DNA of 64,000 nt from Aneurinibacillus thermoaerophilus (lineage in GTDB: Bacteria > Bacillota > Bacilli > Aneurinibacillales > Aneurinibacillaceae). The stretch covers positions 62,001 through 126,000 of the forward strand of contig NZ_FNDE01000004.1 of NCBI RefSeq assembly GCF_900099925.1. The letters are read 5' to 3'. The translations under genes and the position numbers were made by a program. Below the pieces are notes generated by a model. That model was not told the DNA's origin and ran no database searches. It saw nothing but the letters and a program-made list of their open reading frames with translations. Shown here in pieces: positions 1 through 64,000 of this stretch (position 1 is its first letter; every line of letters begins with the position of its first letter).

Positions 1-177
1 AATTTGCAAACCGCGATTCTGTTCTTTATAGTCTTTTTTCATTTCATCCATAAGGGCAACTACTTCATGGATTTCCAGATCGAGAATCGAAGCAAGCTGC
101 TTTGCTTCAATTCCTTCGTCCCCGGCTACGAACAGGAGCCCTTCCACAATCGCCTTCAACCGTTCTATGTCAATCAT
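1..177 (-). CDS. scpB: ScpB, chromosome segregation and condensation protein (N-terminal part, cut by window edge)
   Basis: The first 59 codons read MIDIERLKAIVEGLLFVAGD and continue open to base 1, so the C-terminal part lies outside the window. ScpB is the winged-helix partner of ScpA in the SMC-ScpAB condensin complex that compacts and segregates the chromosome. Identification rests on the characteristic ScpB N-terminus and on its position directly after scpA. The ATG overlaps the scpA stop as ATGA (177-174), which indicates translational coupling; the upstream GGAGG lies inside the end of scpA. Confidence 0.9.
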   Translation of the reverse strand, partial: MIDIERLKAIVEGLLFVAGDEGIEAKQLASILDLEIHEVVALMDEMKKDYKEQNRGLQI

Positions 178-929
178 ACCGCATCCTCCTGCATCCGCGA
201 TACTGTAATATCTTCAAATAATCCGTCCTGCTCGCAAACAACGATTCGCTTCTTCATCATTTCCAAGATCGCAAGAAATGTCGTTACGATCTCGATTTTG
301 GAGTTTCCTTTTTCTAAAAGTTGAGAGAAGTATATTTTTCCGCCAGCTACCGCAAGCAACCGCTCGATTTCCTCTATGCGATCGCGCAACGAAATCTCGT
401 CGCGTTGCACTTTCACCGCACGCTCCTTGCGGCTCACTCGCTTTAGCGCTTTCTGAAGCGCATCTACCAGATCGTAAATCGTCACGTTGGCGATCGGGTT
501 CTCATCTTCCGGAATGAATCGAGATAAATCTTCCGCCGGTCGCGTATACACACGGCTCCGCTCTTTTTCCCGATCACGGAATGTTTCCGCGATTTTTTTG
601 TATTTTTTATACTCCAAAAGGCGCTGCACCAACTCTTCCCGTGGGTCGCCTTCCTCTTCATAAACCTCCGCGCCCCATTCATCAAACACCGGTTCTTCGC
701 GACGAGGCAAAAGCATTTTGCTTTTAATCGCGAGCAGCGTCGCCGCCATAACAAGAAATTCACTCGCGATATCAAGCTGCAACTCCTGCATAATATATAA
801 ATGCTCCATATACTGATCGGTAATTTCTACAACCGGAATATCGTAAATATCGACTTCCGCCCGTTCAATTAAATGAAGCAGCAAATCCAGCGGCCCTTCA
901 AACGTATCAAGTTTGATATCGACTCCCAC
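174..929 (-). CDS. scpA: ScpA, segregation and condensation protein A (kleisin of SMC)
   Basis: This 251-residue protein begins GVDIKLDTFEGPLDLLLHLI, the signature of ScpA, and has the usual family length of about 250. As the kleisin subunit it bridges the SMC heads and binds ScpB at the nucleoid. The N-terminal domain is about residues 1-90, a charged middle region follows, and the C-terminal winged helix is about 170-240. The start is GTG at 929, chosen because AAAGGTGG lies just upstream. It is coupled to scpB through a 4-base overlap. The M50 protease gene is 15 bp upstream, so the three probably share a transcript. Confidence 0.95.
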   Translation of the reverse strand: MGVDIKLDTFEGPLDLLLHLIERAEVDIYDIPVVEITDQYMEHLYIMQELQLDIASEFLVMAATLLAIKSKMLLPRREEPVFDEWGAEVYEEEGDPREELVQRLLEYKKYKKIAETFRDREKERSRVYTRPAEDLSRFIPEDENPIANVTIYDLVDALQKALKRVSRKERAVKVQRDEISLRDRIEEIERLLAVAGGKIYFSQLLEKGNSKIEIVTTFLAILEMMKKRIVVCEQDGLFEDITVSRMQEDAV

Positions 930-944
930 CGATCGTCCACCTTT

Positions 945-1586
945 CTACTGTACAAAGGAAACCAGCATGTTTCGCACCCATTCAAATGGTGTGTACAAAA
1001 TGATCGAGCCAAGACCAGGAATAAAAATAAGCAGGAGCAGAACAAACATGCCGTACGGCTCCATTCGCTCAAAGAAAGCATCATAGCGACGCGGCATAAT
1101 ATAACGCAAAAATTTCGAACCGTCCAACGGAGCAAACGGGAGCATATTAAACACAAACAAAGCTACATTAATAGTAAAGCTCCAAGCGACCGTGTTTACC
1201 GCAAGCGTTTCAGCCCATGTCGGCCACGTATTCATCACACCACTCGTAAGCAAATATACATGTAGCTGCAAAAACAAAAACGCTAAAATCAAGTTGGTCA
1301 ACGGTCCCGCGACCGCTACATATACCATGCCTAAACGGCGGTTGCCGCGGAAATGAAACATGTTTACCGGCACCGGACGCGCCCAACCAAACGGCCCGAA
1401 TAGAATCAGCAGCATCCCGAACGGATCAACATGGCTAATTGGATTGAGCGTCAGACGTCCTTCGTTTTTTGCCGTACGATCTCCCAATTTATAAGCAACA
1501 TACGCGTGCGCCCACTCATGAACAGAAAACGCGATCACAAACGCAATCACTCGATAAAGCAACGAATCCCAGTCAAAATAAAACAA
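945..1586 (-). CDS. Site-2 protease family (peptidase M50) membrane metalloprotease
   Basis: This 213-residue membrane protein carries the zinc motif HEWAH at about residues 24-28 inside a hydrophobic segment. A second metal-site motif, FAPLDGSKF, sits near residues 151-159 and corresponds to the NPDG-type aspartate of M50 proteases. About five membrane segments are visible. Family members cut substrates within the membrane; no substrate can be named. The start is TTG at 1586, supported by AAGGGGGAG five bases upstream, since no in-frame ATG comes before the catalytic helix. A small M50 gene beside scpA is a common Bacillales arrangement. Confidence 0.85.
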   Translation of the reverse strand: MFYFDWDSLLYRVIAFVIAFSVHEWAHAYVAYKLGDRTAKNEGRLTLNPISHVDPFGMLLILFGPFGWARPVPVNMFHFRGNRRLGMVYVAVAGPLTNLILAFLFLQLHVYLLTSGVMNTWPTWAETLAVNTVAWSFTINVALFVFNMLPFAPLDGSKFLRYIMPRRYDAFFERMEPYGMFVLLLLIFIPGLGSIILYTPFEWVRNMLVSFVQ

Positions 1587-1672
1587 CGCCGCTCCCCCTT
1601 ACCGTATCAAGCTGCAACTCATTCTACCATATGCCTGTCATCTGCACAATTCTGCCGTTTTCCCGTTTTCGT

Positions 1673-1708
1673 GAAAAAACCCCTGCTTTCCGTTGCGAAA
1701 ACAGGGGC
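1673..1708 (-). terminator. Rho-independent terminator of the rib operon
   Basis: On the minus strand GCCCCTG pairs with CAGGGG (arms at 1702-1707 and 1680-1685) and is followed by six U residues (1679-1674). It lies 21 bases after the ribH stop, so it ends the ribDEBAH transcript before the M50-scpAB genes. Confidence 0.85.
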
Positions 1709-1728
1709 ACATTATTTAGCTATCCGCA

Positions 1729-2196
1729 TTATGCAAAAGCTTTTGTCAGGTTGGCCATCTCAATCGCTGTGGCCGCCGCCTCCCAACCTTTGTTGCCTGC
1801 TTTTGTGCCAGCGCGCTCGATCGCCTGCTCAATCGTATCGGTCGTCAGCACACCAAAAATCGCAGGTACGCCAGTGGTCAGTCCGATGGACGCAATGCCT
1901 TTCGCTGCTTCGTTGCATACATAATCAAAGTGTGGTGTAGCGCCGCGAATCACCGTGCCAAGCGCAATGACAGCATCATACCTGCTGGATTCTGCCATTT
2001 TTTTGACAATGAGCGGAATTTCAAAAGCTCCCGGTACCCAAGCAACTTCCACATCGTCTTCAGCCACACCATGACGCTTCAGCGCATCCAATGCGCCGGT
2101 CAAAAGCTTGCTTGTAATAAACTCGTTAAAGCGTCCAACGACAATGCCAATTTTAAGCCCTGTTCCCACAAGATTTCCTTCGTATACTTTTGCCAT
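1729..2196 (-). CDS. ribH: 6,7-dimethyl-8-ribityllumazine synthase (riboflavin synthase beta subunit)
   Basis: RibH condenses 5-amino-6-ribitylaminouracil with 3,4-dihydroxy-2-butanone 4-phosphate to give the lumazine that RibE converts to riboflavin. The protein (155 aa from the chosen start) shows [19 protein letters not shown] near the N-terminus, VPGAFEIPL, and [15 protein letters not shown] with the catalytic-loop histidine, all typical of the family. Three ATG codons occur in a row (2202, 2199, 2196). The third was chosen because GGAGG (2208-2204) then has a 7-base spacer. It is the last gene of the rib operon; no ribT follows, unlike B. subtilis. Confidence 0.96.
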
Positions 2197-2247
2197 CATC
2201 ATTCCTCCATTTTTCTACTATATCTTTATGGTTCAAATGCAAAGCGA

Positions 2248-3441
2248 TTATAAATTCAATAAATGGCCGAGCTTGCTTTTCTTCGTGCGCAAATACCGTT
2301 CGTTCGCTTCCACCACCTCCATCTGCAGCGGCACGCGCTCCACTACACACAGGCCATAGCCTTCAATGCCTTTAATTTTGCGGGGATTATTAGTCAGAAG
2401 GCGGATTTGTCCCAGCCCCAAATCGGCAAGAATCTGCGCGCCAATGCCGTACTCCCGCAAGTCGGCGGGAAAACCCAGCTTTTCGTTTGCTTCCACCGTG
2501 TCAAGCCCTTGCTCCTGCAGTTTATACGCCTTCAGTTTGTTAATAAGGCCAATGCCGCGCCCTTCCTGGCGCATATATAACAGCACGCCGCGCCCTTCTT
2601 CTTCGATCTGTCTGAGCGCCGCATGAAGTTGTGGACCGCAATCGCAACGGAACGAACCGAACACATCGCCAGTGAGACATTCGGAATGCACCCTTACAAG
2701 CGTCGGTATATCTGGATGGATGTCTCCTTTAACCAGTGCCACATGTTCTTTATCATCTGTATCGTTCGTATATGCTACCATGCGAAAATGTCCGTATTCA
2801 GAGGGCAGCTCCACTTCGACTTCACGCCTTACGAGCTTGTCGAAACGCATGCGATAACGGATTAATTCTTCAATCGTAATCATTTTGAGTCCGTGCTTTG
2901 CAGCGATCCGCACCAGATCAGGCACCCGCGCCATCGTTCCGTCCTCGTTCATAATCTCGCAGATAACACCGGCCGGATACGCGCCGCATAAACGCGCCAA
3001 ATCAACAGCCGCTTCCGTGTGGCCGGCCCGACGCAATACGCCGCCTTTTCTTGCAATAAGCGGGAAAATGTGGCCGGGACGGCGAAAATCTTCCGGTTTG
3101 CTGGCCGGGTCAAGCAGCGCCTGCACCGTCTGTGCCCGCTCATGCGCGGAAATGCCAGTAGTGGTTGTTTTCTCATCGATGGAGACGGTAAACGCGGTCC
3201 CGTACGCATCCGTATTCCTGTCTACCATCAGCTCAAGTTTCAACTCAGCGGCGCGCTCTTCTGTAATCGGCACGCACACAAGACCGCGACCGTACGTAAC
3301 CATGAAATTAATCATCGCGGCGTCTGTTTTTTCCGCCAGCGCAATAAAGTCGCCTTCATTCTCGCGATCTTCGTCATCCACGACGATTACCGGTTTGCCG
3401 TTTTTCAAATCTTGAATCGCTTCTTCAATTGAATGAAACAT
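2248..3441 (-). CDS. ribBA: Bifunctional 3,4-dihydroxy-2-butanone 4-phosphate synthase / GTP cyclohydrolase II
   Basis: This protein supplies both precursors of riboflavin. The N-terminal half (about 1-200) is the DHBP synthase, with the metal and substrate motif [11 protein letters not shown] and [11 protein letters not shown]. The C-terminal half (about 205-397) is GTP cyclohydrolase II, with the zinc cysteines in [18 protein letters not shown] and the motif [11 protein letters not shown]. It is 397 aa, normal for the fusion. The start at 3441 follows AAAGGAGTGGGGAAT; the longer frame to 3474 would run back into ribE and has no ribosome site. It lies between ribE and ribH in a compact operon. 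Confidence 0.97.
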
Positions 3442-3467
3442 ATTCCCCACTCCTTTCCAGCGCTCAA

Positions 3468-4124
3468 TCAACAAAACCCATGTTCGACGAGAAAATCCTT
3501 CGTAAGCGTCGGTTGTTTTTCCCGATCACGCAAGTCGCGCCGAGCGATGAACCGTTCAATGTATTTGCCAAGCATATCACATTCCAAATTGACGAGGTCG
3601 CCCTTTCCTTTGTATTGCAAGATCGTTTCCTCCAGCGTGTGCGGAATAATGGATACCGTAAAGCCATCTCCCGCTACATCAACGACGGTTAAACTAATCC
3701 CGTCAATAGCAATGGAACCTTTTGGAATAATATACCACAAAAGCTCCTCTCCAGTCCGCACCTCAAACAACATGGCATTATCGTATGGACGCTTGTCGAC
3801 AATAACGCCTGTCCCGTCAACATGACCGGAGACGAAATGGCCGCCAAGTCTATCCCCTACGGCCAGCGCCCGTTCTAGATTGACCGGAGAACCCGGGCCA
3901 AGAGCGGATAAGCTTGTCCTGTCAAGCGTCTCCGGCATTACATCCACCGTAAAATGGCGGCCAGAAAACTCAACAACCGTTAAGCAAATACCATTCACAG
4001 CAATGCTGTCACCCAATTTCACATCTGTCAGCACTTTTTCAGCCGCAATTTCCAGGACGGCGGAACGGTTCCCTCTTTGAATGCGGCGAATGGTTCCAAT
4101 TTCTTCAATAATCCCAGTAAACAT
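3468..4124 (-). CDS. ribE: Riboflavin synthase alpha chain
   Basis: RibE dismutates two molecules of 6,7-dimethyl-8-ribityllumazine into riboflavin and the RibH substrate. The 218-residue protein starts [10 protein letters not shown] and shows the expected internal duplication: two lumazine-binding repeats (about 1-97 and 98-200), each with a [13 protein letters not shown] or [12 protein letters not shown] motif. The start follows GGAGGTAAGCGT. The gene is 4 bases downstream of ribD and 26 bases upstream of ribBA, inside the FMN-riboswitch operon. Confidence 0.97.
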
Positions 4125-4128
4125 ACGC

Positions 4129-5220
4129 TTACCTCCAGACCGGATATCCAGAAATTTTCATATCGTTCCCCACTTTTTCGAACGAGACATCCATAAGTGA
4201 AATGGCATCCGCCATTTCTTCAATTCCCAGGCCGCCGAACGGCGTGGGAGCATTCTGGCCCGCTACCAGCTTCGGCGCGACGTAGGCAACGACTTTATTG
4301 ATCGCCCGCGCGTGTAAGAACGCGCTGTTTATCTGGCTGCCGCCTTCAACCAGCAACGAAGAAACCTGCTGTTCGCCGAGGGTCGCAAGCAAGCAGTCAA
4401 TGTCGACTTTCGGGCCGTCCCCGGTGGAGAAAACGCGGATCCTCTTCTCTTCAAGCTGCGCCCGCTTCGTCCTGTCCGCGTGTTCCGTCGTAAAAATCCA
4501 GGTCGGAGCCTGTCCGTCCGTTAACACGTTTGCATCCATCGGAATGCGCAGCGTCGTGTCAACGATGACACGAATCGGATTTTTGCCGCCAGGTGAAAGC
4601 CGGGTTGTAAGCTGCGGGTTATCGGCTAGCACCGTATTAACTCCTACAAGAATTGCGTCGTGCTCGTGTCGCATACGGTGCACTTCCCGACGCGCTTCCT
4701 CACCTGTAATCCAGCGGCTGCTTCCGGAATATGTCGCCACCTTTCCGTCAAGCGTCATCGCAGTTTTCACGGTAACAAACGGCCGGCCTGTTGTAATAAA
4801 GGTAATAAACACTTCGTTCAGCCGTTTCGCTTCCGCTTCACATATACCCGTCAGGACGTTTACTCCTGCTTCCTTAAGTTTGGCTACTCCTCTGCCCGCC
4901 ACCAGCGGGTTCGGGTCCAGCATGGCGACAACCACCGTCTGCACACCATGTTCAATAAGCGCATCCGCGCAGGGAGGGGTTCGTCCATAATGGCTGCACG
5001 GTTCCAGCGTTACGTAGGCAGTGGCGCCTTTCGCTTTCGTGCCCGCCATGCGCAGCGCCTGCACTTCCGCGTGCGCTTCCCCAGCCCTTAAATGGGCACC
5101 CATACCAACGACTTCCCCGTTTTTTACAAGCACACAACCGACCATGGGATTCGGGCTTGTCTGCCCGCGTGCCGCCGCCGCAAGTTTAAGCGCAAGCTCC
5201 ATGTACTCTCTGTGTTCCAT
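4129..5220 (-). CDS. ribD: Bifunctional riboflavin biosynthesis deaminase/reductase
   Basis: RibD carries out the second and third steps of riboflavin synthesis, deaminating and then reducing the pyrimidine from GTP. The N-terminal deaminase domain (about 1-145) has the zinc motif HAEVQAL and PCSHYGRTPPC. The reductase domain (about 146-360) has KTAMTLDGKVAT and SRWITGEEAR. Adjacent ATG codons at 5223 and 5220 are both served by GGAAGGAG; 5220 (MEHREYMELAL) aligns best with the family N-terminus and has an 8-base spacer. It is the first gene of the rib operon, with a 475-base leader after the aptamer. Confidence 0.96.
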   Translation of the reverse strand: MEHREYMELALKLAAAARGQTSPNPMVGCVLVKNGEVVGMGAHLRAGEAHAEVQALRMAGTKAKGATAYVTLEPCSHYGRTPPCADALIEHGVQTVVVAMLDPNPLVAGRGVAKLKEAGVNVLTGICEAEAKRLNEVFITFITTGRPFVTVKTAMTLDGKVATYSGSSRWITGEEARREVHRMRHEHDAILVGVNTVLADNPQLTTRLSPGGKNPIRVIVDTTLRIPMDANVLTDGQAPTWIFTTEHADRTKRAQLEEKRIRVFSTGDGPKVDIDCLLATLGEQQVSSLLVEGGSQINSAFLHARAINKVVAYVAPKLVAGQNAPTPFGGLGIEEMADAISLMDVSFEKVGNDMKISGYPVWR

Positions 5221-5239
5221 CATCGCTTCTCCTTCCATC

Positions 5240-5313
5240 AAAAACAAAAACGCACAATACCATCTCTTTTCACGGAATTTCCCTGGGGTAAGAAAAGAGA
5301 GATGGATTGCGCG
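5240..5313 (-). terminator. Leader terminator before ribD, probable expression platform of the FMN riboswitch
   Basis: A long imperfect stem (arms 5292-5313 and 5251-5271, about 20 base pairs with small bulges) is followed on the minus strand by UUUUUGUUUUUG and then directly by the ribD ribosome site. It is the strongest intrinsic terminator between aptamer and gene, so it is the best candidate for the FMN-controlled off switch. The assignment to the riboswitch is inferred. Confidence 0.75.
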
Positions 5314-5436
5314 CTCTGCTTGCCTTATCTATGCAACAAAAGCGTTTTGACTTATCTGAATTCTCCCGTTGCCATACTGTGAGCAACTCGCGTACTTATG
5401 CCTCGTCCTTTTTCCTCGAAAAAGCCATACATATAG

Positions 5437-5476
5437 AAAGCCCTGAAAGACGGTTCAACCGTTTTCAGGGCTTTTT
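5437..5476 (-). terminator. Second terminator-like hairpin in the rib leader
   Basis: GAAAAAGCCCTGAAAACGG pairs with a near-perfect complement ending CAGGGCTTTC (stem about 18 bp, loop of a few bases). The U-run on the minus strand is weak (UUUCUAUAU) and is stronger on the plus strand. It lies 220 bases after the aptamer and 120 bases before the stronger terminator. Confidence 0.55.
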
Positions 5477-5695
5477 CACAAAAAGGTAGATCTAGTCTAG
5501 GCCAGGAACAATCTTTGTTTTCTTTAGTCAGATACAGCAAACTTGTAAAAGGAAAGCTGTATACATCACCTTGAATACTTTGACATTTGTACCGCAGCAT
5601 CTTCGCCTTGCTCCACGAAGCAAAGGCAATACAGCAGCAAATAAAATGCATACAAAAAACTACAAGAAAGCAACACCTGGCGTGCTCTGATCCAT

Positions 5696-5835
5696 CCTTC
5701 TCCCATCCAGACTATACTGTCGGTCCCGGACTTGCACCGGGTCAGCATTGGCCAAAAAAGCCGCAGCTCACGGACTGAAGAGGCTCGTAGCCTCTATCAC
5801 CGCCGGTCGGGAATTTCACCCTGCCCCGAAGGATT
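5696..5835 (-). ncRNA. FMN riboswitch (RFN element)
   Basis: Read on the minus strand the element begins CUUCGGGGCAGGGUGAAAUU and contains CCGACCGGCGGU, GACCCGGUGCAAGUCCGGG, ACCGACAGUAUAGUCUGGAU and GGGAGAAGG. These are the conserved joining regions of the RFN aptamer, in the right order, and the 5' and 3' ends pair to close P1. It binds flavin mononucleotide and turns off the riboflavin operon when FMN is plentiful. It lies upstream of ribD, with the promoter 23 bases further up. Confidence 0.97.
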
Positions 5836-5857
5836 TGTATAATTCAGTTGTATTTTT

Positions 5858-5886
5858 AGTATAGCCAATTGATATTCCGCTGTCCA
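5858..5886 (-). promoter_or_regulatory. Sigma-A promoter of the rib operon
   Basis: TGGACA (5886-5881) and TATACT (5863-5858) are separated by exactly 17 bases. Transcription would begin about 20 bases before the FMN aptamer. Confidence 0.8.
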
Positions 5887-5923
5887 CACGAAAATTTTAT
5901 AATGTGAAACAAGCATACGCACA

Positions 5924-5953
5924 TTGAGGCTTTAAAACGTCCTATGATAGAAT
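5924..5953 (+). promoter_or_regulatory. Probable sigma-A promoter of ppiB
   Basis: TTGAGG (5924-5929) and TAGAAT (5948-5953) have an 18-base spacer. The region is a divergent promoter shared with the rib operon, and ppiB starts 31 bases downstream. Confidence 0.55.
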
Positions 5954-5984
5954 AGAGCGAACGAACCAATAAGGAGGAACAAAC

Positions 5985-6428
5985 ATGGCAAAGAAAAAAG
6001 GTAGCATTGAACTTGAAAACGGCAACAAAATTACGATCGAATTTTTTCCTGAAGCCGCTCCGGGTACGGTTGCAAACTTTGAAAAGCTCGCCAATTCCGG
6101 CTTCTATAACGGACTTACGTTCCACCGTGTCATTCCAGGCTTCGTAAGCCAGGGAGGATGCCCGTACGGCACAGGAACAGGCGGCCCGGGCTATACGATC
6201 AAATGCGAAACAGAAGGGAATCCACATAAACACATCCCAGGCGCTGTTTCCATGGCACACGCAGGACGAGACACCGGCGGCAGCCAGTTCTTCATCGTGC
6301 ATGAAGCACAGCCGCACCTCGACGGCGTGCATACTGTATTCGGGCAAGTTATCGAAGGGCTTGAGCACGCAAAAAATCTACGCAACGGTGATAAAATGGT
6401 TGCGGTAAAAGTATGGGATGAAGAATAA
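5985..6428 (+). CDS. ppiB: Cyclophilin-type peptidyl-prolyl cis-trans isomerase
   Basis: This 147-residue single-domain cyclophilin catalyses cis-trans isomerisation of X-Pro bonds in the cytoplasm; no signal peptide is present. Core motifs are [13 protein letters not shown] (about 47-59), the GSQFFI core and the [11 protein letters not shown] tail, with the catalytic arginine in FHRV. The ATG is preceded by AAGGAGGAACAAAC. It is one of the few plus-strand genes and is divergent from the rib operon. In B. subtilis ppiB lies next to lysA; here a 10-kb glutarate block separates them. Confidence 0.96.
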
Positions 6429-6624
6429 TGTATGCACCAGCGGGCGCAAAGGATAAACTTCCTGCGCGCCCGATTTCCGGCTTTTTGCCTTTCGGGTTTA
6501 TATGTAGATATTTTTATCAAATGTACCATTACTCCCGCAGGGACGATAAAATCTCAGATTCGGGCGCGATACGAGAGGACAGGTACAGTGGCAATGAATT
6601 GACATCGTGGCCGTATTCATCGAA

Positions 6625-7857
6625 CTATACCAGAACGGCCGGGGCTATCGTTTTCTTTATATTGTCTATCATATGATCCGGCACACGATTTGCGATCTCT
6701 TCACCGATTTTGATAGAGGCTGTGGCTGCTGGTGAAGGGGCATTGCATACATGCATCGAGCGTTTACCTGAAAAAATGGCGAAATCGTCCACCATGCTTC
6801 CATCGTGCATGATCGCCTGTGCCCGCACCCCGGCATGGGTCGGGACAATATCTTTCTCAGTCAATTCTGGAATCAGACGTTGCAAACTGCGCAGAAACGC
6901 CTGTTTGCTGAAAGAGCGAACCATTTCGTTGATACCTTCCTTCATATTTGGCATTGCCATTTTCCAGAAGCCTGAATAGGTTAACACCTCAAACAGATCC
7001 TTCAAACTGATATCCTTTTTGGTGTAACCTTCACGCTTGAAGGCTAATACTGCGTTCGGCCCAGCGTGAACTTCCCCATTAATCATACGAGTAAAATGAA
7101 CACCGAGGAAGGGAAAGTTCGGGTTAGGCACCGGATAAATTAAATGTTTTACGAGATGGCGTTTTTCAGGAATCAATTCATAGTATTCACCACGGAATGG
7201 CACGATTTTCATCCCGGTGTGCATATCGGCCATTTTGGCTACCCGGTCACTGTGCAAGCCGGCACAGTTAATCAGGAAGCGTGCTTTAATCGTGCCGCGA
7301 TTTGTTTCAACTGTGACGCCGCCTTTTTCCTCGGCAATATTCTCCACTTTGGTGGACAGGCGCAAGTCACCGCCACCCTCTTCAATCATTCGCGCAAACG
7401 TGCGAGCAACTCCTTTATAGTCCGCGATCCCGCAACTCGGCACACGAATCGCGCCAAGGCCGCGCACATGCGGTTCAATCTCTTTCAATTCTTCCGGGCC
7501 AATTTTCGTTACGTTCAATTGATTCTGCAAACCGCGCTTATATAAATTGTCCATCAGCGGCAACTCTTCCGGCTCTGTTGCTACAATCACCTTGCCGCAC
7601 ACTTCATATGCAATGCCGTGTTCTTCACAGAACTTCACCATCGCTGCATTCCCTTCCCGTGCAAAACGCGCTTTAAAACTGCCAGGCTTATAATAAATCC
7701 CGGAATGAATAACACCGCTATTGTGTCCCGTCTGGTGCCGGGCCCAATCGGCTTCTTTTTCAATCATGACGATCTTTGCACCCGGAAACCGCTTCATGAG
7801 CGCCATCCCTGTCGATAAGCCTACGATCCCTCCGCCGACAATCGCAAAATCATACAT
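6625..7857 (-). CDS. lhgO: L-2-hydroxyglutarate oxidase (FAD-dependent)
   Basis: LhgO oxidises L-2-hydroxyglutarate to 2-oxoglutarate and passes electrons to the quinone pool. The 410-residue protein starts MYDFAIVGGGIVGLSTGMAL, an ADP-binding Rossmann fold for FAD. The family motifs HQTGHNSGVIHSGIYY (about 42-57), FLINCAGLHSDRVA and VPTHAGVRAQA follow, and length matches. The start at 7857 has GGAGG eight bases upstream; the frame to 7881 lacks a ribosome site. It follows glaH by about 120 bases, so the product of GlaH is the substrate of this enzyme. Confidence 0.92.
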   Translation of the reverse strand: MYDFAIVGGGIVGLSTGMALMKRFPGAKIVMIEKEADWARHQTGHNSGVIHSGIYYKPGSFKARFAREGNAAMVKFCEEHGIAYEVCGKVIVATEPEELPLMDNLYKRGLQNQLNVTKIGPEELKEIEPHVRGLGAIRVPSCGIADYKGVARTFARMIEEGGGDLRLSTKVENIAEEKGGVTVETNRGTIKARFLINCAGLHSDRVAKMADMHTGMKIVPFRGEYYELIPEKRHLVKHLIYPVPNPNFPFLGVHFTRMINGEVHAGPNAVLAFKREGYTKKDISLKDLFEVLTYSGFWKMAMPNMKEGINEMVRSFSKQAFLRSLQRLIPELTEKDIVPTHAGVRAQAIMHDGSMVDDFAIFSGKRSMHVCNAPSPAATASIKIGEEIANRVPDHMIDNIKKTIAPAVLV

Positions 7858-7939
7858 GCTATGTTCCTCCTCTATCCCCATTTATGGGATGCTGCTAGTA
7901 TTTGTCTATTTTTATTATTTATATTTATATGCCATATAA

Positions 7940-7967
7940 GGCAGGCCTGCAAGAAGAGAGGCCTGCC
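7940..7967. other. Stable hairpin in the glaH-lhgO intergenic region
   Basis: GGCAGGCC and GGCCTGCC form a perfect 8-bp GC-rich stem with a 12-base loop. No U-run follows on the minus strand (UUAUAUGG), so it may stabilise the upstream mRNA or act as a weak terminator. Confidence 0.55.
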
Positions 7968-7977
7968 TGTAATCCTT

Positions 7978-8919
7978 TTATACACGGGCAAAATACCCGC
8001 GCTGGCGCATCAGCTCACGGTACAATTCCGGATGTTTTTCAAACGGGGCACGACCATGCATCCAGAAGCTATTGTTCAGAATCACCAAATCGCCTACCGG
8101 AAGTTTTAACGCATGCACTGCCGGAGAATTTTCCAGGGATTCAGATAACTCTTTCAAATAAAGAGCCTGTTCGATCGTTTCCGGATACGCGAATTGGTCG
8201 ATAAAGCAGATGCAAGGCTTGTTATTGATTTCATAAAAAGTAGCGCGATGCACAACTTGCTCCACATTTTTGCTCGGTGGTGCTTTATACGTAATTTTCA
8301 CATTCGCGAGCGGATGCTTGCTGAACTTTTCAAGATCTTCCCAGTCATCGAGATGCAGCAAACGAGATTCACCGCCAACCGCATTTTTCTCGTCCATTTT
8401 CATCATGAGCAACCAGTCTGTCGGCTCATCTACGAATGTGCCATCCGTATGAAGTGTGAACAGGCGATACGCTTGACGCAAATAAGAGTCGCTGTTGTCT
8501 GTATCTTTCACTGTAAAACGCGCATAGAATGTTCCGGTCATCGCGTCAAAGTTCGGGATGCCGATCAGGTGCGTTAAAGCTGTCCCAAATTTTACAAAAT
8601 CTTCTACATCTTCCGTTTTGCCCTGCACACTGATAGTGAAGCCGCCTGATTCGCGATCCTGAAGAATTTCGCGGATATTATCCATGAACGATTGACCGAA
8701 CAATTCTCTGAACTGGTGCGCCAGCACTTGCCGGGAATACGGAACATAGCGCAAGGATTGTTCGCTGTGCTCTTTGCAGCCGGCAAAAAACGTTTCAAGC
8801 AATCGGTCATCTAACTGAATGTGATATAGCCTTTTGTGGGCAGGATGCGGCATAATTTCATAGCCTGGTTGTTTTTGCACAAATTTCATCTCTCTTTTTG
8901 TCTCGGTAGCCATTGTCAT
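7978..8919 (-). CDS. glaH: Glutarate 2-hydroxylase (CsiD/GlaH, Fe(II)/2-oxoglutarate dioxygenase)
   Basis: GlaH hydroxylates glutarate to L-2-hydroxyglutarate, using O2 and 2-oxoglutarate and releasing succinate and CO2. The 313-residue protein is the family length. It shows the facial triad His157-x-Asp159 in LFTLHTDGTF and the distal His288 in NNSFWMHGRAPF, with arginines close by for cosubstrate binding. The ATG at 8919 has GGAGG nine bases upstream; a second ATG at 8913 is less well placed. It lies upstream of lhgO and is preceded by a 385-base structured leader with its own terminator. Confidence 0.93.
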   Translation of the reverse strand: MTMATETKREMKFVQKQPGYEIMPHPAHKRLYHIQLDDRLLETFFAGCKEHSEQSLRYVPYSRQVLAHQFRELFGQSFMDNIREILQDRESGGFTISVQGKTEDVEDFVKFGTALTHLIGIPNFDAMTGTFYARFTVKDTDNSDSYLRQAYRLFTLHTDGTFVDEPTDWLLMMKMDEKNAVGGESRLLHLDDWEDLEKFSKHPLANVKITYKAPPSKNVEQVVHRATFYEINNKPCICFIDQFAYPETIEQALYLKELSESLENSPAVHALKLPVGDLVILNNSFWMHGRAPFEKHPELYRELMRQRGYFARV

Positions 8920-9054
8920 CGTTTCGTTCCTCCTCCATTTGATAAAAAACGTGAGTCATACAGCTGAAAAGATCGTGTCGGTGTCCGACCAAGTCCGGCC
9001 TGTCAGCCTTTGGGGTTATTTATGCGCGACGGATGAAGGGTGAACCTGTTGCGC

Positions 9055-9116
9055 ATAAAAACAAAGAGCCAGTTACACTTCTCCCCAAAAACAAGGGTTG
9101 AAGTATAACTGGCTCT
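9055..9116 (-). terminator. Strong terminator upstream of glaH
   Basis: On the minus strand AGAGCCAGUUAUACUUC (9116-9100) pairs with GAAGUGUAACUGGCUCU (9081-9065), a 17-bp stem extended by CCC/GGG, followed by UUUGUUUUUAU. It ends transcripts from the gab genes and could also attenuate a glaH transcript that begins at 9280-9308. Confidence 0.85.
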
Positions 9117-9205
9117 CATTTACGAAACCTCTCCAATTACTTGAAGGGCAGTAAATTAGACAGTTTCATGTATGCAATTCTTATAAAACAATTCATTCAC
9201 AGGCT

Positions 9206-9256
9206 TGACAGAAACCGGTATGCGAGTAGGGAAAACCTCTCTGCAAGGTTCTGTCA
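9206..9256 (-). ncRNA. Structured leader hairpin between DUF3870 gene and glaH (candidate cis-regulatory RNA)
   Basis: UGACAGAACC (9256-9247) pairs with GGUUUCUGUCA (9216-9206) with one bulge. Inside it a nested stem GC-GAG-AGG / CCU-CUC-GC closes a five-base loop. It does not match the lysine, glycine or T-box leaders that I can recall. A regulatory role is inferred only from position, being upstream of a terminator and glaH. Confidence 0.4.
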
Positions 9257-9279
9257 TTTGCTACTGCATTTATATTTTA

Positions 9280-9308
9280 ATGGTATCGTAATCTTAAATT
9301 TTTGTCAA
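9280..9308 (-). promoter_or_regulatory. Possible sigma-A promoter for glaH-lhgO
   Basis: A perfect TTGACA (9308-9303), overlapping the stop codon of the upstream gene, is followed after 17 bases by TACCAT (9285-9280), a 4/6 match to the -10 box. A start here would place the hairpin and the terminator in the glaH 5' leader. Confidence 0.4.
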
Positions 9309-9700
9309 TCATTTTTTTTACTATTTTCGCTATTTTTATAAAGTAAATACTGGTTATGCAGATCACGAAGAGCAGCGACAAGTGCATTCTGGGCTTTACC
9401 TTGATAAAAGTCTATGATGCGCCGGCTCAGCGCTTCAATGCCATCCTGCAGGCTGCAACCGCGCAGCAATTGACCGATAAAATCCCGGCCGTGTTCGGTC
9501 GCAAGCGTACAGGACGCTTCCAGAATCACGTGGTATTTCGCATCCGCTTCAACCGTAATCGTCAACGTATCAAAAATGCTGCGTGCCGCCATTCCCTGCG
9601 GCAAACGAGCATGGCCTGCGATAAAATACGTCTTGCCTGTGAACATAACCACAACACCACTTTCCGGGAGATTTTCTTTCTCCTGATCATACCCCTGCAT
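9305..9700 (-). CDS. DUF3870 domain protein of unknown function
   Basis: The protein is about 113-131 aa depending on start. It contains the DUF3870 pattern: TYFIAGHARLPQG near the N-terminus, an ITVEADAKYHVILEASCTL strand pair, and a C-terminal RIIDFYQGKAQNALVAALRD helix. No catalytic motif is evident and there are no membrane segments. It lies 40-90 bases after gabD. Start choice is weak: ATG at 9700 lies in the loop of a small CCTGC/GCAGG palindrome, and ATG at 9646 (MFTGKTYF) is the alternative nearest the domain. Its role in the glutarate route is unknown; association with the pathway is inferred from context. Confidence 0.7.
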   Translation of the reverse strand: MQGYDQEKENLPESGVVVMFTGKTYFIAGHARLPQGMAARSIFDTLTITVEADAKYHVILEASCTLATEHGRDFIGQLLRGCSLQDGIEALSRRIIDFYQGKAQNALVAALRDLHNQYLLYKNSENSKKND

Positions 9701-9739
9701 ATTTGCAGGTGTCAATTTTTTATGATGAAATACAAAATG

Positions 9740-11185
9740 TCACATCCGATCCATGTATACCGTTTTCACTTGGGTATAAAATTCAATCGCTGCTTTCCCT
9801 TGTTCACGGGATCCAGTGCTGGAGTTTTTGCAGCCGCCAAACGGCACTTGCGGCTCCGCTCCCGCTGTTTCTGAATTCACGTGCACAATGCCCGCTTCAA
9901 TATCATCCACGAACCGTTGCGCCAAGGTAAGGTTATTCGTGCAAATCGCGGAGCTGAGGCCATATTCTGTATCGTTCGCCAGTCCAACTGCTTCTTCGTA
10001 GTTCTTTACTTTAAAAAGCGCGATAACCGGCCCAAAAATTTCCTCGCGCGCGATACGGGCGTCGCGGCTTACGTTTTCAAAAATCGTCGGCAGCACATAG
10101 AAGCCGTTCGCAAGTTCCGGATCGGCCGGCGCCTCACCGCCGCAAAGCAGCGTCGCTTCTTGTTTTCCTGCCTCAATCATCGCCATAATACCATCGCGCT
10201 GTGTTTTAGAAACAGCCGGGCCCATAAACGTGTCTTTTTCCAGAGGATTGCCCACTTTGAGCGCTTTCGTACGCTCAACAAGCAAGTCACGAAACGCATC
10301 ATAAATTCCTTCTTCCACAATCACACGGCTTGTGGCCGTACACTTTTGTCCTGTGGAACGGAACGCGCCGCTAATAGCGATATTCACCGCTTTGTTCAGA
10401 TCGGCGTCAGCCAGCACGATAAGCGGGTTTTTACCGCCCATCTCCAGCTGCACTTTTTTTCCTTTTGCAGTTGCGCGCTCTTGAATGCGCAGGCCAACCG
10501 TATTTGAGCCGGTGAAAGACACTGCTTTAATATCCGGATGTTCAACGATCTCTGACCCGACAACCGAACCGCTGCCAAACACGCAGTTAACAACACCCGC
10601 AGGAAGGCCCGCTGCTTCAAACGCTTTCATTACATGGTACACAGATTTCGGCGTAATTTCGGCAGGTTTAATGACCACGGTATTGCCATAGATAAGCGCC
10701 GGAGCCATTTTCCACACAGGAATGGCAATCGGGAAGTTCCACGGCGTAATCAGACCGATCGGCCCCACTGGCACACGGGTCGTATAAAGAAACGTTTCCG
10801 CGTTCGCCGAAGGAACCACTTCACCGACCGGCTGCCGTCCTTCCGCCGCATAGTATTCGAGAATGCTGATGGCCCGCTGTGTTTCTCCGATTCCCTCCAC
10901 CAGCGTTTTCCCTTCTTCTAGCGTTAGATCGCGGCCTACTTCTTCCAAATTTGCCTTTAAATATTCAGCCGCCTTTAGCAAGTAGGATGCACGCTGCTGA
11001 AAAGAAAGCTTTTTCCATACCGCAAACGCTTTTTTCGCTGCTTGGACCGCTTCATACACATCTTCCGCTGCGCTCATCGGAAACTCGCCTAGCACTTCTT
11101 CCCAGTTGTGCGGGTTACGATTTTCGATATATTCGCCGCTCACAGGTTTTTTCCATTCACCGTTGATATAGTTTAAATAACGCAT
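9740..11185 (-). CDS. gabD: NAD(P)-dependent aldehyde dehydrogenase, probable glutarate/succinate semialdehyde dehydrogenase
   Basis: A 481-residue aldehyde dehydrogenase with the oxyanion asparagine motif [13 protein letters not shown], the general base Glu in LEMGGKNP and the nucleophile Cys in [10 protein letters not shown]. The C-terminal [20 protein letters not shown] resembles alpha-ketoglutaric semialdehyde dehydrogenases, so specificity cannot be read from sequence. Position between the aminotransferase and glaH suggests oxidation of glutarate semialdehyde to glutarate (DavD role) or succinate semialdehyde to succinate. ATG at 11185 is preceded by AGGTGGTGG; upstream in-frame GTG codons lie inside that site. 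Confidence 0.85.
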
Positions 11186-11275
11186 GTTATTGTCCACCAC
11201 CTATTTTAAAACACCTATTTTAAAAATTGCAAATTTTTACCTTGTGCTTCCTTTTTCGATCTTCTGCCTGCGTTA

Positions 11276-11290
11276 AATGTAAACGAAATC
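11276..11290. promoter_or_regulatory. Possible CcpA cre site upstream of gabD
   Basis: ATGTAAACGAAATCC matches the WTGNAANCGNWNNCW pattern at 14 of 15 positions. It lies 90 bp upstream of gabD in the gabP-gabD gap. Carbon catabolite control is inferred. Confidence 0.35.
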
Positions 11291-11327
11291 CTAAGTTAAC
11301 AAAATTGCATTTGTCAGTGTCTTTTGA

Positions 11328-12728
11328 TTATATCACTTTTTCGATTTGCCTTTCTTCGAAGCCCGAAGACGGTTGCTTCTTACGATAAAATACAAAATAG
11401 GAAGCAATAACAAGAACTGCGATAAGTGAAGTAAGATAGAATTGCAAACACATGTCCTCAATAAAAGCTTGTGCAACAAAAATACCTAACAAGATGATAA
11501 TAGTCGCATAGGTTAAGTAGGGAAACAACCACATTTTTACCTTAAGGGCTCCCGGATTTTCTTTTTCGATCTTTCTCCGCATACGTATATGTGAAAGAGC
11601 GATAAATATATACACAAGCATCGAAACGCCACCCGAGCTATTTGCCAAAAAAGCAAACAATTTATCAGGGGACACAAATTTGAATATTGCACAAATATAA
11701 GCAAAGCATGTGCTTGCCAGTACCGCCCAAACCGGTACCCCTCTCTTATTTACCTGTAAAAATATACGGTGCGCCTCTCCTTTTTGCGCAAGAGAATACA
11801 GCATACGTGAGCTTGTATAAAGCCCTGAATTCAAGACAGAAAGCAAAGAGATGAAAACAACGATATTCATAATTTGAGCCGCAGCTGGCAGGCCCGCCAT
11901 ATCAAATACACTCGCATATGGAGTTTTGAGCAAGTCTTTAGCATTCCACGGCAGAACAGTAACCAGCACAGCGACTGAACCAATAAAGAACACAAGAATG
12001 CGCCAAACCACACTGTTTATGGCTTTCATAACGTTCTTTTCCGGGTTTTCCGATTCCCCCGCCGCAATGGCTGCGACCTCACTTCCCACTAAGGAGAATG
12101 TAATAAAGACAACGCTGAGAAGAACCGGGAGAAATCCGTTCGGGAAAAATCCACCGTTTCCGGTAAGGTTAGAAAGACCCGGTGATTCAATGCCCGGTAC
12201 GAAACCAAAGATCATCGCTGTTCCCAGGCATAAAAACGCAATAATAGCAACTACTTTAATAAAAGCTAACCAGTATTCAAATTCTCCATATGTTTTGACT
12301 GAATAGATATTGGTAAGCGTCATCAAAACAGTCAAAGCTAGACTTCCTATCCACGCAGGTATGGAAGGGAGCCATTGATGAATCATAGCCCCTACTAACG
12401 TGGCTTCAATTGCGACAATGATCACCCAGTTAAACCAGTATAACCAGCCAATCATATATCCGGCCCATGGCCCAAGCGCTTGATGTGCATACGTAGCAAA
12501 AGAACCGCTATCAGGATTCAAAACAGCCATCTCTCCAAGCATACGCATAACAAGAACTACGATCAAGCCTCCAATTATATAGGATAGAAGAGCACCGGGG
12601 CCTGCCGAGGTAATGATGGCGCCGCTCCCTACAAATAAGCCAGCGCCGATAACTCCACCGATAGAAATCATTGTTATATGCCGTTTTTTCAGATCTTTGT
12701 GTAGTGCCTGCTGTTCCAAAAGCTCCAC
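11328..12728 (-). CDS. gabP: APC-family amino acid permease, probable GABA/5-aminovalerate permease
   Basis: This 466-residue membrane protein has about 12 hydrophobic segments and the APC-family opening ISIGGVIGAGLFVGSG, with the glycine-rich first helix that binds the substrate carboxylate. GabP-type permeases import 4-aminobutyrate and related omega-amino acids with protons. Its place between the aminotransferase and dehydrogenase genes supports GABA or 5-aminovalerate as substrate. The start is GTG at 12728 or TTG three codons later; the ribosome site is poor (GGCGGTGGAG), so the exact start is uncertain. A 106-base gap with a hairpin separates it from gabT. Confidence 0.8.
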   Translation of the reverse strand: MELLEQQALHKDLKKRHITMISIGGVIGAGLFVGSGAIITSAGPGALLSYIIGGLIVVLVMRMLGEMAVLNPDSGSFATYAHQALGPWAGYMIGWLYWFNWVIIVAIEATLVGAMIHQWLPSIPAWIGSLALTVLMTLTNIYSVKTYGEFEYWLAFIKVVAIIAFLCLGTAMIFGFVPGIESPGLSNLTGNGGFFPNGFLPVLLSVVFITFSLVGSEVAAIAAGESENPEKNVMKAINSVVWRILVFFIGSVAVLVTVLPWNAKDLLKTPYASVFDMAGLPAAAQIMNIVVFISLLSVLNSGLYTSSRMLYSLAQKGEAHRIFLQVNKRGVPVWAVLASTCFAYICAIFKFVSPDKLFAFLANSSGGVSMLVYIFIALSHIRMRRKIEKENPGALKVKMWLFPYLTYATIIILLGIFVAQAFIEDMCLQFYLTSLIAVLVIASYFVFYRKKQPSSGFEERQIEKVI

Positions 12729-12777
12729 CGCCTTTACAAATTTGTTTATTTTTGTCCTGAGAAAGTGCTAAATAGGA

Positions 12778-12824
12778 GCGGAATACCACTAAAATCGACC
12801 AACATGAAATGTAATGGTATCCGC
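12778..12824 (-). other. Hairpin in the gabT-gabP gap
   Basis: GCGGATACCA and TGGTATTCCGC form a stem of about 10 bp around a 26-base loop. There is no U-run on the minus strand, so it is more likely an mRNA processing or attenuation structure than a full terminator. Confidence 0.45.
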
Positions 12825-12834
12825 CCATATTTAC

Positions 12835-14163
12835 TTATTTAGAAGCTTTTGCAATCGCTTGTTCTAAAATGTGCAACCCTTTTTCTAAGTGTTCATCTGT
12901 AATCACAAGCGGTGGCAAGAAACGAAGCACATTGCCGAAGATACCCGCACTTAAACCGATTAAGCCGTTGTTCCAGCATTCTGTCACGATTTTGCCTGTC
13001 TCTTCTTTCGCCGGCTCTTTCGTTACGCGATCCCTTACTAATTCAAGCGCAACCATTGCACCAAGCCCACGTACATCTCCGATAAGATCGTATTTCTCCT
13101 GCCAACTGCGGAAGGCATTCATCATGCGATCGCCGATGACTTGCGCACGTTCTACCAAATTCTCTTCTTCAATAACATCAAGCACCGCAAGGCCTGCCGC
13201 ACATGCCACTGGGCTTCCAGCGAATGTGCCACCAAGCTGTCCAGCTCCAGGTGCATCCATCAATTCAGCGCGTCCTGTAATGGCACTAAGCGGCATACCT
13301 GCTGCAATGGATTTGGACATTGTAGTAATGTCCGCCGCTACCCCGTAGTTTTCCATCGCAAACAATTTCCCTGTACGGGCAAAACCGGTTTGGATTTCAT
13401 CCGCAATCATAAGAATGCCGTACTTGTCACAAATGCGGCGTACGCCCTGTACAAAAGTAGTGGAAGGAACAATGAATCCACCTTCGCCCTGTACTGGCTC
13501 CATGATAATAGCAGCGATATGATCTGCTCCCACTTCACCGAGGAAGAATTGTTCAAAATGATGTAAAACTTGCTCGTCCAGTTCCTCTGGCAACATTCCT
13601 TGCGGTGCACGATAATAATAAGGGTAAGGCAATTTATATGTTTCCGGGGCAAACGGTCCGAAGCCATGTTTATACGGATTTACTTTGCTTGTTAAAGACA
13701 TGGTCATTAAGGTACGGCCATGGTAGCCGCGTTCAAACGAAACAACAGCGCTGCGACCGGTCGCTTTCCGGGCGATTTTCACAGCGTTCTCCACCGCTTC
13801 CGCGCCGCTGTTCGCAAACATGGTTTTCTTTTTAAAATCGCCCGGCGTTTTTTCGTTCAATTTTTCTGCAAGCTCAATATAGCTTTCGTACGGCATAACA
13901 TGAAAACAGCTATGAATAGAAGCCGCCGCCTGCTCTTGAATGGCTTTTACCACTTTCGGATGACAGTGACCAATATTCTGCATACCGATACCACCAGCAA
14001 AATCAATCAATTCATTGCCATCTACATCAGTAACGATGGCTCCTTGCGCCGATTGTATATATAGCGGAGTTACATGATACGGACCTACAGGAACCGCCTC
14101 TTGACGGCGAGCATGTAATTTTGCAGATTTTGGACCTTGTGATGTTTGTGCGTTTGTCGTCAT
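12835..14163 (-). CDS. gabT: PLP-dependent omega-aminotransferase (4-aminobutyrate / 5-aminovalerate aminotransferase)
   Basis: The class-III aminotransferase fold covers the whole 442 residues: FAGGIGMQNIGHCHP, MFANSGAEAVENAVKIAR for phosphate binding, IADEIQTGFARTGKLFA with the PLP aspartate, and the Schiff-base lysine in TTMSKSIAAGMPLSA. GabT/DavT enzymes move the terminal amino group of 4-aminobutyrate or 5-aminovalerate to 2-oxoglutarate, giving the semialdehyde and glutamate. The glutarate genes downstream favour a 5-aminovalerate role, but specificity cannot be read from sequence. ATG overlaps the regulator stop as ATGA, so the two are translationally coupled. Confidence 0.9.
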   Translation of the reverse strand: MTTNAQTSQGPKSAKLHARRQEAVPVGPYHVTPLYIQSAQGAIVTDVDGNELIDFAGGIGMQNIGHCHPKVVKAIQEQAAASIHSCFHVMPYESYIELAEKLNEKTPGDFKKKTMFANSGAEAVENAVKIARKATGRSAVVSFERGYHGRTLMTMSLTSKVNPYKHGFGPFAPETYKLPYPYYYRAPQGMLPEELDEQVLHHFEQFFLGEVGADHIAAIIMEPVQGEGGFIVPSTTFVQGVRRICDKYGILMIADEIQTGFARTGKLFAMENYGVAADITTMSKSIAAGMPLSAITGRAELMDAPGAGQLGGTFAGSPVACAAGLAVLDVIEEENLVERAQVIGDRMMNAFRSWQEKYDLIGDVRGLGAMVALELVRDRVTKEPAKEETGKIVTECWNNGLIGLSAGIFGNVLRFLPPLVITDEHLEKGLHILEQAIAKASK

Positions 14164-15911
14164 CTGTTCTCTTCCTTTCCTTTTCCTAAATATTTGTTCA
14201 TCTTTCGCACAATCGTAGATTGGTTGACTTTTAGCGCCTCAGCACAACGGTACGTATTTTCGTATTTTTGGTAGGCCATAGAAATCAATTGCTTTTCCAC
14301 TTCTTCGACGGCTTGCTTCAGTGGACATAATCCTTTTATTTTTATTGCCCAGGCCGCCTGGTAATTCTTGCTGTCTTCCCAAAGACTCGCCGGCAAATGG
14401 TGTGGTAATACTTCTGTCCCTTCGCTTGTTACAATCAAGCGTTCCACCATATTTTCCAGTTCTCGCACATTGCCGGGCCAGTCATAAGCGCTCAAAATCT
14501 CGATTGTGTCTTCATGGAACTGCTTGTACAACCCGTATTTTTTTGTAAAACGAGCGATAAAGTGTTGAATAAGAGCTGGAATTTCTTCTTTACGCTGGCG
14601 AAGCGGAGGAACTGAGATCGGAATAACGTGCAAACGGTAAAACAAATCTTCACGAAAACGACCTTCTGCAATCAGCTTGTGTAAATCTTGATTGGTCGCA
14701 GCAATAATACGCGTATTTACCGTTAGCAACTGATTTCCGCCAAGCCGACGGAACGTATTATCCTGCAAGAATTGCAAAAGTTTCACCTGCACGCTTAACG
14801 GAATTTCGCCGATTTCGTCAAGAAACACGGTACCGCCGTCCGCGATTTCCAGCACACCTTTTTTCGACGTATTCGCTCCGGTAAACGCCCCTTTTTCGTA
14901 TCCAAACAATTCCGATTCAATCAATGTGTCCGGGATGGCCCCACAGTTGATATGGACAAAGTTTTTCGTACGGCGGTGACTCGCCCGATGCACACGTTGC
15001 GCAATCATCCCTTTCCCAACTCCAGATTCCCCCATAATTAAAATGGTGGAGTCAACGTGAGCCACCCGTTCGGCCAGCTGGTAAATTTGCTGCATTTCCG
15101 GCGAAAGCACCACCATGTCGTCCTGAGGTTCATCTTTGCTTTGCTTCAGCTTCTCCAATTCAAGACGGTAAGCATCCAGCAAGCTTTCCGTCGTTTCCAG
15201 ACGCTGGCGCAGCATCTCGACTTCTTCGTACTCTCGTGAGTTAAAGATAATTCGATGGAGGCTGCCGTCCGGGTTGAATACCGGGTTTCCGATTACGTGC
15301 AGCTTTTTTCCATTTACCGTCACCTGAACGCCGGACACTTTTGTCCGCTTTCTGATAATTTCCGGCGTAATGCTCGGCGTAAATACGCCTTCTGCGGCAA
15401 GTTCCGTCGTTTTTTTTCCCAGTAATTCACCAATGGGCCTTCCGTACAACTGCTCACTTTTCGGCCCAGCGCGCAAAATTCTTCCTTCTCCGTCCGTCAC
15501 CAAAATCTCATCAAACGACGTATCAAAGATATTTTCCAGCTCAAAGTACTGATCATCGCGCCGCAGGACAAGAAAATCCGCCGTATGAATACCACCTTCG
15601 TAACACCGCTTCCATTCCCCGCGCAAAGAAAAAGAAGGAGTTTTAATCTGCGTCTCCCAAAAGTCCTGTCCAACCCGGCAAAACGATTCATAGGAAGAAA
15701 AAACAAGAGGTAAGACATCAGACAGATGCTTGCGTACTACGTCCGTTTCTTTAAAGATAAACCAATTCTCCATCTTGCCCTTCCAATGAATAATAAATCC
15801 ATCTGGAGACAGGGCAAGCATGCCGTACGGCATCTGCATCCACAGCTTGTCAATATCCGGTGCAGCATACGTTTCCAAAACCCTCACCTGCTTCCTCGTC
15901 TCCCTTCTCAT
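14160..15911 (-). CDS. Sigma-54-dependent enhancer-binding regulator of the gab/glutarate operon
   Basis: This activator of about 583 aa has N-terminal PAS-like sensing regions (about 15-110 and 120-230), a short coiled linker, an AAA+ domain (about 275-510) and a C-terminal Fis/TyrR-type helix-turn-helix. Walker A GESGVGKG, the sigma-54 contact loop GAFTGA and Walker B GGTVFLDEIGE are intact. It should activate RNA polymerase carrying sigma-54 (SigL) from its own upstream promoter, and through it gabT and following genes. ATG at 15911 was chosen; GTG at 15926 and a downstream GTG after GACGAGGAAG are alternatives. Confidence 0.9.
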   Translation of the reverse strand: MRRETRKQVRVLETYAAPDIDKLWMQMPYGMLALSPDGFIIHWKGKMENWFIFKETDVVRKHLSDVLPLVFSSYESFCRVGQDFWETQIKTPSFSLRGEWKRCYEGGIHTADFLVLRRDDQYFELENIFDTSFDEILVTDGEGRILRAGPKSEQLYGRPIGELLGKKTTELAAEGVFTPSITPEIIRKRTKVSGVQVTVNGKKLHVIGNPVFNPDGSLHRIIFNSREYEEVEMLRQRLETTESLLDAYRLELEKLKQSKDEPQDDMVVLSPEMQQIYQLAERVAHVDSTILIMGESGVGKGMIAQRVHRASHRRTKNFVHINCGAIPDTLIESELFGYEKGAFTGANTSKKGVLEIADGGTVFLDEIGEIPLSVQVKLLQFLQDNTFRRLGGNQLLTVNTRIIAATNQDLHKLIAEGRFREDLFYRLHVIPISVPPLRQRKEEIPALIQHFIARFTKKYGLYKQFHEDTIEILSAYDWPGNVRELENMVERLIVTSEGTEVLPHHLPASLWEDSKNYQAAWAIKIKGLCPLKQAVEEVEKQLISMAYQKYENTYRCAEALKVNQSTIVRKMNKYLGKGKEENR

Positions 15912-15937
15912 TTTTCTTCCCTGCACATTTTCTAAAT

Positions 15938-15954
15938 AGCAAATACTATGCCAA
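15938..15954 (-). promoter_or_regulatory. Sigma-54 promoter of the regulator-gabT operon
   Basis: TTGGCAT-AGTAT-TTGCT matches the -24/-12 consensus. The invariant GG (15952-15951) and GC (15940-15939) are exactly 10 bases apart. Transcription would begin near 15927, about 16 bases before the start codon. Confidence 0.85.
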
Positions 15955-16007
15955 AATTAAAAACTTTATTTCTGAGGAATTCTTATAAAAGAAGGGAGAG
16001 AATATTA

Positions 16008-16021
16008 ATGCAATTTCGCAT
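16008..16021. promoter_or_regulatory. Proximal enhancer-type palindrome for the sigma-54 activator
   Basis: ATGC-AATTTC-GCAT, centred about 87 bp upstream of the predicted sigma-54 start. It shares the ATGC-N6-GCAT form with the two sites at 16090-16124. Binding by the adjacent regulator is inferred. Confidence 0.6.
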
Positions 16022-16089
16022 TCAAATCTATTTTAATATACTGAATAATTATAACCTATGTATTATTTATAACTTTGTATTTATTTTTA

Positions 16090-16124
16090 ATGCTAATTTG
16101 CATCAATATAATGCTATATAGCAT
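16090..16124. promoter_or_regulatory. Pair of enhancer-type palindromes, 21 bp apart
   Basis: ATGC-TAATTT-GCAT (16090-16103) and ATGC-TATATA-GCAT (16111-16124) have centres 21 bp apart, two turns of the helix, so dimers would sit on the same DNA face. They lie about 170-190 bp upstream of the sigma-54 start, a normal enhancer distance, and also just upstream of the divergent hit gene. Confidence 0.65.
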
Positions 16125-16204
16125 TTAAAAATTTTATGTACATTTCCGCTTAATCAGAGAAGGTGATAATGATAGAATAAAAAGAAAATGGAAAGGATGA
16201 TACG

Positions 16205-16639
16205 ATGGCACTGAACAATACCTGCATTTTCTGCAAAATCATCAAAGGGGAAATCCCGTCAGCCAAAGTATACGAAAATGAACATGTCGTCGCGTTTCTT
16301 GACATCAGCCAGGCAACGAAAGGCCATACGCTTGTTATTCCGAAAACCCACAAGCAAGACATTTTCGAATTAACACCGGACATCGCTTCCAATCTATTCG
16401 CATGCGTGCCGAAGATCGCAAACGCCATGAAAAAGCAGTTTAACATAGAAGGGGTGAACCTGCTCAATAACAGCGGTAAAGTAGCGGGACAAACAGTATT
16501 CCATTACCATCTGCACATCCTGCCGCGCTATGGCAAAGAAGACGGATTCCATCCAACATTACAGGAGAACAACGCCCAGTATACACCTAGCGATCTGCAA
16601 GAAATCGCTGCTCATATCGCCGCTGGCATCGAGTCATAG
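16205..16639 (+). CDS. HIT-family nucleotide hydrolase/transferase
   Basis: This 144-residue protein has the HIT fold: an N-terminal CIFCKIIKGEIP with a CxxC zinc half-site, the middle GHTLVIPKTH, and the catalytic histidine triad in FHYHLHILPR near residues 98-107. HIT proteins hydrolyse nucleoside phosphoramidates or dinucleotides. GGAAAGGATGATACG precedes the ATG. It is transcribed alone in the plus direction and ends at a bidirectional terminator shared with lysA. Confidence 0.92.
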   Translation: MALNNTCIFCKIIKGEIPSAKVYENEHVVAFLDISQATKGHTLVIPKTHKQDIFELTPDIASNLFACVPKIANAMKKQFNIEGVNLLNNSGKVAGQTVFHYHLHILPRYGKEDGFHPTLQENNAQYTPSDLQEIAAHIAAGIES

Positions 16640-16651
16640 GGCATGTATACA

Positions 16652-16686
16652 TAAAGGAGCGAACCAATCGTTCGCTCCTTTCTTTA
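16652..16686. terminator. Bidirectional terminator between hit and lysA
   Basis: AAAGGAGCGAAC pairs with GTTCGCTCCTTT across a 4-base loop, with T-rich flanks on both strands. It serves the converging hit and lysA genes. Confidence 0.85.
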
Positions 16687-16690
16687 TCGT

Positions 16691-18016
16691 TTACACCGAC
16701 TGACTTAACGCGCATACGATAACGCGGTCATTTCTCACAAGGTCTTCATACGATTCTCTTTTCACCGCCACATCGGCGCGCCCGTCTTTGACAAACACGA
16801 CAGCAGGGCGGCGAATTCGGTTATAATTATTCGCCATGGAATATCCGTACGCGCCCGTACAAGAAACAGCGAGCAAGTCGCCGGGCTCCGCCTTTGGAAG
16901 TGCATAATCCCAAATTAACATATCGCCGCTCTCACAGCATTTCCCAGCGATCGAAACAACCTCGGCAGCCGGCTCATCTGCGCGATTCGCAAGCATTGCC
17001 TCGTATTTTGCTTGATATAATGCAGGACGAATGTTATCAGACATACCGCCGTCAATCGCCACGTATTTACGGATGCCAGGGATATCCTTAATCGCTCCGA
17101 CCGTATAAAGTGTGGTGCCAGCTTCGCCCACGATGCTTCGGCCCGGCTCAATCCAGATCTCCGGCAATGGATAATTGCGCGCCGTAAACTGACGGCGCAC
17201 TTCTTCCGTAATAACCTGTACGTATTTACTTACCGGCAGCGGATCGTCTTCTGCCGTATAGCGGATGCCAAAACCTCCGCCCAGATTCAGAACCTCGATC
17301 TCGTATTTCGTCTCAGTGCGTACCTGTTCCAGAAATTCGCCCAGCACTTCAATCGCCCCGATAAAGCCGGTCGTCTCGAAAATTTGCGAACCGATATGGG
17401 AGTGAATGCCAAGCAGCTTGTAGAAAGGCTTATCGAGCGCGCGCTTCACCGCTTGCAGCGCCTGTCCACTGGCGACGCCAAAACCGAACTTCGAATCATC
17501 CTGACCGGTGGAAATGTACTCGTGCGTGTGCGCTTCAATTCCCGGCGTTAGACGAAGCAGAATCGACACAATTCGTTCCTCTTTTTGCGCCAAGTCATGC
17601 AAAAGCTCAAGCTCGAAAAAGTTGTCGACGACAAAGCAGCCGATACCGGCGTCAAGCGCCATCTTTAACTCATCTTCCGTTTTATTATTGCCGTGGAAAT
17701 GAATGCGTTCTGCCGGAAATCCTGCCTTAAGCGCCGTATATAACTCGCCGCTTGATACAACATCCAGCGACATATTTTCCTCGGCGATCAACTGGCACAT
17801 CGCTATACACATAAACGCTTTGCTGGCGTACGCTACCTGAAAGCGGAATCCACTTTCCTCGAACGCTTTAACATAAGCGCGGCACTTCTCCCTTATGAGC
17901 GCCTCATCATATATATAAAGTGGCGTACCGTATGTGTGGGCCAGTTCCGTCGTGTCGCAGCCGCCGATTTCCAAATGCCCTCTCCCGTTTACTCTGCTCG
18001 TTCCATGTAAAAACAC
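16691..18016 (-). CDS. lysA: Diaminopimelate decarboxylase
   Basis: LysA decarboxylates meso-diaminopimelate to L-lysine, the last step of lysine synthesis. The 441-residue fold-type III PLP enzyme has the Schiff-base lysine in VAYASKAFMC (about residue 65), GIHSHIGSQI, the glycine-rich LNLGGGFGI phosphate site, EPGRSIVGEAG and the CCESGDML active cysteine motif. The start is GTG at 18016 with GGAGG seven bases upstream. It lies next to spoVAEA, as in other Bacillales, although the spoVAF gene usually found between them is missing. Confidence 0.96.
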   Translation of the reverse strand: MFLHGTSRVNGRGHLEIGGCDTTELAHTYGTPLYIYDEALIREKCRAYVKAFEESGFRFQVAYASKAFMCIAMCQLIAEENMSLDVVSSGELYTALKAGFPAERIHFHGNNKTEDELKMALDAGIGCFVVDNFFELELLHDLAQKEERIVSILLRLTPGIEAHTHEYISTGQDDSKFGFGVASGQALQAVKRALDKPFYKLLGIHSHIGSQIFETTGFIGAIEVLGEFLEQVRTETKYEIEVLNLGGGFGIRYTAEDDPLPVSKYVQVITEEVRRQFTARNYPLPEIWIEPGRSIVGEAGTTLYTVGAIKDIPGIRKYVAIDGGMSDNIRPALYQAKYEAMLANRADEPAAEVVSIAGKCCESGDMLIWDYALPKAEPGDLLAVSCTGAYGYSMANNYNRIRRPAVVFVKDGRADVAVKRESYEDLVRNDRVIVCALSQSV

Positions 18017-18094
18017 TCGGCTTCCTCCTCATTTTATACCCTATAAATATCTTATACAGTACCATACCTTGCGAAAGTATGACAACTAGACATT

Positions 18095-18697
18095 TTACTT
18101 CTTTCGCAATTTTCGCGAATATTTAGGGAAATAACCGCTCTTCTGCAAAATAAATTTGACCGCTGCCAGTGTCACTGGGCAACCCACGCATGTCTCATCG
18201 CGTCCTTTCATTTTGCCGATATCTCCGATTCCGACGATAACCGGGATCTGCAACATGTTCAAAACATCTACTGTATCACCTATAATATATGCTTCACTTC
18301 CGGCTTCCACAAACCCATTTTTATTTACCGGACGCCTGACTTTTCGGCCGTATCTATCTATGCAAATATCTACTTTTACACCAAGTGCGCCTTTCGTTCG
18401 CGATGCAACGGCGATAGCGCCCAGCACCTCAATATCAGGGTGGGTAGATACATAATACAACGCTTCTTCCCCTTTTCCCATGTGAACATCACCGTTGTCG
18501 TCAAACATAACCAGTACCGGATCATGTTTGGCCTTTTTGATCAAGGAAACGATCTGCGGACCGTTCAATGGCGTCGGGTTTCCAGCCGAACGGGAGATGC
18601 AGCGGCCACCGATTCGCCGCGCCACTTCTTCTACTGTACTGCGAGCCACAAAATCCCCATCCGTAATAATAATGATTCTCCGTTTTCTGCGCTGCAT
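18095..18697 (-). CDS. spoVAEA: Stage V sporulation protein AEA
   Basis: This 200-residue soluble protein starts MQRRKRRIIIITDGDFVARS and has no membrane segments. It resembles SpoVAEA, the cytoplasmic member of the SpoVA system for dipicolinic acid uptake into the forespore. The cysteine pair in DETCVGCPVTLA is a family feature. AAAGGATAGG precedes the ATG, and the gene begins 3 bases after spoVAEB. It is the last gene of the operon; no spoVAF follows before lysA. Confidence 0.88.
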   Translation of the reverse strand: MQRRKRRIIIITDGDFVARSTVEEVARRIGGRCISRSAGNPTPLNGPQIVSLIKKAKHDPVLVMFDDNGDVHMGKGEEALYYVSTHPDIEVLGAIAVASRTKGALGVKVDICIDRYGRKVRRPVNKNGFVEAGSEAYIIGDTVDVLNMLQIPVIVGIGDIGKMKGRDETCVGCPVTLAAVKFILQKSGYFPKYSRKLRKK

Positions 18698-18700
18698 GGC

Positions 18701-19054
18701 CTATCCTTTCGGCTTAAAAATAAGCGCAGCAAAAAAACTGAACGCGATGGCAGCCGAAATGCCAGCACTCGGAACTTCAAAAATTCCGGCAATCAGACCG
18801 ATAATCCCGGTCTGTTCCGCTTTCTGCCATGCACCATGATATAAAGCGTGCCCAAAGCTCGTAATCGGCACAGTGGCTCCGGCACCCGCAAATTCAATGA
18901 GCGGATCGTATAACCCAAGCCCATCCAACACCGCACCGGTGGCGACAAGAATACTCATCACATGGGCGGGCGTCAACCTGGCTATATCCAATAAAAGCTG
19001 ACCTATGACACAAATCAATCCTCCGACAAAAAAAGCGATCATCACCTGTCCCAT
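18701..19054 (-). CDS. spoVAEB: Stage V sporulation protein AEB (membrane)
   Basis: About 117 aa with three or four hydrophobic segments. It is homologous to SpoVAC in layout ([35 protein letters not shown]). SpoVA membrane proteins form the channel that moves Ca-dipicolinate during sporulation and germination. The start at 19054 ([12 protein letters not shown]) follows GGAGGAGGTATAACAGC; the longer frame to 19114 overlaps spoVAD without a ribosome site. Confidence 0.9.
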
Positions 19055-19058
19055 GCTG

Positions 19059-20078
19059 TTATACCTCCTCCGCTTCAAGCGCCACGGCATGCGCGATACA
19101 TGGAATGCTTTCACCCTGCTGATAACTGACCGGACTGAACAGCGCGCCGGTCGCGCAAATCAGCACCCGCTTAATGCTTCCTTCTCTTAGCCGATTCAAA
19201 ATATAACTGTAAGTAACCACGGCACTGGACGCACAGCCGCTTCCACCGGAAAATACCTGTTGGTCCGGACTGTAAATCATTAAGCCACAGTCGTTATACA
19301 CCGGGGTCATGTCATATGAAAGGTCTTTCATTTCATCCTTTAAAATCGCGTATCCGACTTTGCCCAAATCGCCAGTAACAATCAAATCATAATCGGATGG
19401 CATCCGATCCGTATCACGGAAATGCGTAGAAAGCGTATCGACCGCAGCCGGTGCCATCGCGCTCCCCATATCAAACGGATCTTTGATTCCCATATCTACT
19501 ACCTTTCCGATGGTTGCATACGTGATGCGCGGGCCGCTTCGGCCGCATCCGACAACCGCCGCTCCCGCTCCGGTTACCGTGCATTGAGCATATTCCGGTT
19601 TTTGTCCGCCGTATTCTGTCGGATAACGGAATTGTTTTTCCGCCGTACAATTATGGCTGCTACAGGTAGCGACAATGTACGATGCGTATCCGGCATCCAC
19701 CAGCGCCGAACCGACCGAAAGCGTTTCCATCGAAGTCGAACAAGCACCGAACATTCCGATAAGCGGAATATTTAACTGACTTGCCATAAAATTGGAGGAA
19801 ATCGTCTGGTTCAGTAAATCTCCTGCCAGAATAATATCAATCTCGCTTTCCAGCAAATCGCTCTTTTTAATCGCCGTCTGCACCGCCTCGTACATCATAA
19901 ACTGCTCCGCTTTTTCCCATGAAGCCTGTCCTGCATACATATCAGAATGGATATGGTCGAATTCCGCCGCAAGCGGTCCTTCCCCCTCGAGCGGTCCGAC
20001 GGAAACAGCGCTGCCCAGTATACGGATGTCGTTCACAAAACGCCACGTCTGGCTTCCACATCGATGCCTTGCTTTCAT
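19059..20078 (-). CDS. spoVAD: Stage V sporulation protein AD
   Basis: This 339-residue soluble protein has a thiolase-like fold, with [14 protein letters not shown] (about residues 110-123) at the position of the thiolase nucleophile and [14 protein letters not shown] near the C-terminus. SpoVAD binds dipicolinic acid directly for loading into the spore core. The ATG follows AAGGATGTGAAAGG. It lies between spoVAC and spoVAEB, the standard order. Confidence 0.95.
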
Positions 20079-20090
20079 CCTTTCACATCC

Positions 20091-20573
20091 TTACACTTTG
20101 ATAATGAGCCATTTGATCAGCGAAACGACAAGCGCGGCTACGACTCCGTATACGATAACTCCCCCCGCCAGTTTAAACATGTTTCCGCCGACACCAAGCA
20201 CCCATCCTTCCGCACGATGTTCGATCGCCGCCGATGACATCGAATTGGCAAATCCGGTGACAGGCACAGCCGATCCCGCTCCTGCATACTGCCCGAGCTT
20301 ATCATATACGCCAAATCCAGTAAGCAATACAGAGATAAAAATAAGCGTTGCCACTGTCGGGTCGCCCGCCGTTTCTTTAGTGAAATTAAAAAAACGAATA
20401 TAAAAGTTGGATACTAGCTGGCCAAACGCACAAATTGCGCCACCGACCCAAAACGCCTTTACACAGTTTGCTAAATAGGGTGGTTTCGGCTTGTATTTAG
20501 CTGCGCGTTCGCTATAGGCTTGTTGCGCTTTCATAAGTCTGTTTTGATTCCACTTTTTTACAGAAGAAGCCAT
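20091..20573 (-). CDS. spoVAC: Stage V sporulation protein AC
   Basis: This 160-residue membrane protein has a basic N-terminal tail and then about four hydrophobic segments carrying FWVGGAICAFGQL and GVYDKLGQYAGAGSAVPVTGFANS, both typical of SpoVAC. In B. subtilis SpoVAC is the mechanosensitive channel component for Ca-dipicolinate. GGAGTATGAAACGTTT precedes the ATG. Confidence 0.95.
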   Translation of the reverse strand: MASSVKKWNQNRLMKAQQAYSERAAKYKPKPPYLANCVKAFWVGGAICAFGQLVSNFYIRFFNFTKETAGDPTVATLIFISVLLTGFGVYDKLGQYAGAGSAVPVTGFANSMSSAAIEHRAEGWVLGVGGNMFKLAGGVIVYGVVAALVVSLIKWLIIKV

Positions 20574-20596
20574 AAACGTTTCATACTCCTTTCACG

Positions 20597-21013
20597 TCAT
20601 TTCAAATAAATCATCCAGTGAAATAAAGAGCCGACGATCTTGCCGAACGCCAGCGCTATGATAAACCAATGAAGATAGTCATATACCTGCATGCGCTTCG
20701 ATAAAATGGGAATAACATTCAGCACTTCCGTCAGTGCGGCCCCAAGAAATCCGACAAAAATCCCCATAAACGCACCAACAATACCCAGCAGGAAAACAGG
20801 CAAATACAAAGGAGCAGAAAAAAAGTCAAACACTGTGAAGAAAAATGCACCAAAAACGACAGCCCATTGAAAATGTAAAAGATACTGATCGGTTTTTGTA
20901 ATCTGGACAAAACGAGGAATTAAGTCAAGCACCGTAATGAGAGCGACAATGCCTCCGCCAACAATCAGCCCTCCGCTTAAACCCACAAGAGCCAGAAACA
21001 AAGAAATGATCAT
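20597..21013 (-). CDS. spoVAB: Stage V sporulation protein AB
   Basis: This 138-residue protein is almost entirely hydrophobic, with four or five membrane segments and the family opening LVGLSGGLIVGGGIVALITVL. It is part of the SpoVA membrane complex. Its ATG overlaps the spoVAA stop as ATGA (21013-21010), so translation is coupled. Confidence 0.92.
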   Translation of the reverse strand: MIISLFLALVGLSGGLIVGGGIVALITVLDLIPRFVQITKTDQYLLHFQWAVVFGAFFFTVFDFFSAPLYLPVFLLGIVGAFMGIFVGFLGAALTEVLNVIPILSKRMQVYDYLHWFIIALAFGKIVGSLFHWMIYLK

Positions 21014-21624
21014 TTTTTCTTTGCTCCGGGCGCTTCATGCGCTAATACATACTCGTCCACATTTTGCTCATACAAAAACATCTCCAATTCAAGCGGACTC
21101 GGTTCTTCATTAAACTTTTTACGAAAAATATGGTTGAAAAATAAAATCATGCCTGCACCGACACCGAGCGAATACGGGATTTGAATAATGAGCGGATGCG
21201 GATTCTTTTTCCCGGTGACCAGTTCATAAATGCGCTGGTGCACTTCCGGCATGCTGACATCAGTATGAAAGTTCATAATCGCAAGTCCTGAGCCGATAAA
21301 AAGCACAATCCAGACAAATGCAACAAGCAGCAGGCTAATTTTTTTCTTCGGCAATTGGACTTCGATGATCATTTGTTCCGCTCCGATGTTATGCACGAAC
21401 AATTCGGGATATGCGCGCTGAAGCGTTTCAATGATTTGAATCATATCGACAACATAGCGGTTCCCGTCCCCGGGCTTCAGTACATGAAGCACCTGCTCTC
21501 GAATCGCTGTTTCAGCAGGGCTGTTTGTCACCAATTCCGCTACATCTTTCACACGAACGACTGCCCCTGGCGGAAGCTGCACTTTTCCTTTTAATTTCAC
21601 ATACACGCGGACTGGATCGGCCAT
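21010..21624 (-). CDS. spoVAA: Stage V sporulation protein AA
   Basis: The first gene of the spoVA operon encodes 204 residues. A soluble N-terminal domain (about 1-95) starts DPVRVYVKLKGKVQLPPGAV, and two membrane segments follow near 100-120 and 150-170. AAGGAGGGATGGTGC precedes the ATG. A good sigma-G promoter lies 24-53 bases upstream, consistent with forespore expression. Confidence 0.92.
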   Translation of the reverse strand: MADPVRVYVKLKGKVQLPPGAVVRVKDVAELVTNSPAETAIREQVLHVLKPGDGNRYVVDMIQIIETLQRAYPELFVHNIGAEQMIIEVQLPKKKISLLLVAFVWIVLFIGSGLAIMNFHTDVSMPEVHQRIYELVTGKKNPHPLIIQIPYSLGVGAGMILFFNHIFRKKFNEEPSPLELEMFLYEQNVDEYVLAHEAPGAKKK

Positions 21625-21647
21625 GCACCATCCCTCCTTACACCAAA

Positions 21648-21677
21648 TAGTATTTGTCTGACGAAAGAAGGCTATGC
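21648..21677 (-). promoter_or_regulatory. Sigma-G promoter of the spoVA operon
   Basis: GCATA (21677-21673) and AATACTA (21654-21648) with an 18-base spacer match the forespore sigma-G pattern (-35 GNATR, -10 CATNNTA) except for the first -10 base. Confidence 0.75.
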
Positions 21678-21749
21678 TGATGAAGACCGCTGCGCGCTCC
21701 GTCTCGCTTCTTGTACAGCTCGATTGAAATCAACAAGGAAAAAAATGCA

Positions 21750-21792
21750 TAAAAAACGAATAAGCGCGAAGGAAATTGCACTTCCTTCGCGC
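21750..21792 (-). terminator. Terminator after sigF
   Basis: GCGCGAAGGAA pairs with TTCCTTCGCGC (arms 21792-21782 and 21774-21764) and is followed on the minus strand by UUAUUCGUUUUUU. It lies 10 bases after the sigF stop and separates the spoIIA and spoVA operons. Confidence 0.85.
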
Positions 21793-21801
21793 CGTTTGCT
21801 T

Positions 21802-22557
21802 TTACTTTTCAATTTGTTCCTTCATAATGCGGAGGATTTTCTTTTCCAAACGCGACACCTGCACCTGGGAAATTCCGAGCCGTTCCGCGACTTCGGACTG
21901 CGTCTGATCTTTATAATACCTAAGATACACAATAAGCCGCTCCCGCTCAGAAAGCTTGCCGATCGCTTCTTTTAAAGCAATTTTGTCAAACCACTTGTCT
22001 TCGTCTCTGTCCGAAATTTGATCCATAAGCGTAATCGGGTCGCCGTCATTTTCAAATACGGTCTCATGAATGGAAGACGGGGCCCGGTTTGCTTCCTGCG
22101 CATAAATCACTTCTTCCGGCGTAATCCCAAGCACTTCCGCGATTTCTTTTACCGTGGGCAGACGCCCAAGATCTTTCGACAGCTCATCCTTGACCCGCCG
22201 GACTTTATGGGCAATTTCTTTCAGCGAACGGCTCACTTTCACCGTACCATCATCGCGCAAAAACCGCTGAATTTCGCCAATAATCATTGGCACTGCATAT
22301 GTTGAAAACTTCACGTCAAACGTCAAATCAAACTTATCAATCGCTTTTAGCAGGCCGATGCAACCGATTTGAAACAAATCGTCCGCTTCATAACCACGGT
22401 TCAAAAAGCGCTGAACGACCGACCATACCAGACGAATGTTGCAGTTCACCAATGTATCTCGTGCTGTCGTATCTCCCGCCTGACTTTGCGCAAGTAATTC
22501 TTTTACTTCCTTGTCGGATAGATAAGCGTGATTGGCATTCCTTACATTGGTCTCCAT
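21802..22557 (-). CDS. sigF: RNA polymerase forespore sigma factor sigma-F
   Basis: SigF is the first forespore-specific sigma factor, held inactive by SpoIIAB. The 251-residue protein has region 2 (NIRLVWSVVQRF, DLFQIGCIGLLKAIDKFD, FSTYAVPMIIGEIQRFLRDD), region 3 (SLKEIAHKVRRVKDEL) and a region 4 helix-turn-helix (SEVAERLGISQVQVSRLEKKIL). AGGAG lies eight bases before the ATG at 22557; the earlier ATG at 22563 is only two bases from it. The order spoIIAA-spoIIAB-sigF is the classical operon. Confidence 0.96.
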   Translation of the reverse strand: METNVRNANHAYLSDKEVKELLAQSQAGDTTARDTLVNCNIRLVWSVVQRFLNRGYEADDLFQIGCIGLLKAIDKFDLTFDVKFSTYAVPMIIGEIQRFLRDDGTVKVSRSLKEIAHKVRRVKDELSKDLGRLPTVKEIAEVLGITPEEVIYAQEANRAPSSIHETVFENDGDPITLMDQISDRDEDKWFDKIALKEAIGKLSERERLIVYLRYYKDQTQSEVAERLGISQVQVSRLEKKILRIMKEQIEK

Positions 22558-22568
22558 CGGCATGTCTC

Positions 22569-23024
22569 CTAATTACATAGCGCTTCGTTTTTTATCAGGT
22601 TCTTCACCAACCGAATGCGTGTACCCCGGTTAATTTCCGTTTCAACTTCCATTTGATCCATAAAGTTTTCCATAATTGTAAAGCCCATTCCAGAACGTTC
22701 CAGTTCCGGCTTTGTCGTAAAAAGCGGCTGCCGTGCCTCTTCCAGGTTAGCGATGCCAATGCCGTGGTCTTCCACAATAATTTCAATGAAAGATGGCGTA
22801 TACGTCGTCATAATCATCACGGTTCCGTTCTCGTCACCTTCGTATCCGTGAATAATGGCATTTGTAACCGCCTCGGATACGACCGTTTTGATTTCCTCCA
22901 TTTCTTCCAGCGTAATATCAAGCCTGGATAAAAACGAAGCGACCGCGATTCTAGCAAATCCTTCATTCTCGCTACGTGCCGCAAATTCTAATCGCATGAA
23001 ATTGTGACCGGTTTTGTTTTCCAT
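22569..23024 (-). CDS. spoIIAB: Anti-sigma-F factor SpoIIAB (serine kinase)
   Basis: The GHKL ATPase fold covers the 151 residues: the N-box in [13 protein letters not shown], the G1 box VEDHGIGI and the G2 region [13 protein letters not shown]. SpoIIAB binds sigma-F and also phosphorylates SpoIIAA. Its ATG begins directly after the spoIIAA stop with no intergenic base, consistent with strict stoichiometric coupling. Confidence 0.96.
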
Positions 23025-23375
23025 TTACGCCACCCCCAGCACAAGGAGCGCTTCCTGTTCAGACTCCTTGATTTTTAGAATCTTGAACAAACCAGATAGT
23101 TCAAACAGACGGTAAATGACCGGATTGATCGAACAAATGACCATATCCCCGCCACGGGCAGAAATCTTCTTGTAACGCCCGAGAATAACGCCCAAGCCGG
23201 AACTATCCATAAAATGCAAATGAGCAAGGCTTAATAAAATATGCTGGACAGGTTCTTCCGCGAGTTTCTTCTCGATGTTTGTGCGCAACATATCCGCTGT
23301 ATGGTGATCCAGCTCTCCTTCCAGTCGGACGATCAAAACACCATGAACTGTTTCCATATCAACTCGTAAACTCAC
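23025..23375 (-). CDS. spoIIAA: Anti-anti-sigma-F factor SpoIIAA
   Basis: A STAS-domain protein of 116 residues with the phosphorylated serine in HFMDSSGLGVILGRYK near residues 54-69. Unphosphorylated SpoIIAA displaces sigma-F from SpoIIAB; SpoIIE is the activating phosphatase. The start is GTG at 23375 after AAGGAGTGGCTCTGC. A consensus sigma-H promoter lies 36-63 bases upstream. Confidence 0.95.
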   Translation of the reverse strand: MSLRVDMETVHGVLIVRLEGELDHHTADMLRTNIEKKLAEEPVQHILLSLAHLHFMDSSGLGVILGRYKKISARGGDMVICSINPVIYRLFELSGLFKILKIKESEQEALLVLGVA

Positions 23376-23410
23376 GCAGAGCCACTCCTTCGCTTAAGTG
23401 ATACTGGGAG

Positions 23411-23438
23411 ATTCTACGAAGCCGGTCACGATTCCTGC
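23411..23438 (-). promoter_or_regulatory. Sigma-H promoter of the spoIIA operon
   Basis: GCAGGAATC (23438-23430) and GTAGAAT (23417-23411) are separated by 12 bases and fit the RNAGGAWWW-N11/12-RNNGAAT pattern. This matches the known sigma-H and Spo0A-controlled start of spoIIA between dacF and spoIIAA. Confidence 0.8.
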
Positions 23439-23509
23439 CACCCGACAAAACTAGAAAAAAACCGGGGAAATGTGGCATTTTTCTCCTTTTTCCCGATTTT
23501 TCGCACCTG

Positions 23510-24697
23510 TTATCCGCCGAACATTTTGCGGGCCGCTCGTTTAAACAACTTCCACCATCCGGCTTTTTCCACGTTGCTTGCGGCAACCAGATCAACGGTG
23601 CTGACGGTTTTGCCGTCTTTTTTAATTACTATCTCACCGATTTTTACCCCTTTTTTAATCGGCGCTTTCAACTCCGATTGAATGGCAATCACTTTTTCAT
23701 ACTGAGAAGCTTTTTCCCCTTTTTTCACCAGCATACTAAAATGATACGGCACAATAATGTCGACCGTTTCTTGCATGCCTTTTTCAACCGGCACGGTTTT
23801 CACCACCTGGTTTTCCTTGTAAAGCGGCTGGCTGTCATACTGGTTAAACGCATAGTCCATCATCGCGGCAATTTCCTGGTTGCGTGTTTTGGAATCAGGT
23901 GCGCCCATCACTACCGCGATTACGCGCATATTGCCGCGCTTTGCAGTCGCGGTTAAACAATACTTTGCCTCAGACGTGTAGCCGGTTTTCAAGCCATCCG
24001 CGCCGGGATAGAAGCGGACAAGCCTGTTCGTGTTTACCAGCCAGAACGGCTTTTTCGTGTCCTTGCGCAAATAGTCCTGATAAAGGCCCGTATATTTTGT
24101 AATTTTTTCATGCTTTAAGAGTTCACGTGACATGAGCGCAATATCGTGGGCGGAAGAGACATGTCCCTCCACCGGCAATCCATTGGAGTTTTTAAATAAT
24201 GTGTCGTCCATGCCCAGTTCTTTCGCGCGCTTGTTCATTTTCTCAACGAATGCTTGTTCCGTGCCGGCGAGATGTTCCGCCATCGCGACGGACGCATCGT
24301 TGCCAGAAGCGAGCGCAATACCCTTCAGCATTTCATCCACGGTCATTTCCTCGCCCGGCTCAAGGAAGATTTGCGAACCTCCCATAGAAGCCGCATAATC
24401 GCTTGTCCGCACTTTATCCGTCAGCTTAATCTCGCCGCGATCAAGCGCTTCCATGATGAGGAGCATCGTCATAACTTTCGTGATACTGGCGGGCGGTAGG
24501 GGTTTATGTCCGTTTTTCTCGTACAGAACCGCCCCTGTGTCACGATCCATCAACACGGCCGAAACCGCATTCGGTGTAAGGTCTACGCCTTGCTGCTGGT
24601 CAGTAGTTTGCTTTGTCTTTTCTTCTGCGGATACAGGCCCGCTGAACAGTGACATTATCAGAAATATGCAAAGCAATACAATAGGCAGCTTCTTCAT
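23510..24697 (-). CDS. dacF: Sporulation D-alanyl-D-alanine carboxypeptidase DacF
   Basis: A low-molecular-mass PBP of 395 aa (peptidase S11). A signal peptide (MKKLPIVLLCIFLIMSLFSG ... VSA) is followed by the SxxK motif in ASITKVMTML, the SGN motif in ALASGNDASVAMAEHLAG and the KTG motif in DGLKTGYTSEA. The C-terminal domain ends in a basic amphipathic segment typical of membrane anchoring. It trims D-alanine from spore peptidoglycan. GGAGGGG precedes ATG 24697. The gene is just upstream of spoIIAA as in B. subtilis and has its own sigma-F promoter. Confidence 0.95.
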   Translation of the reverse strand: MKKLPIVLLCIFLIMSLFSGPVSAEEKTKQTTDQQQGVDLTPNAVSAVLMDRDTGAVLYEKNGHKPLPPASITKVMTMLLIMEALDRGEIKLTDKVRTSDYAASMGGSQIFLEPGEEMTVDEMLKGIALASGNDASVAMAEHLAGTEQAFVEKMNKRAKELGMDDTLFKNSNGLPVEGHVSSAHDIALMSRELLKHEKITKYTGLYQDYLRKDTKKPFWLVNTNRLVRFYPGADGLKTGYTSEAKYCLTATAKRGNMRVIAVVMGAPDSKTRNQEIAAMMDYAFNQYDSQPLYKENQVVKTVPVEKGMQETVDIIVPYHFSMLVKKGEKASQYEKVIAIQSELKAPIKKGVKIGEIVIKKDGKTVSTVDLVAASNVEKAGWWKLFKRAARKMFGG

Positions 24698-24728
24698 CAA
24701 ACTTGTCCCCTCCAATCATAATAGTATC

Positions 24729-24759
24729 TATTTTCGCCATGAAGTTTGACATTATATAC
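24729..24759 (-). promoter_or_regulatory. Sigma-F promoter of dacF
   Basis: GTATA (24759-24755) and GGCGAAAATA (24738-24729) match the sigma-F -35 GYWTA and -10 GGNRANANTW exactly, with a 16-base spacer against the usual 15. DacF is a known forespore gene. Confidence 0.75.
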
Positions 24760-24772
24760 CTCCATTGAACAT

Positions 24773-24813
24773 AAAAAAGCAGGATGATCGCACATCACTC
24801 ACCCTGCTTTTTT
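24773..24813. terminator. Bidirectional terminator between the opp operon and dacF
   Basis: AAAAAAGCAGG and CCTGCTTTTTT form the base of the stem, with A and T runs on both sides. It would end the opp transcript before dacF. Confidence 0.8.
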
Positions 24814-24858
24814 ATCGATATACATCGTCTTTAATGTTTCGATCCTATCCTTCAAAAC

Positions 24859-24951
24859 TTACGCCATGGCAAAAGCTCTGCATTCTTCTGTGCAACGTAA
24901 ACATATACGGCCGCACACTTCACAAATACGCGCGCATTTCCTGGCAATGAT
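24859..24951 (-). pseudogene. Cysteine-rich open fragment after oppF, possibly a DUF326/Csp-like remnant
   Basis: In frame after the oppF TAA, 31 codons without stop encode CARICEVCGRICLRCTEEC followed by RAFAMA and a TAA. The cysteine spacing C-x3-C-x2-C-x3-C-x2-C-x3-C is that of the last helix of four-helix copper-storage proteins (DUF326). No standard ATG, GTG or TTG precedes the cysteines, so it is probably a fragment, not a working gene. The resemblance is from memory of the family pattern. Confidence 0.35.
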
Positions 24952-25995
24952 TTAATGCTTCAAATGATTCATTTTCCTTACACTGGCCCCCATCACATTT
25001 CTATCGTAAAGATGGCAAGCGACGAAGTGTCCGGGTTCCGCTTCCCGCCAAACAGGCTCAACTTTGGCGCATGCTTCCATGGCATGCGGACAACGGGTAC
25101 GGAAATGGCACCCGCTCGGCGGATTCATCGGGCTCGGTACATCACCTTTCAATACGATACGCTGGCGTTTGCGCTCCACTTCCGGGTCCGGAATCGGAAT
25201 CGCAGATAGCAGCGCTTGTGTATACGGATGCAAAGGATTCGCATACAGCGTCTCGCCTTCGGCGAGTTCAGCGATTTTGCCCAGATACATGACTGCCACC
25301 CGATCGCTAATATGCTTTACCATCGACAGATCATGGGCGATGAACAAATATGTCAGCCCCATTTTGTCTTGCAATTCGCCCAGCAAATTCACGACCTGCG
25401 CCTGGATAGATACGTCCAGCGCAGAAATCGGCTCGTCACAGACAATAAACTTCGGCTCTACCGCGAGCGCGCGGGCGATACCAATCCGCTGACGCTGACC
25501 GCCGGAAAACTCATGCGGGAACCGGTTCATATGGTCAGACTTCAATCCGACCAGATGAAGCAATTCCTGAATGCGTTCCCTGCGCTTCGCTCCGGTCGCC
25601 AATCTATGCAGATCAAGCGCTTCGCCAATAATATCGGCCACCGTCATCCGCGGATTTAAAGACGCATACGGATCCTGGAAAATCATCTGCATATCACGGC
25701 GCAGCTTTTTCAACTCCCGCGGATTCGCTCGGTGCACATCTTTTCCTTCGAACAGCACCTCGCCTCCGGTTGCTTCATACAGACGAAGAATGGTGCGGCC
25801 CATCGTCGATTTTCCACACCCGGATTCTCCTACAACGCCGAGCGTTTCACCGCGTTTTACATCAAACGTTACGTCGCTGACGGCCTTTACTACACCGCCT
25901 CCGACATTGAAGTATTTTTGCAGATTGCGCACTTCCAGCAGAATCTCCTGCTTTTTATCGTTTTGTACCGAAGTTTCTGTTACAACCGTACTCAT
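24952..25995 (-). CDS. oppF: Oligopeptide ABC transporter ATP-binding protein OppF
   Basis: One of two ATPases that power the peptide permease. The 347-residue protein has Walker [10 protein letters not shown], the Q-loop [12 protein letters not shown], signature [14 protein letters not shown], Walker [13 protein letters not shown] and switch histidine IAHDL, then the C-terminal oligopeptide-transporter extension with [12 protein letters not shown] and [11 protein letters not shown], whose cysteines may bind an iron-sulfur cluster as in other Opp/Dpp ATPases. ATG 25995 overlaps the oppD stop as ATGA. The frame to 26052 inside oppD is not used. Confidence 0.93.
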
Positions 25996-27002
25996 TGCGC
26001 AAATCCCTCCTTCCGGTTCACCTGTCTGGCCAATGGATGGTGCAACCAACAAGCCGCTTGATGATTACTGTCCATTTCTTCAAGCGCGGGCTTATGGTTA
26101 CGGCATACTTCCATTGCATAGGCACAACGAGCAAAGAACGGGCAACCGGCAGGCGGACGCAAAAGGTCCGGCGGCGTACCGATAATAGGGTTGAGCGGCT
26201 CGTCTTTTTTCATATCAAGGCGTGGCACCGACTGCAAGAGCCCTTTTGTATACGGGTGTTGCGGTTCATAAAAGATTTGATCGACCGTTCCTGTCTCCAC
26301 AATCTCACCTGCGTACATGACGACAACACGATCACACATATCGGCCACCACTCCGAGATCGTGCGTAATTAAAATGATCGATGTTTTCGTTTTGGCCTGA
26401 AGCTTTTTCATCAACTCTAAAATCTGCGCCTGAATCGTTACGTCCAGCGCTGTCGTCGGTTCATCAGCGATCAGCAGTTTCGGCCGGCAGGCCAGCGCAA
26501 TAGCAATCATGGCGCGCTGCCGCATCCCACCGGAAAATTCATGCGGATATTGGTTCACTCGCTTATCCGGCTGTGGAATGCCGACCATCTTTAATAATTC
26601 GATCGCTTGCTTGTGCGCTTCTCCAGCCGACATTCCCTGGTGTTTGATCAGGCTTTCCGTAATTTGTTGCCCGATCTTCATCGTCGGGTTTAAGGACGTC
26701 ATCGGATCCTGAAAAATCATCCCAATATCGTTTCCCCGCACTTTTTGCATTTCTTTTTCACTTTTTTTCAGCAAGTCCTCTCCATTAAATAAAATGCTTC
26801 CTTTCTTATACTTGACCGGAGGATGCGGCAGAAGCTTCATAATCGACTGAGCGGTTACGCTTTTTCCGCAGCCAGACTCGCCTACGATACCGACCGTTTC
26901 GGCTTTTTTTACATGAAAGGTTACGCCGCGCACAGCTTTCACTTCGCCCGCATACGTATGGAACGAAACATGCAGGTCACGCACTTCAAGTATATTTTCC
27001 AT
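25992..27002 (-). CDS. oppD: Oligopeptide ABC transporter ATP-binding protein OppD
   Basis: The second ATPase of the peptide permease, 336 aa. It has [12 protein letters not shown] (Walker A), [12 protein letters not shown] (Q-loop), [14 protein letters not shown] (signature), [12 protein letters not shown] (Walker B) and [11 protein letters not shown]. The C-terminal extension includes [12 protein letters not shown] and [14 protein letters not shown]. It follows oppC by 23 bases and overlaps oppF by 4, in an operon of five transport genes. Confidence 0.94.
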
Positions 27003-27025
27003 AGGTTTTTCACCCTTTGCTTACG

Positions 27026-27955
27026 TTATTTGCGCATTCTCGGGTCAAGCGCATCACGCAAACCGTCGCCTAACACGTTAAAGGCGAACATCGTGAGCGA
27101 AATAAAGAAGCCCGGAATGAACAGCTGATAGACGTTTCCGACAAGCAAACTTACGAGCGCATCATTCACCATCGTACCCCAGCTGGCCTGCGGCGCTGGA
27201 ATGCCAAGACCGAGAAAGCTGAGCGTCGCTTCGGCAAAGATCGCAGTTGGAACCGTCAGGGTCACATTTACAAGAATCGGCCCCATCATATTCGGAATCA
27301 TATGCTTGCGCAAAATCCACTTCGTATCAGCGCCGAGAACCATCGCTGCCTGAACATATTCCTGCTCTTTGAGCTGCAATACCTGTCCGCGCACAAGGCG
27401 GGCCATCGGAATCCACCCTGTGATTGTCATCGCAATAATGATCGTCCACAATCCCTGCCCCATAACAACCATAAGCAGGATAACCATTAATAAATACGGT
27501 ATACCATACAACACTTCAGCAATTCGCATCATAATATTGTCGATGCGCCCGCCTTTCAAACCGGAAATACCGCCATACAGTACACCGATCACAAAATCGA
27601 TAAAAGCCGCCATGACACCGATAAACAAAGAAATACGCGCACCGTACCAGACTCGGGTAAAAATGTCACGCCCGGAAGAATCGGTACCGAACCAATGCTC
27701 GGCACTTGGTCGCATGTTTTTTATACTAAAATCTTGTTTATAATACGTATAACCGCTAATCATCGGTCCGATAATGGCCATAATGACAAGCGCGATAATC
27801 ATCAAAAGACCGATCATCGCCAATTTATTCATCTTCAAACGGCGCCATACATCCGCCCAATAGGAGACGCTGGGGCGCTCGATTTTTTCCGCATCTTTAA
27901 AGTGATCTGTTACAGGTCGGAACATATCAGCGGTCAATTGCGATTCATGCTGCAT
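27026..27955 (-). CDS. oppC: Oligopeptide ABC transporter permease OppC
   Basis: A 309-residue permease with a long cytoplasmic N-terminus, a first membrane segment near 42-64 and five more. It carries the permease-ATPase coupling loop around EQEYVQAAMVLGADTKWILRKH and the C-terminal FIPGFFISLTMFAFNVLGDGLRDALDP typical of OppC/DppC. Its ATG shares one base with the oppB stop (TAATG). Confidence 0.93.
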   Translation of the reverse strand: MQHESQLTADMFRPVTDHFKDAEKIERPSVSYWADVWRRLKMNKLAMIGLLMIIALVIMAIIGPMISGYTYYKQDFSIKNMRPSAEHWFGTDSSGRDIFTRVWYGARISLFIGVMAAFIDFVIGVLYGGISGLKGGRIDNIMMRIAEVLYGIPYLLMVILLMVVMGQGLWTIIIAMTITGWIPMARLVRGQVLQLKEQEYVQAAMVLGADTKWILRKHMIPNMMGPILVNVTLTVPTAIFAEATLSFLGLGIPAPQASWGTMVNDALVSLLVGNVYQLFIPGFFISLTMFAFNVLGDGLRDALDPRMRK

Positions 27956-28884
27956 TACTTACTCCCCCCTGCAACCTTAATGCGTGGATCAATCCACGTG
28001 TAAAGTACATCCACAACGAAAATCAAAAAAATAAGAATGGCGCTATAAAAAACGGTAGAACCTAAAATCACCGGATAGTCACGATTAAAAATACCTTTCA
28101 CAAACATTTCGCCCATTCCGGGGATACCGAAAATATGCTCAACCACAAAACTTCCTGTTACAAGATTCGCTGTGATAATACCAAGCACGGTAACAACCGG
28201 TAAAATTGCATTTCGTAACGTATGTTTAATAATAACAATATTGCGTGTCAAACCTTTTGATTTTGCCGTCTTAATATAATCCTGCCCTAACACTTCCAGC
28301 ATGCTGGAACGCATAAGACGCGCAATAAATGCCATCGGCATCGCCGCCAACGCCAGCGAAGGCAAAACGGTATGTTGCCATGTTCCCCAGCCGGATGGCG
28401 GAAAAATGTTCATTTCTACAGCAATATAGTTAATGAAAACCGTTGCCAAAAAAAAGCTCGGCACAGAAAGTCCGACGATGGCAAGAATCATCGACAAATA
28501 ATCAGGCCATTTATTGTGATATAAAGCGGCAATGACCCCAAAAATTAAGCCAAGCGTAACCCCGATCGCCAGCGCCTGTAAACCAAGATAAAACGAAATG
28601 GGAAATCCTTGCGCAATATAATCGTTGACTGTGATCGCACTCGATTTTAATGATGGACCAAAATCAAGTTGTAACAACGATTTTAAATATAATCCGTACT
28701 GAACAATTAACGGTTTATCCAGATTGTAGTAAGCTCGTAAATTTTCGTATACACCGGGCGGCATGTTTCCTTCTTTTGCAAATGGGTCACCTGGAATTAC
28801 ATGCATTAAACCAAACGTTAGCGTAATCACCACCCACAGCGTTACGAGAGCCCACCCCAAGCGTTGCAAAGTATATCGTAACAC
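27955..28884 (-). CDS. oppB: Oligopeptide ABC transporter permease OppB
   Basis: A 309-residue permease with six membrane segments, opening MLRYTLQRLGWALVTLWVV. The periplasmic-type HVIPGDPF motif and coupling loop LGQDYIKTAKSKGLTRNIVIIKHTLRNA are classic for OppB/DppB. It heterodimerises with OppC in the membrane. Confidence 0.94.
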   Translation of the reverse strand: MLRYTLQRLGWALVTLWVVITLTFGLMHVIPGDPFAKEGNMPPGVYENLRAYYNLDKPLIVQYGLYLKSLLQLDFGPSLKSSAITVNDYIAQGFPISFYLGLQALAIGVTLGLIFGVIAALYHNKWPDYLSMILAIVGLSVPSFFLATVFINYIAVEMNIFPPSGWGTWQHTVLPSLALAAMPMAFIARLMRSSMLEVLGQDYIKTAKSKGLTRNIVIIKHTLRNAILPVVTVLGIITANLVTGSFVVEHIFGIPGMGEMFVKGIFNRDYPVILGSTVFYSAILIFLIFVVDVLYTWIDPRIKVAGGSK

Positions 28885-28920
28885 CTTATCCCCTCCATTC
28901 CTTCATGTTTAGGAAATAGG

Positions 28921-28943
28921 AGATACCCAGAAGCCGGGTACCC
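28921..28943 (-). other. Hairpin between oppA and oppB
   Basis: GGTACCC and GGGTATC form a 7-bp stem with one G-U pair after the oppA stop. Such a hairpin without a U-run often stabilises the binding-protein part of a transporter mRNA so that more OppA than permease is made; that role is inferred. Confidence 0.5.
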
Positions 28944-28958
28944 CCTGATTTATGCGCA

Positions 28959-30608
28959 CTACTTTTTGTCCGCATATTTCATGACCGGATACTCATCCGG
29001 CACCGTATAAACGCCGGTTACATTTTCTTTCACCGCATACGGCATCGCATAGAAGTAAATGGGCATAATCGGCATCTCATCCATCAAAATTTTTTCCGCT
29101 TTATGCATGAGTTCCATGCGTTTTGCCTGGTCAGCCGCTTTCTGAGCCTGATCAATCAGCGCATCATATTCTTTGTTTTTCCAGCCCGTGTCATTTTGTT
29201 TGCTATAGGAAGTGAACATTTCCAGCATGGTCATCGGATCTGTATAGTCGGCGATCCAGCCGGACCGGCTTACATCGTAATCAAGCTTATGCTCACGATC
29301 GATTTTCACCTGGAATTCCACGTTTTCTAGTCCGACTTTAAGTCCAAGATTTTTGCGCCACATTTCCTGAATCGCTTCCGCGATACGTTTGTGTGCATCA
29401 AGCGTGTTATACAAAATCGTAAATTTCGGCATGCTGGTCATGCCTTCTTCCTTAAGACCTTCCGCCAGCAGGCGCTTCGCCAGCGCTACATCTTCTTTAA
29501 AGAAATTGCCGCTCACTTCTTGAAACTCTTTGCCGCTCGGTTCTTTCGCACCCGGTCCGACATAACCAAACGCAGGCTTCTCCCCGCCTTGCGTGACATT
29601 TTGTGTAATGGTATTGCGGTCAATCGCCAGCGTTAAGGCCAAACGTACCTTTTTGTTATTGAACGGTTTCTTTGTCGTATTGAAACGGTAAAAATACGTA
29701 GCGAATTGAATCGCCGATTTAAACTCAGGCGAATTGCTAGACTTAAGCTGTCCAATCACATCGCTCGGCAGCGGATAAAGCAAATCGTAATCGCCGGAGC
29801 GGAAAGACTGCCATGCCGTATTTTCATCTTCTACCATCGTCCAATGTATGCCATCTAATTTAATGCGGTCTTTCTCAAAATAATTTTCATTTTTCGCCAT
29901 TTTCAAATGACTTTTATGCTGCCATTCGACCAATTTGAACGGTCCGTTGGAAACGAATGTTTTAGCATCGTTTGCCCAATTCGGATTTTGTTCCTGCACC
30001 TTTTTATCGATTGGAAAATACGTATAGAAAGATACGAGTTCTTCAAAGAACGGGGTCGGATTTTTCAGTTTGACTTCAAGCGTTTTGTCGTCAAGCGCTT
30101 TTACACCCACTTTGTCTTCAAGCGCTTTCAATTTTTGTGGATCCTTTTCTTTCGACTCATTGTACTGCTGGGCTCCGTCGATGTAATATAAAATCCAAGC
30201 ATAATCCGAAGGTGTAGAAGGGTTCAGCACATATTTCCACGCGTATTCAAAGTCATGGGCTGTCAGCGGATCACCGTTGGACCATTTAAGTCCGTCACGC
30301 AGATGGAAAGTGTATTTTTTCTTATCTGGGCTTATATCCCACTTCTCGGCCATCGCCGGCACAATTTTCCCGCCCTCTTCTTTCATCGTCAGACCAACAA
30401 ATAAATGACGCATCGGCCAACTATCATGCGTACCTTGCGCTCTCGCAGGATGCAGGGAGCCAGGCTCAGTAGAGTTATTGACGCGAAGGATTTTTTCTCC
30501 GGCCTTTTCGCCTCCGGCCGATTTTTCTCCGCCGCCACAACCTGTAAGCGCTAATATAAATAAGAGAACAAAACTTAAGAAAATCGAGAAACTTTTCTTC
30601 ACAGTCAT
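28959..30608 (-). CDS. oppA: Oligopeptide-binding lipoprotein OppA (SBP family 5)
   Basis: The extracellular peptide receptor, about 549 aa. A signal peptide with lipobox LALTGC is followed by the SBP_bac_5 domain (about 80-460) with NSTEPGSLHPAR and GLKWSNGDPLTAHDFEYAWKYVL. Cys in the lipobox is lipidated to hold the protein at the membrane face. ATG 30608 follows AAGGGGGTTG with a short spacer; GTG at 30602 with a 9-base spacer is equally possible. It is the first transport gene, 58 bases after the Lrp-type regulator. Confidence 0.94.
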   Translation of the reverse strand: MTVKKSFSIFLSFVLLFILALTGCGGGEKSAGGEKAGEKILRVNNSTEPGSLHPARAQGTHDSWPMRHLFVGLTMKEEGGKIVPAMAEKWDISPDKKKYTFHLRDGLKWSNGDPLTAHDFEYAWKYVLNPSTPSDYAWILYYIDGAQQYNESKEKDPQKLKALEDKVGVKALDDKTLEVKLKNPTPFFEELVSFYTYFPIDKKVQEQNPNWANDAKTFVSNGPFKLVEWQHKSHLKMAKNENYFEKDRIKLDGIHWTMVEDENTAWQSFRSGDYDLLYPLPSDVIGQLKSSNSPEFKSAIQFATYFYRFNTTKKPFNNKKVRLALTLAIDRNTITQNVTQGGEKPAFGYVGPGAKEPSGKEFQEVSGNFFKEDVALAKRLLAEGLKEEGMTSMPKFTILYNTLDAHKRIAEAIQEMWRKNLGLKVGLENVEFQVKIDREHKLDYDVSRSGWIADYTDPMTMLEMFTSYSKQNDTGWKNKEYDALIDQAQKAADQAKRMELMHKAEKILMDEMPIMPIYFYAMPYAVKENVTGVYTVPDEYPVMKYADKK

Positions 30609-30666
30609 CAACCCCCTTAGTTTCAAATCATGTTTCCTATAAAGGACGTTTCCACACGGCCATTCA

Positions 30667-31143
30667 TTAGCCCGCGTTGTCCTCTAACCCATCCAACGTC
30701 ACATACGAAAATGAATCTTTATATTGCTTCAGTTCAATTGAAACTTCGGCCGAAACAATCCCTTCAACATTGGCTAAATCTTTGTTCACAAATGTAACCA
30801 GATCTTCATTCGAGCGAAAATACGCCTGAATGATTAAATCATTGCGCCCGGAAAACGCGCCAATAAAACGCACCGCCCGCAGTTTTCCCAGCTCTTCGGC
30901 AACTTTCTCCTGGTAGCCGAGCCTGGTGGACATACCGATGATAGCCTGCACATTTAAACCGACTTTTATAGGGTCAGTATGTACGATAAAATAAAAAATT
31001 TTATCTTCAATCATCCTGTTGATACGCGAACGAACCGTGCCTTCGCTTACTCCAAGCAAATGTCCCATCTCCGTATATGATTTCCGAGCATCTTCCTGAA
31101 GGATTTGAAGAATCTGAAAATCAAGCAAATCCAACTTTCTCAC
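30667..31143 (-). CDS. Lrp/AsnC-family transcriptional regulator
   Basis: The 158-residue protein has an N-terminal helix-turn-helix (LDFQILQILQEDARKSYTEM ... VSEGTVRSRINRM, about 4-48) and a C-terminal RAM ligand-binding domain (about 65-145) with FSGRNDLIIQAY. The family responds to amino acids. Placed at the head of oppABCDF, it probably tunes peptide uptake to amino-acid supply. The start is GTG 31143 after AAAGGAGGGGGGTGG; the frame to 31176 crosses the ribosome site. Confidence 0.85.
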   Translation of the reverse strand: MRKLDLLDFQILQILQEDARKSYTEMGHLLGVSEGTVRSRINRMIEDKIFYFIVHTDPIKVGLNVQAIIGMSTRLGYQEKVAEELGKLRAVRFIGAFSGRNDLIIQAYFRSNEDLVTFVNKDLANVEGIVSAEVSIELKQYKDSFSYVTLDGLEDNAG

Positions 31144-31171
31144 CCACCCCCCTCCTTTCCTAAAAAAAATA

Positions 31172-31186
31172 ATCATTCAGAAAATT
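31172..31186. promoter_or_regulatory. Possible CodY site upstream of the lrp-opp operon
   Basis: ATCATTCAGAAAATT agrees with the CodY motif AATTTTCWGAAAATT at 12 of 15 positions, 29 bases upstream of the regulator start. CodY controls peptide transport operons in other Bacillales; control here is inferred. The rest of the 31187-31345 gap is AT-rich and holds no further clear element. Confidence 0.4.
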
Positions 31187-31345
31187 CGACTTACGATTGC
31201 GGCATAATTTCACCAAAAATCTATGTTTTTCGTAAATCAATTTTCTTAATACATCATAATATAAATATAAAACGATATACAATTAATGTAAATAATATTT
31301 TTATTAAATTCGTAAAATTATTTATGAATTTATACGTTTTTCCTA

Positions 31346-32173
31346 TTATCCGTTCAATTTTGGAAGTACAGCTTTAAGGAGAGAAATAAGCTTTGGACGG
31401 GTACGGTTCGCTACTTCCACTACTTGCTCATGTGTCAAAGGTTCCAGTTCTTCACCGATCGCCATATCGGTTACACAGGAAATTCCCAGCACCTTTAAAC
31501 TAGCGTGGCGCGCCACAATGACTTCTGGAACGGTGGACATGCCGACCGCATCTCCACCTAATCGAGCCAGTATTGTCAATTCTGCTGGCGTCATATACGA
31601 CGGCCCGCTAATTCCAACATATACCCCTCGCTGTATGGAAATTCCCAGCTCTTTGGCCGTTTCCTGTGCGAGATGAATGTATTCTTTCGCATACGCTTCC
31701 GACATATCCGGGAAACGCGGGCCAAACTCTTCTATATTCGGGCCAATAAGCGGATGATCACCCGTAAAATTAATATGGTCTTCAATAATCATTAAGTCGC
31801 CCGGCGCAAAAGTGCGGTTCATGCCGCCGCATGCGTTTGTAATAACAACCGAATGGACGCCGAGCAACTTCATTACATAAACCGGAAAGGTAACCTGTTT
31901 CATGCTGTAGCCCTCATAGTAGTGAAAACGTCCCTGCATCGCCACAACGTTCTTTCCTTCCAGCGTGCCGATGACAAGCTGGCCTTTATGTCCTTCTACC
32001 GTAGATACAGGAAAATGCGGAATTTTATGATAACTGAGGCACACCGTATCTTCTATCTCATCCGCCAACACGCCAAGACCGGAACCGAGAATCAAACCGA
32101 TTTCTGGTTTCACAGAAATGTGGCTTTGAATGTATTCTGCTGCGTCTTTCAAGTTGGCAACATAATCTCTCAT
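31346..32173 (-). CDS. Purine nucleoside phosphorylase, copy 1
   Basis: A 275-residue trimeric-type PNP that splits purine nucleosides with phosphate. Motifs are GLILGSGLGVLADEIED (phosphate loop), HFPVSTVEGHKGQLVIG, MQGRFHYYEGYS, VVITNACGGM and the ISGPSYMTPAE, GGDAVGMSTVPEVIVARH region near the C-terminus. In this copy the usual NAAGG reads NACGG and the family Glu-Thr pair near GPSYETPAE reads YMTPAE. GGAGG precedes the ATG. It lies downstream of a second pnp, separated by a terminator. Confidence 0.88.
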   Translation of the reverse strand: MRDYVANLKDAAEYIQSHISVKPEIGLILGSGLGVLADEIEDTVCLSYHKIPHFPVSTVEGHKGQLVIGTLEGKNVVAMQGRFHYYEGYSMKQVTFPVYVMKLLGVHSVVITNACGGMNRTFAPGDLMIIEDHINFTGDHPLIGPNIEEFGPRFPDMSEAYAKEYIHLAQETAKELGISIQRGVYVGISGPSYMTPAELTILARLGGDAVGMSTVPEVIVARHASLKVLGISCVTDMAIGEELEPLTHEQVVEVANRTRPKLISLLKAVLPKLNG

Positions 32174-32200
32174 GAAAAAACCTCCTCTTATACTTATAAT

Positions 32201-32244
32201 AAAAAGCCTGAAACAAACAGCGTATCTTTTGCTCCAGACTTTTT
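32201..32244 (-). terminator. Terminator between the two pnp genes
   Basis: AAAAAGUCUG pairs with CAGGCUUUUU over a 24-base loop, with one G-U pair, and is followed by AUUAUAAG. Copy 1 may therefore be expressed separately or at a lower level. Confidence 0.65.
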
Positions 32245-32255
32245 GATTACATGCC

Positions 32256-33074
32256 CTATATCTCTTTTATGATTGCTTTTACTAGCGTTAAAAATGCGCT
32301 TTTAACTTTTTCTGTTGTTTCCATTACTTCTTCGTGTGACAGCGGCTGCGGCAAAATGCCTGCGGCCATGTTGCTGATGCAAGAAATGCCGAGCACGCGA
32401 ATGCCTGCATGACGCGCTACAATAACCTCCGGAACCGTAGACATACCGACCGCATCCCCGCCCAGAATGCGCAGCATGCGGATTTCCGCCGGCGTTTCAT
32501 AGCTCGGTCCCAATAGGCCCACATACACACCTTCCTGCACCTTAATTCCGTGCGCATTAGCTACCTTGTGTGCAAGTGCGCGCAAGTCAGGGCAATATGC
32601 GGTCGACATATCCGGGAAACGTACCCCCAACTTTTCATCGTTCGGCCCAATAAGCGGATTGCGCCCCGTAAAATTAATATGGTCTTTAATCAACATCAAG
32701 TCGCCCGGCGCATAACTTTCGTTTACGCCTCCAGCCGCGTTGGTCACGATCATCCTGTCCACCCCGATCGCTCTCATGACACGTACGGGAAACGTTACTG
32801 CGTCCAGTCCATACCCTTCGTAATAGTGAAAGCGTCCCTGCATCGCCACAACGTTCTTTCCTTTCAGCGTGCCGATGACAAGCTGGCCTTTATGTCCTTC
32901 TACCGTAGATACAGGAAAATGCGGAATCTCCTTATATGGAATAACAGCCGGATTTTCAATTTCATCGGCCAGTACCCCAAGACCAGAGCCAAGAATTAAG
33001 CCAATCTCCGGTTTGATATCCGTTATGCTTTCAATATAAGCTTTCACTTCTGCAATGTTTGCTGTAAGCGACAT
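32256..33074 (-). CDS. pupG: Purine nucleoside phosphorylase, copy 2 (DeoD/PupG type)
   Basis: The 272-residue PNP has all canonical motifs intact: GLILGSGLGVLADEIE, HFPVSTVEGHKGQ, MQGRFHYYEGYG, VTNAAGGVN, GPSYETPAEIRMLR and GGDAVGMSTVPEVIVARH. It follows deoB by 23 bases, the order drm-pupG known in B. subtilis, so this is the ancestral copy and works with DeoB in nucleoside salvage. GGGAGG precedes the ATG. Confidence 0.93.
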   Translation of the reverse strand: MSLTANIAEVKAYIESITDIKPEIGLILGSGLGVLADEIENPAVIPYKEIPHFPVSTVEGHKGQLVIGTLKGKNVVAMQGRFHYYEGYGLDAVTFPVRVMRAIGVDRMIVTNAAGGVNESYAPGDLMLIKDHINFTGRNPLIGPNDEKLGVRFPDMSTAYCPDLRALAHKVANAHGIKVQEGVYVGLLGPSYETPAEIRMLRILGGDAVGMSTVPEVIVARHAGIRVLGISCISNMAAGILPQPLSHEEVMETTEKVKSAFLTLVKAIIKEI

Positions 33075-33097
33075 CCCCTCTGCCTCCCTTATCCTCT

Positions 33098-34279
33098 TTA
33101 TTCAGTAATCTGTCGCAAAAAGCTCGTACCAATGCTGGGCTTTGTCACCTGAAAGTTGTCGGCGATGGTTGCGCCGACGTCGGCGAACGTTTCGCGCACG
33201 CCAAGCGGTTGGCCGCCTTTCATGCCTATGTAATACACAAGCAACGGCACGTATTCTCGCGTATGATCCGTTCCGTGATGAATCGGATCGTTTCCGTGAT
33301 CCGCCGTAATGATGAGCAGGTCATCTTCGCCGAGCGCACCCAGAATTTCTGGAAGACGGCGATCAAATTCCTCAAGCGCTTTGCCATAGCCAATCGGATC
33401 ACGACGATGCCCGTACATAGCATCAAAGTCTACGAGATTTACGAACGAAAGTCCGGTAAAATCTTTTCGCATCGTTTCCAGCAGTTTATCGACACCGTCC
33501 ATATTCGATTTTGTTTTCAGCGCTTCCGTTATGCCTTCGCCCGCGTAGATATCAGAGATTTTACCAATGGCGATGGAAGTAAATCCTGCTTCCTGCAACT
33601 CATTCATCACCGTTTTGCCCGGCGGCGATACAGAGAAATCACGACGATTCGCCGTGCGGGTAAAGTGGCCTGGTTCACCAACAAACGGACGGGCAATCAC
33701 ACGCACGACGGAATGTTCATCATCAAGCGTAAGTTCACGCGCAACCTTGCAAATTTCATACAGCTCTTCAAGCGGCACAATTTCTTCGTGGGCTGCCACC
33801 TGGAACACGCTGTCCGCCGAAGTATAAACAATAACGTCACCGGTTCTCATATGTTCTTCGCCCAATTCAGCAATAATTTCCGTACCGGAAGCCGGTTTGT
33901 TTCCGAGCACGCCGCGGCCAATCCGCTCAGAGAACGGCTTGATTAGACTATCAGGGAACCCGTTCGGCCACGTTTTGAACGGTGTCTCAATGCGAAGACC
34001 CATAATTTCCCAGTGACCGGTTGTTGTATCTTTCCCTATCGAAATTTCTTTCATTTTACCGAAAGCGGCCTCAGGCGGAGCATCCGCAGAAACGCCTTCC
34101 AACTTCTCGATATGTCCGAGTCCAAGGCGCGACAGATTCGGCACGTTCAAGCCATTCATTCTTTCGGCGATATGACCGAGCGTATGCGCCCCTTCGTCGT
34201 TATAGTCTTTCGCATCTGGCAATTCGCCGATGCCGACGCTATCAAGCACGATAAGAAATACGCGTTTAAATCGCTTCAT
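33098..34279 (-). CDS. deoB: Phosphopentomutase
   Basis: DeoB interconverts ribose-1-phosphate and ribose-5-phosphate (also the deoxy forms), using sugar released by the PNPs next door. The 393-residue protein starts [20 protein letters not shown]. The metal-binding DSVG aspartate, [13 protein letters not shown] with the phospho-threonine, and the C-terminal [21 protein letters not shown] alkaline-phosphatase-type site are present. The start at 34279 follows GAGGAGGAGACAGCTGT; the longer frame to 34303 has no ribosome site. Confidence 0.96.
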
Positions 34280-34391
34280 ACAGCTGTCTCCTCCTCGTTT
34301 CAATTCAGCGGGACAAGCCTCTTAGCCAGCGCATGAAAATCATGCGTAAAATAAGGAAGGCACTTCACACTTTTCCCCGAAGTACCCTGTT

Positions 34392-35279
34392 TTATGCCCG
34401 AGGATGGGCTTTTGCGTACACTTCCTTCAACCGTGAACGCGTAACATGCGTATAAATTTGCGTAGTTGAGATATCGGCGTGTCCGAGCATCTCCTGCACA
34501 GAGCGCAAATCCGCCCCATTCTCAAGCAGATGTGTCGCGAACGAGTGACGTAACGTATGCGGGGTAATTTCTTTGTGACTGTTCGCCAGCTGGGCGTATT
34601 TCTTGATAATTTTCCAGAATCCTTGACGCGACAAGCGGCGGCCATGATGATTCAAAAATAACGCTTCTTCCTGTCCTCGTTTCTTTAAAAACGGGCGGCC
34701 GCGTTCAAGGTACGTCTGTACGTTCACAATAGCCAAACGTCCAAGCGGAATTATGCGCTCCTTTGAACCTTTTCCAAAACATTTAATAAAACCCATATTC
34801 AGATTCACGTCTGATAAATTAAGCGATACGAGCTCAGATACGCGAATGCCGGTCGCGTACAAAAGCTCTAGCATCGCTTTGTCCCGCATGCCGGACGGAA
34901 AGCGGGTGTCCGGTCCGTTCAGCAACATTTCCACTTCCGCCACCGAAAGCACCTGCGGAAGCTTTTTTTCAATTTTTGGTGATTCAAGATTAACGCTTGG
35001 ATCTTTATCAATAAACTTTTCCCGCAATAAGAACTGGTAAAATGCGCGGATGGAAGCAAGGTTGCGCGACAGCGTCGCCGTCGCCCGTCCCTGTTCTTGA
35101 AGATAGAGCAGATAGCCCATAATCTGCGTGCGGCTTGTTTCGCTTATGTCCTTGAATCCCTCTCGTTCTAAATACGCACAATAGCTTATCAAATCTCTGC
35201 GATACGATTCAAGCGTGTTTTTTGCTAACCCTCTTTCCACTGTTAAGTAATGGATAAATTGGGTGATTAATTCATTCAT
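34392..35279 (-). CDS. xerD: Site-specific tyrosine recombinase XerD
   Basis: XerD with its partner XerC resolves chromosome dimers at dif. The 295-residue enzyme has the N-terminal core-binding SAM-like domain (about 1-85) and a catalytic domain with Arg in [10 protein letters not shown], His-x-x-Arg in [15 protein letters not shown], and the Tyr nucleophile in [28 protein letters not shown] precedes the ATG. It is upstream of deoB-pnp, as in B. subtilis (ripX-drm-pupG). Confidence 0.95.
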
Positions 35280-35383
35280 TTGCGAATCTCCTTAACATCC
35301 GATCTCCTCTATCTGTTAGATAAGCATGTCCTTTATTATTTTATTCCACAAGGGTTCCTTGTTTCCTGCCCGATAACAAAAAT

Positions 35384-35620
35384 TTATTCACCGTACCAAT
35401 AAAACGCAAACAATCGCTGCTTCATTTCTTGATACGTTTTTTTCAAAGAAGGAACATCGTTCATAACTTTCACCGCTTTCCCCTGCGGTTCTTTGTACGG
35501 CTGCGCCGGCCTAATCGCATCGTTTAGGTAAGAGATAATACAATAAAATATAAATGTACAAAATACAAAAATGGCAAGCAAACGCAGCATTTCCGCGATT
35601 CTATTATACGGAATAAACAT
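35384..35620 (-). CDS. yqzK: YqzK-like small membrane protein (DUF4227)
   Basis: A 78-residue protein with one membrane segment (about residues 11-33) and a short polar tail ending RLFAFYWYGE. It matches the small DUF4227 family found between fur and xerD in Bacillales. Function unknown. It is divergent from the penicillin-binding protein gene that lies between it and fur. Confidence 0.75.
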   Translation of the reverse strand: MFIPYNRIAEMLRLLAIFVFCTFIFYCIISYLNDAIRPAQPYKEPQGKAVKVMNDVPSLKKTYQEMKQRLFAFYWYGE

Positions 35621-35765
35621 GCACCTTTCTCCTTCCGCACACGTTTTTATCCCATCCTATTCATTTCCAAGCAATTTTATACCTTTCGCTCGTTTTCAAT
35701 TTATGTTTTGCATGATACAATTTATTTTTGTGATTAACAATTATCGGCAAGGTGTGGTCAAACCG

Positions 35766-37841
35766 ATGTACAATCAACAAGAAAAAGAAAATAGCCGGCT
35801 CAAGCAAGTGTTCAACCGTTTGAACCTGCTGCTTTTGCTCGTGTTCCTCATATTCGCCCTTATCATTTTCCGACTGGCCTACGTGCAGGTTGTAAAAGGG
35901 GAGGAGTATCAGGCAGAAGCGGTGTCCAAATCGGACAAGAAAGTGCCAATTCCGGCGATGCGCGGCAACATATACGACCGGCACGGCAACCTAATCGTGC
36001 ATAGTCGTGGCTCCTTTACTGCCGTCTTCCAGGAAAAAGAATATATGGACAAGGATTATTACATCCAGCTAGCCACCAAGCTGGAAAAAATTCTGGAAGG
36101 CACGACTAAAGAGGATTTGCTCAAAAAAATGGATGTCGGATACGAGTATAAAAACGGAAATGTCGTCAAATCCCCGCGCATGACCCAAAAATTTTTGGAA
36201 AAAGACTTGAAACACGACCTATCCCAAAAAGAAATCGCCTACCTATCAGAGCACCGCAATGAATTGGATGGTGTAGCCGTCATCACGAAACCGATCCGCG
36301 AATACGATCCGAAACAGGTGGCCGTGCAAACCATCGGATATGTGCGCCCGTTTAACGTTGCGGATAATCAGGGCATCGAATACTATCGACAGCGAAAGGA
36401 CGATTATTTGCCGAACCAAACGGTCGGTTATGACGGAATTGAGCGCAGCTATGAAGAAGAACTGCGCGGCGAGAATGGTTACCGTCTGTATCAGGTGGAT
36501 GCCCATCAAAACATCCTAAAACAGATCAAGGAAGTTCCGCCAAAGCGCGGCAACAATTTGTATCTAACAATTGACCAGCGCGTGCAACTTGAAACGCGCG
36601 ACTTCATTAAGAGTTTCCTGCCCAAACTGCGGGCCACAGGTCGTAACGCCTCCTACGCAAAAACAGCGTACGCGGTGGCTATGGAAGTAAAGACAGGTAA
36701 AATTGTTGCGATGGTCAGCTACCCGGAATACGACCCGAACATTTGGACATCCGGCCCTGACAAAGAAACATACGAACAAAATAAGTATTCCTTTACAAAC
36801 GGGACAATCCGCAGCGCACCGTATGATGTGCGCCCCAAAACCGGAAAAGCTGCGGAGATGGAGAACTATAAACATCCAGCTTCCATCGTACCGGCCGGTT
36901 CTGTCGTGAAGCCGCTCACCGTGCTAATGGGATTGTCGGAAGGCTTAATTACACCGTATGATTATTGGGCTGACCCAGGTGCGTACCACTATGGTGGCGC
37001 TTCCGACGTCGTACGCAACGACAGCGGTCATAATTATGGCATGCTGACGCCCAGAACGGCGATTCAAAAATCAGCCAACACGTATATGGCGCGCATTGGT
37101 AAGCTTATGAGCGAAAAGCATGGAAAAAATTCCGTTACCGTCTATCAGAAGTACTATCACGCCTTCGGTCTCGGCGTGAAAACAGGCGTCGATTTGCCGG
37201 GAGAATCGGCCGGCAACGAAGATTTTCTCGTCATGAATAAGCGCTATGGCCCTCTCGCTGCGATGGTGCAGGCTTCCTTCGGCCAGCAGGGCCGCTATAC
37301 GGCTATGCAGCTGGCACAATACGTTGCCACGATTGCGAATAAAGGCGTGCGCTTGCGCCCGCAACTGGTGGATCGCATTGTGGATGCTAAAGGAAATGTT
37401 GTTCGTCCGTATAAAACAGAAGTGCTAAATGTAATAAAAGAATCGGATATTAATTGGCGTACAATACATCAAGGCATGGCAATGGTTACCCAAGGCGGTA
37501 CCGCGACCAGCGCATTTGCCGGGTTTCCTTATCGCGTAGCAGCAAAAACAGGAACATCGCAACAAGATATTTATGTGCCTGATTCAACAGATTTTACGAA
37601 GAAGGTAAACTGGCGCAAGTATAAAGAAATAAATAATGGGGTCTTTGTTTCCTTTGCTCCGGTTGAGGATCCGAAACTGGCTGTTGCTGTTATCGTTCCA
37701 GAAGGGGGCTATGGCTCTCAATCCGCTGGTCGCATCGCCCGTGCCATTTATGAAGCATATGACAAATACATTGGCCTTGGCCCTACGGATAAGCCATACG
37801 ATCCGAAAACAGCCGTGCCGAAAGACAAAAAAACTGAGTAA
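35766..37841 (+). CDS. Class B penicillin-binding protein (PBP2-type transpeptidase)
   Basis: About 691 aa: a short cytoplasmic tail, a membrane anchor (about 20-42), a PBP dimerisation domain (about 55-250) starting PAMRGNIYDRHGNLI, and a transpeptidase domain (about 290-660). The catalytic serine is in GSVVKPLTVL, the second motif is KSANTYM (SxN) and the third is AAKTGTSQ (KTG). It cross-links peptidoglycan outside the membrane, probably in elongation or spore germination (PbpA/PbpH-like); which cannot be decided. ATG 35766 follows AAGGTG; the open frame to 35571 runs through a divergent promoter region and is not used. Confidence 0.9.
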   Translation: MYNQQEKENSRLKQVFNRLNLLLLLVFLIFALIIFRLAYVQVVKGEEYQAEAVSKSDKKVPIPAMRGNIYDRHGNLIVHSRGSFTAVFQEKEYMDKDYYIQLATKLEKILEGTTKEDLLKKMDVGYEYKNGNVVKSPRMTQKFLEKDLKHDLSQKEIAYLSEHRNELDGVAVITKPIREYDPKQVAVQTIGYVRPFNVADNQGIEYYRQRKDDYLPNQTVGYDGIERSYEEELRGENGYRLYQVDAHQNILKQIKEVPPKRGNNLYLTIDQRVQLETRDFIKSFLPKLRATGRNASYAKTAYAVAMEVKTGKIVAMVSYPEYDPNIWTSGPDKETYEQNKYSFTNGTIRSAPYDVRPKTGKAAEMENYKHPASIVPAGSVVKPLTVLMGLSEGLITPYDYWADPGAYHYGGASDVVRNDSGHNYGMLTPRTAIQKSANTYMARIGKLMSEKHGKNSVTVYQKYYHAFGLGVKTGVDLPGESAGNEDFLVMNKRYGPLAAMVQASFGQQGRYTAMQLAQYVATIANKGVRLRPQLVDRIVDAKGNVVRPYKTEVLNVIKESDINWRTIHQGMAMVTQGGTATSAFAGFPYRVAAKTGTSQQDIYVPDSTDFTKKVNWRKYKEINNGVFVSFAPVEDPKLAVAVIVPEGGYGSQSAGRIARAIYEAYDKYIGLGPTDKPYDPKTAVPKDKKTE

Positions 37842-37848
37842 ACTTCAT

Positions 37849-37888
37849 AAAAAGCATGCTGTCCGGGCGGAACAGCATGCTTTTTTAC
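37849..37888 (+). terminator. Terminator after the PBP gene
   Basis: AAAAAGCATGCTGT pairs with ACAGCATGCTTTTTT across an 8-base loop, starting 8 bases after the stop. The flanking A and T runs make it bidirectional. Confidence 0.85.
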
Positions 37889-37913
37889 TTTTGCGGATCA
37901 TTCTCCTTCACTA

Positions 37914-37952
37914 CGAAAAAAAGCAGGGCCCGGAAAGGTACCACTGCTTTTT
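37914..37952 (-). terminator. Terminator of fur
   Basis: AAAAGCAG and CTGCTTTT (arms 37951-37944 and 37926-37919) with a further U-run; the stem begins at the fur stop codon. Confidence 0.75.
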
Positions 37953-38443
37953 CAGCCTGGAATATTGCTTCTTACATTCGCAAGTTCATTCTTATCCACT
38001 TTGTCAATGCAACGATGGCAAATGCCGTGGAAAGACAAACGATGATCAAGAATATGGAATTTAAATTTATCGCTAACCGCTTGCTCAACTTCGCCCAGAA
38101 GGTCTTCATGTATCTCATCTACGATGCCGCACATGACACAAATCAAATGATGGTGATGGTGCTCGGCATTTTCATTACGAAACTCATAACGGGCTACCCC
38201 GTCGCCGAAATTAATCTTTTGCAAAATATGCAAATCACTCATCAATTCAAGTGTACGATATACGGTAGCCAGACCGATTTCAGGGGCTTTCTCCTTGACG
38301 AGCAAATAAACATCTTCTGCGGATAAATGATCTTCTTCATTTTCCAATAGAACACGAAGCGTCGCTTCGCGCTGCGGTGTCAGCTTGTAGCTATGGGCAT
38401 GCAATTGCTGTCTAATTTTATCAATTCTTTCTTCTATTTCCAT
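37952..38443 (-). CDS. fur: Ferric uptake regulator Fur
   Basis: Fe(II)-dependent repressor, 163 aa. The winged helix (about 1-85) reads YKLTPQREATLRVLLENEEDHLSAEDVYLLVKEKAPEIGLATVYRTLELM (positions about 18-67). Metal motifs follow: the histidine cluster EHHHHHLICVMCG and the second zinc pair HGICHRC, so the structural zinc site Cys4 is complete. It resembles Bacillus Fur more than PerR or Zur. A consensus sigma-A promoter and a PerR-like box lie upstream. Confidence 0.93.
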   Translation of the reverse strand: MEIEERIDKIRQQLHAHSYKLTPQREATLRVLLENEEDHLSAEDVYLLVKEKAPEIGLATVYRTLELMSDLHILQKINFGDGVARYEFRNENAEHHHHHLICVMCGIVDEIHEDLLGEVEQAVSDKFKFHILDHRLSFHGICHRCIDKVDKNELANVRSNIPG

Positions 38444-38480
38444 AATACAAAGACCTCCCCGAGCAGCTTCCTACATTCTC

Positions 38481-38509
38481 ATTATAGTGGAGCGTAAATA
38501 GGGAGTCAA
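38481..38509 (-). promoter_or_regulatory. Sigma-A promoter of fur
   Basis: TTGACT (38509-38504) and a perfect TATAAT (38486-38481) are 17 bases apart. Confidence 0.9.
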
Positions 38510-38521
38510 ATAAAACTCTTC

Positions 38522-39181
38522 TTAAATAATAATTATTATAAATTTTAAAAGCATCGCGCTCGCATGCTTCATCAGCGCAGGAGAAACAAACGCCTCAAAC
38601 CCGGCTGCCACCGTCATCACACCACCCATAATTAAGATCAGCGCGCTGTATACAAAAAAGCGGGGATACAATGCACCGCCTTTCTTCATAAAACGCGATT
38701 GGATAAGATGCAGAGAAAACGAAATACCTGCCGTCGCTACAATAATCATCGCCGGAATGACCAGCAGGTTTTGCGGCAACACAGAAACCGCGGCGAAATA
38801 TAGCCCCTTCCACTGCAACTGGTTCACCAAAAAACCGACCGTAAACCCGACTACGACACCCTTTAGAAACACCATTATGAGAATGAGCGGAAGACCGATA
38901 ATAGAAAGTCCGAGAATCCACATAAAACCTATATACTTCAGGTAATGGCCGAGCGAACTTTGAAAGCTGCGCAGCGGGTCGGTAATATCATCGTTTGTGA
39001 GCTCATGGAAAAACTGGCTGACATACATGAACAACTCCTGCTTTTGCGTCATGCCGAGCGAATTGACGACGACGGCGCCAAAGCCAACCCCCATAATGAA
39101 CAGCACAATGGTAAACAAATAGAGCGATGAATTCTCTCGCACATTCTGCTGTAATGTTTGTCCAATTTTACTCCTTACCAA
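38522..39181 (-). CDS. spoIIM: Stage II sporulation protein M
   Basis: SpoIIM is part of the DMP complex (with SpoIID and SpoIIP) that remodels peptidoglycan for engulfment. The 219-residue protein has four or five membrane segments, one near the N-terminus and the others in the C-terminal half. The start is TTG 39181 (LVRSKIGQTLQQN) with AGGGGGG seven bases before it; that gives the usual length of about 215. The longer frame to 39289 overlaps the EndoQ gene. Its last codons contain the palindrome at 38527-38541. Confidence 0.88.
   Translation of the reverse strand: MVRSKIGQTLQQNVRENSSLYLFTIVLFIMGVGFGAVVVNSLGMTQKQELFMYVSQFFHELTNDDITDPLRSFQSSLGHYLKYIGFMWILGLSIIGLPLILIMVFLKGVVVGFTVGFLVNQLQWKGLYFAAVSVLPQNLLVIPAMIIVATAGISFSLHLIQSRFMKKGGALYPRFFVYSALILIMGGVMTVAAGFEAFVSPALMKHASAMLLKFIIIII
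38527..38541. promoter_or_regulatory. PerR/Fur-type box upstream of fur
   Basis: TTATAATAATTATTA (minus strand) matches the 7-1-7 PerR box TTATAATNATTATAA at all but one defined position. It lies inside the 3' end of spoIIM, 18 bp above the fur -35. In B. subtilis fur is under PerR control, which supports the reading. Confidence 0.5.
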
Positions 39182-39232
39182 TGGGAATCCCCCCTGTCCG
39201 TCTCTTATCACGATATATATGAAAGACAGGGG

Positions 39233-39256
39233 AGACGTATTACTAGACGTATTACT
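39233..39256. repeat. Perfect 12-bp tandem duplication at the EndoQ stop
   Basis: AGACGTATTACT occurs twice head to tail (39233-39244 and 39245-39256). The second copy contains the EndoQ stop codon; the first lies in the EndoQ-spoIIM gap. Confidence 0.85.
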
Positions 39257-40451
39257 CAAGCGCGATTTTTCCGTAAATCCCGGCGCCACCTTCCAGAAAC
39301 ATCACTTCGCCGCGTCGGCTGCGGTCAATGTTCTCCGCGACAGCCGTACCCACGACGTTAGCCAGTTGCTCCACCGTTGCATGGTGTAAAATTCGCATTT
39401 CTGTTCCAAAAGCGTTCAGCAACCTTTGCATGCGTCCTGGGCCAAGGCCCGGGACGAACTCCAGCGGAATATGGTAGCGGTACGGCGGCCGGTGCGCTGG
39501 ATGCGTACCGGCCGCCTGTGTTGAGATCTGCAAAAAGCGTTCGTATACGCCTCGCGTAATGACCTTTTTTCCTTCCTTGCCGCAATGCGGGCAGCGCAGC
39601 GCATCGGATTGCGCAATCAATTCTTCGCAGTTCGTACAGCGCGTGCGGTAGTATTTCCCCAACTGCGGATGCAAACCATAATTTGTGCGCACACCTCTTC
39701 CATCCCGTCGCCTGAGCGCCAGACACAACTCGGAAAAATCCGGGCGCTGAACGCGCAAGTCCTGGTATTCGCGAGCGATTTTCCCTACGGAATGAGCGTC
39801 CGAATTTGTCACAAATGTAAGACCGCTAAGCTCCTGTATGCCATCTGCCAAATTCGAGTCGGAACTTAAACCTAGCTCAATCGCAGCAAATCGATTCACA
39901 TCGATAACGGATGACAGCCGATCAACACAGGCCCCGTATACGCTCTTATGTGGCGTAAAGGCGTGCGCCGGGATTACAATACCGCCCAGCGAATCCACGT
40001 GCGTCACGAGCTCATCCAGGTCCGCATACACACGTTGAGTGCTCAAGTGAATATTTTTTACTTTGGTGTGATACCAACCACGAAACGCAGCAAACGCGGC
40101 GCGATCCGGCAAATAAACAAGAAAATGCGCCAGCCCAGCTCCGACTTTAAGCTCCACTTCCACGCCGGCAATCAGCGTGACTTCCCCTTCCGGTATCCGG
40201 TACACATAACCGCCACCCGGCAATTCCTGCATACGGCCCACTCTGATATGAGTGTCGATTTCTTCCTGTACCTCTGGAGAATGGCAATCGATGACGCCGA
40301 TCATATGCATTCCTTTCCGTTTTACAGCCTCCTCCACGATAGCCGTAAGCGTCAAGCTGCGCGAAGCCGTAATTTTCACCGGGCGATCCCGCATCGTGCG
40401 GCCGATATGAATGTGCAGGTCAGCGAAACACTCGTTCATATACGCTGTCAT
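39252..40451 (-). CDS. Endonuclease Q-like PHP-domain protein (EndoQ/YqxK family)
   Basis: About 399 aa. The N-terminal PHP domain has metal ligands in FADLHIHIGRT, IDCHSPE, GVEVEL, PAHAFTPHK and NSDAHS. A Cys4 zinc finger (CTNCEEL ... CPHCGKEG, about 278-302) and a C-terminal helix-hairpin-helix (FVPGLGPGRMQRLLNAFG) follow. EndoQ cuts DNA 5' of deaminated bases such as hypoxanthine and uracil. The ATG at 40451 overlaps the nudF stop as ATGA and has no clear ribosome site of its own, so translation is probably coupled. Older annotation of this family as a helicase is not supported by these motifs. Confidence 0.82.
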   Translation of the reverse strand: MTAYMNECFADLHIHIGRTMRDRPVKITASRSLTLTAIVEEAVKRKGMHMIGVIDCHSPEVQEEIDTHIRVGRMQELPGGGYVYRIPEGEVTLIAGVEVELKVGAGLAHFLVYLPDRAAFAAFRGWYHTKVKNIHLSTQRVYADLDELVTHVDSLGGIVIPAHAFTPHKSVYGACVDRLSSVIDVNRFAAIELGLSSDSNLADGIQELSGLTFVTNSDAHSVGKIAREYQDLRVQRPDFSELCLALRRRDGRGVRTNYGLHPQLGKYYRTRCTNCEELIAQSDALRCPHCGKEGKKVITRGVYERFLQISTQAAGTHPAHRPPYRYHIPLEFVPGLGPGRMQRLLNAFGTEMRILHHATVEQLANVVGTAVAENIDRSRRGEVMFLEGGAGIYGKIALE

Positions 40452-40990
40452 TTTGCATTCAACTGCCAAGCATAGACAGCAAGAATGGTCTTCGCGTCGC
40501 GAATGTCGCCGCTAGCGATCAACCGCTGCGCTTCCTCAGGCGTGACGTACATTACTTCTACAAACTCGTCCTCATCCGGCTGTGCCGTCCCCGGTTTTGC
40601 CCCTTCCGCGCGGTACAGATGAACAATTTCGTCAGCAAAGCCCGGCGAGGTATAAAAAGAAGCCACATGGCGGAGCGAGGCGCACGTATATCCCGTTTCC
40701 TCCTGCAATTCCCGGCGCGCGCACGCTTCTGGATTTTCTCCCGGCTCCAACTTTCCGGCCGGGATTTCCACAAGCATCCGCTCCAGCGGCTTCCGAAACT
40801 GACGCACCATCACCATTCTATTGTCATCGGTTATCACCATCACCGCGACCGCCCCCGGGTGATTAACGATTTCGCGCTTGGCGGTTTTTCCGTTCGGCAA
40901 CTGCACGTCATCGACTTTTACTTTGATAATTTTTCCATCATAAATGGTTTGGCTTGCTACGGTTTTTTCCATCATAACTTCTGTGTTCAT
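40448..40990 (-). CDS. nudF: ADP-ribose pyrophosphatase (Nudix hydrolase)
   Basis: Hydrolyses ADP-ribose to AMP and ribose-5-phosphate. The 180-residue protein has the Nudix box GKLEPGENPEACARRELQEETGY (about residues 79-101) with the metal glutamates REXXEE intact, and a family opening KTVASQTIYDGKIIKVKVDDV. Two starts are possible (40990 and the ATG at 40975); neither has an ideal ribosome site. It is coupled to the EndoQ gene. Confidence 0.92.
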   Translation of the reverse strand: MNTEVMMEKTVASQTIYDGKIIKVKVDDVQLPNGKTAKREIVNHPGAVAVMVITDDNRMVMVRQFRKPLERMLVEIPAGKLEPGENPEACARRELQEETGYTCASLRHVASFYTSPGFADEIVHLYRAEGAKPGTAQPDEDEFVEVMYVTPEEAQRLIASGDIRDAKTILAVYAWQLNAK

Positions 40991-41027
40991 CCTTTCCGGT
41001 ATGATCTTCCCCTCTATTGAAGCATAT

Positions 41028-42170
41028 TCAGGAGAACAAATCCATTTTTTTCATCTCTTCCCGTTTCAAGCACCTCATCCATATGAAGCGTGCAGCATAA
41101 TACATATGGGCAAAAAATGCAGGATCATCTTCTATCGTACGGCCCATAGACACGAGCGGAACAGGATACGATTCAGTTATATTCCGCCATATTTCCATAT
41201 CTTTCGGTTCATGAAATACGATCGTATGCCGTACGGATTGATCTTGCAATTGTCCAATTAGTTTTGGGTGATGTTCAACATTCAGCACAAGCGGTACTTC
41301 CGGAACAAAACGAAGCACCGTAAGCGTATGATGACTAATACCTGTATGACGCTCGCGCCCGTCAGCGAAACTAACTCTTGGAATTAGCACAGGAAGTCCG
41401 CCCAGCTTATGAGCCGCTTCAATAATCGTAATCTGTTCCATTCCGCTAAATCCGAATTTCGTCCCTGTGCCAGCCACACCCGGCCCTGGTGCCACGACAA
41501 TAACATCTGCTTTCCATACATATTTGGCCGCCAAAAGCGCTGTGTACAAGTTTACGCATTCTGTCTGTCCCCCGAAAGCATGACCGTATGTGAGCGTACC
41601 AGTTAACATGCTGGCAGACTGCAAATAACGAACATGGTCGCTGAGCGCGAGCGGCAGCGCTCCTCCTTCGCTCATGATATAGCAGACACGCGGCATTTTA
41701 CTTTCTCCCGCCCGGCGCCACAAATGCCATAGCGAAAGCACAAACGCCGGGAGCATGCTATGAACCTCGCCGATAACGACCGGAATCCTCCCTAATGTTT
41801 TACCCTCTACCTTCTGGAAAATTTCGTGGTATTCGCTTTCCTTCTCTTCTACTGATTGTACGGTATGCTGAAAAGGGGTATAGCGCATTTTCACGATGTG
41901 CCCTTCGCGCCGAACCTCTCCTCTGCCTGATAACGGCGTCCCCTCCGGGCTTAGTCTCGCTGTGACAAAGTGTTTGCCGCCGCTGTCCAATCCAAGTTCC
42001 ACAGCGGTCGTATTGACAATGACACACTCTTCTGGGCTTGCGCGCCCCGTCAGCTCAGGATAGTTAAGCGCCAACGCCACCTCTTCATTCACAAGTCGAA
42101 CCTCAAGCTCCTGTAACGCTTCCTCGTCCCGCACGATCCGCATGACCGTGCCGTATGACCATGCAATCAT
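41028..42170 (-). CDS. DUF3866 family protein
   Basis: This 380-residue protein has no signal peptide or membrane segment. It starts IAWSYGTVMRIVRDEEALQELEVRL and contains a glycine-rich VVAPGPGVAGTGTKFGFSGMEQI stretch (about 228-250). This matches the uncharacterised DUF3866 family found near spoIIM/nudF in Bacillales. AAAGGAGGGATTGC precedes the ATG. No catalytic function can be assigned. Confidence 0.75.
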   Translation of the reverse strand: MIAWSYGTVMRIVRDEEALQELEVRLVNEEVALALNYPELTGRASPEECVIVNTTAVELGLDSGGKHFVTARLSPEGTPLSGRGEVRREGHIVKMRYTPFQHTVQSVEEKESEYHEIFQKVEGKTLGRIPVVIGEVHSMLPAFVLSLWHLWRRAGESKMPRVCYIMSEGGALPLALSDHVRYLQSASMLTGTLTYGHAFGGQTECVNLYTALLAAKYVWKADVIVVAPGPGVAGTGTKFGFSGMEQITIIEAAHKLGGLPVLIPRVSFADGRERHTGISHHTLTVLRFVPEVPLVLNVEHHPKLIGQLQDQSVRHTIVFHEPKDMEIWRNITESYPVPLVSMGRTIEDDPAFFAHMYYAARFIWMRCLKREEMKKMDLFS

Positions 42171-42252
42171 GCAATCCCTCCTTTTCTACAGGAAGAATAT
42201 GCATGTAGAGAGCAGGAAAGGACAAAAAAGTAGATAGGATAATATCTTATTC

Positions 42253-43374
42253 TTATCGCTTTACCGCTTGTTCGCAAAGCGCCACGACAAGTTCAGCCGC
42301 TTTCACCAGCTCCTCCACTGGAATTTTTTCGTTTGTTGTATGGATGTCTTCATAGCCGATGGCAAGATTGACCGTCGGAATGCCATGGCCGGACAGAATA
42401 TTGGCGTCACTGCCACCGCCGCTCGCAAGAAGCCGCGGCTCACGCCCGATCGCTTTTACTCCGGCGATTGCTTGCTGCACGACCGGATCGTCCTCCTTGA
42501 ATGCAAATCCAGGATATGCAAGCGCAATCGCAACTTCAGCTGTAGCTCTAAATTCCGCCGCCGCTTCCTCAAATGCGCGCTTCATCTTTTCCGTCTGCGC
42601 GTTCAGTTTTTCTTCCACCAGGCTACGTGCCTCGGCCATAATTTCGACCTGATCGCAAACAATGTTAGTCGGGCCGCTGCCTTGGAAGCTGCCAATATTC
42701 GCTGTTGTCTCTTCATCGATACGGCCAAGCGGCATGCGGGAGATCGCTTTACTCGCCACCTGAATCGCGCTGATACCCGCTTCTGGATTCACTCCGGCAT
42801 GAGCGGAGCGGCCCCGGATAGTAGCTGAGATTCTCGCCTGATACGGCGCAGCGATAATAATATCTCCCACTTTGCCATCACTGTCGAGCGCAAATCCGTA
42901 TTCAGCCTGAAGCAACGAAGGATCAAACACTTTCGCTCCCATAAGGCCAGATTCTTCACCGACCGTAATCAAAAATTGCACCGTGCCGTGCGGCCTGTTT
43001 TGCTCTTTCAGCACACGGATTGCCTCCAGCATCGCCGCGATGCCAGCCTTGTCGTCGCTGCCGAGAATGGTTGTTCCATCGGAGACGATGTAGCCGTCCC
43101 GTATGCTCGGCCGAATGCCTTTGCCCGGCACAACCGTATCCATATGAGACGTAAAATAAATAACCGGGCAGTCTTTAATCGTTCCCTTCAATGTCGCGAC
43201 TAAATTTCCGGCTGCATGTTCCGTTTTTTCCGCCGCGTCATCTTCGCTCACTTCAAGACCGAGCGCGGTAAACTTCTCTTTCAGTACATCGCAGATGATG
43301 CGTTCGTGCTTCGTTTCGCTATCGACGCGGACAAGTTCCATAAACTCTGCAACCATTCGATCTTGCTGAATCAT
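42253..43374 (-). CDS. M20-family metallopeptidase (PepT-like, YqjE type)
   Basis: A 373-residue di-zinc peptidase. Zinc ligands are seen in FTSHMDTV, LGSDDKAGIAAM, VGEESGLMGAK (with the catalytic Glu pair), FALDSDGK and the C-terminal GYEDIHTTNE. The dimerisation domain is about 180-290 (GRSAHAGVNPEAGISAI). It most resembles YqjE/peptidase T-like aminotripeptidases; substrate unknown. AGGTGGGAACAGGACG precedes the ATG. Confidence 0.88.
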   Translation of the reverse strand: MIQQDRMVAEFMELVRVDSETKHERIICDVLKEKFTALGLEVSEDDAAEKTEHAAGNLVATLKGTIKDCPVIYFTSHMDTVVPGKGIRPSIRDGYIVSDGTTILGSDDKAGIAAMLEAIRVLKEQNRPHGTVQFLITVGEESGLMGAKVFDPSLLQAEYGFALDSDGKVGDIIIAAPYQARISATIRGRSAHAGVNPEAGISAIQVASKAISRMPLGRIDEETTANIGSFQGSGPTNIVCDQVEIMAEARSLVEEKLNAQTEKMKRAFEEAAAEFRATAEVAIALAYPGFAFKEDDPVVQQAIAGVKAIGREPRLLASGGGSDANILSGHGIPTVNLAIGYEDIHTTNEKIPVEELVKAAELVVALCEQAVKR

Positions 43375-43619
43375 CGTCCTGTTCCCACCTATTCTCTATA
43401 TATTTTATACATTCTTATTCTTTACCAATTTTTGATGAAATTCAATAAATGATGTGCCCTTCCCCTTTAGCAGTATATCGTTTCAAGAAACATGAATCCG
43501 CTTGGTAGCTTTGTCATTTCTGTTATAAGATTTGTTGGCGGTACATCCCATAAGATTGATGAAGACGCTTTGGAAAACAGGGTAAAATGTTTGTGCACGC
43601 AGCGCTTAGGCTGTTGGAC

Positions 43620-43650
43620 TAGTAAAAAAACCGGGGAAATCCCCGGTTTT
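43620..43650 (-). terminator. Terminator after the carboxyltransferase gene
   Basis: AAAACCGGGG pairs with CCCCGGTTTT over a 4-base loop, followed by UUUUUUU on the minus strand. The rest of the 281-bp gap 43375-43655 has no convincing gene; minus-strand codons near 43485-43620 stay open for about 45 residues, but without a ribosome site. Confidence 0.9.
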
Positions 43651-43655
43651 CGCTA

Positions 43656-45209
43656 TTATAATGGAATATTGCCGTGCTTTTTCGCCGGTCGTTCCTCTTT
43701 CTTGTTGCGCAACATTTCCAGCGCTTCGCGCAACTTTTTACGCGTCTCGCGCGGGTCAATAACATCATCGACCATACCGCGGCTGGCAGCAACATAAGGG
43801 TTGGCAAAACGTTCGCGGTATTCTTGGATTTTTGCCTGCCTCGTCGCGGTCGGATTCTCGCTGTTCTCGATCTCCTTCGCAAAAATAATGTTGGCTGCAC
43901 CTTCCGCGCCCATCACCGCGATTTCCGCATTCGGCCACGCATATACAATATCCGCGCCGATCGCTTTTGAATTCAGAGCCACGTACGCACCGCCGAACGC
44001 CTTGCGCAAAATGACGGTAATCTTCGGTACCGTCGCCTCGGAATATGCGTACAAAATTTTGGCGCCATGCCGAATAATGCCGCCGTGTTCCTGATTAACG
44101 CCCGGAAAGAAGCCGGATACATCCTCAAACGTAATAAGCGGAATATTAAACGAATCGCAGAAGCGAACGAAACGCGACAATTTGTCGGATGAATTAATGT
44201 CAAGCCCGCCCGCCATAAATTTCGGCTGGTTTGCCACGATACCGACGCTATATCCGTCGATGCGGCCAAATCCAATCACAACGTTTTTCGCAAAATCCGG
44301 CTGAACCTCCATGAAGTCGCCGCCGTCAACAATCTTATAAATGACTTTGCGTACATCATACACCTTGGTCGGCGCGATCGGCACAATTTCCGCCAGGTCG
44401 TCATCCCAGCCGTCATCCTTCTCCTTAGGAGGTACGAAAGGCGGTTGTTCTTTGTTATTTTGCGGCAAAAAACTCAACAGGCGGCGCACCTGCTCCAGCA
44501 TCTCCGGCTCGGACGGAGCAGTGAAATGCGCATTGCCGCTGACAGAGGCGTGTACCTTCGCCCCTCCTAAATCTTCAGACGAAATTTTTTCGCCGGTCAC
44601 CGCTTCGATTACTTTCGGACCGGTGATAAACATCTGGCTTGTTTTTTCGACCATGCAGACAAAATCTGTAATCGCCGGGGAATATACCGCCCCGCCGGCA
44701 CATGGCCCCATAATAACGGAAATTTGTGGAATGACGCCAGAATAAATCGAATTGCGATAGAAAATATGGCCGTAGCCGTCCAGCGATTCTACACCTTCCT
44801 GAATGCGGGCACCGCCCGAATCGTTCAAACCGATGACAGGAGCTCCTGTCTTTGCCGCCAGATCCATAATCCGCGCGATTTTCAGGGCATGCATCTCTCC
44901 AAGCGCGCCGCCGAACACGGTAAAATCTTGGGAAAATACAAATACGAGGCGGCCATTGATTTTGCCGTAGCCGGTAACGACCCCTTCACCTGGTCCTTCG
45001 ATCTTATCCATGCCGAAGTTGGTCGCCCGGTGCTCAATAAACGGGTTAAGTTCTACAAACGAATCTTCATCCAGCAGCAAATCAAGGCGTTCGCGTGCCG
45101 TCAATTTACCGCGGTCGTGCTGCGCGTCGATTTTTTTGTCTCCGCCACCCAATTCGACCTTACGGCGCCGCTCATACATTTCATCAATTTTTTCATACAT
45201 GGTGCTCAT
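43656..45209 (-). CDS. Acyl-CoA carboxyltransferase (propionyl-CoA carboxylase beta subunit / YqjD type)
   Basis: The 517-residue protein spans N- and C-terminal carboxyltransferase domains (about 1-260 and 270-510). The acyl-CoA and biotin oxyanion motifs are GLNDSGGARIQEG, GPCAGGAVYSPA, FEDVSGFFPGV and RKAFGGAYVALNSKAIGAD. It is the carboxyl-transfer subunit that makes methylmalonyl-CoA from propionyl-CoA, or a decarboxylase alpha chain. No biotin carboxylase gene lies in the window. It is the last gene after the methylmalonyl-CoA mutase pair. The start at 45209 has GGAGG 13 bases upstream. Confidence 0.88.
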   Translation of the reverse strand: MSTMYEKIDEMYERRRKVELGGGDKKIDAQHDRGKLTARERLDLLLDEDSFVELNPFIEHRATNFGMDKIEGPGEGVVTGYGKINGRLVFVFSQDFTVFGGALGEMHALKIARIMDLAAKTGAPVIGLNDSGGARIQEGVESLDGYGHIFYRNSIYSGVIPQISVIMGPCAGGAVYSPAITDFVCMVEKTSQMFITGPKVIEAVTGEKISSEDLGGAKVHASVSGNAHFTAPSEPEMLEQVRRLLSFLPQNNKEQPPFVPPKEKDDGWDDDLAEIVPIAPTKVYDVRKVIYKIVDGGDFMEVQPDFAKNVVIGFGRIDGYSVGIVANQPKFMAGGLDINSSDKLSRFVRFCDSFNIPLITFEDVSGFFPGVNQEHGGIIRHGAKILYAYSEATVPKITVILRKAFGGAYVALNSKAIGADIVYAWPNAEIAVMGAEGAANIIFAKEIENSENPTATRQAKIQEYRERFANPYVAASRGMVDDVIDPRETRKKLREALEMLRNKKEERPAKKHGNIPL

Positions 45210-45258
45210 ATGTTAGTATAGCCCTCCTATCCTTGACGCTCCGCGGAAACAAATCCGT

Positions 45259-45288
45259 GCCGTTATCTCGCTTCTTTTCTATAACGGC
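45259..45288 (-). other. Hairpin in the gap before the carboxyltransferase gene
   Basis: GCCGTTAT and ATAACGGC form an 8-bp stem with a 14-base loop in the 170-bp gap 45210-45379. There is no U-run, so it is not a clear terminator. Confidence 0.45.
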
Positions 45289-45379
45289 CGGGATTCAGGA
45301 CAAGCGGACGCTGGCTCTTTCGCACCGCGTCCGCACACAAAACATCCCCTATGTTCCGCGTTTTTCCTTTCTTTATATT

Positions 45380-46240
45380 TTAATGTTTATCCTCATGTCC
45401 AGCAGGTTCTGCGCTCTCCGCTTTCTGGCAAAGCTCCAGCAGCACGCCGTGCGTCGCTTTCGGATGCAAAAACGCGACCATATTGTTGTGCGCCCCTAGC
45501 TTCGGTGTATCACTGATAAGCTGCACACCTGCTTCTTTCAGCTTGTTCAGACGCTCTTGCTGATTGTCGACCTTGAACGCAATATGGTGGATACCTTCGC
45601 CTTTTTTGGCGATAAATTTGGCAATTGCGCTTTCTTCGCTTGTCGGTTCAAGCAATTCAATATACGTTTCGCCGATCTCAAGGAAAGCGACCCGTACTTT
45701 CTCGCTCTCCACCGTTTCAAATCCAACCAGCTTTAATCCGAGCATCTGGGTATAAAATTTTACAGATTCATCGAGGTTTTTCACCGCGATCCCGATATGT
45801 TCGATCTTTTCAGGAGCGTTCATCAATGGTTCGCTCCCGCCATTCCTTTCCATCACTTTATGGCGAATAAAATCGGCTGTATCTTTCGTATTCGTTCCCG
45901 GCGTAAACACCTTGGCGATACCCTGGCTTTCCAAAAATGGAATATCTTCATCCGGTATGACGCCGCCTCCAATTACAATAATATCATCTGCCCCCTGTTC
46001 TTTCAGCAAGCGAACAACTTCCGGGAACAGTTCATTGTGTGCGCCGGACAGGCAGGAAAGACCGATCACGTCTACGTCCTCCTGAATCGCGCTCGCTACA
46101 ATTTGCGCCGGGGTCTGGCGCAGGCCGGTATACACCACTTCCATTCCTTCGTCACGCAACGCTTGTGCGATAACGAGCGCGCCCCTGTCATGGCCGTCAA
46201 GTCCTGGTTTCGCTACTAATACGCGTATTTTTCTCTCCAT
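45380..46240 (-). CDS. Fusion: methylmalonyl-CoA mutase B12-binding subunit + methylmalonyl-CoA epimerase
   Basis: Residues about 1-130 are the cobalamin-binding domain, with DGHDRG (axial His), GLSCLSGAH and [10 protein letters not shown] short linker follows. Residues about 142-275 are a glyoxalase-fold epimerase ([21 protein letters not shown]; metal ligands in HIGIAV, HIAFKV and a late ELC). The frame is continuous, so one polypeptide could bind B12 for the mutase and also epimerise methylmalonyl-CoA. An internal ATG ([11 protein letters not shown]) is preceded by GCGGGAGC, so a separate epimerase might also be made. The start at 46240 has GGGGGAGG nine bases upstream. Confidence 0.88.
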
Positions 46241-46257
46241 CTCTCTCATCCTCCCCC

Positions 46258-47910
46258 TTAAACTGGACGGTATTCGCCAAATTCTTCACGAAGCACGCCA
46301 CAGATTTCGCCAATCGTCGCATACGCGCGGACAGCATCCAAAATGAGCGGCATTAGATTATCCGTGCCTTGTGCACCCTTACGCAGCGCTTCCAGCGTCT
46401 GCTTCACCCTATCGTTATCGCGACGCATCCGCAATTTTTCAAGCTTCTCACGCTGAATTTTACCAAGGTTCGGATCAACCCGTAAAAGCTCCGGCTGCTT
46501 CTCGTCTTCAATGCGGAAGCGATTCACCCCGACAACGACCTCTTCGCCGGACTCGACTTTCTTCTGGAATTCGTACGCTTTCTCATGAATTTCACGCTGC
46601 ATGTATCCCTGCTCAACCGCGGCTACCGCACCGCCCATATCCTCAATTTTTTTCAGGTAATCGAGCACCTGAGCCTCAATCTGATCAGTCAAGCTTTCTA
46701 CATAATACGAACCTGCCAGCGGGTCCACCGTGTCGGTCACACCCGTTTCATACGCAATAATTTGCTGTGTGCGCAACGCGATGCGGGCTGATTCTTCCGT
46801 CGGCAGCGCCAGCGCCTCATCGCGCGAATTAGTATGCAGGCTCTGCGTACCACCAAGAACGGCCGCCAGCGCCTGAATGGTCACGCGCACGATATTGTTG
46901 TCAGGCTGTTGCGCGGTCAGCGTGGAACCGCCCGTTTGCGTATGAACACGAAATTGCCAGGATTTCGGATTTTTTGCACCATACTTTTCTTTCATGAGGC
47001 GGGCCCAAATGCGGCGAGCCGCGCGGAATTTCGCGATTTCTTCAAAGAAATGGTTATGACCGTTAAAAAAGAAAGACAATTGTGGCGCAAATTCGTCAAT
47101 ATCAAGTCCTGCTTCCAGTGCGGCTTCGACGTATGCAATAGCGTCCGCCAGCGTAAAGGCGACCTCTTGCACTGCGGTTGAGCCCGCTTCGCGGATATGA
47201 TAACCGCTAATGCTAATCGTATTCCATTTCGGCACATGCTTTGCACAATATGCGAAAATGTCAGTGATAAGGCGCATGGACGGTTTTGGTGGGAAAATGT
47301 ATGTACCACGCGCGATATATTCTTTTAAAATATCGTTCTGAATCGTGCCGGATAGCTTCTCAGAGGGCACGCCCTGCTTCTCAGCTACGGCGATGTACAT
47401 CGCGAGCAGCACCGCCGCTGGAGCGTTAATTGTCATGGAGGTGCTCACCCTGTCAAGCGGAATGCCATCCAGCAGAATTTCCATATCTTCAAGCGAATCA
47501 ATGGCCACGCCCACTTTTCCGACTTCGCCTGTCGACATCGGATCGTCAGAATCGTAGCCGATTTGCGTCGGAAGGTCAAAGGCGCAGCTCAGGCCAGTCT
47601 GACCCTGCTCAAGCAAATATTTAAAGCGTTTGTTCGTTTCTTCCGCGGAGCCGAAACCGGCGTACTGGCGCATCGTCCAAAAACGTCCGCGGTACATCGT
47701 CGGCTGTACGCCGCGCGTGTATGGATATTCGCCAGGCAAGCCTACCTTTTTCATATATTCGTCGGTGAGTTCTTCCGGCAAATAAACCCGTTCCACTTCA
47801 ATGCCTGATGAAGTTTCGAACTTCTCCTTGCGCTCCGGTACTTTGGCGAGGCGTTCTTTTACTTTTTCTTCCCACGCCTGAAGCGCTTTCTTTGCTTTGT
47901 TTTTACCCAT
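46258..47910 (-). CDS. Methylmalonyl-CoA mutase catalytic subunit (separate from B12 domain)
   Basis: The 550-residue TIM-barrel subunit isomerises methylmalonyl-CoA and succinyl-CoA. Typical motifs are [52 protein letters not shown] and [20 protein letters not shown]. It lacks the C-terminal cobalamin domain, which is supplied by the next gene, 17 bases downstream. GAGGAGGGAAAACC precedes the ATG. It follows the bkd terminator, so it has its own promoter or is partly read through. Confidence 0.93.
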
Positions 47911-48048
47911 GGTTTTCCCTCCTCATAGAACACTCCATATTGTTTCTCTTTCTTTTTCTATTTTGAAACAAAGGAATTGTTCCAATCTTTCTACATATTC
48001 TTCTTTTTTTCGTAAATTCCTGCCCTCCTTCGGCAAAATTTTGTATAC

Positions 48049-48080
48049 GAAAAAAGGAGACCGGGGCTCCCGGTTCTCCA
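48049..48080 (-). terminator. Terminator after bkdB
   Basis: GGAGAACCGGG pairs with CCCGGTCTCC over a small loop and is followed by six U on the minus strand. It separates the bkd and methylmalonyl-CoA mutase units. Confidence 0.85.
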
Positions 48081-48093
48081 TCTTAGCATCCAC

Positions 48094-49428
48094 TTAATAT
48101 ATGCTTGTATGCGAACCATACGCTTCAAGCTTTTGTTTGACGCTTTGCAAAAAGCGTCCGCACACCAGACCATCGAGCACGCGGTGGTCAAGCGATAGGC
48201 ACACATTCGCTATGTCACGAATGGCGATCATATCGTCGATGACAACCGGACGCTTGACAATCGATTCCATGCTGATGATCGCAGCCTGCGGATAGTTAAT
48301 AATCGGCGCGGAAAGCACGGAGCCAAACGAACCTGTATTGTTGACAGTAAACGTGCCTCCTGACATGTCGTCCACCGTTAGCTTACCCTGGCGCGTCTTT
48401 GCGGCCAGTTCGTCTACCGCACGCGCCAATCCGTAAATGCTTTTCTGATCAGCGTCTTTAATGACCGGAACGAACAATGCATCATCGGTCGCTACAGCGA
48501 TAGAAATATTAATATTTTTGCGCATGATGATTTTGTCGCCCGCCCAGACGGAATTCATGATCGGGAATTCCTTAATGGATTCCACAACCGCTTTGATAAA
48601 AAAGGGCAGAAACGTAAGGTTGAACCCTTCTTTGGCCTTGAACTCAGCCTTTAGGCTGTTGCGCAATTTGACGAGGTTGGTCATATCGACTTCAACCATC
48701 GTCCAGGCATGCGGCATCTCATGTTTGCTCTGGACCATACGATTCGCGATTGTTTTGCGCACGCTTGTAACCGAAATTTCCGTATCGCCCGGATAAACCG
48801 CCACTTCTGACGTGCTTACGGCAGGGCGTACAGTCGGGGACGGCGCGGTCTTAGGCTGCCGTTCTGTTAGCTGTTGCTGCACGGATAACTGCTCTGCCTG
48901 CGAAGCGCTCTCCCGCGCCGCTTCCGGCTGCTTTTCCTGTGTTGTGCCTTTTCTCTCAATCACGGCTAGCACATCCTTGCGCGTAATCCGTCCCTCTCTT
49001 CCTGTACCCTCAATCTGGCTTAAATCAATGCTATGTTCTTGGGCAAGACGCATCACTGCCGGTGAAAAACGTTTGCCAGCCGCTTTTGCTGCTGCCATGC
49101 TCACACCGGAAGCGGAACCGGCAGAAGCCGATTGCTTCGGCGCTTCAGACTCCGGGATGTCAGCCATCTGGGTTGCGATAGGTTCTTTATCTTCCGTTTC
49201 GATATAACAAATTAATTTTCCGACGGCAAGCGTGTCGCCTTCGTTCGCCACCAGCTCTTTGACGACCCCTTCCACCGTTGACGGAACTTCAGCGTTCACT
49301 TTATCTGTCGTCACTTCACACAACGGTTCGTATTTTTTCACCTTATCTCCCGGTTTTACCAGCCATTTGCTGATCGTGCCTTCCGTGACAGACTCGCCTA
49401 GCTGGGGCATAAGCACTTCGGTTGCCAT
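48094..49428 (-). CDS. bkdB: Branched-chain 2-oxoacid dehydrogenase E2 (lipoyl acyltransferase)
   Basis: A 444-residue E2. It has one lipoyl domain (about 1-78) with the lipoylated lysine in TTDKVNAEV, an E3/E1-binding domain (about 115-150, FSPAVMRLAQEHSIDLSQIEG), an Ala/Pro/Gln-rich linker and the catalytic domain (about 215-440) with the HRVLDGLV active motif. It carries the acyl group from E1 to CoA. GGAGG lies 11 bases before the ATG. It is the last gene of the bkd operon. Confidence 0.93.
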   Translation of the reverse strand: MATEVLMPQLGESVTEGTISKWLVKPGDKVKKYEPLCEVTTDKVNAEVPSTVEGVVKELVANEGDTLAVGKLICYIETEDKEPIATQMADIPESEAPKQSASAGSASGVSMAAAKAAGKRFSPAVMRLAQEHSIDLSQIEGTGREGRITRKDVLAVIERKGTTQEKQPEAARESASQAEQLSVQQQLTERQPKTAPSPTVRPAVSTSEVAVYPGDTEISVTSVRKTIANRMVQSKHEMPHAWTMVEVDMTNLVKLRNSLKAEFKAKEGFNLTFLPFFIKAVVESIKEFPIMNSVWAGDKIIMRKNINISIAVATDDALFVPVIKDADQKSIYGLARAVDELAAKTRQGKLTVDDMSGGTFTVNNTGSFGSVLSAPIINYPQAAIISMESIVKRPVVIDDMIAIRDIANVCLSLDHRVLDGLVCGRFLQSVKQKLEAYGSHTSIY

Positions 49429-49474
49429 AACGCGTACTGCCTCCTTTTTGCTTCTATACTATACATTTACTATG

Positions 49475-50458
49475 TTAAAACTCGGCCAAATCGCGCATTG
49501 CGACCATCACTTTCTCTGGATTGAGCATGAAGAATTTCTCCAGCGGCGGGCTGTATGGCATCGCCGGAATATCCGGACCAGCTAGGCGCTTAATCGGCGC
49601 GTCCAAGTCGAACAAGCATTCTTCGGCAATAATTGCCGCCACTTCCCCACCAATGCCGCCTTCCTTATTATCTTCATGAATGATAAGCACTTTTCCGGTT
49701 TTACGCGCCGCCTCTACGATGCTCTCCTTATCGAGCGGATAAAGCGTGCGCAGGTCAAGAATATGCGCACTGATTCCTTCCTCGGCCAGCTTTTCCGCTG
49801 CCTGTAAAGCGAAGTGCAACGTAAGGCCGTAGCTGATAACCGTAAGGTCCTCTCCTTCGCGCTTCACATCGGCTTTGCCGATCGGTACCGTGTAGTCCGT
49901 GTCCGGCACTTCGCCCTTAATCAGTCGATAACAACGTTTATGTTCAAAAAAGAGAACCGGATCATCATCACGAATCGCTGCTTTTAGTAACCCTTTTACA
50001 TCATACGGAGTCGAAGGGGCCACTATTTTCAAACCCGGAACACTGTTGAACATCGCTTCTACGCTCTGAGAATGGTACAGCGCGCCATGCACACCGCCGC
50101 CGTAAGGGGCGCGGATAACGAGCGGGCAATGCCAGTCATTGTTTGAGCGGTAGCGCATTTTCGCGGCTTCGCTTACAATCTGGTTCACTGCCGGCATAAT
50201 GAAATCAGCAAACTGCATTTCCGCCACCGGACGCATACCATAAGCGGCCGCGCCGATCGCCACGCCGGCGATCGCTGATTCAGCCAGCGGCGTGTCAATC
50301 ACACGCTCTTCACCAAATTCTTCATACAAACCGTTCGTCGCGCGGAAAACGCCTCCACGCACGCCTACGTCTTCTCCTAATACAAATACGCGCTTATCAC
50401 GCTGCATTTCTTCCCTTAGCGCCTGGGTTACCGCATCAATATAAGAAATAACTGCCAT
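49475..50458 (-). CDS. bkdAB: Branched-chain 2-oxoacid dehydrogenase E1 beta
   Basis: E1 beta pairs with E1 alpha to decarboxylate branched 2-oxoacids with thiamine diphosphate. About 327 aa. Motifs are FVLGEDVGVRGGVFRATNGL, DTPLAESAIAGVAIGAAAYGMRPVAE and PYGGGVHGALYHSQS. ATG 50458 has AAGGGGGTAG upstream; the frame to 50533 overlaps E1 alpha. C-terminal transketolase domain ends near 325. Confidence 0.93.
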   Translation of the reverse strand: MAVISYIDAVTQALREEMQRDKRVFVLGEDVGVRGGVFRATNGLYEEFGEERVIDTPLAESAIAGVAIGAAAYGMRPVAEMQFADFIMPAVNQIVSEAAKMRYRSNNDWHCPLVIRAPYGGGVHGALYHSQSVEAMFNSVPGLKIVAPSTPYDVKGLLKAAIRDDDPVLFFEHKRCYRLIKGEVPDTDYTVPIGKADVKREGEDLTVISYGLTLHFALQAAEKLAEEGISAHILDLRTLYPLDKESIVEAARKTGKVLIIHEDNKEGGIGGEVAAIIAEECLFDLDAPIKRLAGPDIPAMPYSPPLEKFFMLNPEKVMVAMRDLAEF

Positions 50459-50471
50459 TCCATCTACCCCC

Positions 50472-51464
50472 TTATTCCGCGTATACGTGCCGCAGTGCGG
50501 ATTCCGGCTCCGGATACGGCGCGTTTTCGGCATATTCGGTCGCTTCGTCCACCTCGCGGGTCACACGCTCGTTGATTTCTTGCTCTTTTTCTTCCATCAA
50601 TACTCCGACTTCGCGCAAATAAGAGGCAAAACGAAGAAGCGGATCTTTCTTCTTCGCTTCTTCTACCTCTTCGCGCGAACGGTATGAGCGATCATCGTCA
50701 TCGCTCGAATGTGGCACAAGCCGATACGTCACCGCCTCGATCAACGTCGGCCCTTCGCCGCGGCGGGCGCGATCCACAGCTTCTTTTACCGCTTTGTACA
50801 CCTCAATCGGATCGTTACCGTCGATGGATACGCCCGGGAACCCATAGCCCTGTGCGCGCTCAGCCACGCTTTTGCAGCCGAGCTGCTTCGTAACCGGCAC
50901 GGAAATCGCGTACTTATTGTTCTCGCAGAAGAAAATGACCGGAAGTTTATGCACACCGGCAAAGTTTGCCCCTTCATGGAAATCACCCTGGTTGCTTGAC
51001 CCTTCACCAAACGATGTATAGACAACCGGATTTTTGTTGTCCATCCGTCCCGCAAGCGCAATGCCGACTGCGTGCGGCACCTGGGTTGTTACCGGACTAG
51101 ATCCGGTCAGAATGTTATGCTTGCGGCTGCCGAAATGGCCTGGCATTTGACGTCCGCCGCTGTTCGGATCTTCCGCTTTCGCAAACGCGGATAGCATCAT
51201 GTCTTTTGCCGTCATACCGAATACGAGTACGACGCCCATATCCCTGTAATACGGGCAGGCGTAATCTTTTTTCCGGTCAAACGCGAACGCCGCACCGACC
51301 TGGGCCGCCTCCTGCCCCTGGCAAGAAATTACGAACGGAATTTTTCCCGCGCGATTTAAAAGCCACATCCGCTCATCAATTTTGCGGGCCAAAAGCATGT
51401 AATAATACATATCCATAACTTGTTCGTCGGTTAAGCCTGCTGCCTGATGACGATTTTCCACCAT
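50472..51464 (-). CDS. bkdAA: Branched-chain 2-oxoacid dehydrogenase E1 alpha
   Basis: This 330-residue subunit has the thiamine-diphosphate motif FGEGSSNQGDFHEGANFAGV with NN (about 148-170), YYRDMGVVL and the phosphorylation-loop-like RLVPHSSDDDDRSYRS. It forms the alpha2beta2 E1 with the next gene. AAGGAGGCGAGCCGCA precedes the ATG. Confidence 0.93.
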   Translation of the reverse strand: MVENRHQAAGLTDEQVMDMYYYMLLARKIDERMWLLNRAGKIPFVISCQGQEAAQVGAAFAFDRKKDYACPYYRDMGVVLVFGMTAKDMMLSAFAKAEDPNSGGRQMPGHFGSRKHNILTGSSPVTTQVPHAVGIALAGRMDNKNPVVYTSFGEGSSNQGDFHEGANFAGVHKLPVIFFCENNKYAISVPVTKQLGCKSVAERAQGYGFPGVSIDGNDPIEVYKAVKEAVDRARRGEGPTLIEAVTYRLVPHSSDDDDRSYRSREEVEEAKKKDPLLRFASYLREVGVLMEEKEQEINERVTREVDEATEYAENAPYPEPESALRHVYAE

Positions 51465-51506
51465 TGCGGCTCGCCTCCTTATATATTTGAATAGATAATG
51501 TACATA

Positions 51507-52928
51507 CTAAGAATGAATGGCTTTTCCGTCGACCGCAAGCGCTGCTTCTCCCATAATTTCGGATAGCGTCGGATGCGGATGGATGGTATGCGCAATCTCC
51601 CACGGCGTCGCGTCCAACACGCGTGCAAGCGCTCCTTCGGCGATCAGATCGGTTACGTGCGGGCCGATCATATGAATACCGAGCACATCGTTCGTCTTCT
51701 CATCAGCAATGAATTTCACGAACCCGTCATATTCGCCGTATACGAGCGCTTTGCCAATCGCGCGAAAGCTGAACTTTCCGATCTTGACACTGTATCCTTT
51801 GGCCCTTGCTTCCGTCTCTGTCAGACCGACACTCGCCACTTCCGGGCGGCTGTATGTGCATTTCGGCACCATTGTGTAATCAATCGGCCGGGGGCGCAGA
51901 CCTGCCATATGCTCGACGGCGACAATTCCCTCGTGCGAAGCGACGTGTGCAAGCTGCAAGCCTCCGATTACATCTCCAATAGCATAAATATGCGGCTCGT
52001 TCGTCTGATACATTTCATTCACTTTAATCACACCGTTCTCGATTCGCGCGTCCACATTATTCATGCCAATGTCTTCCACGTTGGCCTGACGCCCGACGGA
52101 AACAAGAATTTTCTCCGCCGTAAACGCAAGCTCTTTGCCGTTTTGCTCCGCTTTAATTGTAACGTTCCCTTCGCCGCGCGAGAGCGTCTCGGGTAGAACT
52201 TTTGCTCCAGTATGTACTTTGATTTTACGTTTTTTGAACAGGCGCGCGATTTCCTTGCTGATGTCTTCGTCCTCAAACGGCAAAATCCGATCTGCGTATT
52301 CAACAATTTCAACATCTACTCCTAAATCGTTGAACAACGACGCCCATTCAATTCCGATGACACCGCCGCCGATAATCAGCACCGACCTGGGAAGTTCCTT
52401 AAGCTCCAGCGCTTCATCGCTCGTGATCACCGCCTCTTTGTCAATCGTAAGCCCAGGCAATGTGCGAGGGCGAGAACCGGTGGCGATCAAGACGAATTTG
52501 GGCACAAGAATTTCCGCTTCACCGTTCGTATACTCCACATTGATCGCTCCTGCTTGCGGCGAAAAAATAGAGGGACCCATAATGCGGCCCGTACCTTCAT
52601 ATACGTCAATTTTTCCCTTCTTCATTAAATGTTGTACGCCTTTGTGCAGCTGATCAACAATTTCCTGTTTCCGCTCCTGCATCCGCAGGAAATTGATGCC
52701 GATATCGCTCGCTTCCACGCCATAGTAAGCGCCGTTTTTTAGGGTATGGTATACTTCGGCGCTTCGCAACAGCGCTTTGCTCGGAATACATCCGCGGTGC
52801 AGGCACGTTCCGCCTAGCTTATCCTTCTCAACTACCGCCACTTTCATGCCTAACTGGGAAGCGCGGATAGCGGCTACATAACCGCCCGTGCCTCCGCCAA
52901 GCACAACCACGTCATATTCATTCGACAT
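51507..52928 (-). CDS. lpdV: Dihydrolipoyl dehydrogenase (E3 of the branched-chain complex)
   Basis: A 473-residue FAD flavoprotein that reoxidises lipoamide with NAD+. FAD motif VVLGGGTGGYVAAIRA, redox disulfide GGTCLHRGCIPSK, NAD motif LIIGGGVIGIEWASLF and C-terminal catalytic HPHPTLSE are present. ATG 52928 (MSNEYDVVV) follows GGGGGTGG with a short spacer. It sits between leucine dehydrogenase and E1 alpha. Confidence 0.94.
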   Translation of the reverse strand: MSNEYDVVVLGGGTGGYVAAIRASQLGMKVAVVEKDKLGGTCLHRGCIPSKALLRSAEVYHTLKNGAYYGVEASDIGINFLRMQERKQEIVDQLHKGVQHLMKKGKIDVYEGTGRIMGPSIFSPQAGAINVEYTNGEAEILVPKFVLIATGSRPRTLPGLTIDKEAVITSDEALELKELPRSVLIIGGGVIGIEWASLFNDLGVDVEIVEYADRILPFEDEDISKEIARLFKKRKIKVHTGAKVLPETLSRGEGNVTIKAEQNGKELAFTAEKILVSVGRQANVEDIGMNNVDARIENGVIKVNEMYQTNEPHIYAIGDVIGGLQLAHVASHEGIVAVEHMAGLRPRPIDYTMVPKCTYSRPEVASVGLTETEARAKGYSVKIGKFSFRAIGKALVYGEYDGFVKFIADEKTNDVLGIHMIGPHVTDLIAEGALARVLDATPWEIAHTIHPHPTLSEIMGEAALAVDGKAIHS

Positions 52929-52949
52929 AAAGCCACCCCCGCTCATTCA

Positions 52950-54056
52950 TTATGATTTATGATGGATACGAGACAGTTCATGTTTGCCATTCTGAAGGAA
53001 CATGCTGCGCGAGTGCTGCAAACGCGTGATGCGCTCTTCACACATCCGATCAGCCGCTTTATACGTGGGAATGTTATCCCGCTTCGAGATTTCAAATACC
53101 CTTAAAATATTATCATAAATCATTTCCACTTTTTTCAGCGCACGCTCGCGATTATAGCCTTGCAGCTCATCCGCCACGTTAATGAGTCCTCCGGCATTAA
53201 TAATGTAATCGGGAGCATACACGATACCCAGTTCTTGCAGCATGTCGCCGTGGCATTCTTCTTTCAGTTGGTTGTTGGCCGAACCAGCAATAACTTTTGC
53301 TTTGAGCTGCGGAATGGTGTGATCATTAATGATGGCACCCAGCGCACACGGGGAGAAAATATCGCATTCCTGGCTGTAAATGTCGTTCGGATCCACCGCT
53401 TTTGCGCCGAATTCTTCGACCGCACGTTGCACATTTTCTTTATTAATGTCTGTGACAATTAAGTTTGCCCCTTCTTCGTGCAAATGGCGGCATAAGTTGT
53501 ACGCCACATTCCCCACGCCCTGCACAGCGATTGTTTTCCCGCTTAAGTCGTCCGTGCCAAACGCTTCACGGGCGGCCGCTTTCATGCCGCGGTATACGCC
53601 ATATGCGGTTACAGGCGAAGGATTACCGCTGCTGCCAAACGCAGGCGACACACCGGTTACATAGTCAGTTTCCATATGGATAATATCCATATCGGCCACT
53701 GTCGTCCCCACATCCTCCGCCGTAATATAACGGCCACCCAGCCCCTGAATGTAGCGTCCAAACGCGCGGAACATTTCTTCACTCTTATCCTTGCGCGGAT
53801 CGCCAATAATGACTGCTTTGCCACCACCCAGATTCAAGCCCGCACCGGCCGCTTTGTACGTCATCCCGCGCGCAAGCCGCAGCGCGTCTTCGATCGCATC
53901 TTCTTCCGTGTCATACATCCACATGCGCGTGCCTCCCAAGGCGGGACCAAGCGTTGTATCATGTATCGCGATAATCGCTTTTAAACCGGAGTTCTGATCC
54001 TGACAGAAAACCAGTTGTTCATAATCATATTTCTCCATATACTCAAAGATTTTCAT
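52950..54056 (-). CDS. bcd: Leucine dehydrogenase (branched-chain amino acid dehydrogenase)
   Basis: This 368-residue Glu/Leu/Phe/Val dehydrogenase opens [20 protein letters not shown]. It has the catalytic lysine in [20 protein letters not shown] and the Rossmann motif [12 protein letters not shown]. It deaminates Leu, Val and Ile to the 2-oxoacids used by the BKD complex. It is the first gene of the bkd operon and has a 108-base leader from the sigma-54 promoter. The ptb and buk genes of the B. subtilis cluster are absent. Confidence 0.95.
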
Positions 54057-54174
54057 ATAAACTCATGCCTCCTAAGCATAGGTAAGTAAACATATCACCT
54101 ACACGTTCTTTGATAATAAGAAATGAAATAGATAGCAAAGTACAACTCCTGTTACCTTTCCATTTATCGCGTTT

Positions 54175-54191
54175 CGCAAAAAATATGCCAA
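54175..54191 (-). promoter_or_regulatory. Sigma-54 promoter of the bkd operon
   Basis: TTGGCAT-ATTTT-TTGCG with the GG (54189-54188) and GC (54177-54176) exactly 10 bases apart. Transcription would start near 54164. Confidence 0.88.
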
Positions 54192-54200
54192 AACCTCCTT

Positions 54201-54214
54201 TGTAAACGCTTCCG
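54201..54214. promoter_or_regulatory. CcpA cre site beside the bkd promoter
   Basis: TGTAAACGCTTCCG matches TGWAARCGYTWNCW at 13 of 14 positions and lies 12 bp upstream of the -24 element, between it and the proposed enhancer repeats. Repression in good carbon supply is inferred. Confidence 0.65.
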
Positions 54215-54225
54215 AAAAATATCCT

Positions 54226-54297
54226 GGCAATATTACATTTTTACACTCTTCCACTTGCAAAAAAATTCATAATGTGAAAAAAAATGCAGGCAATATT
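54226..54297. repeat. Direct repeats GGCAATATT upstream of the bkd promoter
   Basis: GGCAATATT occurs at 54226-54234 and 54289-54297, 63 bp apart, near six helical turns. They lie about 60 and 125 bp upstream of the sigma-54 start and could be BkdR sites; that is inferred. Confidence 0.4.
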
Positions 54298-54301
54298 TTT
54301 C

Positions 54302-56365
54302 TCATAATCCGTATTTTTCGATTTTATAATACAAATTGCGAATCGACAATCCAAGTTGCTTGGCTGTCGCTGTTTTATTTCCATTGTTGCGTGTCAGCGC
54401 TTCTGCAATTATCGCTTTTGCCACCTCTTCCAGCCGTTCATTTAACGTTCGCGTATCCGCCACCGCTTCCAGCTTCCCGCTTTCTCCTGCCTCTGTCCGC
54501 GTATAGGCCTGCCCGGCTGCTGACAATTCCGGCAGATGGTGCGGCTGTATAAGCGTCTCCTGAAACTTCATATTGATAATGGAACGGCTAATCACGTTTT
54601 CAAGCTCCCGGACATTCCCGGGCCACGTATACCGCTTTAAGCGTTCCAGCGTTTCCGGCGCCGCCCCCTGCACGTTCCGCCCATACTCTTGATTATATTT
54701 ATGAATAAGATGCTCAACCAGTTCCTCCATATCGCACATTCGGTACCGAAGTGGCGGAATCACGATCGGCAATACATTAATGCGGTAATACAAATCTTCG
54801 CGGAACGCACCCGCCTGAATCGCACGCTCTAGATTAACGTGGGTAGCAGCAATCACACGCACATCTACCGGAATGGCTTTCGTGCCGCCGATGCGTACAA
54901 TTTCTTTTTCTTGCAACACACGTAACAACTTTGCCTGTGTGCTCATCGATAATTCGCCGATTTCGTCAAGGAAAATGGTGCCGCCGCTCGCCTCTTCAAA
55001 CAGACCTTTCTTTCCGCCGCGTTTCGCTCCGGTAAACGCGCCTTCCTCATAGCCGAACAGTTCCGATTCAAGCAACGTATCCGGAATGGATGCACAGTTG
55101 ACACGGATAAACTGATTGTACTTCCGATCGCTTTCATTATGAATCGCATGAGCAAACAGTTCCTTGCCTGTGCCAGATTCTCCCCGCAATAACACGGTCG
55201 CAGGCGTGCGTGCTGCCTTCCGCCCCTGCTCGATGGCATGCAGTATTTCTTCGCTCGTTCCGATGATGTCATCAAATGTATAGCTCGCTTCCAGTTTACG
55301 TACAAGCCATTTGACCCGCTCCAACTCCTCCGTCAGCTTCTTGATCTCCGACACATCATGAATAATGCCGACACTGCCTTTCAGTACGCCGTCGACGACG
55401 ACAGGCGCGACATTTACCACGACATCCCGCTTTTTTGGACCGACTTTAAGCGGGACGCCGCGTACCGGTTTTCCCGTCCTCAGCACTTGCATATGCATGC
55501 TTTCGCCTTCTGAAATATCAACATCGGCCGGTTTGCCAATCACGTCCGCTTCCGTCAGCCCGGTTAGGCGTGTGTACGCTGGATTAATCATCAATCCATT
55601 TCCGTGCGTATCCACTACGGAAATGGCATCATCCGACGATTGAATAATCGCCATAAGTAAACTCTGCATATCTTTCAGCGTAATAATCTCATTTGTCAGG
55701 GTCGCCACTTTCGTAATATCTCGGAACACTGCCACCGCTCCATGAACACGCCCGTCCCGGTCCAAAATCGGAACGCGATTCATTACAATGCGTCTGCTTT
55801 CGTCCAGCGCCTGTTCTTGGTTTAATTCCTGTATACAGGTGCGAAGTACAGTATGTAATCTTAAATTCGGAATGACATCCTCCGCCCATTTGCCGAGCGC
55901 ATCTTCTTTTTTTATGCCGAGAATCCGTTCCGCCGCACGGTTATAAATGAAAATCAGCCCTTCTTTGTTAACAGCAACCAGGCCATCATATGTCGAATTT
56001 AACACCGTATCGATTTCCCGTTGCTTCTCATGCAGCACGCGAACCAATGCCGTCTTCTCTTCTACCAAGCGAATGATGACAGAAGCTAATCTTCCCGGAA
56101 TAATCACCGCATCCCCCGGCTTTATCATCTGTAGTTTCCGGTACATTGTTTCATCGCCGGTCGCTTCTAGTATCACATCCACTCCGCGCTCGAAAAACGA
56201 CTCAATCCGCGTGCTCACAGGAATAGAAAGCTCTTTTGCACGCAAAAACCCCGGAGACCCTTCATCAATATCAACGACACCGACAACCTCAATACTATCC
56301 ATCCGATGCAGCACATTGAGCAATGCCATTCCGTCCCGGCTACCTCCCACAATAACGACTTTCAT
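54302..56365 (-). CDS. bkdR: Sigma-54-dependent activator BkdR
   Basis: The 687-residue regulator has an N-terminal Rossmann-like domain (about 1-110, VVIVGGSRDGMALLNVLHRM), two PAS domains (about 115-225 and 240-345), an AAA+ domain (about 360-590) with Walker A GESGTGKE, GAFTGA loop and Walker B GGTIFLDEIGE, and a C-terminal Fis helix-turn-helix. It matches BkdR in length and layout and lies upstream of the bkd operon. GAAAGGGGGATGTGA precedes the ATG. Confidence 0.93.
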   Translation of the reverse strand: MKVVIVGGSRDGMALLNVLHRMDSIEVVGVVDIDEGSPGFLRAKELSIPVSTRIESFFERGVDVILEATGDETMYRKLQMIKPGDAVIIPGRLASVIIRLVEEKTALVRVLHEKQREIDTVLNSTYDGLVAVNKEGLIFIYNRAAERILGIKKEDALGKWAEDVIPNLRLHTVLRTCIQELNQEQALDESRRIVMNRVPILDRDGRVHGAVAVFRDITKVATLTNEIITLKDMQSLLMAIIQSSDDAISVVDTHGNGLMINPAYTRLTGLTEADVIGKPADVDISEGESMHMQVLRTGKPVRGVPLKVGPKKRDVVVNVAPVVVDGVLKGSVGIIHDVSEIKKLTEELERVKWLVRKLEASYTFDDIIGTSEEILHAIEQGRKAARTPATVLLRGESGTGKELFAHAIHNESDRKYNQFIRVNCASIPDTLLESELFGYEEGAFTGAKRGGKKGLFEEASGGTIFLDEIGELSMSTQAKLLRVLQEKEIVRIGGTKAIPVDVRVIAATHVNLERAIQAGAFREDLYYRINVLPIVIPPLRYRMCDMEELVEHLIHKYNQEYGRNVQGAAPETLERLKRYTWPGNVRELENVISRSIINMKFQETLIQPHHLPELSAAGQAYTRTEAGESGKLEAVADTRTLNERLEEVAKAIIAEALTRNNGNKTATAKQLGLSIRNLYYKIEKYGL

Positions 56366-56418
56366 TCACATCCCCCTTTCCTATGAAAAAAATTGCAGGC
56401 CCCTTTTTATTTAACCAG

Positions 56419-56447
56419 AGTATGGCTATGACGGCAATAGTGGACAA
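56419..56447 (-). promoter_or_regulatory. Probable sigma-A promoter of bkdR
   Basis: TTGTCC (56447-56442) and CATACT (56424-56419) with a 17-base spacer. Its -35 overlaps that of the divergent yqzF promoter. Confidence 0.5.
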
Positions 56448-56469
56448 ACAAGGAAGAAACGGTTAAGAT
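56441..56469 (+). promoter_or_regulatory. Probable sigma-A promoter of yqzF
   Basis: TGGACA (56441-56446) and TAAGAT (56464-56469) are 17 bases apart, 35 bases before the start codon. Confidence 0.6.
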
Positions 56470-56503
56470 GAGGACGTAAAATGAAAAAAGGCAGGTATGT
56501 ACG

Positions 56504-56758
56504 ATGTTTTTACGATTTGTCGCCGTTTTTATTGTTTATATTATTCCGGGCGCGGTTGCTGCCTACGGTTTTAAAATGATGCGAGATACGCTGTATTTGT
56601 ACTTCGACCCTGCTATCCATACCTTTCTCATCGGAAAATTCATGCTAGGTTTCGTATTGTTCGTGCTGGGAATCGCATTTATTGGCGGCTTTATTTTACA
56701 TACGGATCGCAAAAAAAATCTGGTACAACCGCGGTTTCGCAAAAAGGAGCAGCCGTAG
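56504..56758 (+). CDS. yqzF: YqzF-like membrane protein (DUF2627)
   Basis: An 84-residue protein with two membrane segments (about 3-22 and 43-66) and a basic C-terminal tail (HTDRKKNLVQPRFRKKEQP). It matches DUF2627/YqzF, which lies beside bkdR in Bacillales. Function unknown. It is divergent from bkdR. Confidence 0.85.
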   Translation: MFLRFVAVFIVYIIPGAVAAYGFKMMRDTLYLYFDPAIHTFLIGKFMLGFVLFVLGIAFIGGFILHTDRKKNLVQPRFRKKEQP

Positions 56759-56807
56759 CAGTTTTTCTACCAATCTGCCTTTTCTTCCGGCATTTCGTTC
56801 CTCTGTT

Positions 56808-57638
56808 TCACCTCACCCGCCCCCACTGATCCAGGCAGCGCAGAATGCGGTTCTTTTCAATTGCAACCGTCAGGGAAGCCCCCTCTGCATAGAAATGAAG
56901 CCCGAGCAGCAGCGTTACAACTATGCATTTAACGGATAAACTCCAGGCATAAACGCAAAAAATTCCGCCCAAAAAGCCAAGTAGATTGGCTCCCGTATCC
57001 CCAAGCATCGCCCGTCCTGAAAAATCGTACGGAGCCACTGCAAACGAAATCATCAATGTATAAGCGAATAAAGGAAGCACCGATTCCGGCACAGTGCCGG
57101 CCGCCAAACAAAGCAGCATAATCAACCAGAATCCTTTCAGCGCGCGCCCCGGACGCACATCAAGCAAATTGATAAAGTTGGCCGCAAGCGCAAGCAACAA
57201 TGCATTCACCACCCTTTCCCCAAAAGAAGAAGCGGATAAAAAGGATATCCCGAGCGAACAACTCATGATCATCCCAGCTTTAGCAGCGCCGGTCGTGATG
57301 CGTCTTTCACACCAAAGCGCCCTAAAATGCCCACGTATGCCTTTTACGTCATACCGACCTATCCGGTCATCCAACCAACCTGCAAGAGAAACCACCAGGC
57401 TCAAACCGCAGGCAAGCAGCAACTCCTGCCCGTTGCTCCCATTTTGCGCAACAGTCGCGCAAATAATGATGTAGACAAGAAGGGCCATTGAAAATACGAG
57501 TCCATAACCAAGCGGAATCATCTCCCCACGGTAATTGGCCGCAAGCCAACCGAAACGGCAAAATATATAGTCTATCGCTCTCATCCCCCACCATCCGATA
57601 AGCCACCCGCTTCCTGCCCAAAACGCAAGAGCCAGCAC
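56808..57638 (-). CDS. MraY/WecA-like glycosyl-phosphate transferase family membrane protein
   Basis: The 276-residue protein has about eight membrane segments and motifs of prenyl-phosphate sugar-1-phosphate transferases: AGWLDDRIGRYDVKGIRGH (Asp pair), NFINLLDVRPGRALKG and MLGDTGANLLGFLGG. It is shorter than MraY (about 320-360) and so may be a divergent or partial relative; the substrate is unknown. The start is GTG 57638 after GGGAGG, one base after the glycosyltransferase stop. It shares an operon with SteA and a GT2. Confidence 0.72.
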   Translation of the reverse strand: MLALAFWAGSGWLIGWWGMRAIDYIFCRFGWLAANYRGEMIPLGYGLVFSMALLVYIIICATVAQNGSNGQELLLACGLSLVVSLAGWLDDRIGRYDVKGIRGHFRALWCERRITTGAAKAGMIMSCSLGISFLSASSFGERVVNALLLALAANFINLLDVRPGRALKGFWLIMLLCLAAGTVPESVLPLFAYTLMISFAVAPYDFSGRAMLGDTGANLLGFLGGIFCVYAWSLSVKCIVVTLLLGLHFYAEGASLTVAIEKNRILRCLDQWGRVR

Positions 57639-57639
57639 C

Positions 57640-58314
57640 TTAGCGTACCTCCCGGGCCGTCATCGCTTTTTGAATGGCTGCGTATTGCCGACCACGGTGC
57701 CAAAAGCCAGCAAGCGTGCGGCCATATTCCCGATGCCGAAATGAAAGCGGCAATTCGCAGACAAGAAGACCTGCTTTAAGAATATCGAGCGTCATCACCG
57801 CTTCGATGCCAAACCCGCAATTCCAGTTGCGTACCGCGTCAACCGCGCGGCGTGTCAGCGCCCGCTGGCCGGACAAAGGCGCTTCGATCCGCGCGCCGGT
57901 CAGCCGGTAAATTTTCCGCCGTGCCATACGCTTTGTCCAGCCGAATCCCCCTTTTAAAATGTGCAAAGGGGAAGCGATCACCATATCGACCTTCTCGCTT
58001 TGCAAAAACTCCAACAATCGGATCATTTCCCGGGCCGTACTTCCAAGATCGGCATCCACAAATAAAAAATGCTGGCCTTCCGCCACTTCTATTCCACGCC
58101 GAAGCGCACTGCCTTTTCCTTCATTTTGAAGCAGTCTCACCACACGATCCGCCCAGCTGGCGGCCAGCAAAGCGGTATCGTCCGTACTTCCATCATCCAC
58201 CACAATTAACTGGCATTCGCGAAGCAACGGATGGGCCCGAAGCGAGCGCAATGTTTCTCTAATCCAGGCTGCCTCATTATAAGCCGGTATAATTATCGAA
58301 GTATCATGCTTCAT
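57640..58314 (-). CDS. Glycosyltransferase family 2
   Basis: A 224-residue GT-A enzyme: TSIIIPAYNEAAWI, the nucleotide motif VVDDGSTDDTA, the metal-binding FVDADLGST (DxD) and LSGQRALTR. There is no extra membrane anchor. It resembles polyprenyl-phosphate mannosyl/glucosyl transferases without the C-terminal membrane part. The start is 58314 (MKHDTSIII) after GTAGGTG, 8 bases after steA. Confidence 0.85.
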   Translation of the reverse strand: MKHDTSIIIPAYNEAAWIRETLRSLRAHPLLRECQLIVVDDGSTDDTALLAASWADRVVRLLQNEGKGSALRRGIEVAEGQHFLFVDADLGSTAREMIRLLEFLQSEKVDMVIASPLHILKGGFGWTKRMARRKIYRLTGARIEAPLSGQRALTRRAVDAVRNWNCGFGIEAVMTLDILKAGLLVCELPLSFRHREYGRTLAGFWHRGRQYAAIQKAMTAREVR

Positions 58315-58322
58315 CGTTTCAC

Positions 58323-59393
58323 CTACACCCATGTTTTTAAATAATGCAAAAGCGGCAGGCGCATCCTTCCGCTTTTCGGGTATAAATGGTGTAACCCTTT
58401 CGCATCGACAAGCCGTCCTCCCACTTTCATGCGTACCAGCAATGTGCTTGCCATCCCTTGCCTTCCTTTCTCTAAAAAATCTCCCATCGCCGAATGTGCT
58501 CCCACACTGATCAGCAAATCAGCTCCGTTGTCATATGCGTACAACAATGCCATATCCTCGCTCGTGCCTGGTGCTGGAAGCACATGATAGGCAAGACCAA
58601 GTTGTTTTACTCTTTCCGCTCCCGGCGCACTGCCATCCATATATCCATGAACAACAATATCCTGAGCCGCGCGCAGCGCCTTGTCACTTACACTGTCCAT
58701 ATCGCCCATAATAATATCGGGACACCACCCCTGTTCAAGTAAGGCGTCCCCGCCGCCATCTACACCGATTAATGCCGGCCTACGTGCCACAATATAATTG
58801 CTAAGCGCATGCAAATCTTCTTTATAATATTTGCCGCGCGAAACAATAAGTGCGGGCCGGCCAGCAATAGACGTACGGAGGGGAAGCGAAACAAGCGGAG
58901 TAAACAAGCGTTTTTTTTCTTGCTCGGCATAGCGCAACGTATTCTCTACAAAACGTTTAAGCTGTTCAGGCATATTTTTTTCGGCGTTGTGACGCAAAGC
59001 TTCCCATTGTTCCGGCGTAACCGGAGCAAGACGGGTTACCATCGATTGATCCCGTTCGCGGAACAAATAATGACCGTTAATAATAACGTTCTCACCGTTC
59101 GACAATTGCGTAAGTAAGTCAGGATGCGACGGGCAATCGTATAGTGGAATGCAATGTTCGAGCAATACTCTCGCCCCCTGCGCTTCGTAATCCCCGGTAA
59201 ACGATACAGCACAGTTCACTACCGCTCCCACTCCGCGCTCAATCAGTTCACGGGCCGCTAATTCATCAATGTTAGTATGGGAAATGATGGCGATATCTCC
59301 AGGGCAAAGTGCAGACACGACCTGCTTCGTCACATGCCCGCATCTGACCTTTCCTCTCACTATGCGATTGTTTCCTCTTAGGTACGACAGCAT
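58323..59393 (-). CDS. SteA-like putative cytokinetic-ring protein
   Basis: About 356 aa. A central thiamine-pyrophosphokinase-like fold (about 195-300) carries VDGGGDALLEQGWCPDIIMGDMDSVSD and LPAPGTSEDMALLYAYD, and a conserved N-terminal domain carries VRGKVRCGHVTKQ and DIAIISHTNIDELAARELI. This is the SteA pattern; in Corynebacterium SteA acts in division and cell-wall cleavage. ATG 59393 was chosen, with AAGGAG 12 bases before it; a GTG at 59414 lies before that site. It heads the steA-GT2-MraY-like operon. Confidence 0.8.
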   Translation of the reverse strand: MLSYLRGNNRIVRGKVRCGHVTKQVVSALCPGDIAIISHTNIDELAARELIERGVGAVVNCAVSFTGDYEAQGARVLLEHCIPLYDCPSHPDLLTQLSNGENVIINGHYLFRERDQSMVTRLAPVTPEQWEALRHNAEKNMPEQLKRFVENTLRYAEQEKKRLFTPLVSLPLRTSIAGRPALIVSRGKYYKEDLHALSNYIVARRPALIGVDGGGDALLEQGWCPDIIMGDMDSVSDKALRAAQDIVVHGYMDGSAPGAERVKQLGLAYHVLPAPGTSEDMALLYAYDNGADLLISVGAHSAMGDFLEKGRQGMASTLLVRMKVGGRLVDAKGLHHLYPKSGRMRLPLLHYLKTWV

Positions 59394-59448
59394 AATACCG
59401 ATCATCTCCTTCACTTTCTAGTATGGAAGAGTTGAAAAGGTTCCATAC

Positions 59449-59495
59449 AAAAAAAAGAGAAGGAAAATCGCTCTCTGGCGTCCTCCTTCTCTTTC
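59449..59495 (-). terminator. Terminator after the rhodanese gene
   Basis: AAAGAGAAGG pairs with CCTTCTCTTT (arms 59495-59486 and 59464-59455), then UUUUU on the minus strand. Confidence 0.88.
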
Positions 59496-59498
59496 CTG

Positions 59499-59879
59499 TT
59501 ATTTGCTTACAACTTTACCCTTCCAGCGTTTCATACCGCCGGATACGTTGTATAAATTTTTAAATCCTTCTTTTTTCAAAATGCGGGCTGCCTGCGCGCT
59601 ACGGAATCCGCTCTCGCAAATAAGATACGTCTCTTTGTCCTTCGGAATACCACTGACCGCGGATCTTACCTGGCCAAGCGGAATGTTACGCGCGCCTTGA
59701 ATATGGCCGCGTCGGTATTCGTTCGGTTCCCGTACGTCGATGATCTGCTTGCCCTTTGGTTGCTTAAGCACTTCCTGCAACTCATCGGCCGAGACGCTTT
59801 TGACACCGCGCGGAGGTAGCATACGCATAATAATAAAGATAACTAAAAGTACAAGCAGTACTACAGGTAGCCAATCCAT
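59499..59879 (-). CDS. Membrane-anchored rhodanese-like protein
   Basis: A 126-residue protein with an N-terminal membrane helix (about 4-20) and one rhodanese domain (about 30-120). The active-site cysteine is in ICESGFRSAQ, with WxGKVV at the end. It resembles YqhL-type sulfurtransferases held at the membrane; substrate unknown. AAGGAGAGAGAGAA precedes the ATG. Confidence 0.88.
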   Translation of the reverse strand: MDWLPVVLLVLLVIFIIMRMLPPRGVKSVSADELQEVLKQPKGKQIIDVREPNEYRRGHIQGARNIPLGQVRSAVSGIPKDKETYLICESGFRSAQAARILKKEGFKNLYNVSGGMKRWKGKVVSK

Positions 59880-59950
59880 TTCTCTCTCTCCTTATTTCAA
59901 TATACCTATAATGGTAGCGTACTACAGGTTATTTTTTGTTGCAACCGACA

Positions 59951-59990
59951 AAAAACCTTGTGATGCGGAGTACCATCCGTTCACAAGGTT
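59951..59990 (-). terminator. Terminator after the YdjO-like gene
   Basis: AACCTTGTGA pairs with TCACAAGGTT, with a second small stem GGATG/CTCC in the loop, and is followed by UUUUGU on the minus strand. Confidence 0.8.
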
Positions 59991-60098
59991 TCCTTCCCCC
60001 TAATATCCGCTTAGCTTTTCATATCCGTACTCTCGTTCTGTGTTCCCGCATTTCTTTTCCAGCACGCTGTAACTCGACGTTATAGGGGTCACATATTA

Positions 60099-60302
60099 CT
60101 AAGAATTAATATAGTGAGCTAACTCCGGCAACATCCGTGTCTCCTGAGTCATGCGCGACTGACAGAGAGGACAGGTCGGCTGTTCGGAAAATGAAAAATC
60201 CTGCCGCATCCAACCATTGCATTCATCATTATCACAGCTCCACACCTTCATTTCGTACAATGGAATTTCCTCGATCTGCTGTTTGCTTCGCATGAAAGCC
60301 AT
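60099..60302 (-). CDS. YdjO-like cold-inducible zinc-ribbon protein
   Basis: A 67-residue protein with zinc-ribbon cysteines in VWSCDNDECNGWMRQDF and PTCPLCQSRM, the layout of the YdjO family. AAAGGATGGGGGAAT precedes the ATG. Function unknown; the family is reported as cold-inducible. Confidence 0.82.
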   Translation of the reverse strand: MAFMRSKQQIEEIPLYEMKVWSCDNDECNGWMRQDFSFSEQPTCPLCQSRMTQETRMLPELAHYINS

Positions 60303-60490
60303 ATTCCCCCATCCATCCTTTCAGCTTCAATGTATACAGATAGCTTCCCTCGCTTAGTACATTTTATGCTTTTATGTCGAAAAAAGCGAAAGAACACTTC
60401 TTTTGATAACCTTTGTCGAGCGGGTAGGAACTTTTTTATTTATGCCGTATTCTTAATTTAAAGCACGAGCCAATGAGGAGGTTGGAAAAA

Positions 60491-61174
60491 ATGCAAAGCA
60501 ATAGCATGTGGATGGCGTCAAAAGATGTAGCGGAAAAACTGGATGTAAACGTTCGGACTGTCCGCAACTGGATCGATACATTCAGCTCATATATGGTATT
60601 GCAAAAGAATAGCCAAGGACACTTTCTTTTAAGCGAGCAGGCATTTAATCTACTTGTTGAAATCAAGCGCGTGAAAGACTCTGGAGTGCAAACGCTAAAG
60701 GAAGTAGAAGAAGTGCTATTGCTGGAAAAAATTCTTCCCGAAAAAAAGAACCTGGATATTAACTACAAATTCCAAGAAGAAACCGAACCAATGAGTCCCC
60801 CTGAAGACAATACAACACGTTGCCTGTTTGAACGGATGAATGAACTGGAACGCCATCTTAGTCAACAACTATTGGAAACCATGCAAGAATTTATGCAAGC
60901 ATACGAAGCATCCGTTTCCTACCAACCGAAAGAAGAAACCCCTCCGGCCGATTTGATGCTTACACAATATTACAAAGAAATTCTACGCAAAATGGAAGAA
61001 ATGGAGAAAAAACAGGAAAGTCTCCGCCTTGAAATACGCAAAATAAACTTTGAAATCCAGATGCTCGGTGCTGTACAAAAACAGCAGACCAAAAAGAAAA
61101 AAGGCTTCTCTTGGAATTTCTTCTGCTTCTCTTCCAAAAAGAAAGCCAAAAGCCAAATTCCTTCCAAAGCATAA
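60491..61174 (+). CDS. MerR-type HTH and coiled-coil protein (RacA/DUF3967-like)
   Basis: About 227 aa. An N-terminal helix-turn-helix (about 8-50, SKDVAEKLDVNVRTVRNWID) is followed by a linker and a long coiled coil (about 160-200, rich in KMEEMEKKQESLRLEIRK), then a Lys-rich tail with FSWNFFCF. This layout resembles chromosome-anchoring RacA or DUF3967 proteins; which cannot be decided. GAGGAGGTTGG precedes ATG 60491; the frame to 60473 is not needed. Confidence 0.7.
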   Translation: MQSNSMWMASKDVAEKLDVNVRTVRNWIDTFSSYMVLQKNSQGHFLLSEQAFNLLVEIKRVKDSGVQTLKEVEEVLLLEKILPEKKNLDINYKFQEETEPMSPPEDNTTRCLFERMNELERHLSQQLLETMQEFMQAYEASVSYQPKEETPPADLMLTQYYKEILRKMEEMEKKQESLRLEIRKINFEIQMLGAVQKQQTKKKKGFSWNFFCFSSKKKAKSQIPSKA

Positions 61175-61176
61175 GT

Positions 61177-61202
61177 AAAAGGCCGCGGACTCGCGGCCTT
61201 TT
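61177..61202. terminator. Bidirectional terminator
   Basis: AAAAGGCCGCG pairs with CGCGGCCTTTT over a 4-base loop, between two converging genes. Confidence 0.88.
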
Positions 61203-61210
61203 ACTTATTA

Positions 61211-62578
61211 TTACTCATACACCATTCTTTCACCCTTTGCATCCGCCGCTCCCGCAAGCTCCTCTTTCTCGTCTTTCTCTAGCCTACGCAGCGATAGGCG
61301 GACAATGCGCAGGTGGTCTACCTCGGTCACTTTGAACTCATAACCGTGAGCGTATACAGTCTGCCCCACTTGTGGCGGAAACTCCACCTGGGAAAACACC
61401 CAGCCCCCGATGGTATCATAGTCATCCGAATCAATGTCCAGACCAAAGCGGTCATTAACTTCCTCAATTAATAAGCGTCCGTCAACTGAATAGGAGGTAT
61501 CCCCTTTTTGTTCGATATGCGGGCGTTCCTCATCAAACTCGTCCTGAATTTCTCCTACGATTTCTTCGAGAATATCTTCTACGGTCACAAGCCCCGCTGT
61601 TCCGCCGTACTCATCAATAACGATCGCCATCTGCGAACGGTTGCGCTGCATCTGCTTCAGCAAATCGCTAATATGGATCGATTCAGGCACGCGCTCCACT
61701 GGACGAATAATGGTGCTCAAATCATTCTGCCTGTCACTCATGTAAAGACGATATATATCCTTAATATGGACAAACCCGATAATATTGTCTTTATCTTCCG
61801 CCGCTACCGGATAACGCGTATGCATTTCTTCCATGACAGTCTTTAATGTTTTCTCAAACGGATCGTCCCGAAACACGCATACCATATCCGTACGTGGAAT
61901 CATAATCTCCCGGGCATTGCGCTCCGCGAATTCAAAAACATTGTCTACCAATGTCAATTCGGTCTGGTCAATCAGACCACTCTTATGGCTTTGTTGCATT
62001 AAAATTCGGATTTCTTCCTCCGTATGCGCAGAAGCGTGATCCGTTGTTGGCTGAATACCTATGAATTTAAGGAAGAAAAATGCGGCTTTGTTTAAAGCCC
62101 AAATAAACGGGTACATAACTTTATAAAATAAAACCAAAGGCCCGGCTGTCCATAGTGTCGTCGACTCCGACTTTTGGATTGCCATGGATTTAGGCGCCAG
62201 TTCTCCAAGGACAATGTGCAAAAACGTAATAATGGAAAAAGCAATCACAAAAGAGAGCGTATGAACAAGCGGTTCTGGCACATGCAACGCGTGCATCACC
62301 GGCCCGAGCAATTGGGCGATGGCGGGTTCTCCGATCCATCCCAATCCGAGTGAAGCGAGCGTAATGCCAAGCTGGGTCGCGGAAAGATAAGCATCCAGAT
62401 TGTCGATCAATTTTTTAGCCAAGCCGGCGCGCTTGTTTCCTTCCATAATAAGCTGGCTAATTCTTGTACTTCGCACCTTCACAAGTGCAAACTCCGCTGC
62501 CACAAAGAAACCGTTTAAAAAAACCAAAAAGAAAACGGCAGCAATGTAAAGCAAGGTAGACAATGGATCAGTACTCAA
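61211..62578 (-). CDS. CNNM/CorC-type membrane protein with CBS domains (HlyC/CorC family)
   Basis: 455 aa. A DUF21/CNNM membrane domain (about 10-200) with four helices is followed by a CBS pair (about 215-335, [14 protein letters not shown] and [28 protein letters not shown]) and a CorC/HlyC C-terminal domain (about 350-435). Such proteins are linked to Mg2+ or Co2+ efflux. The start is TTG 62578, directly after an in-frame TAG; AAGGAGG lies 34 bases further up, so the start is uncertain. Confidence 0.85.
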
Positions 62579-62692
62579 CTAGTCTCTGTCACTCGCAAGA
62601 ATGACAGATACACCTCCTTATCGCTTCAAAAAATCAAAAAACGCACATCTACCCATATAGTTTATTTATACCACATGATAGATAATTTATAA

Positions 62693-62721
62693 ACGGGCCG
62701 CGAGCACCGCACGCAGCCCGT
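62693..62721 (-). terminator. Probable terminator after the YugP-like gene
   Basis: ACGGGCTGCG pairs with CGCGGCCCGT, followed by UUAUAAAUUAU, a moderate U-rich tract. Confidence 0.65.
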
Positions 62722-62726
62722 CCATC

Positions 62727-63410
62727 TTAGTCTCTGTCATTAGATGAAAAAATCCAAATGTATTCGAGCAATTGCAGCACGGCTACCAGCGTGGAAGCTA
62801 CATACGTCAGCGCGGCTGCGCCCAACACTTTATCGACGCCACGCTTTTCGCTCTCTGCAACAAACCCTTCAGCAAGCATCAGGCGCTTGGCGCGCGCACT
62901 CGCATTAAATTCGACCGGCAACGTTACGACCTGAAAGGCCACTGCCGCAGCGAAGAAAATAATCCCGATAAGCAAAAGATTCGTCATTTTAAAGAAAATC
63001 CCGGCAAGCAACAAAAACGGCGCAATTCCGGAGGTAATATTCACGACCGGGAACATGCGGTGGCGCAATACCAGCATACTGTATCCTTCCTTGTGCTGAA
63101 TCGCATGCCCAACTTCGTGCGCCGCAACGGAAATGGATGCAATGGAATTTCCGTAATAAACCGGCTCTGACAAACGCACCACATTAGATATCGGGTCAAA
63201 ATGGTCAGTCAGTGTTCCAGGCACTGGTTCGACCGGCACATGATGCAACCCATTATCATCCAGAATACGGCGCGCCACTTCCGCTCCGCTCAACCCAGAC
63301 CGCGCCGTTACTTGGGCGAATTGATTGAAGTTCCCTTTTACTTTAAATTGTGCCCAGATAGTTAGCGCGAAAGCGGCCAAAATCAACGGCGTAATCCATG
63401 TAAATACCAC
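62727..63410 (-). CDS. YugP-like membrane zinc metallopeptidase
   Basis: About 227 aa with a membrane segment at each end of the chain and a pair in the middle. The zinc motif HEVGHAIQH lies near residues 98-106; NASARAKRLMLAEGF is typical of YugP. The start is GTG 63410 (VVFTWITP), because AAGGAGG lies inside the longer frame that begins at 63434. Substrate unknown. Confidence 0.88.
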   Translation of the reverse strand: MVFTWITPLILAAFALTIWAQFKVKGNFNQFAQVTARSGLSGAEVARRILDDNGLHHVPVEPVPGTLTDHFDPISNVVRLSEPVYYGNSIASISVAAHEVGHAIQHKEGYSMLVLRHRMFPVVNITSGIAPFLLLAGIFFKMTNLLLIGIIFFAAAVAFQVVTLPVEFNASARAKRLMLAEGFVAESEKRGVDKVLGAAALTYVASTLVAVLQLLEYIWIFSSNDRD

Positions 63411-63458
63411 GGTTGCAACTCCTCCTTGATTCATTATAACAGTATGATTTAAGATTTC

Positions 63459-63895
63459 TTAAAACGGTGCGTCGCCGAGAAGCAACATAAGGGTATGCAA
63501 AAGCGAACTTCCCTGTAGCGAGAGTTGTTTGGCGACCAGACGCGCCTGCCTCTCATCCATTGTCCTAAGATGTAGCGTTAATTCCCGCACGCGTTGTTCC
63601 AAGTTTCGCATCTCGCCCTGGATTTCCTGCACGCTTTGTACGACATCTACCACATCTTTCGTCATTTCGCCATCCTGCCACTGAACGATCCGTTCCCTAA
63701 TTTCTTCAAGCGTTAGCTTCTGGCGTTTTAAGCACTCAATCAATCGCAGGCGATCGATCGTCTCCTCAGGATACAGGCGGTAATTCGCTTCCGATCGCTC
63801 CGCACTCAAAAGTCCAAGATTCGTGTAATAATCGATCGTGCGCTTGCTTACCTGCGCTTGTGCCGCTACTTCTCCTATACGATAGAACTTCCCAT
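63459..63895 (-). CDS. MerR-family regulator with an apparent one-base frameshift at the start
   Basis: From 63890 downward the frame reads GKFYRIGEVAAQAQVSKRTI, then DYYTNLGLLSAERSEANYRLYPEE, a MerR helix-turn-helix, and then a coiled coil to 63461. The only well-placed start is ATG 63895, with GGAAGGAAG eight bases upstream, but it is in another frame: ATGGGAAG has three G where ATGGGGAAG would give MGKFYRIG. Without a correction, translation from it stops after six codons. This is either a base-calling error or a real inactivating deletion. The regulated gene is unknown; the YugP-like gene is next downstream. Confidence 0.75.
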
Positions 63896-64000
63896 TAGTT
63901 TCACTTCCTTCCGCTCTATTTTTATTTTAGCATATATTTTGCAAACCAAACAGTAAAACGTGATAGTTTTATGCGTCCGCTATAGTTTGATAAGGGTTTG

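Follow-up and report, generated by a model that had tools for sequence, protein, structure and literature searches.

Several described systems resemble the locus reported here. In Bacillus thuringiensis, GabR activates gabT together with sigma-54 and binds an upstream repeat region, while gabR itself is not sigma-54-dependent (PMC4279683), so that self-activation cannot be taken from that case. GabR responds to GABA and succinic semialdehyde, and its site, described as an inverted repeat of 21 bp inside a 96-bp footprint, is located upstream of a TTGGCAT...TTGC promoter (PMC4279683, PMC4428206). In Escherichia coli, NorR needs three enhancer sites at norVW, which scaffold a higher-order, probably hexameric oligomer (PMC2941729). 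The csiD-lhgO-gabDT glutarate/lysine route stands in Pseudomonas putida under the control of CsiR (GntR) and GcdR (LysR) (PMC6265302, PMC6667623).

The locus lies in a 64-kb stretch of Aneurinibacillus thermoaerophilus DNA, which was analysed as a whole and is called the window. As with GabR, a PAS-AAA+-HTH sigma-54 activator is encoded beside a gabT-like gene with a sigma-54 promoter, and repeats lie upstream of the promoter. Judged against the published description of the GabR site, the window differs in carrying three separate dyads. Furthermore, B. thuringiensis gabR forms a separate, non-sigma-54 transcription unit and csiD and lhgO are not reported there, whereas the regulator gene described here directly follows the sigma-54 promoter. 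NorR is alike in its three sites but has a GAF regulatory domain and other target genes. The enzyme set of the glutarate/lysine route is clustered here as well, headed by a sigma-54 activator. From these comparisons and from the conservation described below, we consider it highly likely that the region serves a self-activated sigma-54 operon as its enhancer and promoter. A switch of this kind, with positive feedback over the glutarate/L-2-hydroxyglutarate route, was not found in the literature searched. The B. thuringiensis gabT promoter was also sought by its printed sequence: the 15-base form in the text, which lacks one T compared with the table in PMC4428206, gave no match, and the 17-base form occurs at three places in distant genomes; neither form identified a gab locus.

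Architecture of the proposed enhancer and promoter

The original prediction had placed three ATGC-N6-GCAT palindromes and a GG-N10-GC promoter at 15938-16124. These lie in the 278-bp intergenic region between a HIT gene (16205, plus strand) and the large minus-strand regulator gene. All three dyads were recovered at the proposed centres (16014.5, 16096.5 and 16117.5), and the 21-bp separation claimed for two of them is that of the distal pair. The elements are as follows.

16111-16124: dyad 1, farthest from the promoter, ATGCTATATAGCAT; proposed site for an activator dimer, with position and spacing kept in 10 other orthologous promoters
16090-16103: dyad 2, ATGCAAATTAGCAT on the minus strand; separated from dyad 1 by 21 bp, or two helical turns
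16008-16021: dyad 3, proximal, ATGCGAAATTGCAT on the minus strand; 82 bp from dyad 2 and 55 bp from the -24 GG
15938-15953, minus strand: sigma-54 promoter with -24/-12 element, TGGCATAGTATTTGCT; conserved in all orthologues

In the direction of the operon, the order is thus dyad 1 (16124-16111), dyad 2 (16103-16090), dyad 3 (16021-16008) and TGGCATAGTATTTGCT (15953-15938). The promoter contains GG-N10-GC within TGGCAY-N5-TTGCW, and it is the sole mismatch-free TGGCAY-N5-TTGCW site in the 64-kb window; no other sigma-54 promoter with at most one mismatch was found in the window's gene cluster. Sigma-54 itself (Sigma54_DBD) is encoded in the genome. Transcription would start near 15928, which places the dyad centres at about -87, -169 and -190. 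The dyads therefore lie in the range of about 80-200 bp upstream that characterizes enhancers (UAS), and they are conserved together with the activator in eleven genomes.

Two further elements were noted in this region. A fourth ATGC-N6-GCAT at 15820-15833 lies inside the regulator reading frame, where it encodes MPYGM, and identical codons form the dyad in two orthologues; as a regulatory dyad it was rejected as a coding coincidence. Between dyads 2 and 3, the block TTCAGTATATTANAAT (16022-16060, minus strand) is conserved in several Aneurinibacillus promoters and could possibly be a basal promoter or an additional binding site.

The regulator combines an N-terminal sensory domain (PAS, E=5.3e-8) with a sigma-54-activator AAA+ domain (PF00158, Sigma54_activat, E=1.6e-69) that holds the Walker A motif GESGVGKG and the GAFTGA loop, as in enhancer-binding proteins. 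It ends in a helix-turn-helix whose best Pfam match is HTH_50 (E=1.1e-9) and whose recognition helix reads KVNQSTIVRK. Judging from the alignment with orthologues, translation probably starts at the TTG at 15878 (SD AGGTGA), about 50 bp from the predicted transcription start, and not at the listed GTG at 15926. That GTG falls at the predicted transcription start, and one orthologue (L044) has an ATG at the position aligned with the TTG. Among solved structures, the HTH matches best, though weakly, the TyrR DNA-binding domain (E 0.077). TyrR acts with sigma-70 on boxes of the form TGTAAA-N6-TTTACA, which have the same 6-bp central spacer as the dyads here but a different half-site. The NorR sites differ from these dyads in both sequence and spacing.

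Conservation across orthologous operons

The regulator orthologues collected come from six further Aneurinibacillus species and a related genus, where they share 72-84% identity with the window's regulator, and from three genomes of other families, where they share 54-59%; A. danicus, A. aneurinilyticus and A. terranovensis are among the records. The original prediction had suggested searching related genomes for the palindromes near homologous regulator genes and had named their absence there as a refutation; this search did not refute it. Sites, spacing and promoter proved to be conserved at 10/10 other orthologous operons found, so that the 2+1 dyad layout with its -24/-12 element is present in eight Aneurinibacillaceae, the window included, and in three genomes from other families. 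In the ten orthologues, the spacing is 20-21 bp between dyads 1 and 2 and 78-82 bp between dyads 2 and 3, the latter with one exception at 68 bp, and 44-63 bp separate the end of dyad 3 from the -24 GG.

When the eight Aneurinibacillaceae sequences were anchored on the sites, mean pairwise identity was 0.48 in the N6 spacers, 0.40 in the flanks, 0.88 in the promoter and 0.95 in the half-sites, the last value being somewhat inflated by the finding of sites by pattern. An alignment built without use of the sites also lines the dyads up. In some orthologous dyads ATGT replaces the distal ATGC, which gives the consensus (A/G)ATGY-N6-GCATT. Because sites and spacings are kept in ten related operons, the dyads are very probably docking sites of the regulator encoded by the operon's own first gene. 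The main line of the original prediction is thereby supported, apart from two details of the gene cluster addressed below.

Genes of the operon and the predicted pathway

The cluster that would be read from the TGGCATAGTATTTGCT promoter contains the following genes.

14160-15878, minus strand: regulator gene; PAS, sigma-54-activator AAA+ with GAFTGA loop, C-terminal HTH_50
12835-14163, minus strand: gabT-like class-III aminotransferase (4-aminobutyrate or 5-aminovalerate); TIGR00700, 602.8 bits, cut-off 506.65; overlaps the end of the regulator gene by 4 bp
11328-12728, minus strand: GABA-permease-like amino acid permease; place in the cluster varies between species
9740-11200, minus strand: aldehyde dehydrogenase; putative succinate/glutarate semialdehyde dehydrogenase
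9305-9715, minus strand: DUF3870 protein; conserved in the Aneurinibacillaceae cluster
7978-8919, minus strand: csiD/glaH glutarate 2-hydroxylase; NF002814, 450 bits, cut-off 333
6625-7881, minus strand: lhgO L-2-hydroxyglutarate oxidase; NF008726, 616 bits, cut-off 299

For the regulator-gabT operon of the original prediction, a plain "gab operon" is too narrow a label, with csiD/glaH and lhgO in the same conserved cluster. CsiD and LhgO, which both exceed their NCBIfam cut-offs, point to a route from 5-aminovalerate via glutarate and L-2-hydroxyglutarate to 2-oxoglutarate, as in the pathway of PMC6265302. Since the operon also holds these two genes, the 5-aminovalerate/glutarate pathway appears more likely than GABA alone. 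The DUF3870 gene follows the aldehyde dehydrogenase gene in all Aneurinibacillaceae clusters examined, and its product may be a component that the glutarate route otherwise lacks.

A half-match at 11309-11301, upstream of the aldehyde dehydrogenase gene (gabD), had also been proposed. Its second half-site is absent, and the candidate near 11305 was rejected as incomplete. In five orthologous clusters gabT is immediately followed by the aldehyde dehydrogenase gene, which leaves no space for a promoter between the two, so this half-site is not needed and is probably due to chance.

The array beside paralogous activators

Regulator similarity alone was used to retrieve 40 loci. An ATGC pair at 20-22 bp is present in 16 of these, while the other 23 permuted half-sites gave zero pairs at that spacing in the same loci. 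A scan of 398 Bacilli genomes for the looser pair found 24 positive genomes, compared with 2 for a reversed control pattern. Outside the genus, several AT-rich pair matches adjoin both a perfect sigma-54 promoter and an activator of 44-48% identity, and in most cases a third dyad follows after about 70-80 bp; the remaining matches, with no sigma-54 site or regulator close by, are probably chance. At the paralogues, the array is located after the regulator gene and before the next operon (e.g. locus L064). Due to this recurrence beside more distant paralogous activators, the ATGC-N6-GCAT array looks like an enhancer code of a PAS/AAA+/HTH sigma-54 activator subfamily in Bacilli.

The paralogues that carry the array are mostly those with an N/DQST recognition helix. 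More specifically, an exact site occurs within 650 bp of 27 of the 32 regulators with a [VIT][ND]Q[SA]T helix, eight of which are close orthologues, compared with 7/36 others (Fisher p = 1.2e-7), and some SQSS-type regulators also have single sites. On the AAA+ tree the recognition helix changes at least 8 times, but there are only three well-supported independent pairs, of which, on average, 1.6 agree and 0.0 oppose (p about 0.5). With so few supported independent contrasts, the association is not shown to be independent of ancestry, and as a recognition code it is suggestive. Tentatively, and with slightly less than even confidence, we propose that a fixed 2+1 ATGC-N6-GCAT arrangement is the code of the whole diverse subfamily, read by a [V/I][N/D]QST helix, in which three dyads would place three dimers as one hexamer, so that specificity and ring stoichiometry could both be read from the DNA.

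Alternative readings of the dyads

How surprising the dyads are in the single sequence depends on what was fixed beforehand. For the fixed word ATGC-N6-GCAT, 0.007 sites are expected in the 278-bp intergenic region, and 0 of 20,000 dinucleotide shuffles contained two copies. Three copies were reached in about 2% of shuffles when any 4-bp half-site with N6 was allowed, and three copies of some dyad in about 15% when half-site and spacing were both free; for this reason the window sequence by itself is only moderate evidence if half-site and spacing are picked post hoc. In the 3.66-Mb genome, AATGC-N6-GCATT occurs at four places, two of them in this region, and the looser tandem pair ATG-N7-GCAT-N7-ATG-N7-GCAT occurs here only. 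The shuffles would still leave room for the palindromes as a chance product of AT-rich intergenic DNA, but half-sites and spacing are conserved between flanks of only about 40% identity, and the control half-sites gave no pairs. Conservation thus refutes a chance origin, to which we assign a negligible probability. It is also very improbable that the dyads serve the divergent HIT-family gene and that the sigma-54 promoter works independently of them. In the window, a distance of 80 bp separates dyad 1 from the start codon of HIT, yet the HIT gene adjoins the array in three species only, the window's and two others. Several orthologous loci lack it and have other neighbours, while their array keeps its distance to the regulator promoter; the sites thus go with the regulator.

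A different factor, such as a repressor or a further activator from this subfamily, might use the dyads as operators and co-regulate the operon. The literature search for the motif turned up the consensus ATGC-N6-GCAT for the unrelated, CRP-like Xanthomonas Clp (PMC7205486), so the word alone is not diagnostic, and the motif is common to several paralogous activators. Nevertheless, the sites accompany the regulator orthologue across at least four families and eleven genomes, motif-bearing paralogues have their own copies beside their own targets, and the geometry is that of a sigma-54 enhancer adjoining a perfect -24/-12 element, all of which makes a different factor distinctly unlikely. Somewhat less improbable, though still unlikely, is a division of labour in which the distal pair alone is the true enhancer and dyad 3 chiefly holds down a basal promoter from which the feedback starts. 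A -10 element could be contained in the block TTCAGTATATTANAAT, immediately upstream of dyad 3, and TATAAT abuts dyad 3 in two species; a convincing -35 was not found, however, and paralogous promoters located downstream of their regulators have a dyad 3 too, although autorepression would be less sensible there.

Proposed mechanism and significance

The regulator, with its PAS, AAA+ (GAFTGA) and TyrR/Fis-type HTH domains, would bind each ATGC-N6-GCAT dyad as a dimer. Two dimers would sit side by side on one helix face, 21 bp apart, with the third about 80 bp nearer the promoter. The 21-bp step corresponds to two helical turns, 80-82 bp to about 7.7 turns and the 68-bp variant to about 6.5 turns, so that the helical phase is roughly kept. 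The three dimers may assemble into one hexamer on the dyads, in which case the DNA would set the stoichiometry of the active ring. The hexamer would then loop to RNA polymerase-sigma-54 at 15953-15938 and melt the closed complex open by ATP hydrolysis. As a trigger, the PAS region may sense an inducer, probably 5-aminovalerate, GABA or a derived semialdehyde. The promoter is followed first by the regulator gene, whose product would thus activate its own operon and establish positive feedback; a basal promoter to start this feedback was not identified.

On this reading, a sigma-54 switch with positive feedback would control the glutarate/L-2-hydroxyglutarate route. For a large group of Gram-positive sigma-54 activators, most of them without assigned targets, the finding also supplies a site sequence and a geometry that can be tested, and regulons could be predicted from the DNA and the helix sequence. 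Its interesting part is the wider, possible subfamily-wide code. The ATGC dyad motif may already be drawn among the UAS logos of a Clostridiales regulon study (PMC6615313).

Further occurrences of the motif

In the window's genome, a second place combines one ATGC-N6-GCAT with a sigma-54 site (L147, G000:C74:32195-32285). It lies upstream of an agmatinase-family gene and about 14 kb from another sigma-54 activator gene on that contig. Given this single site and the at least six other activators of the regulator's kind encoded in the genome, a paralogue could also bind. Tandem dyads with a perfect sigma-54 site were found at L063 (G005:C3:468505-468539), a possible extra regulon member; a homologous regulator was not found in the 3-kb stretch examined. 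On a Priestia megaterium plasmid (L098, 5464-5546), the sigma-54 promoter of the plasmid gabT is preceded by one exact dyad at 61 bp (centre to -24), which is the distance of dyad 3; the regulator next to it, however, has an SQSS helix.
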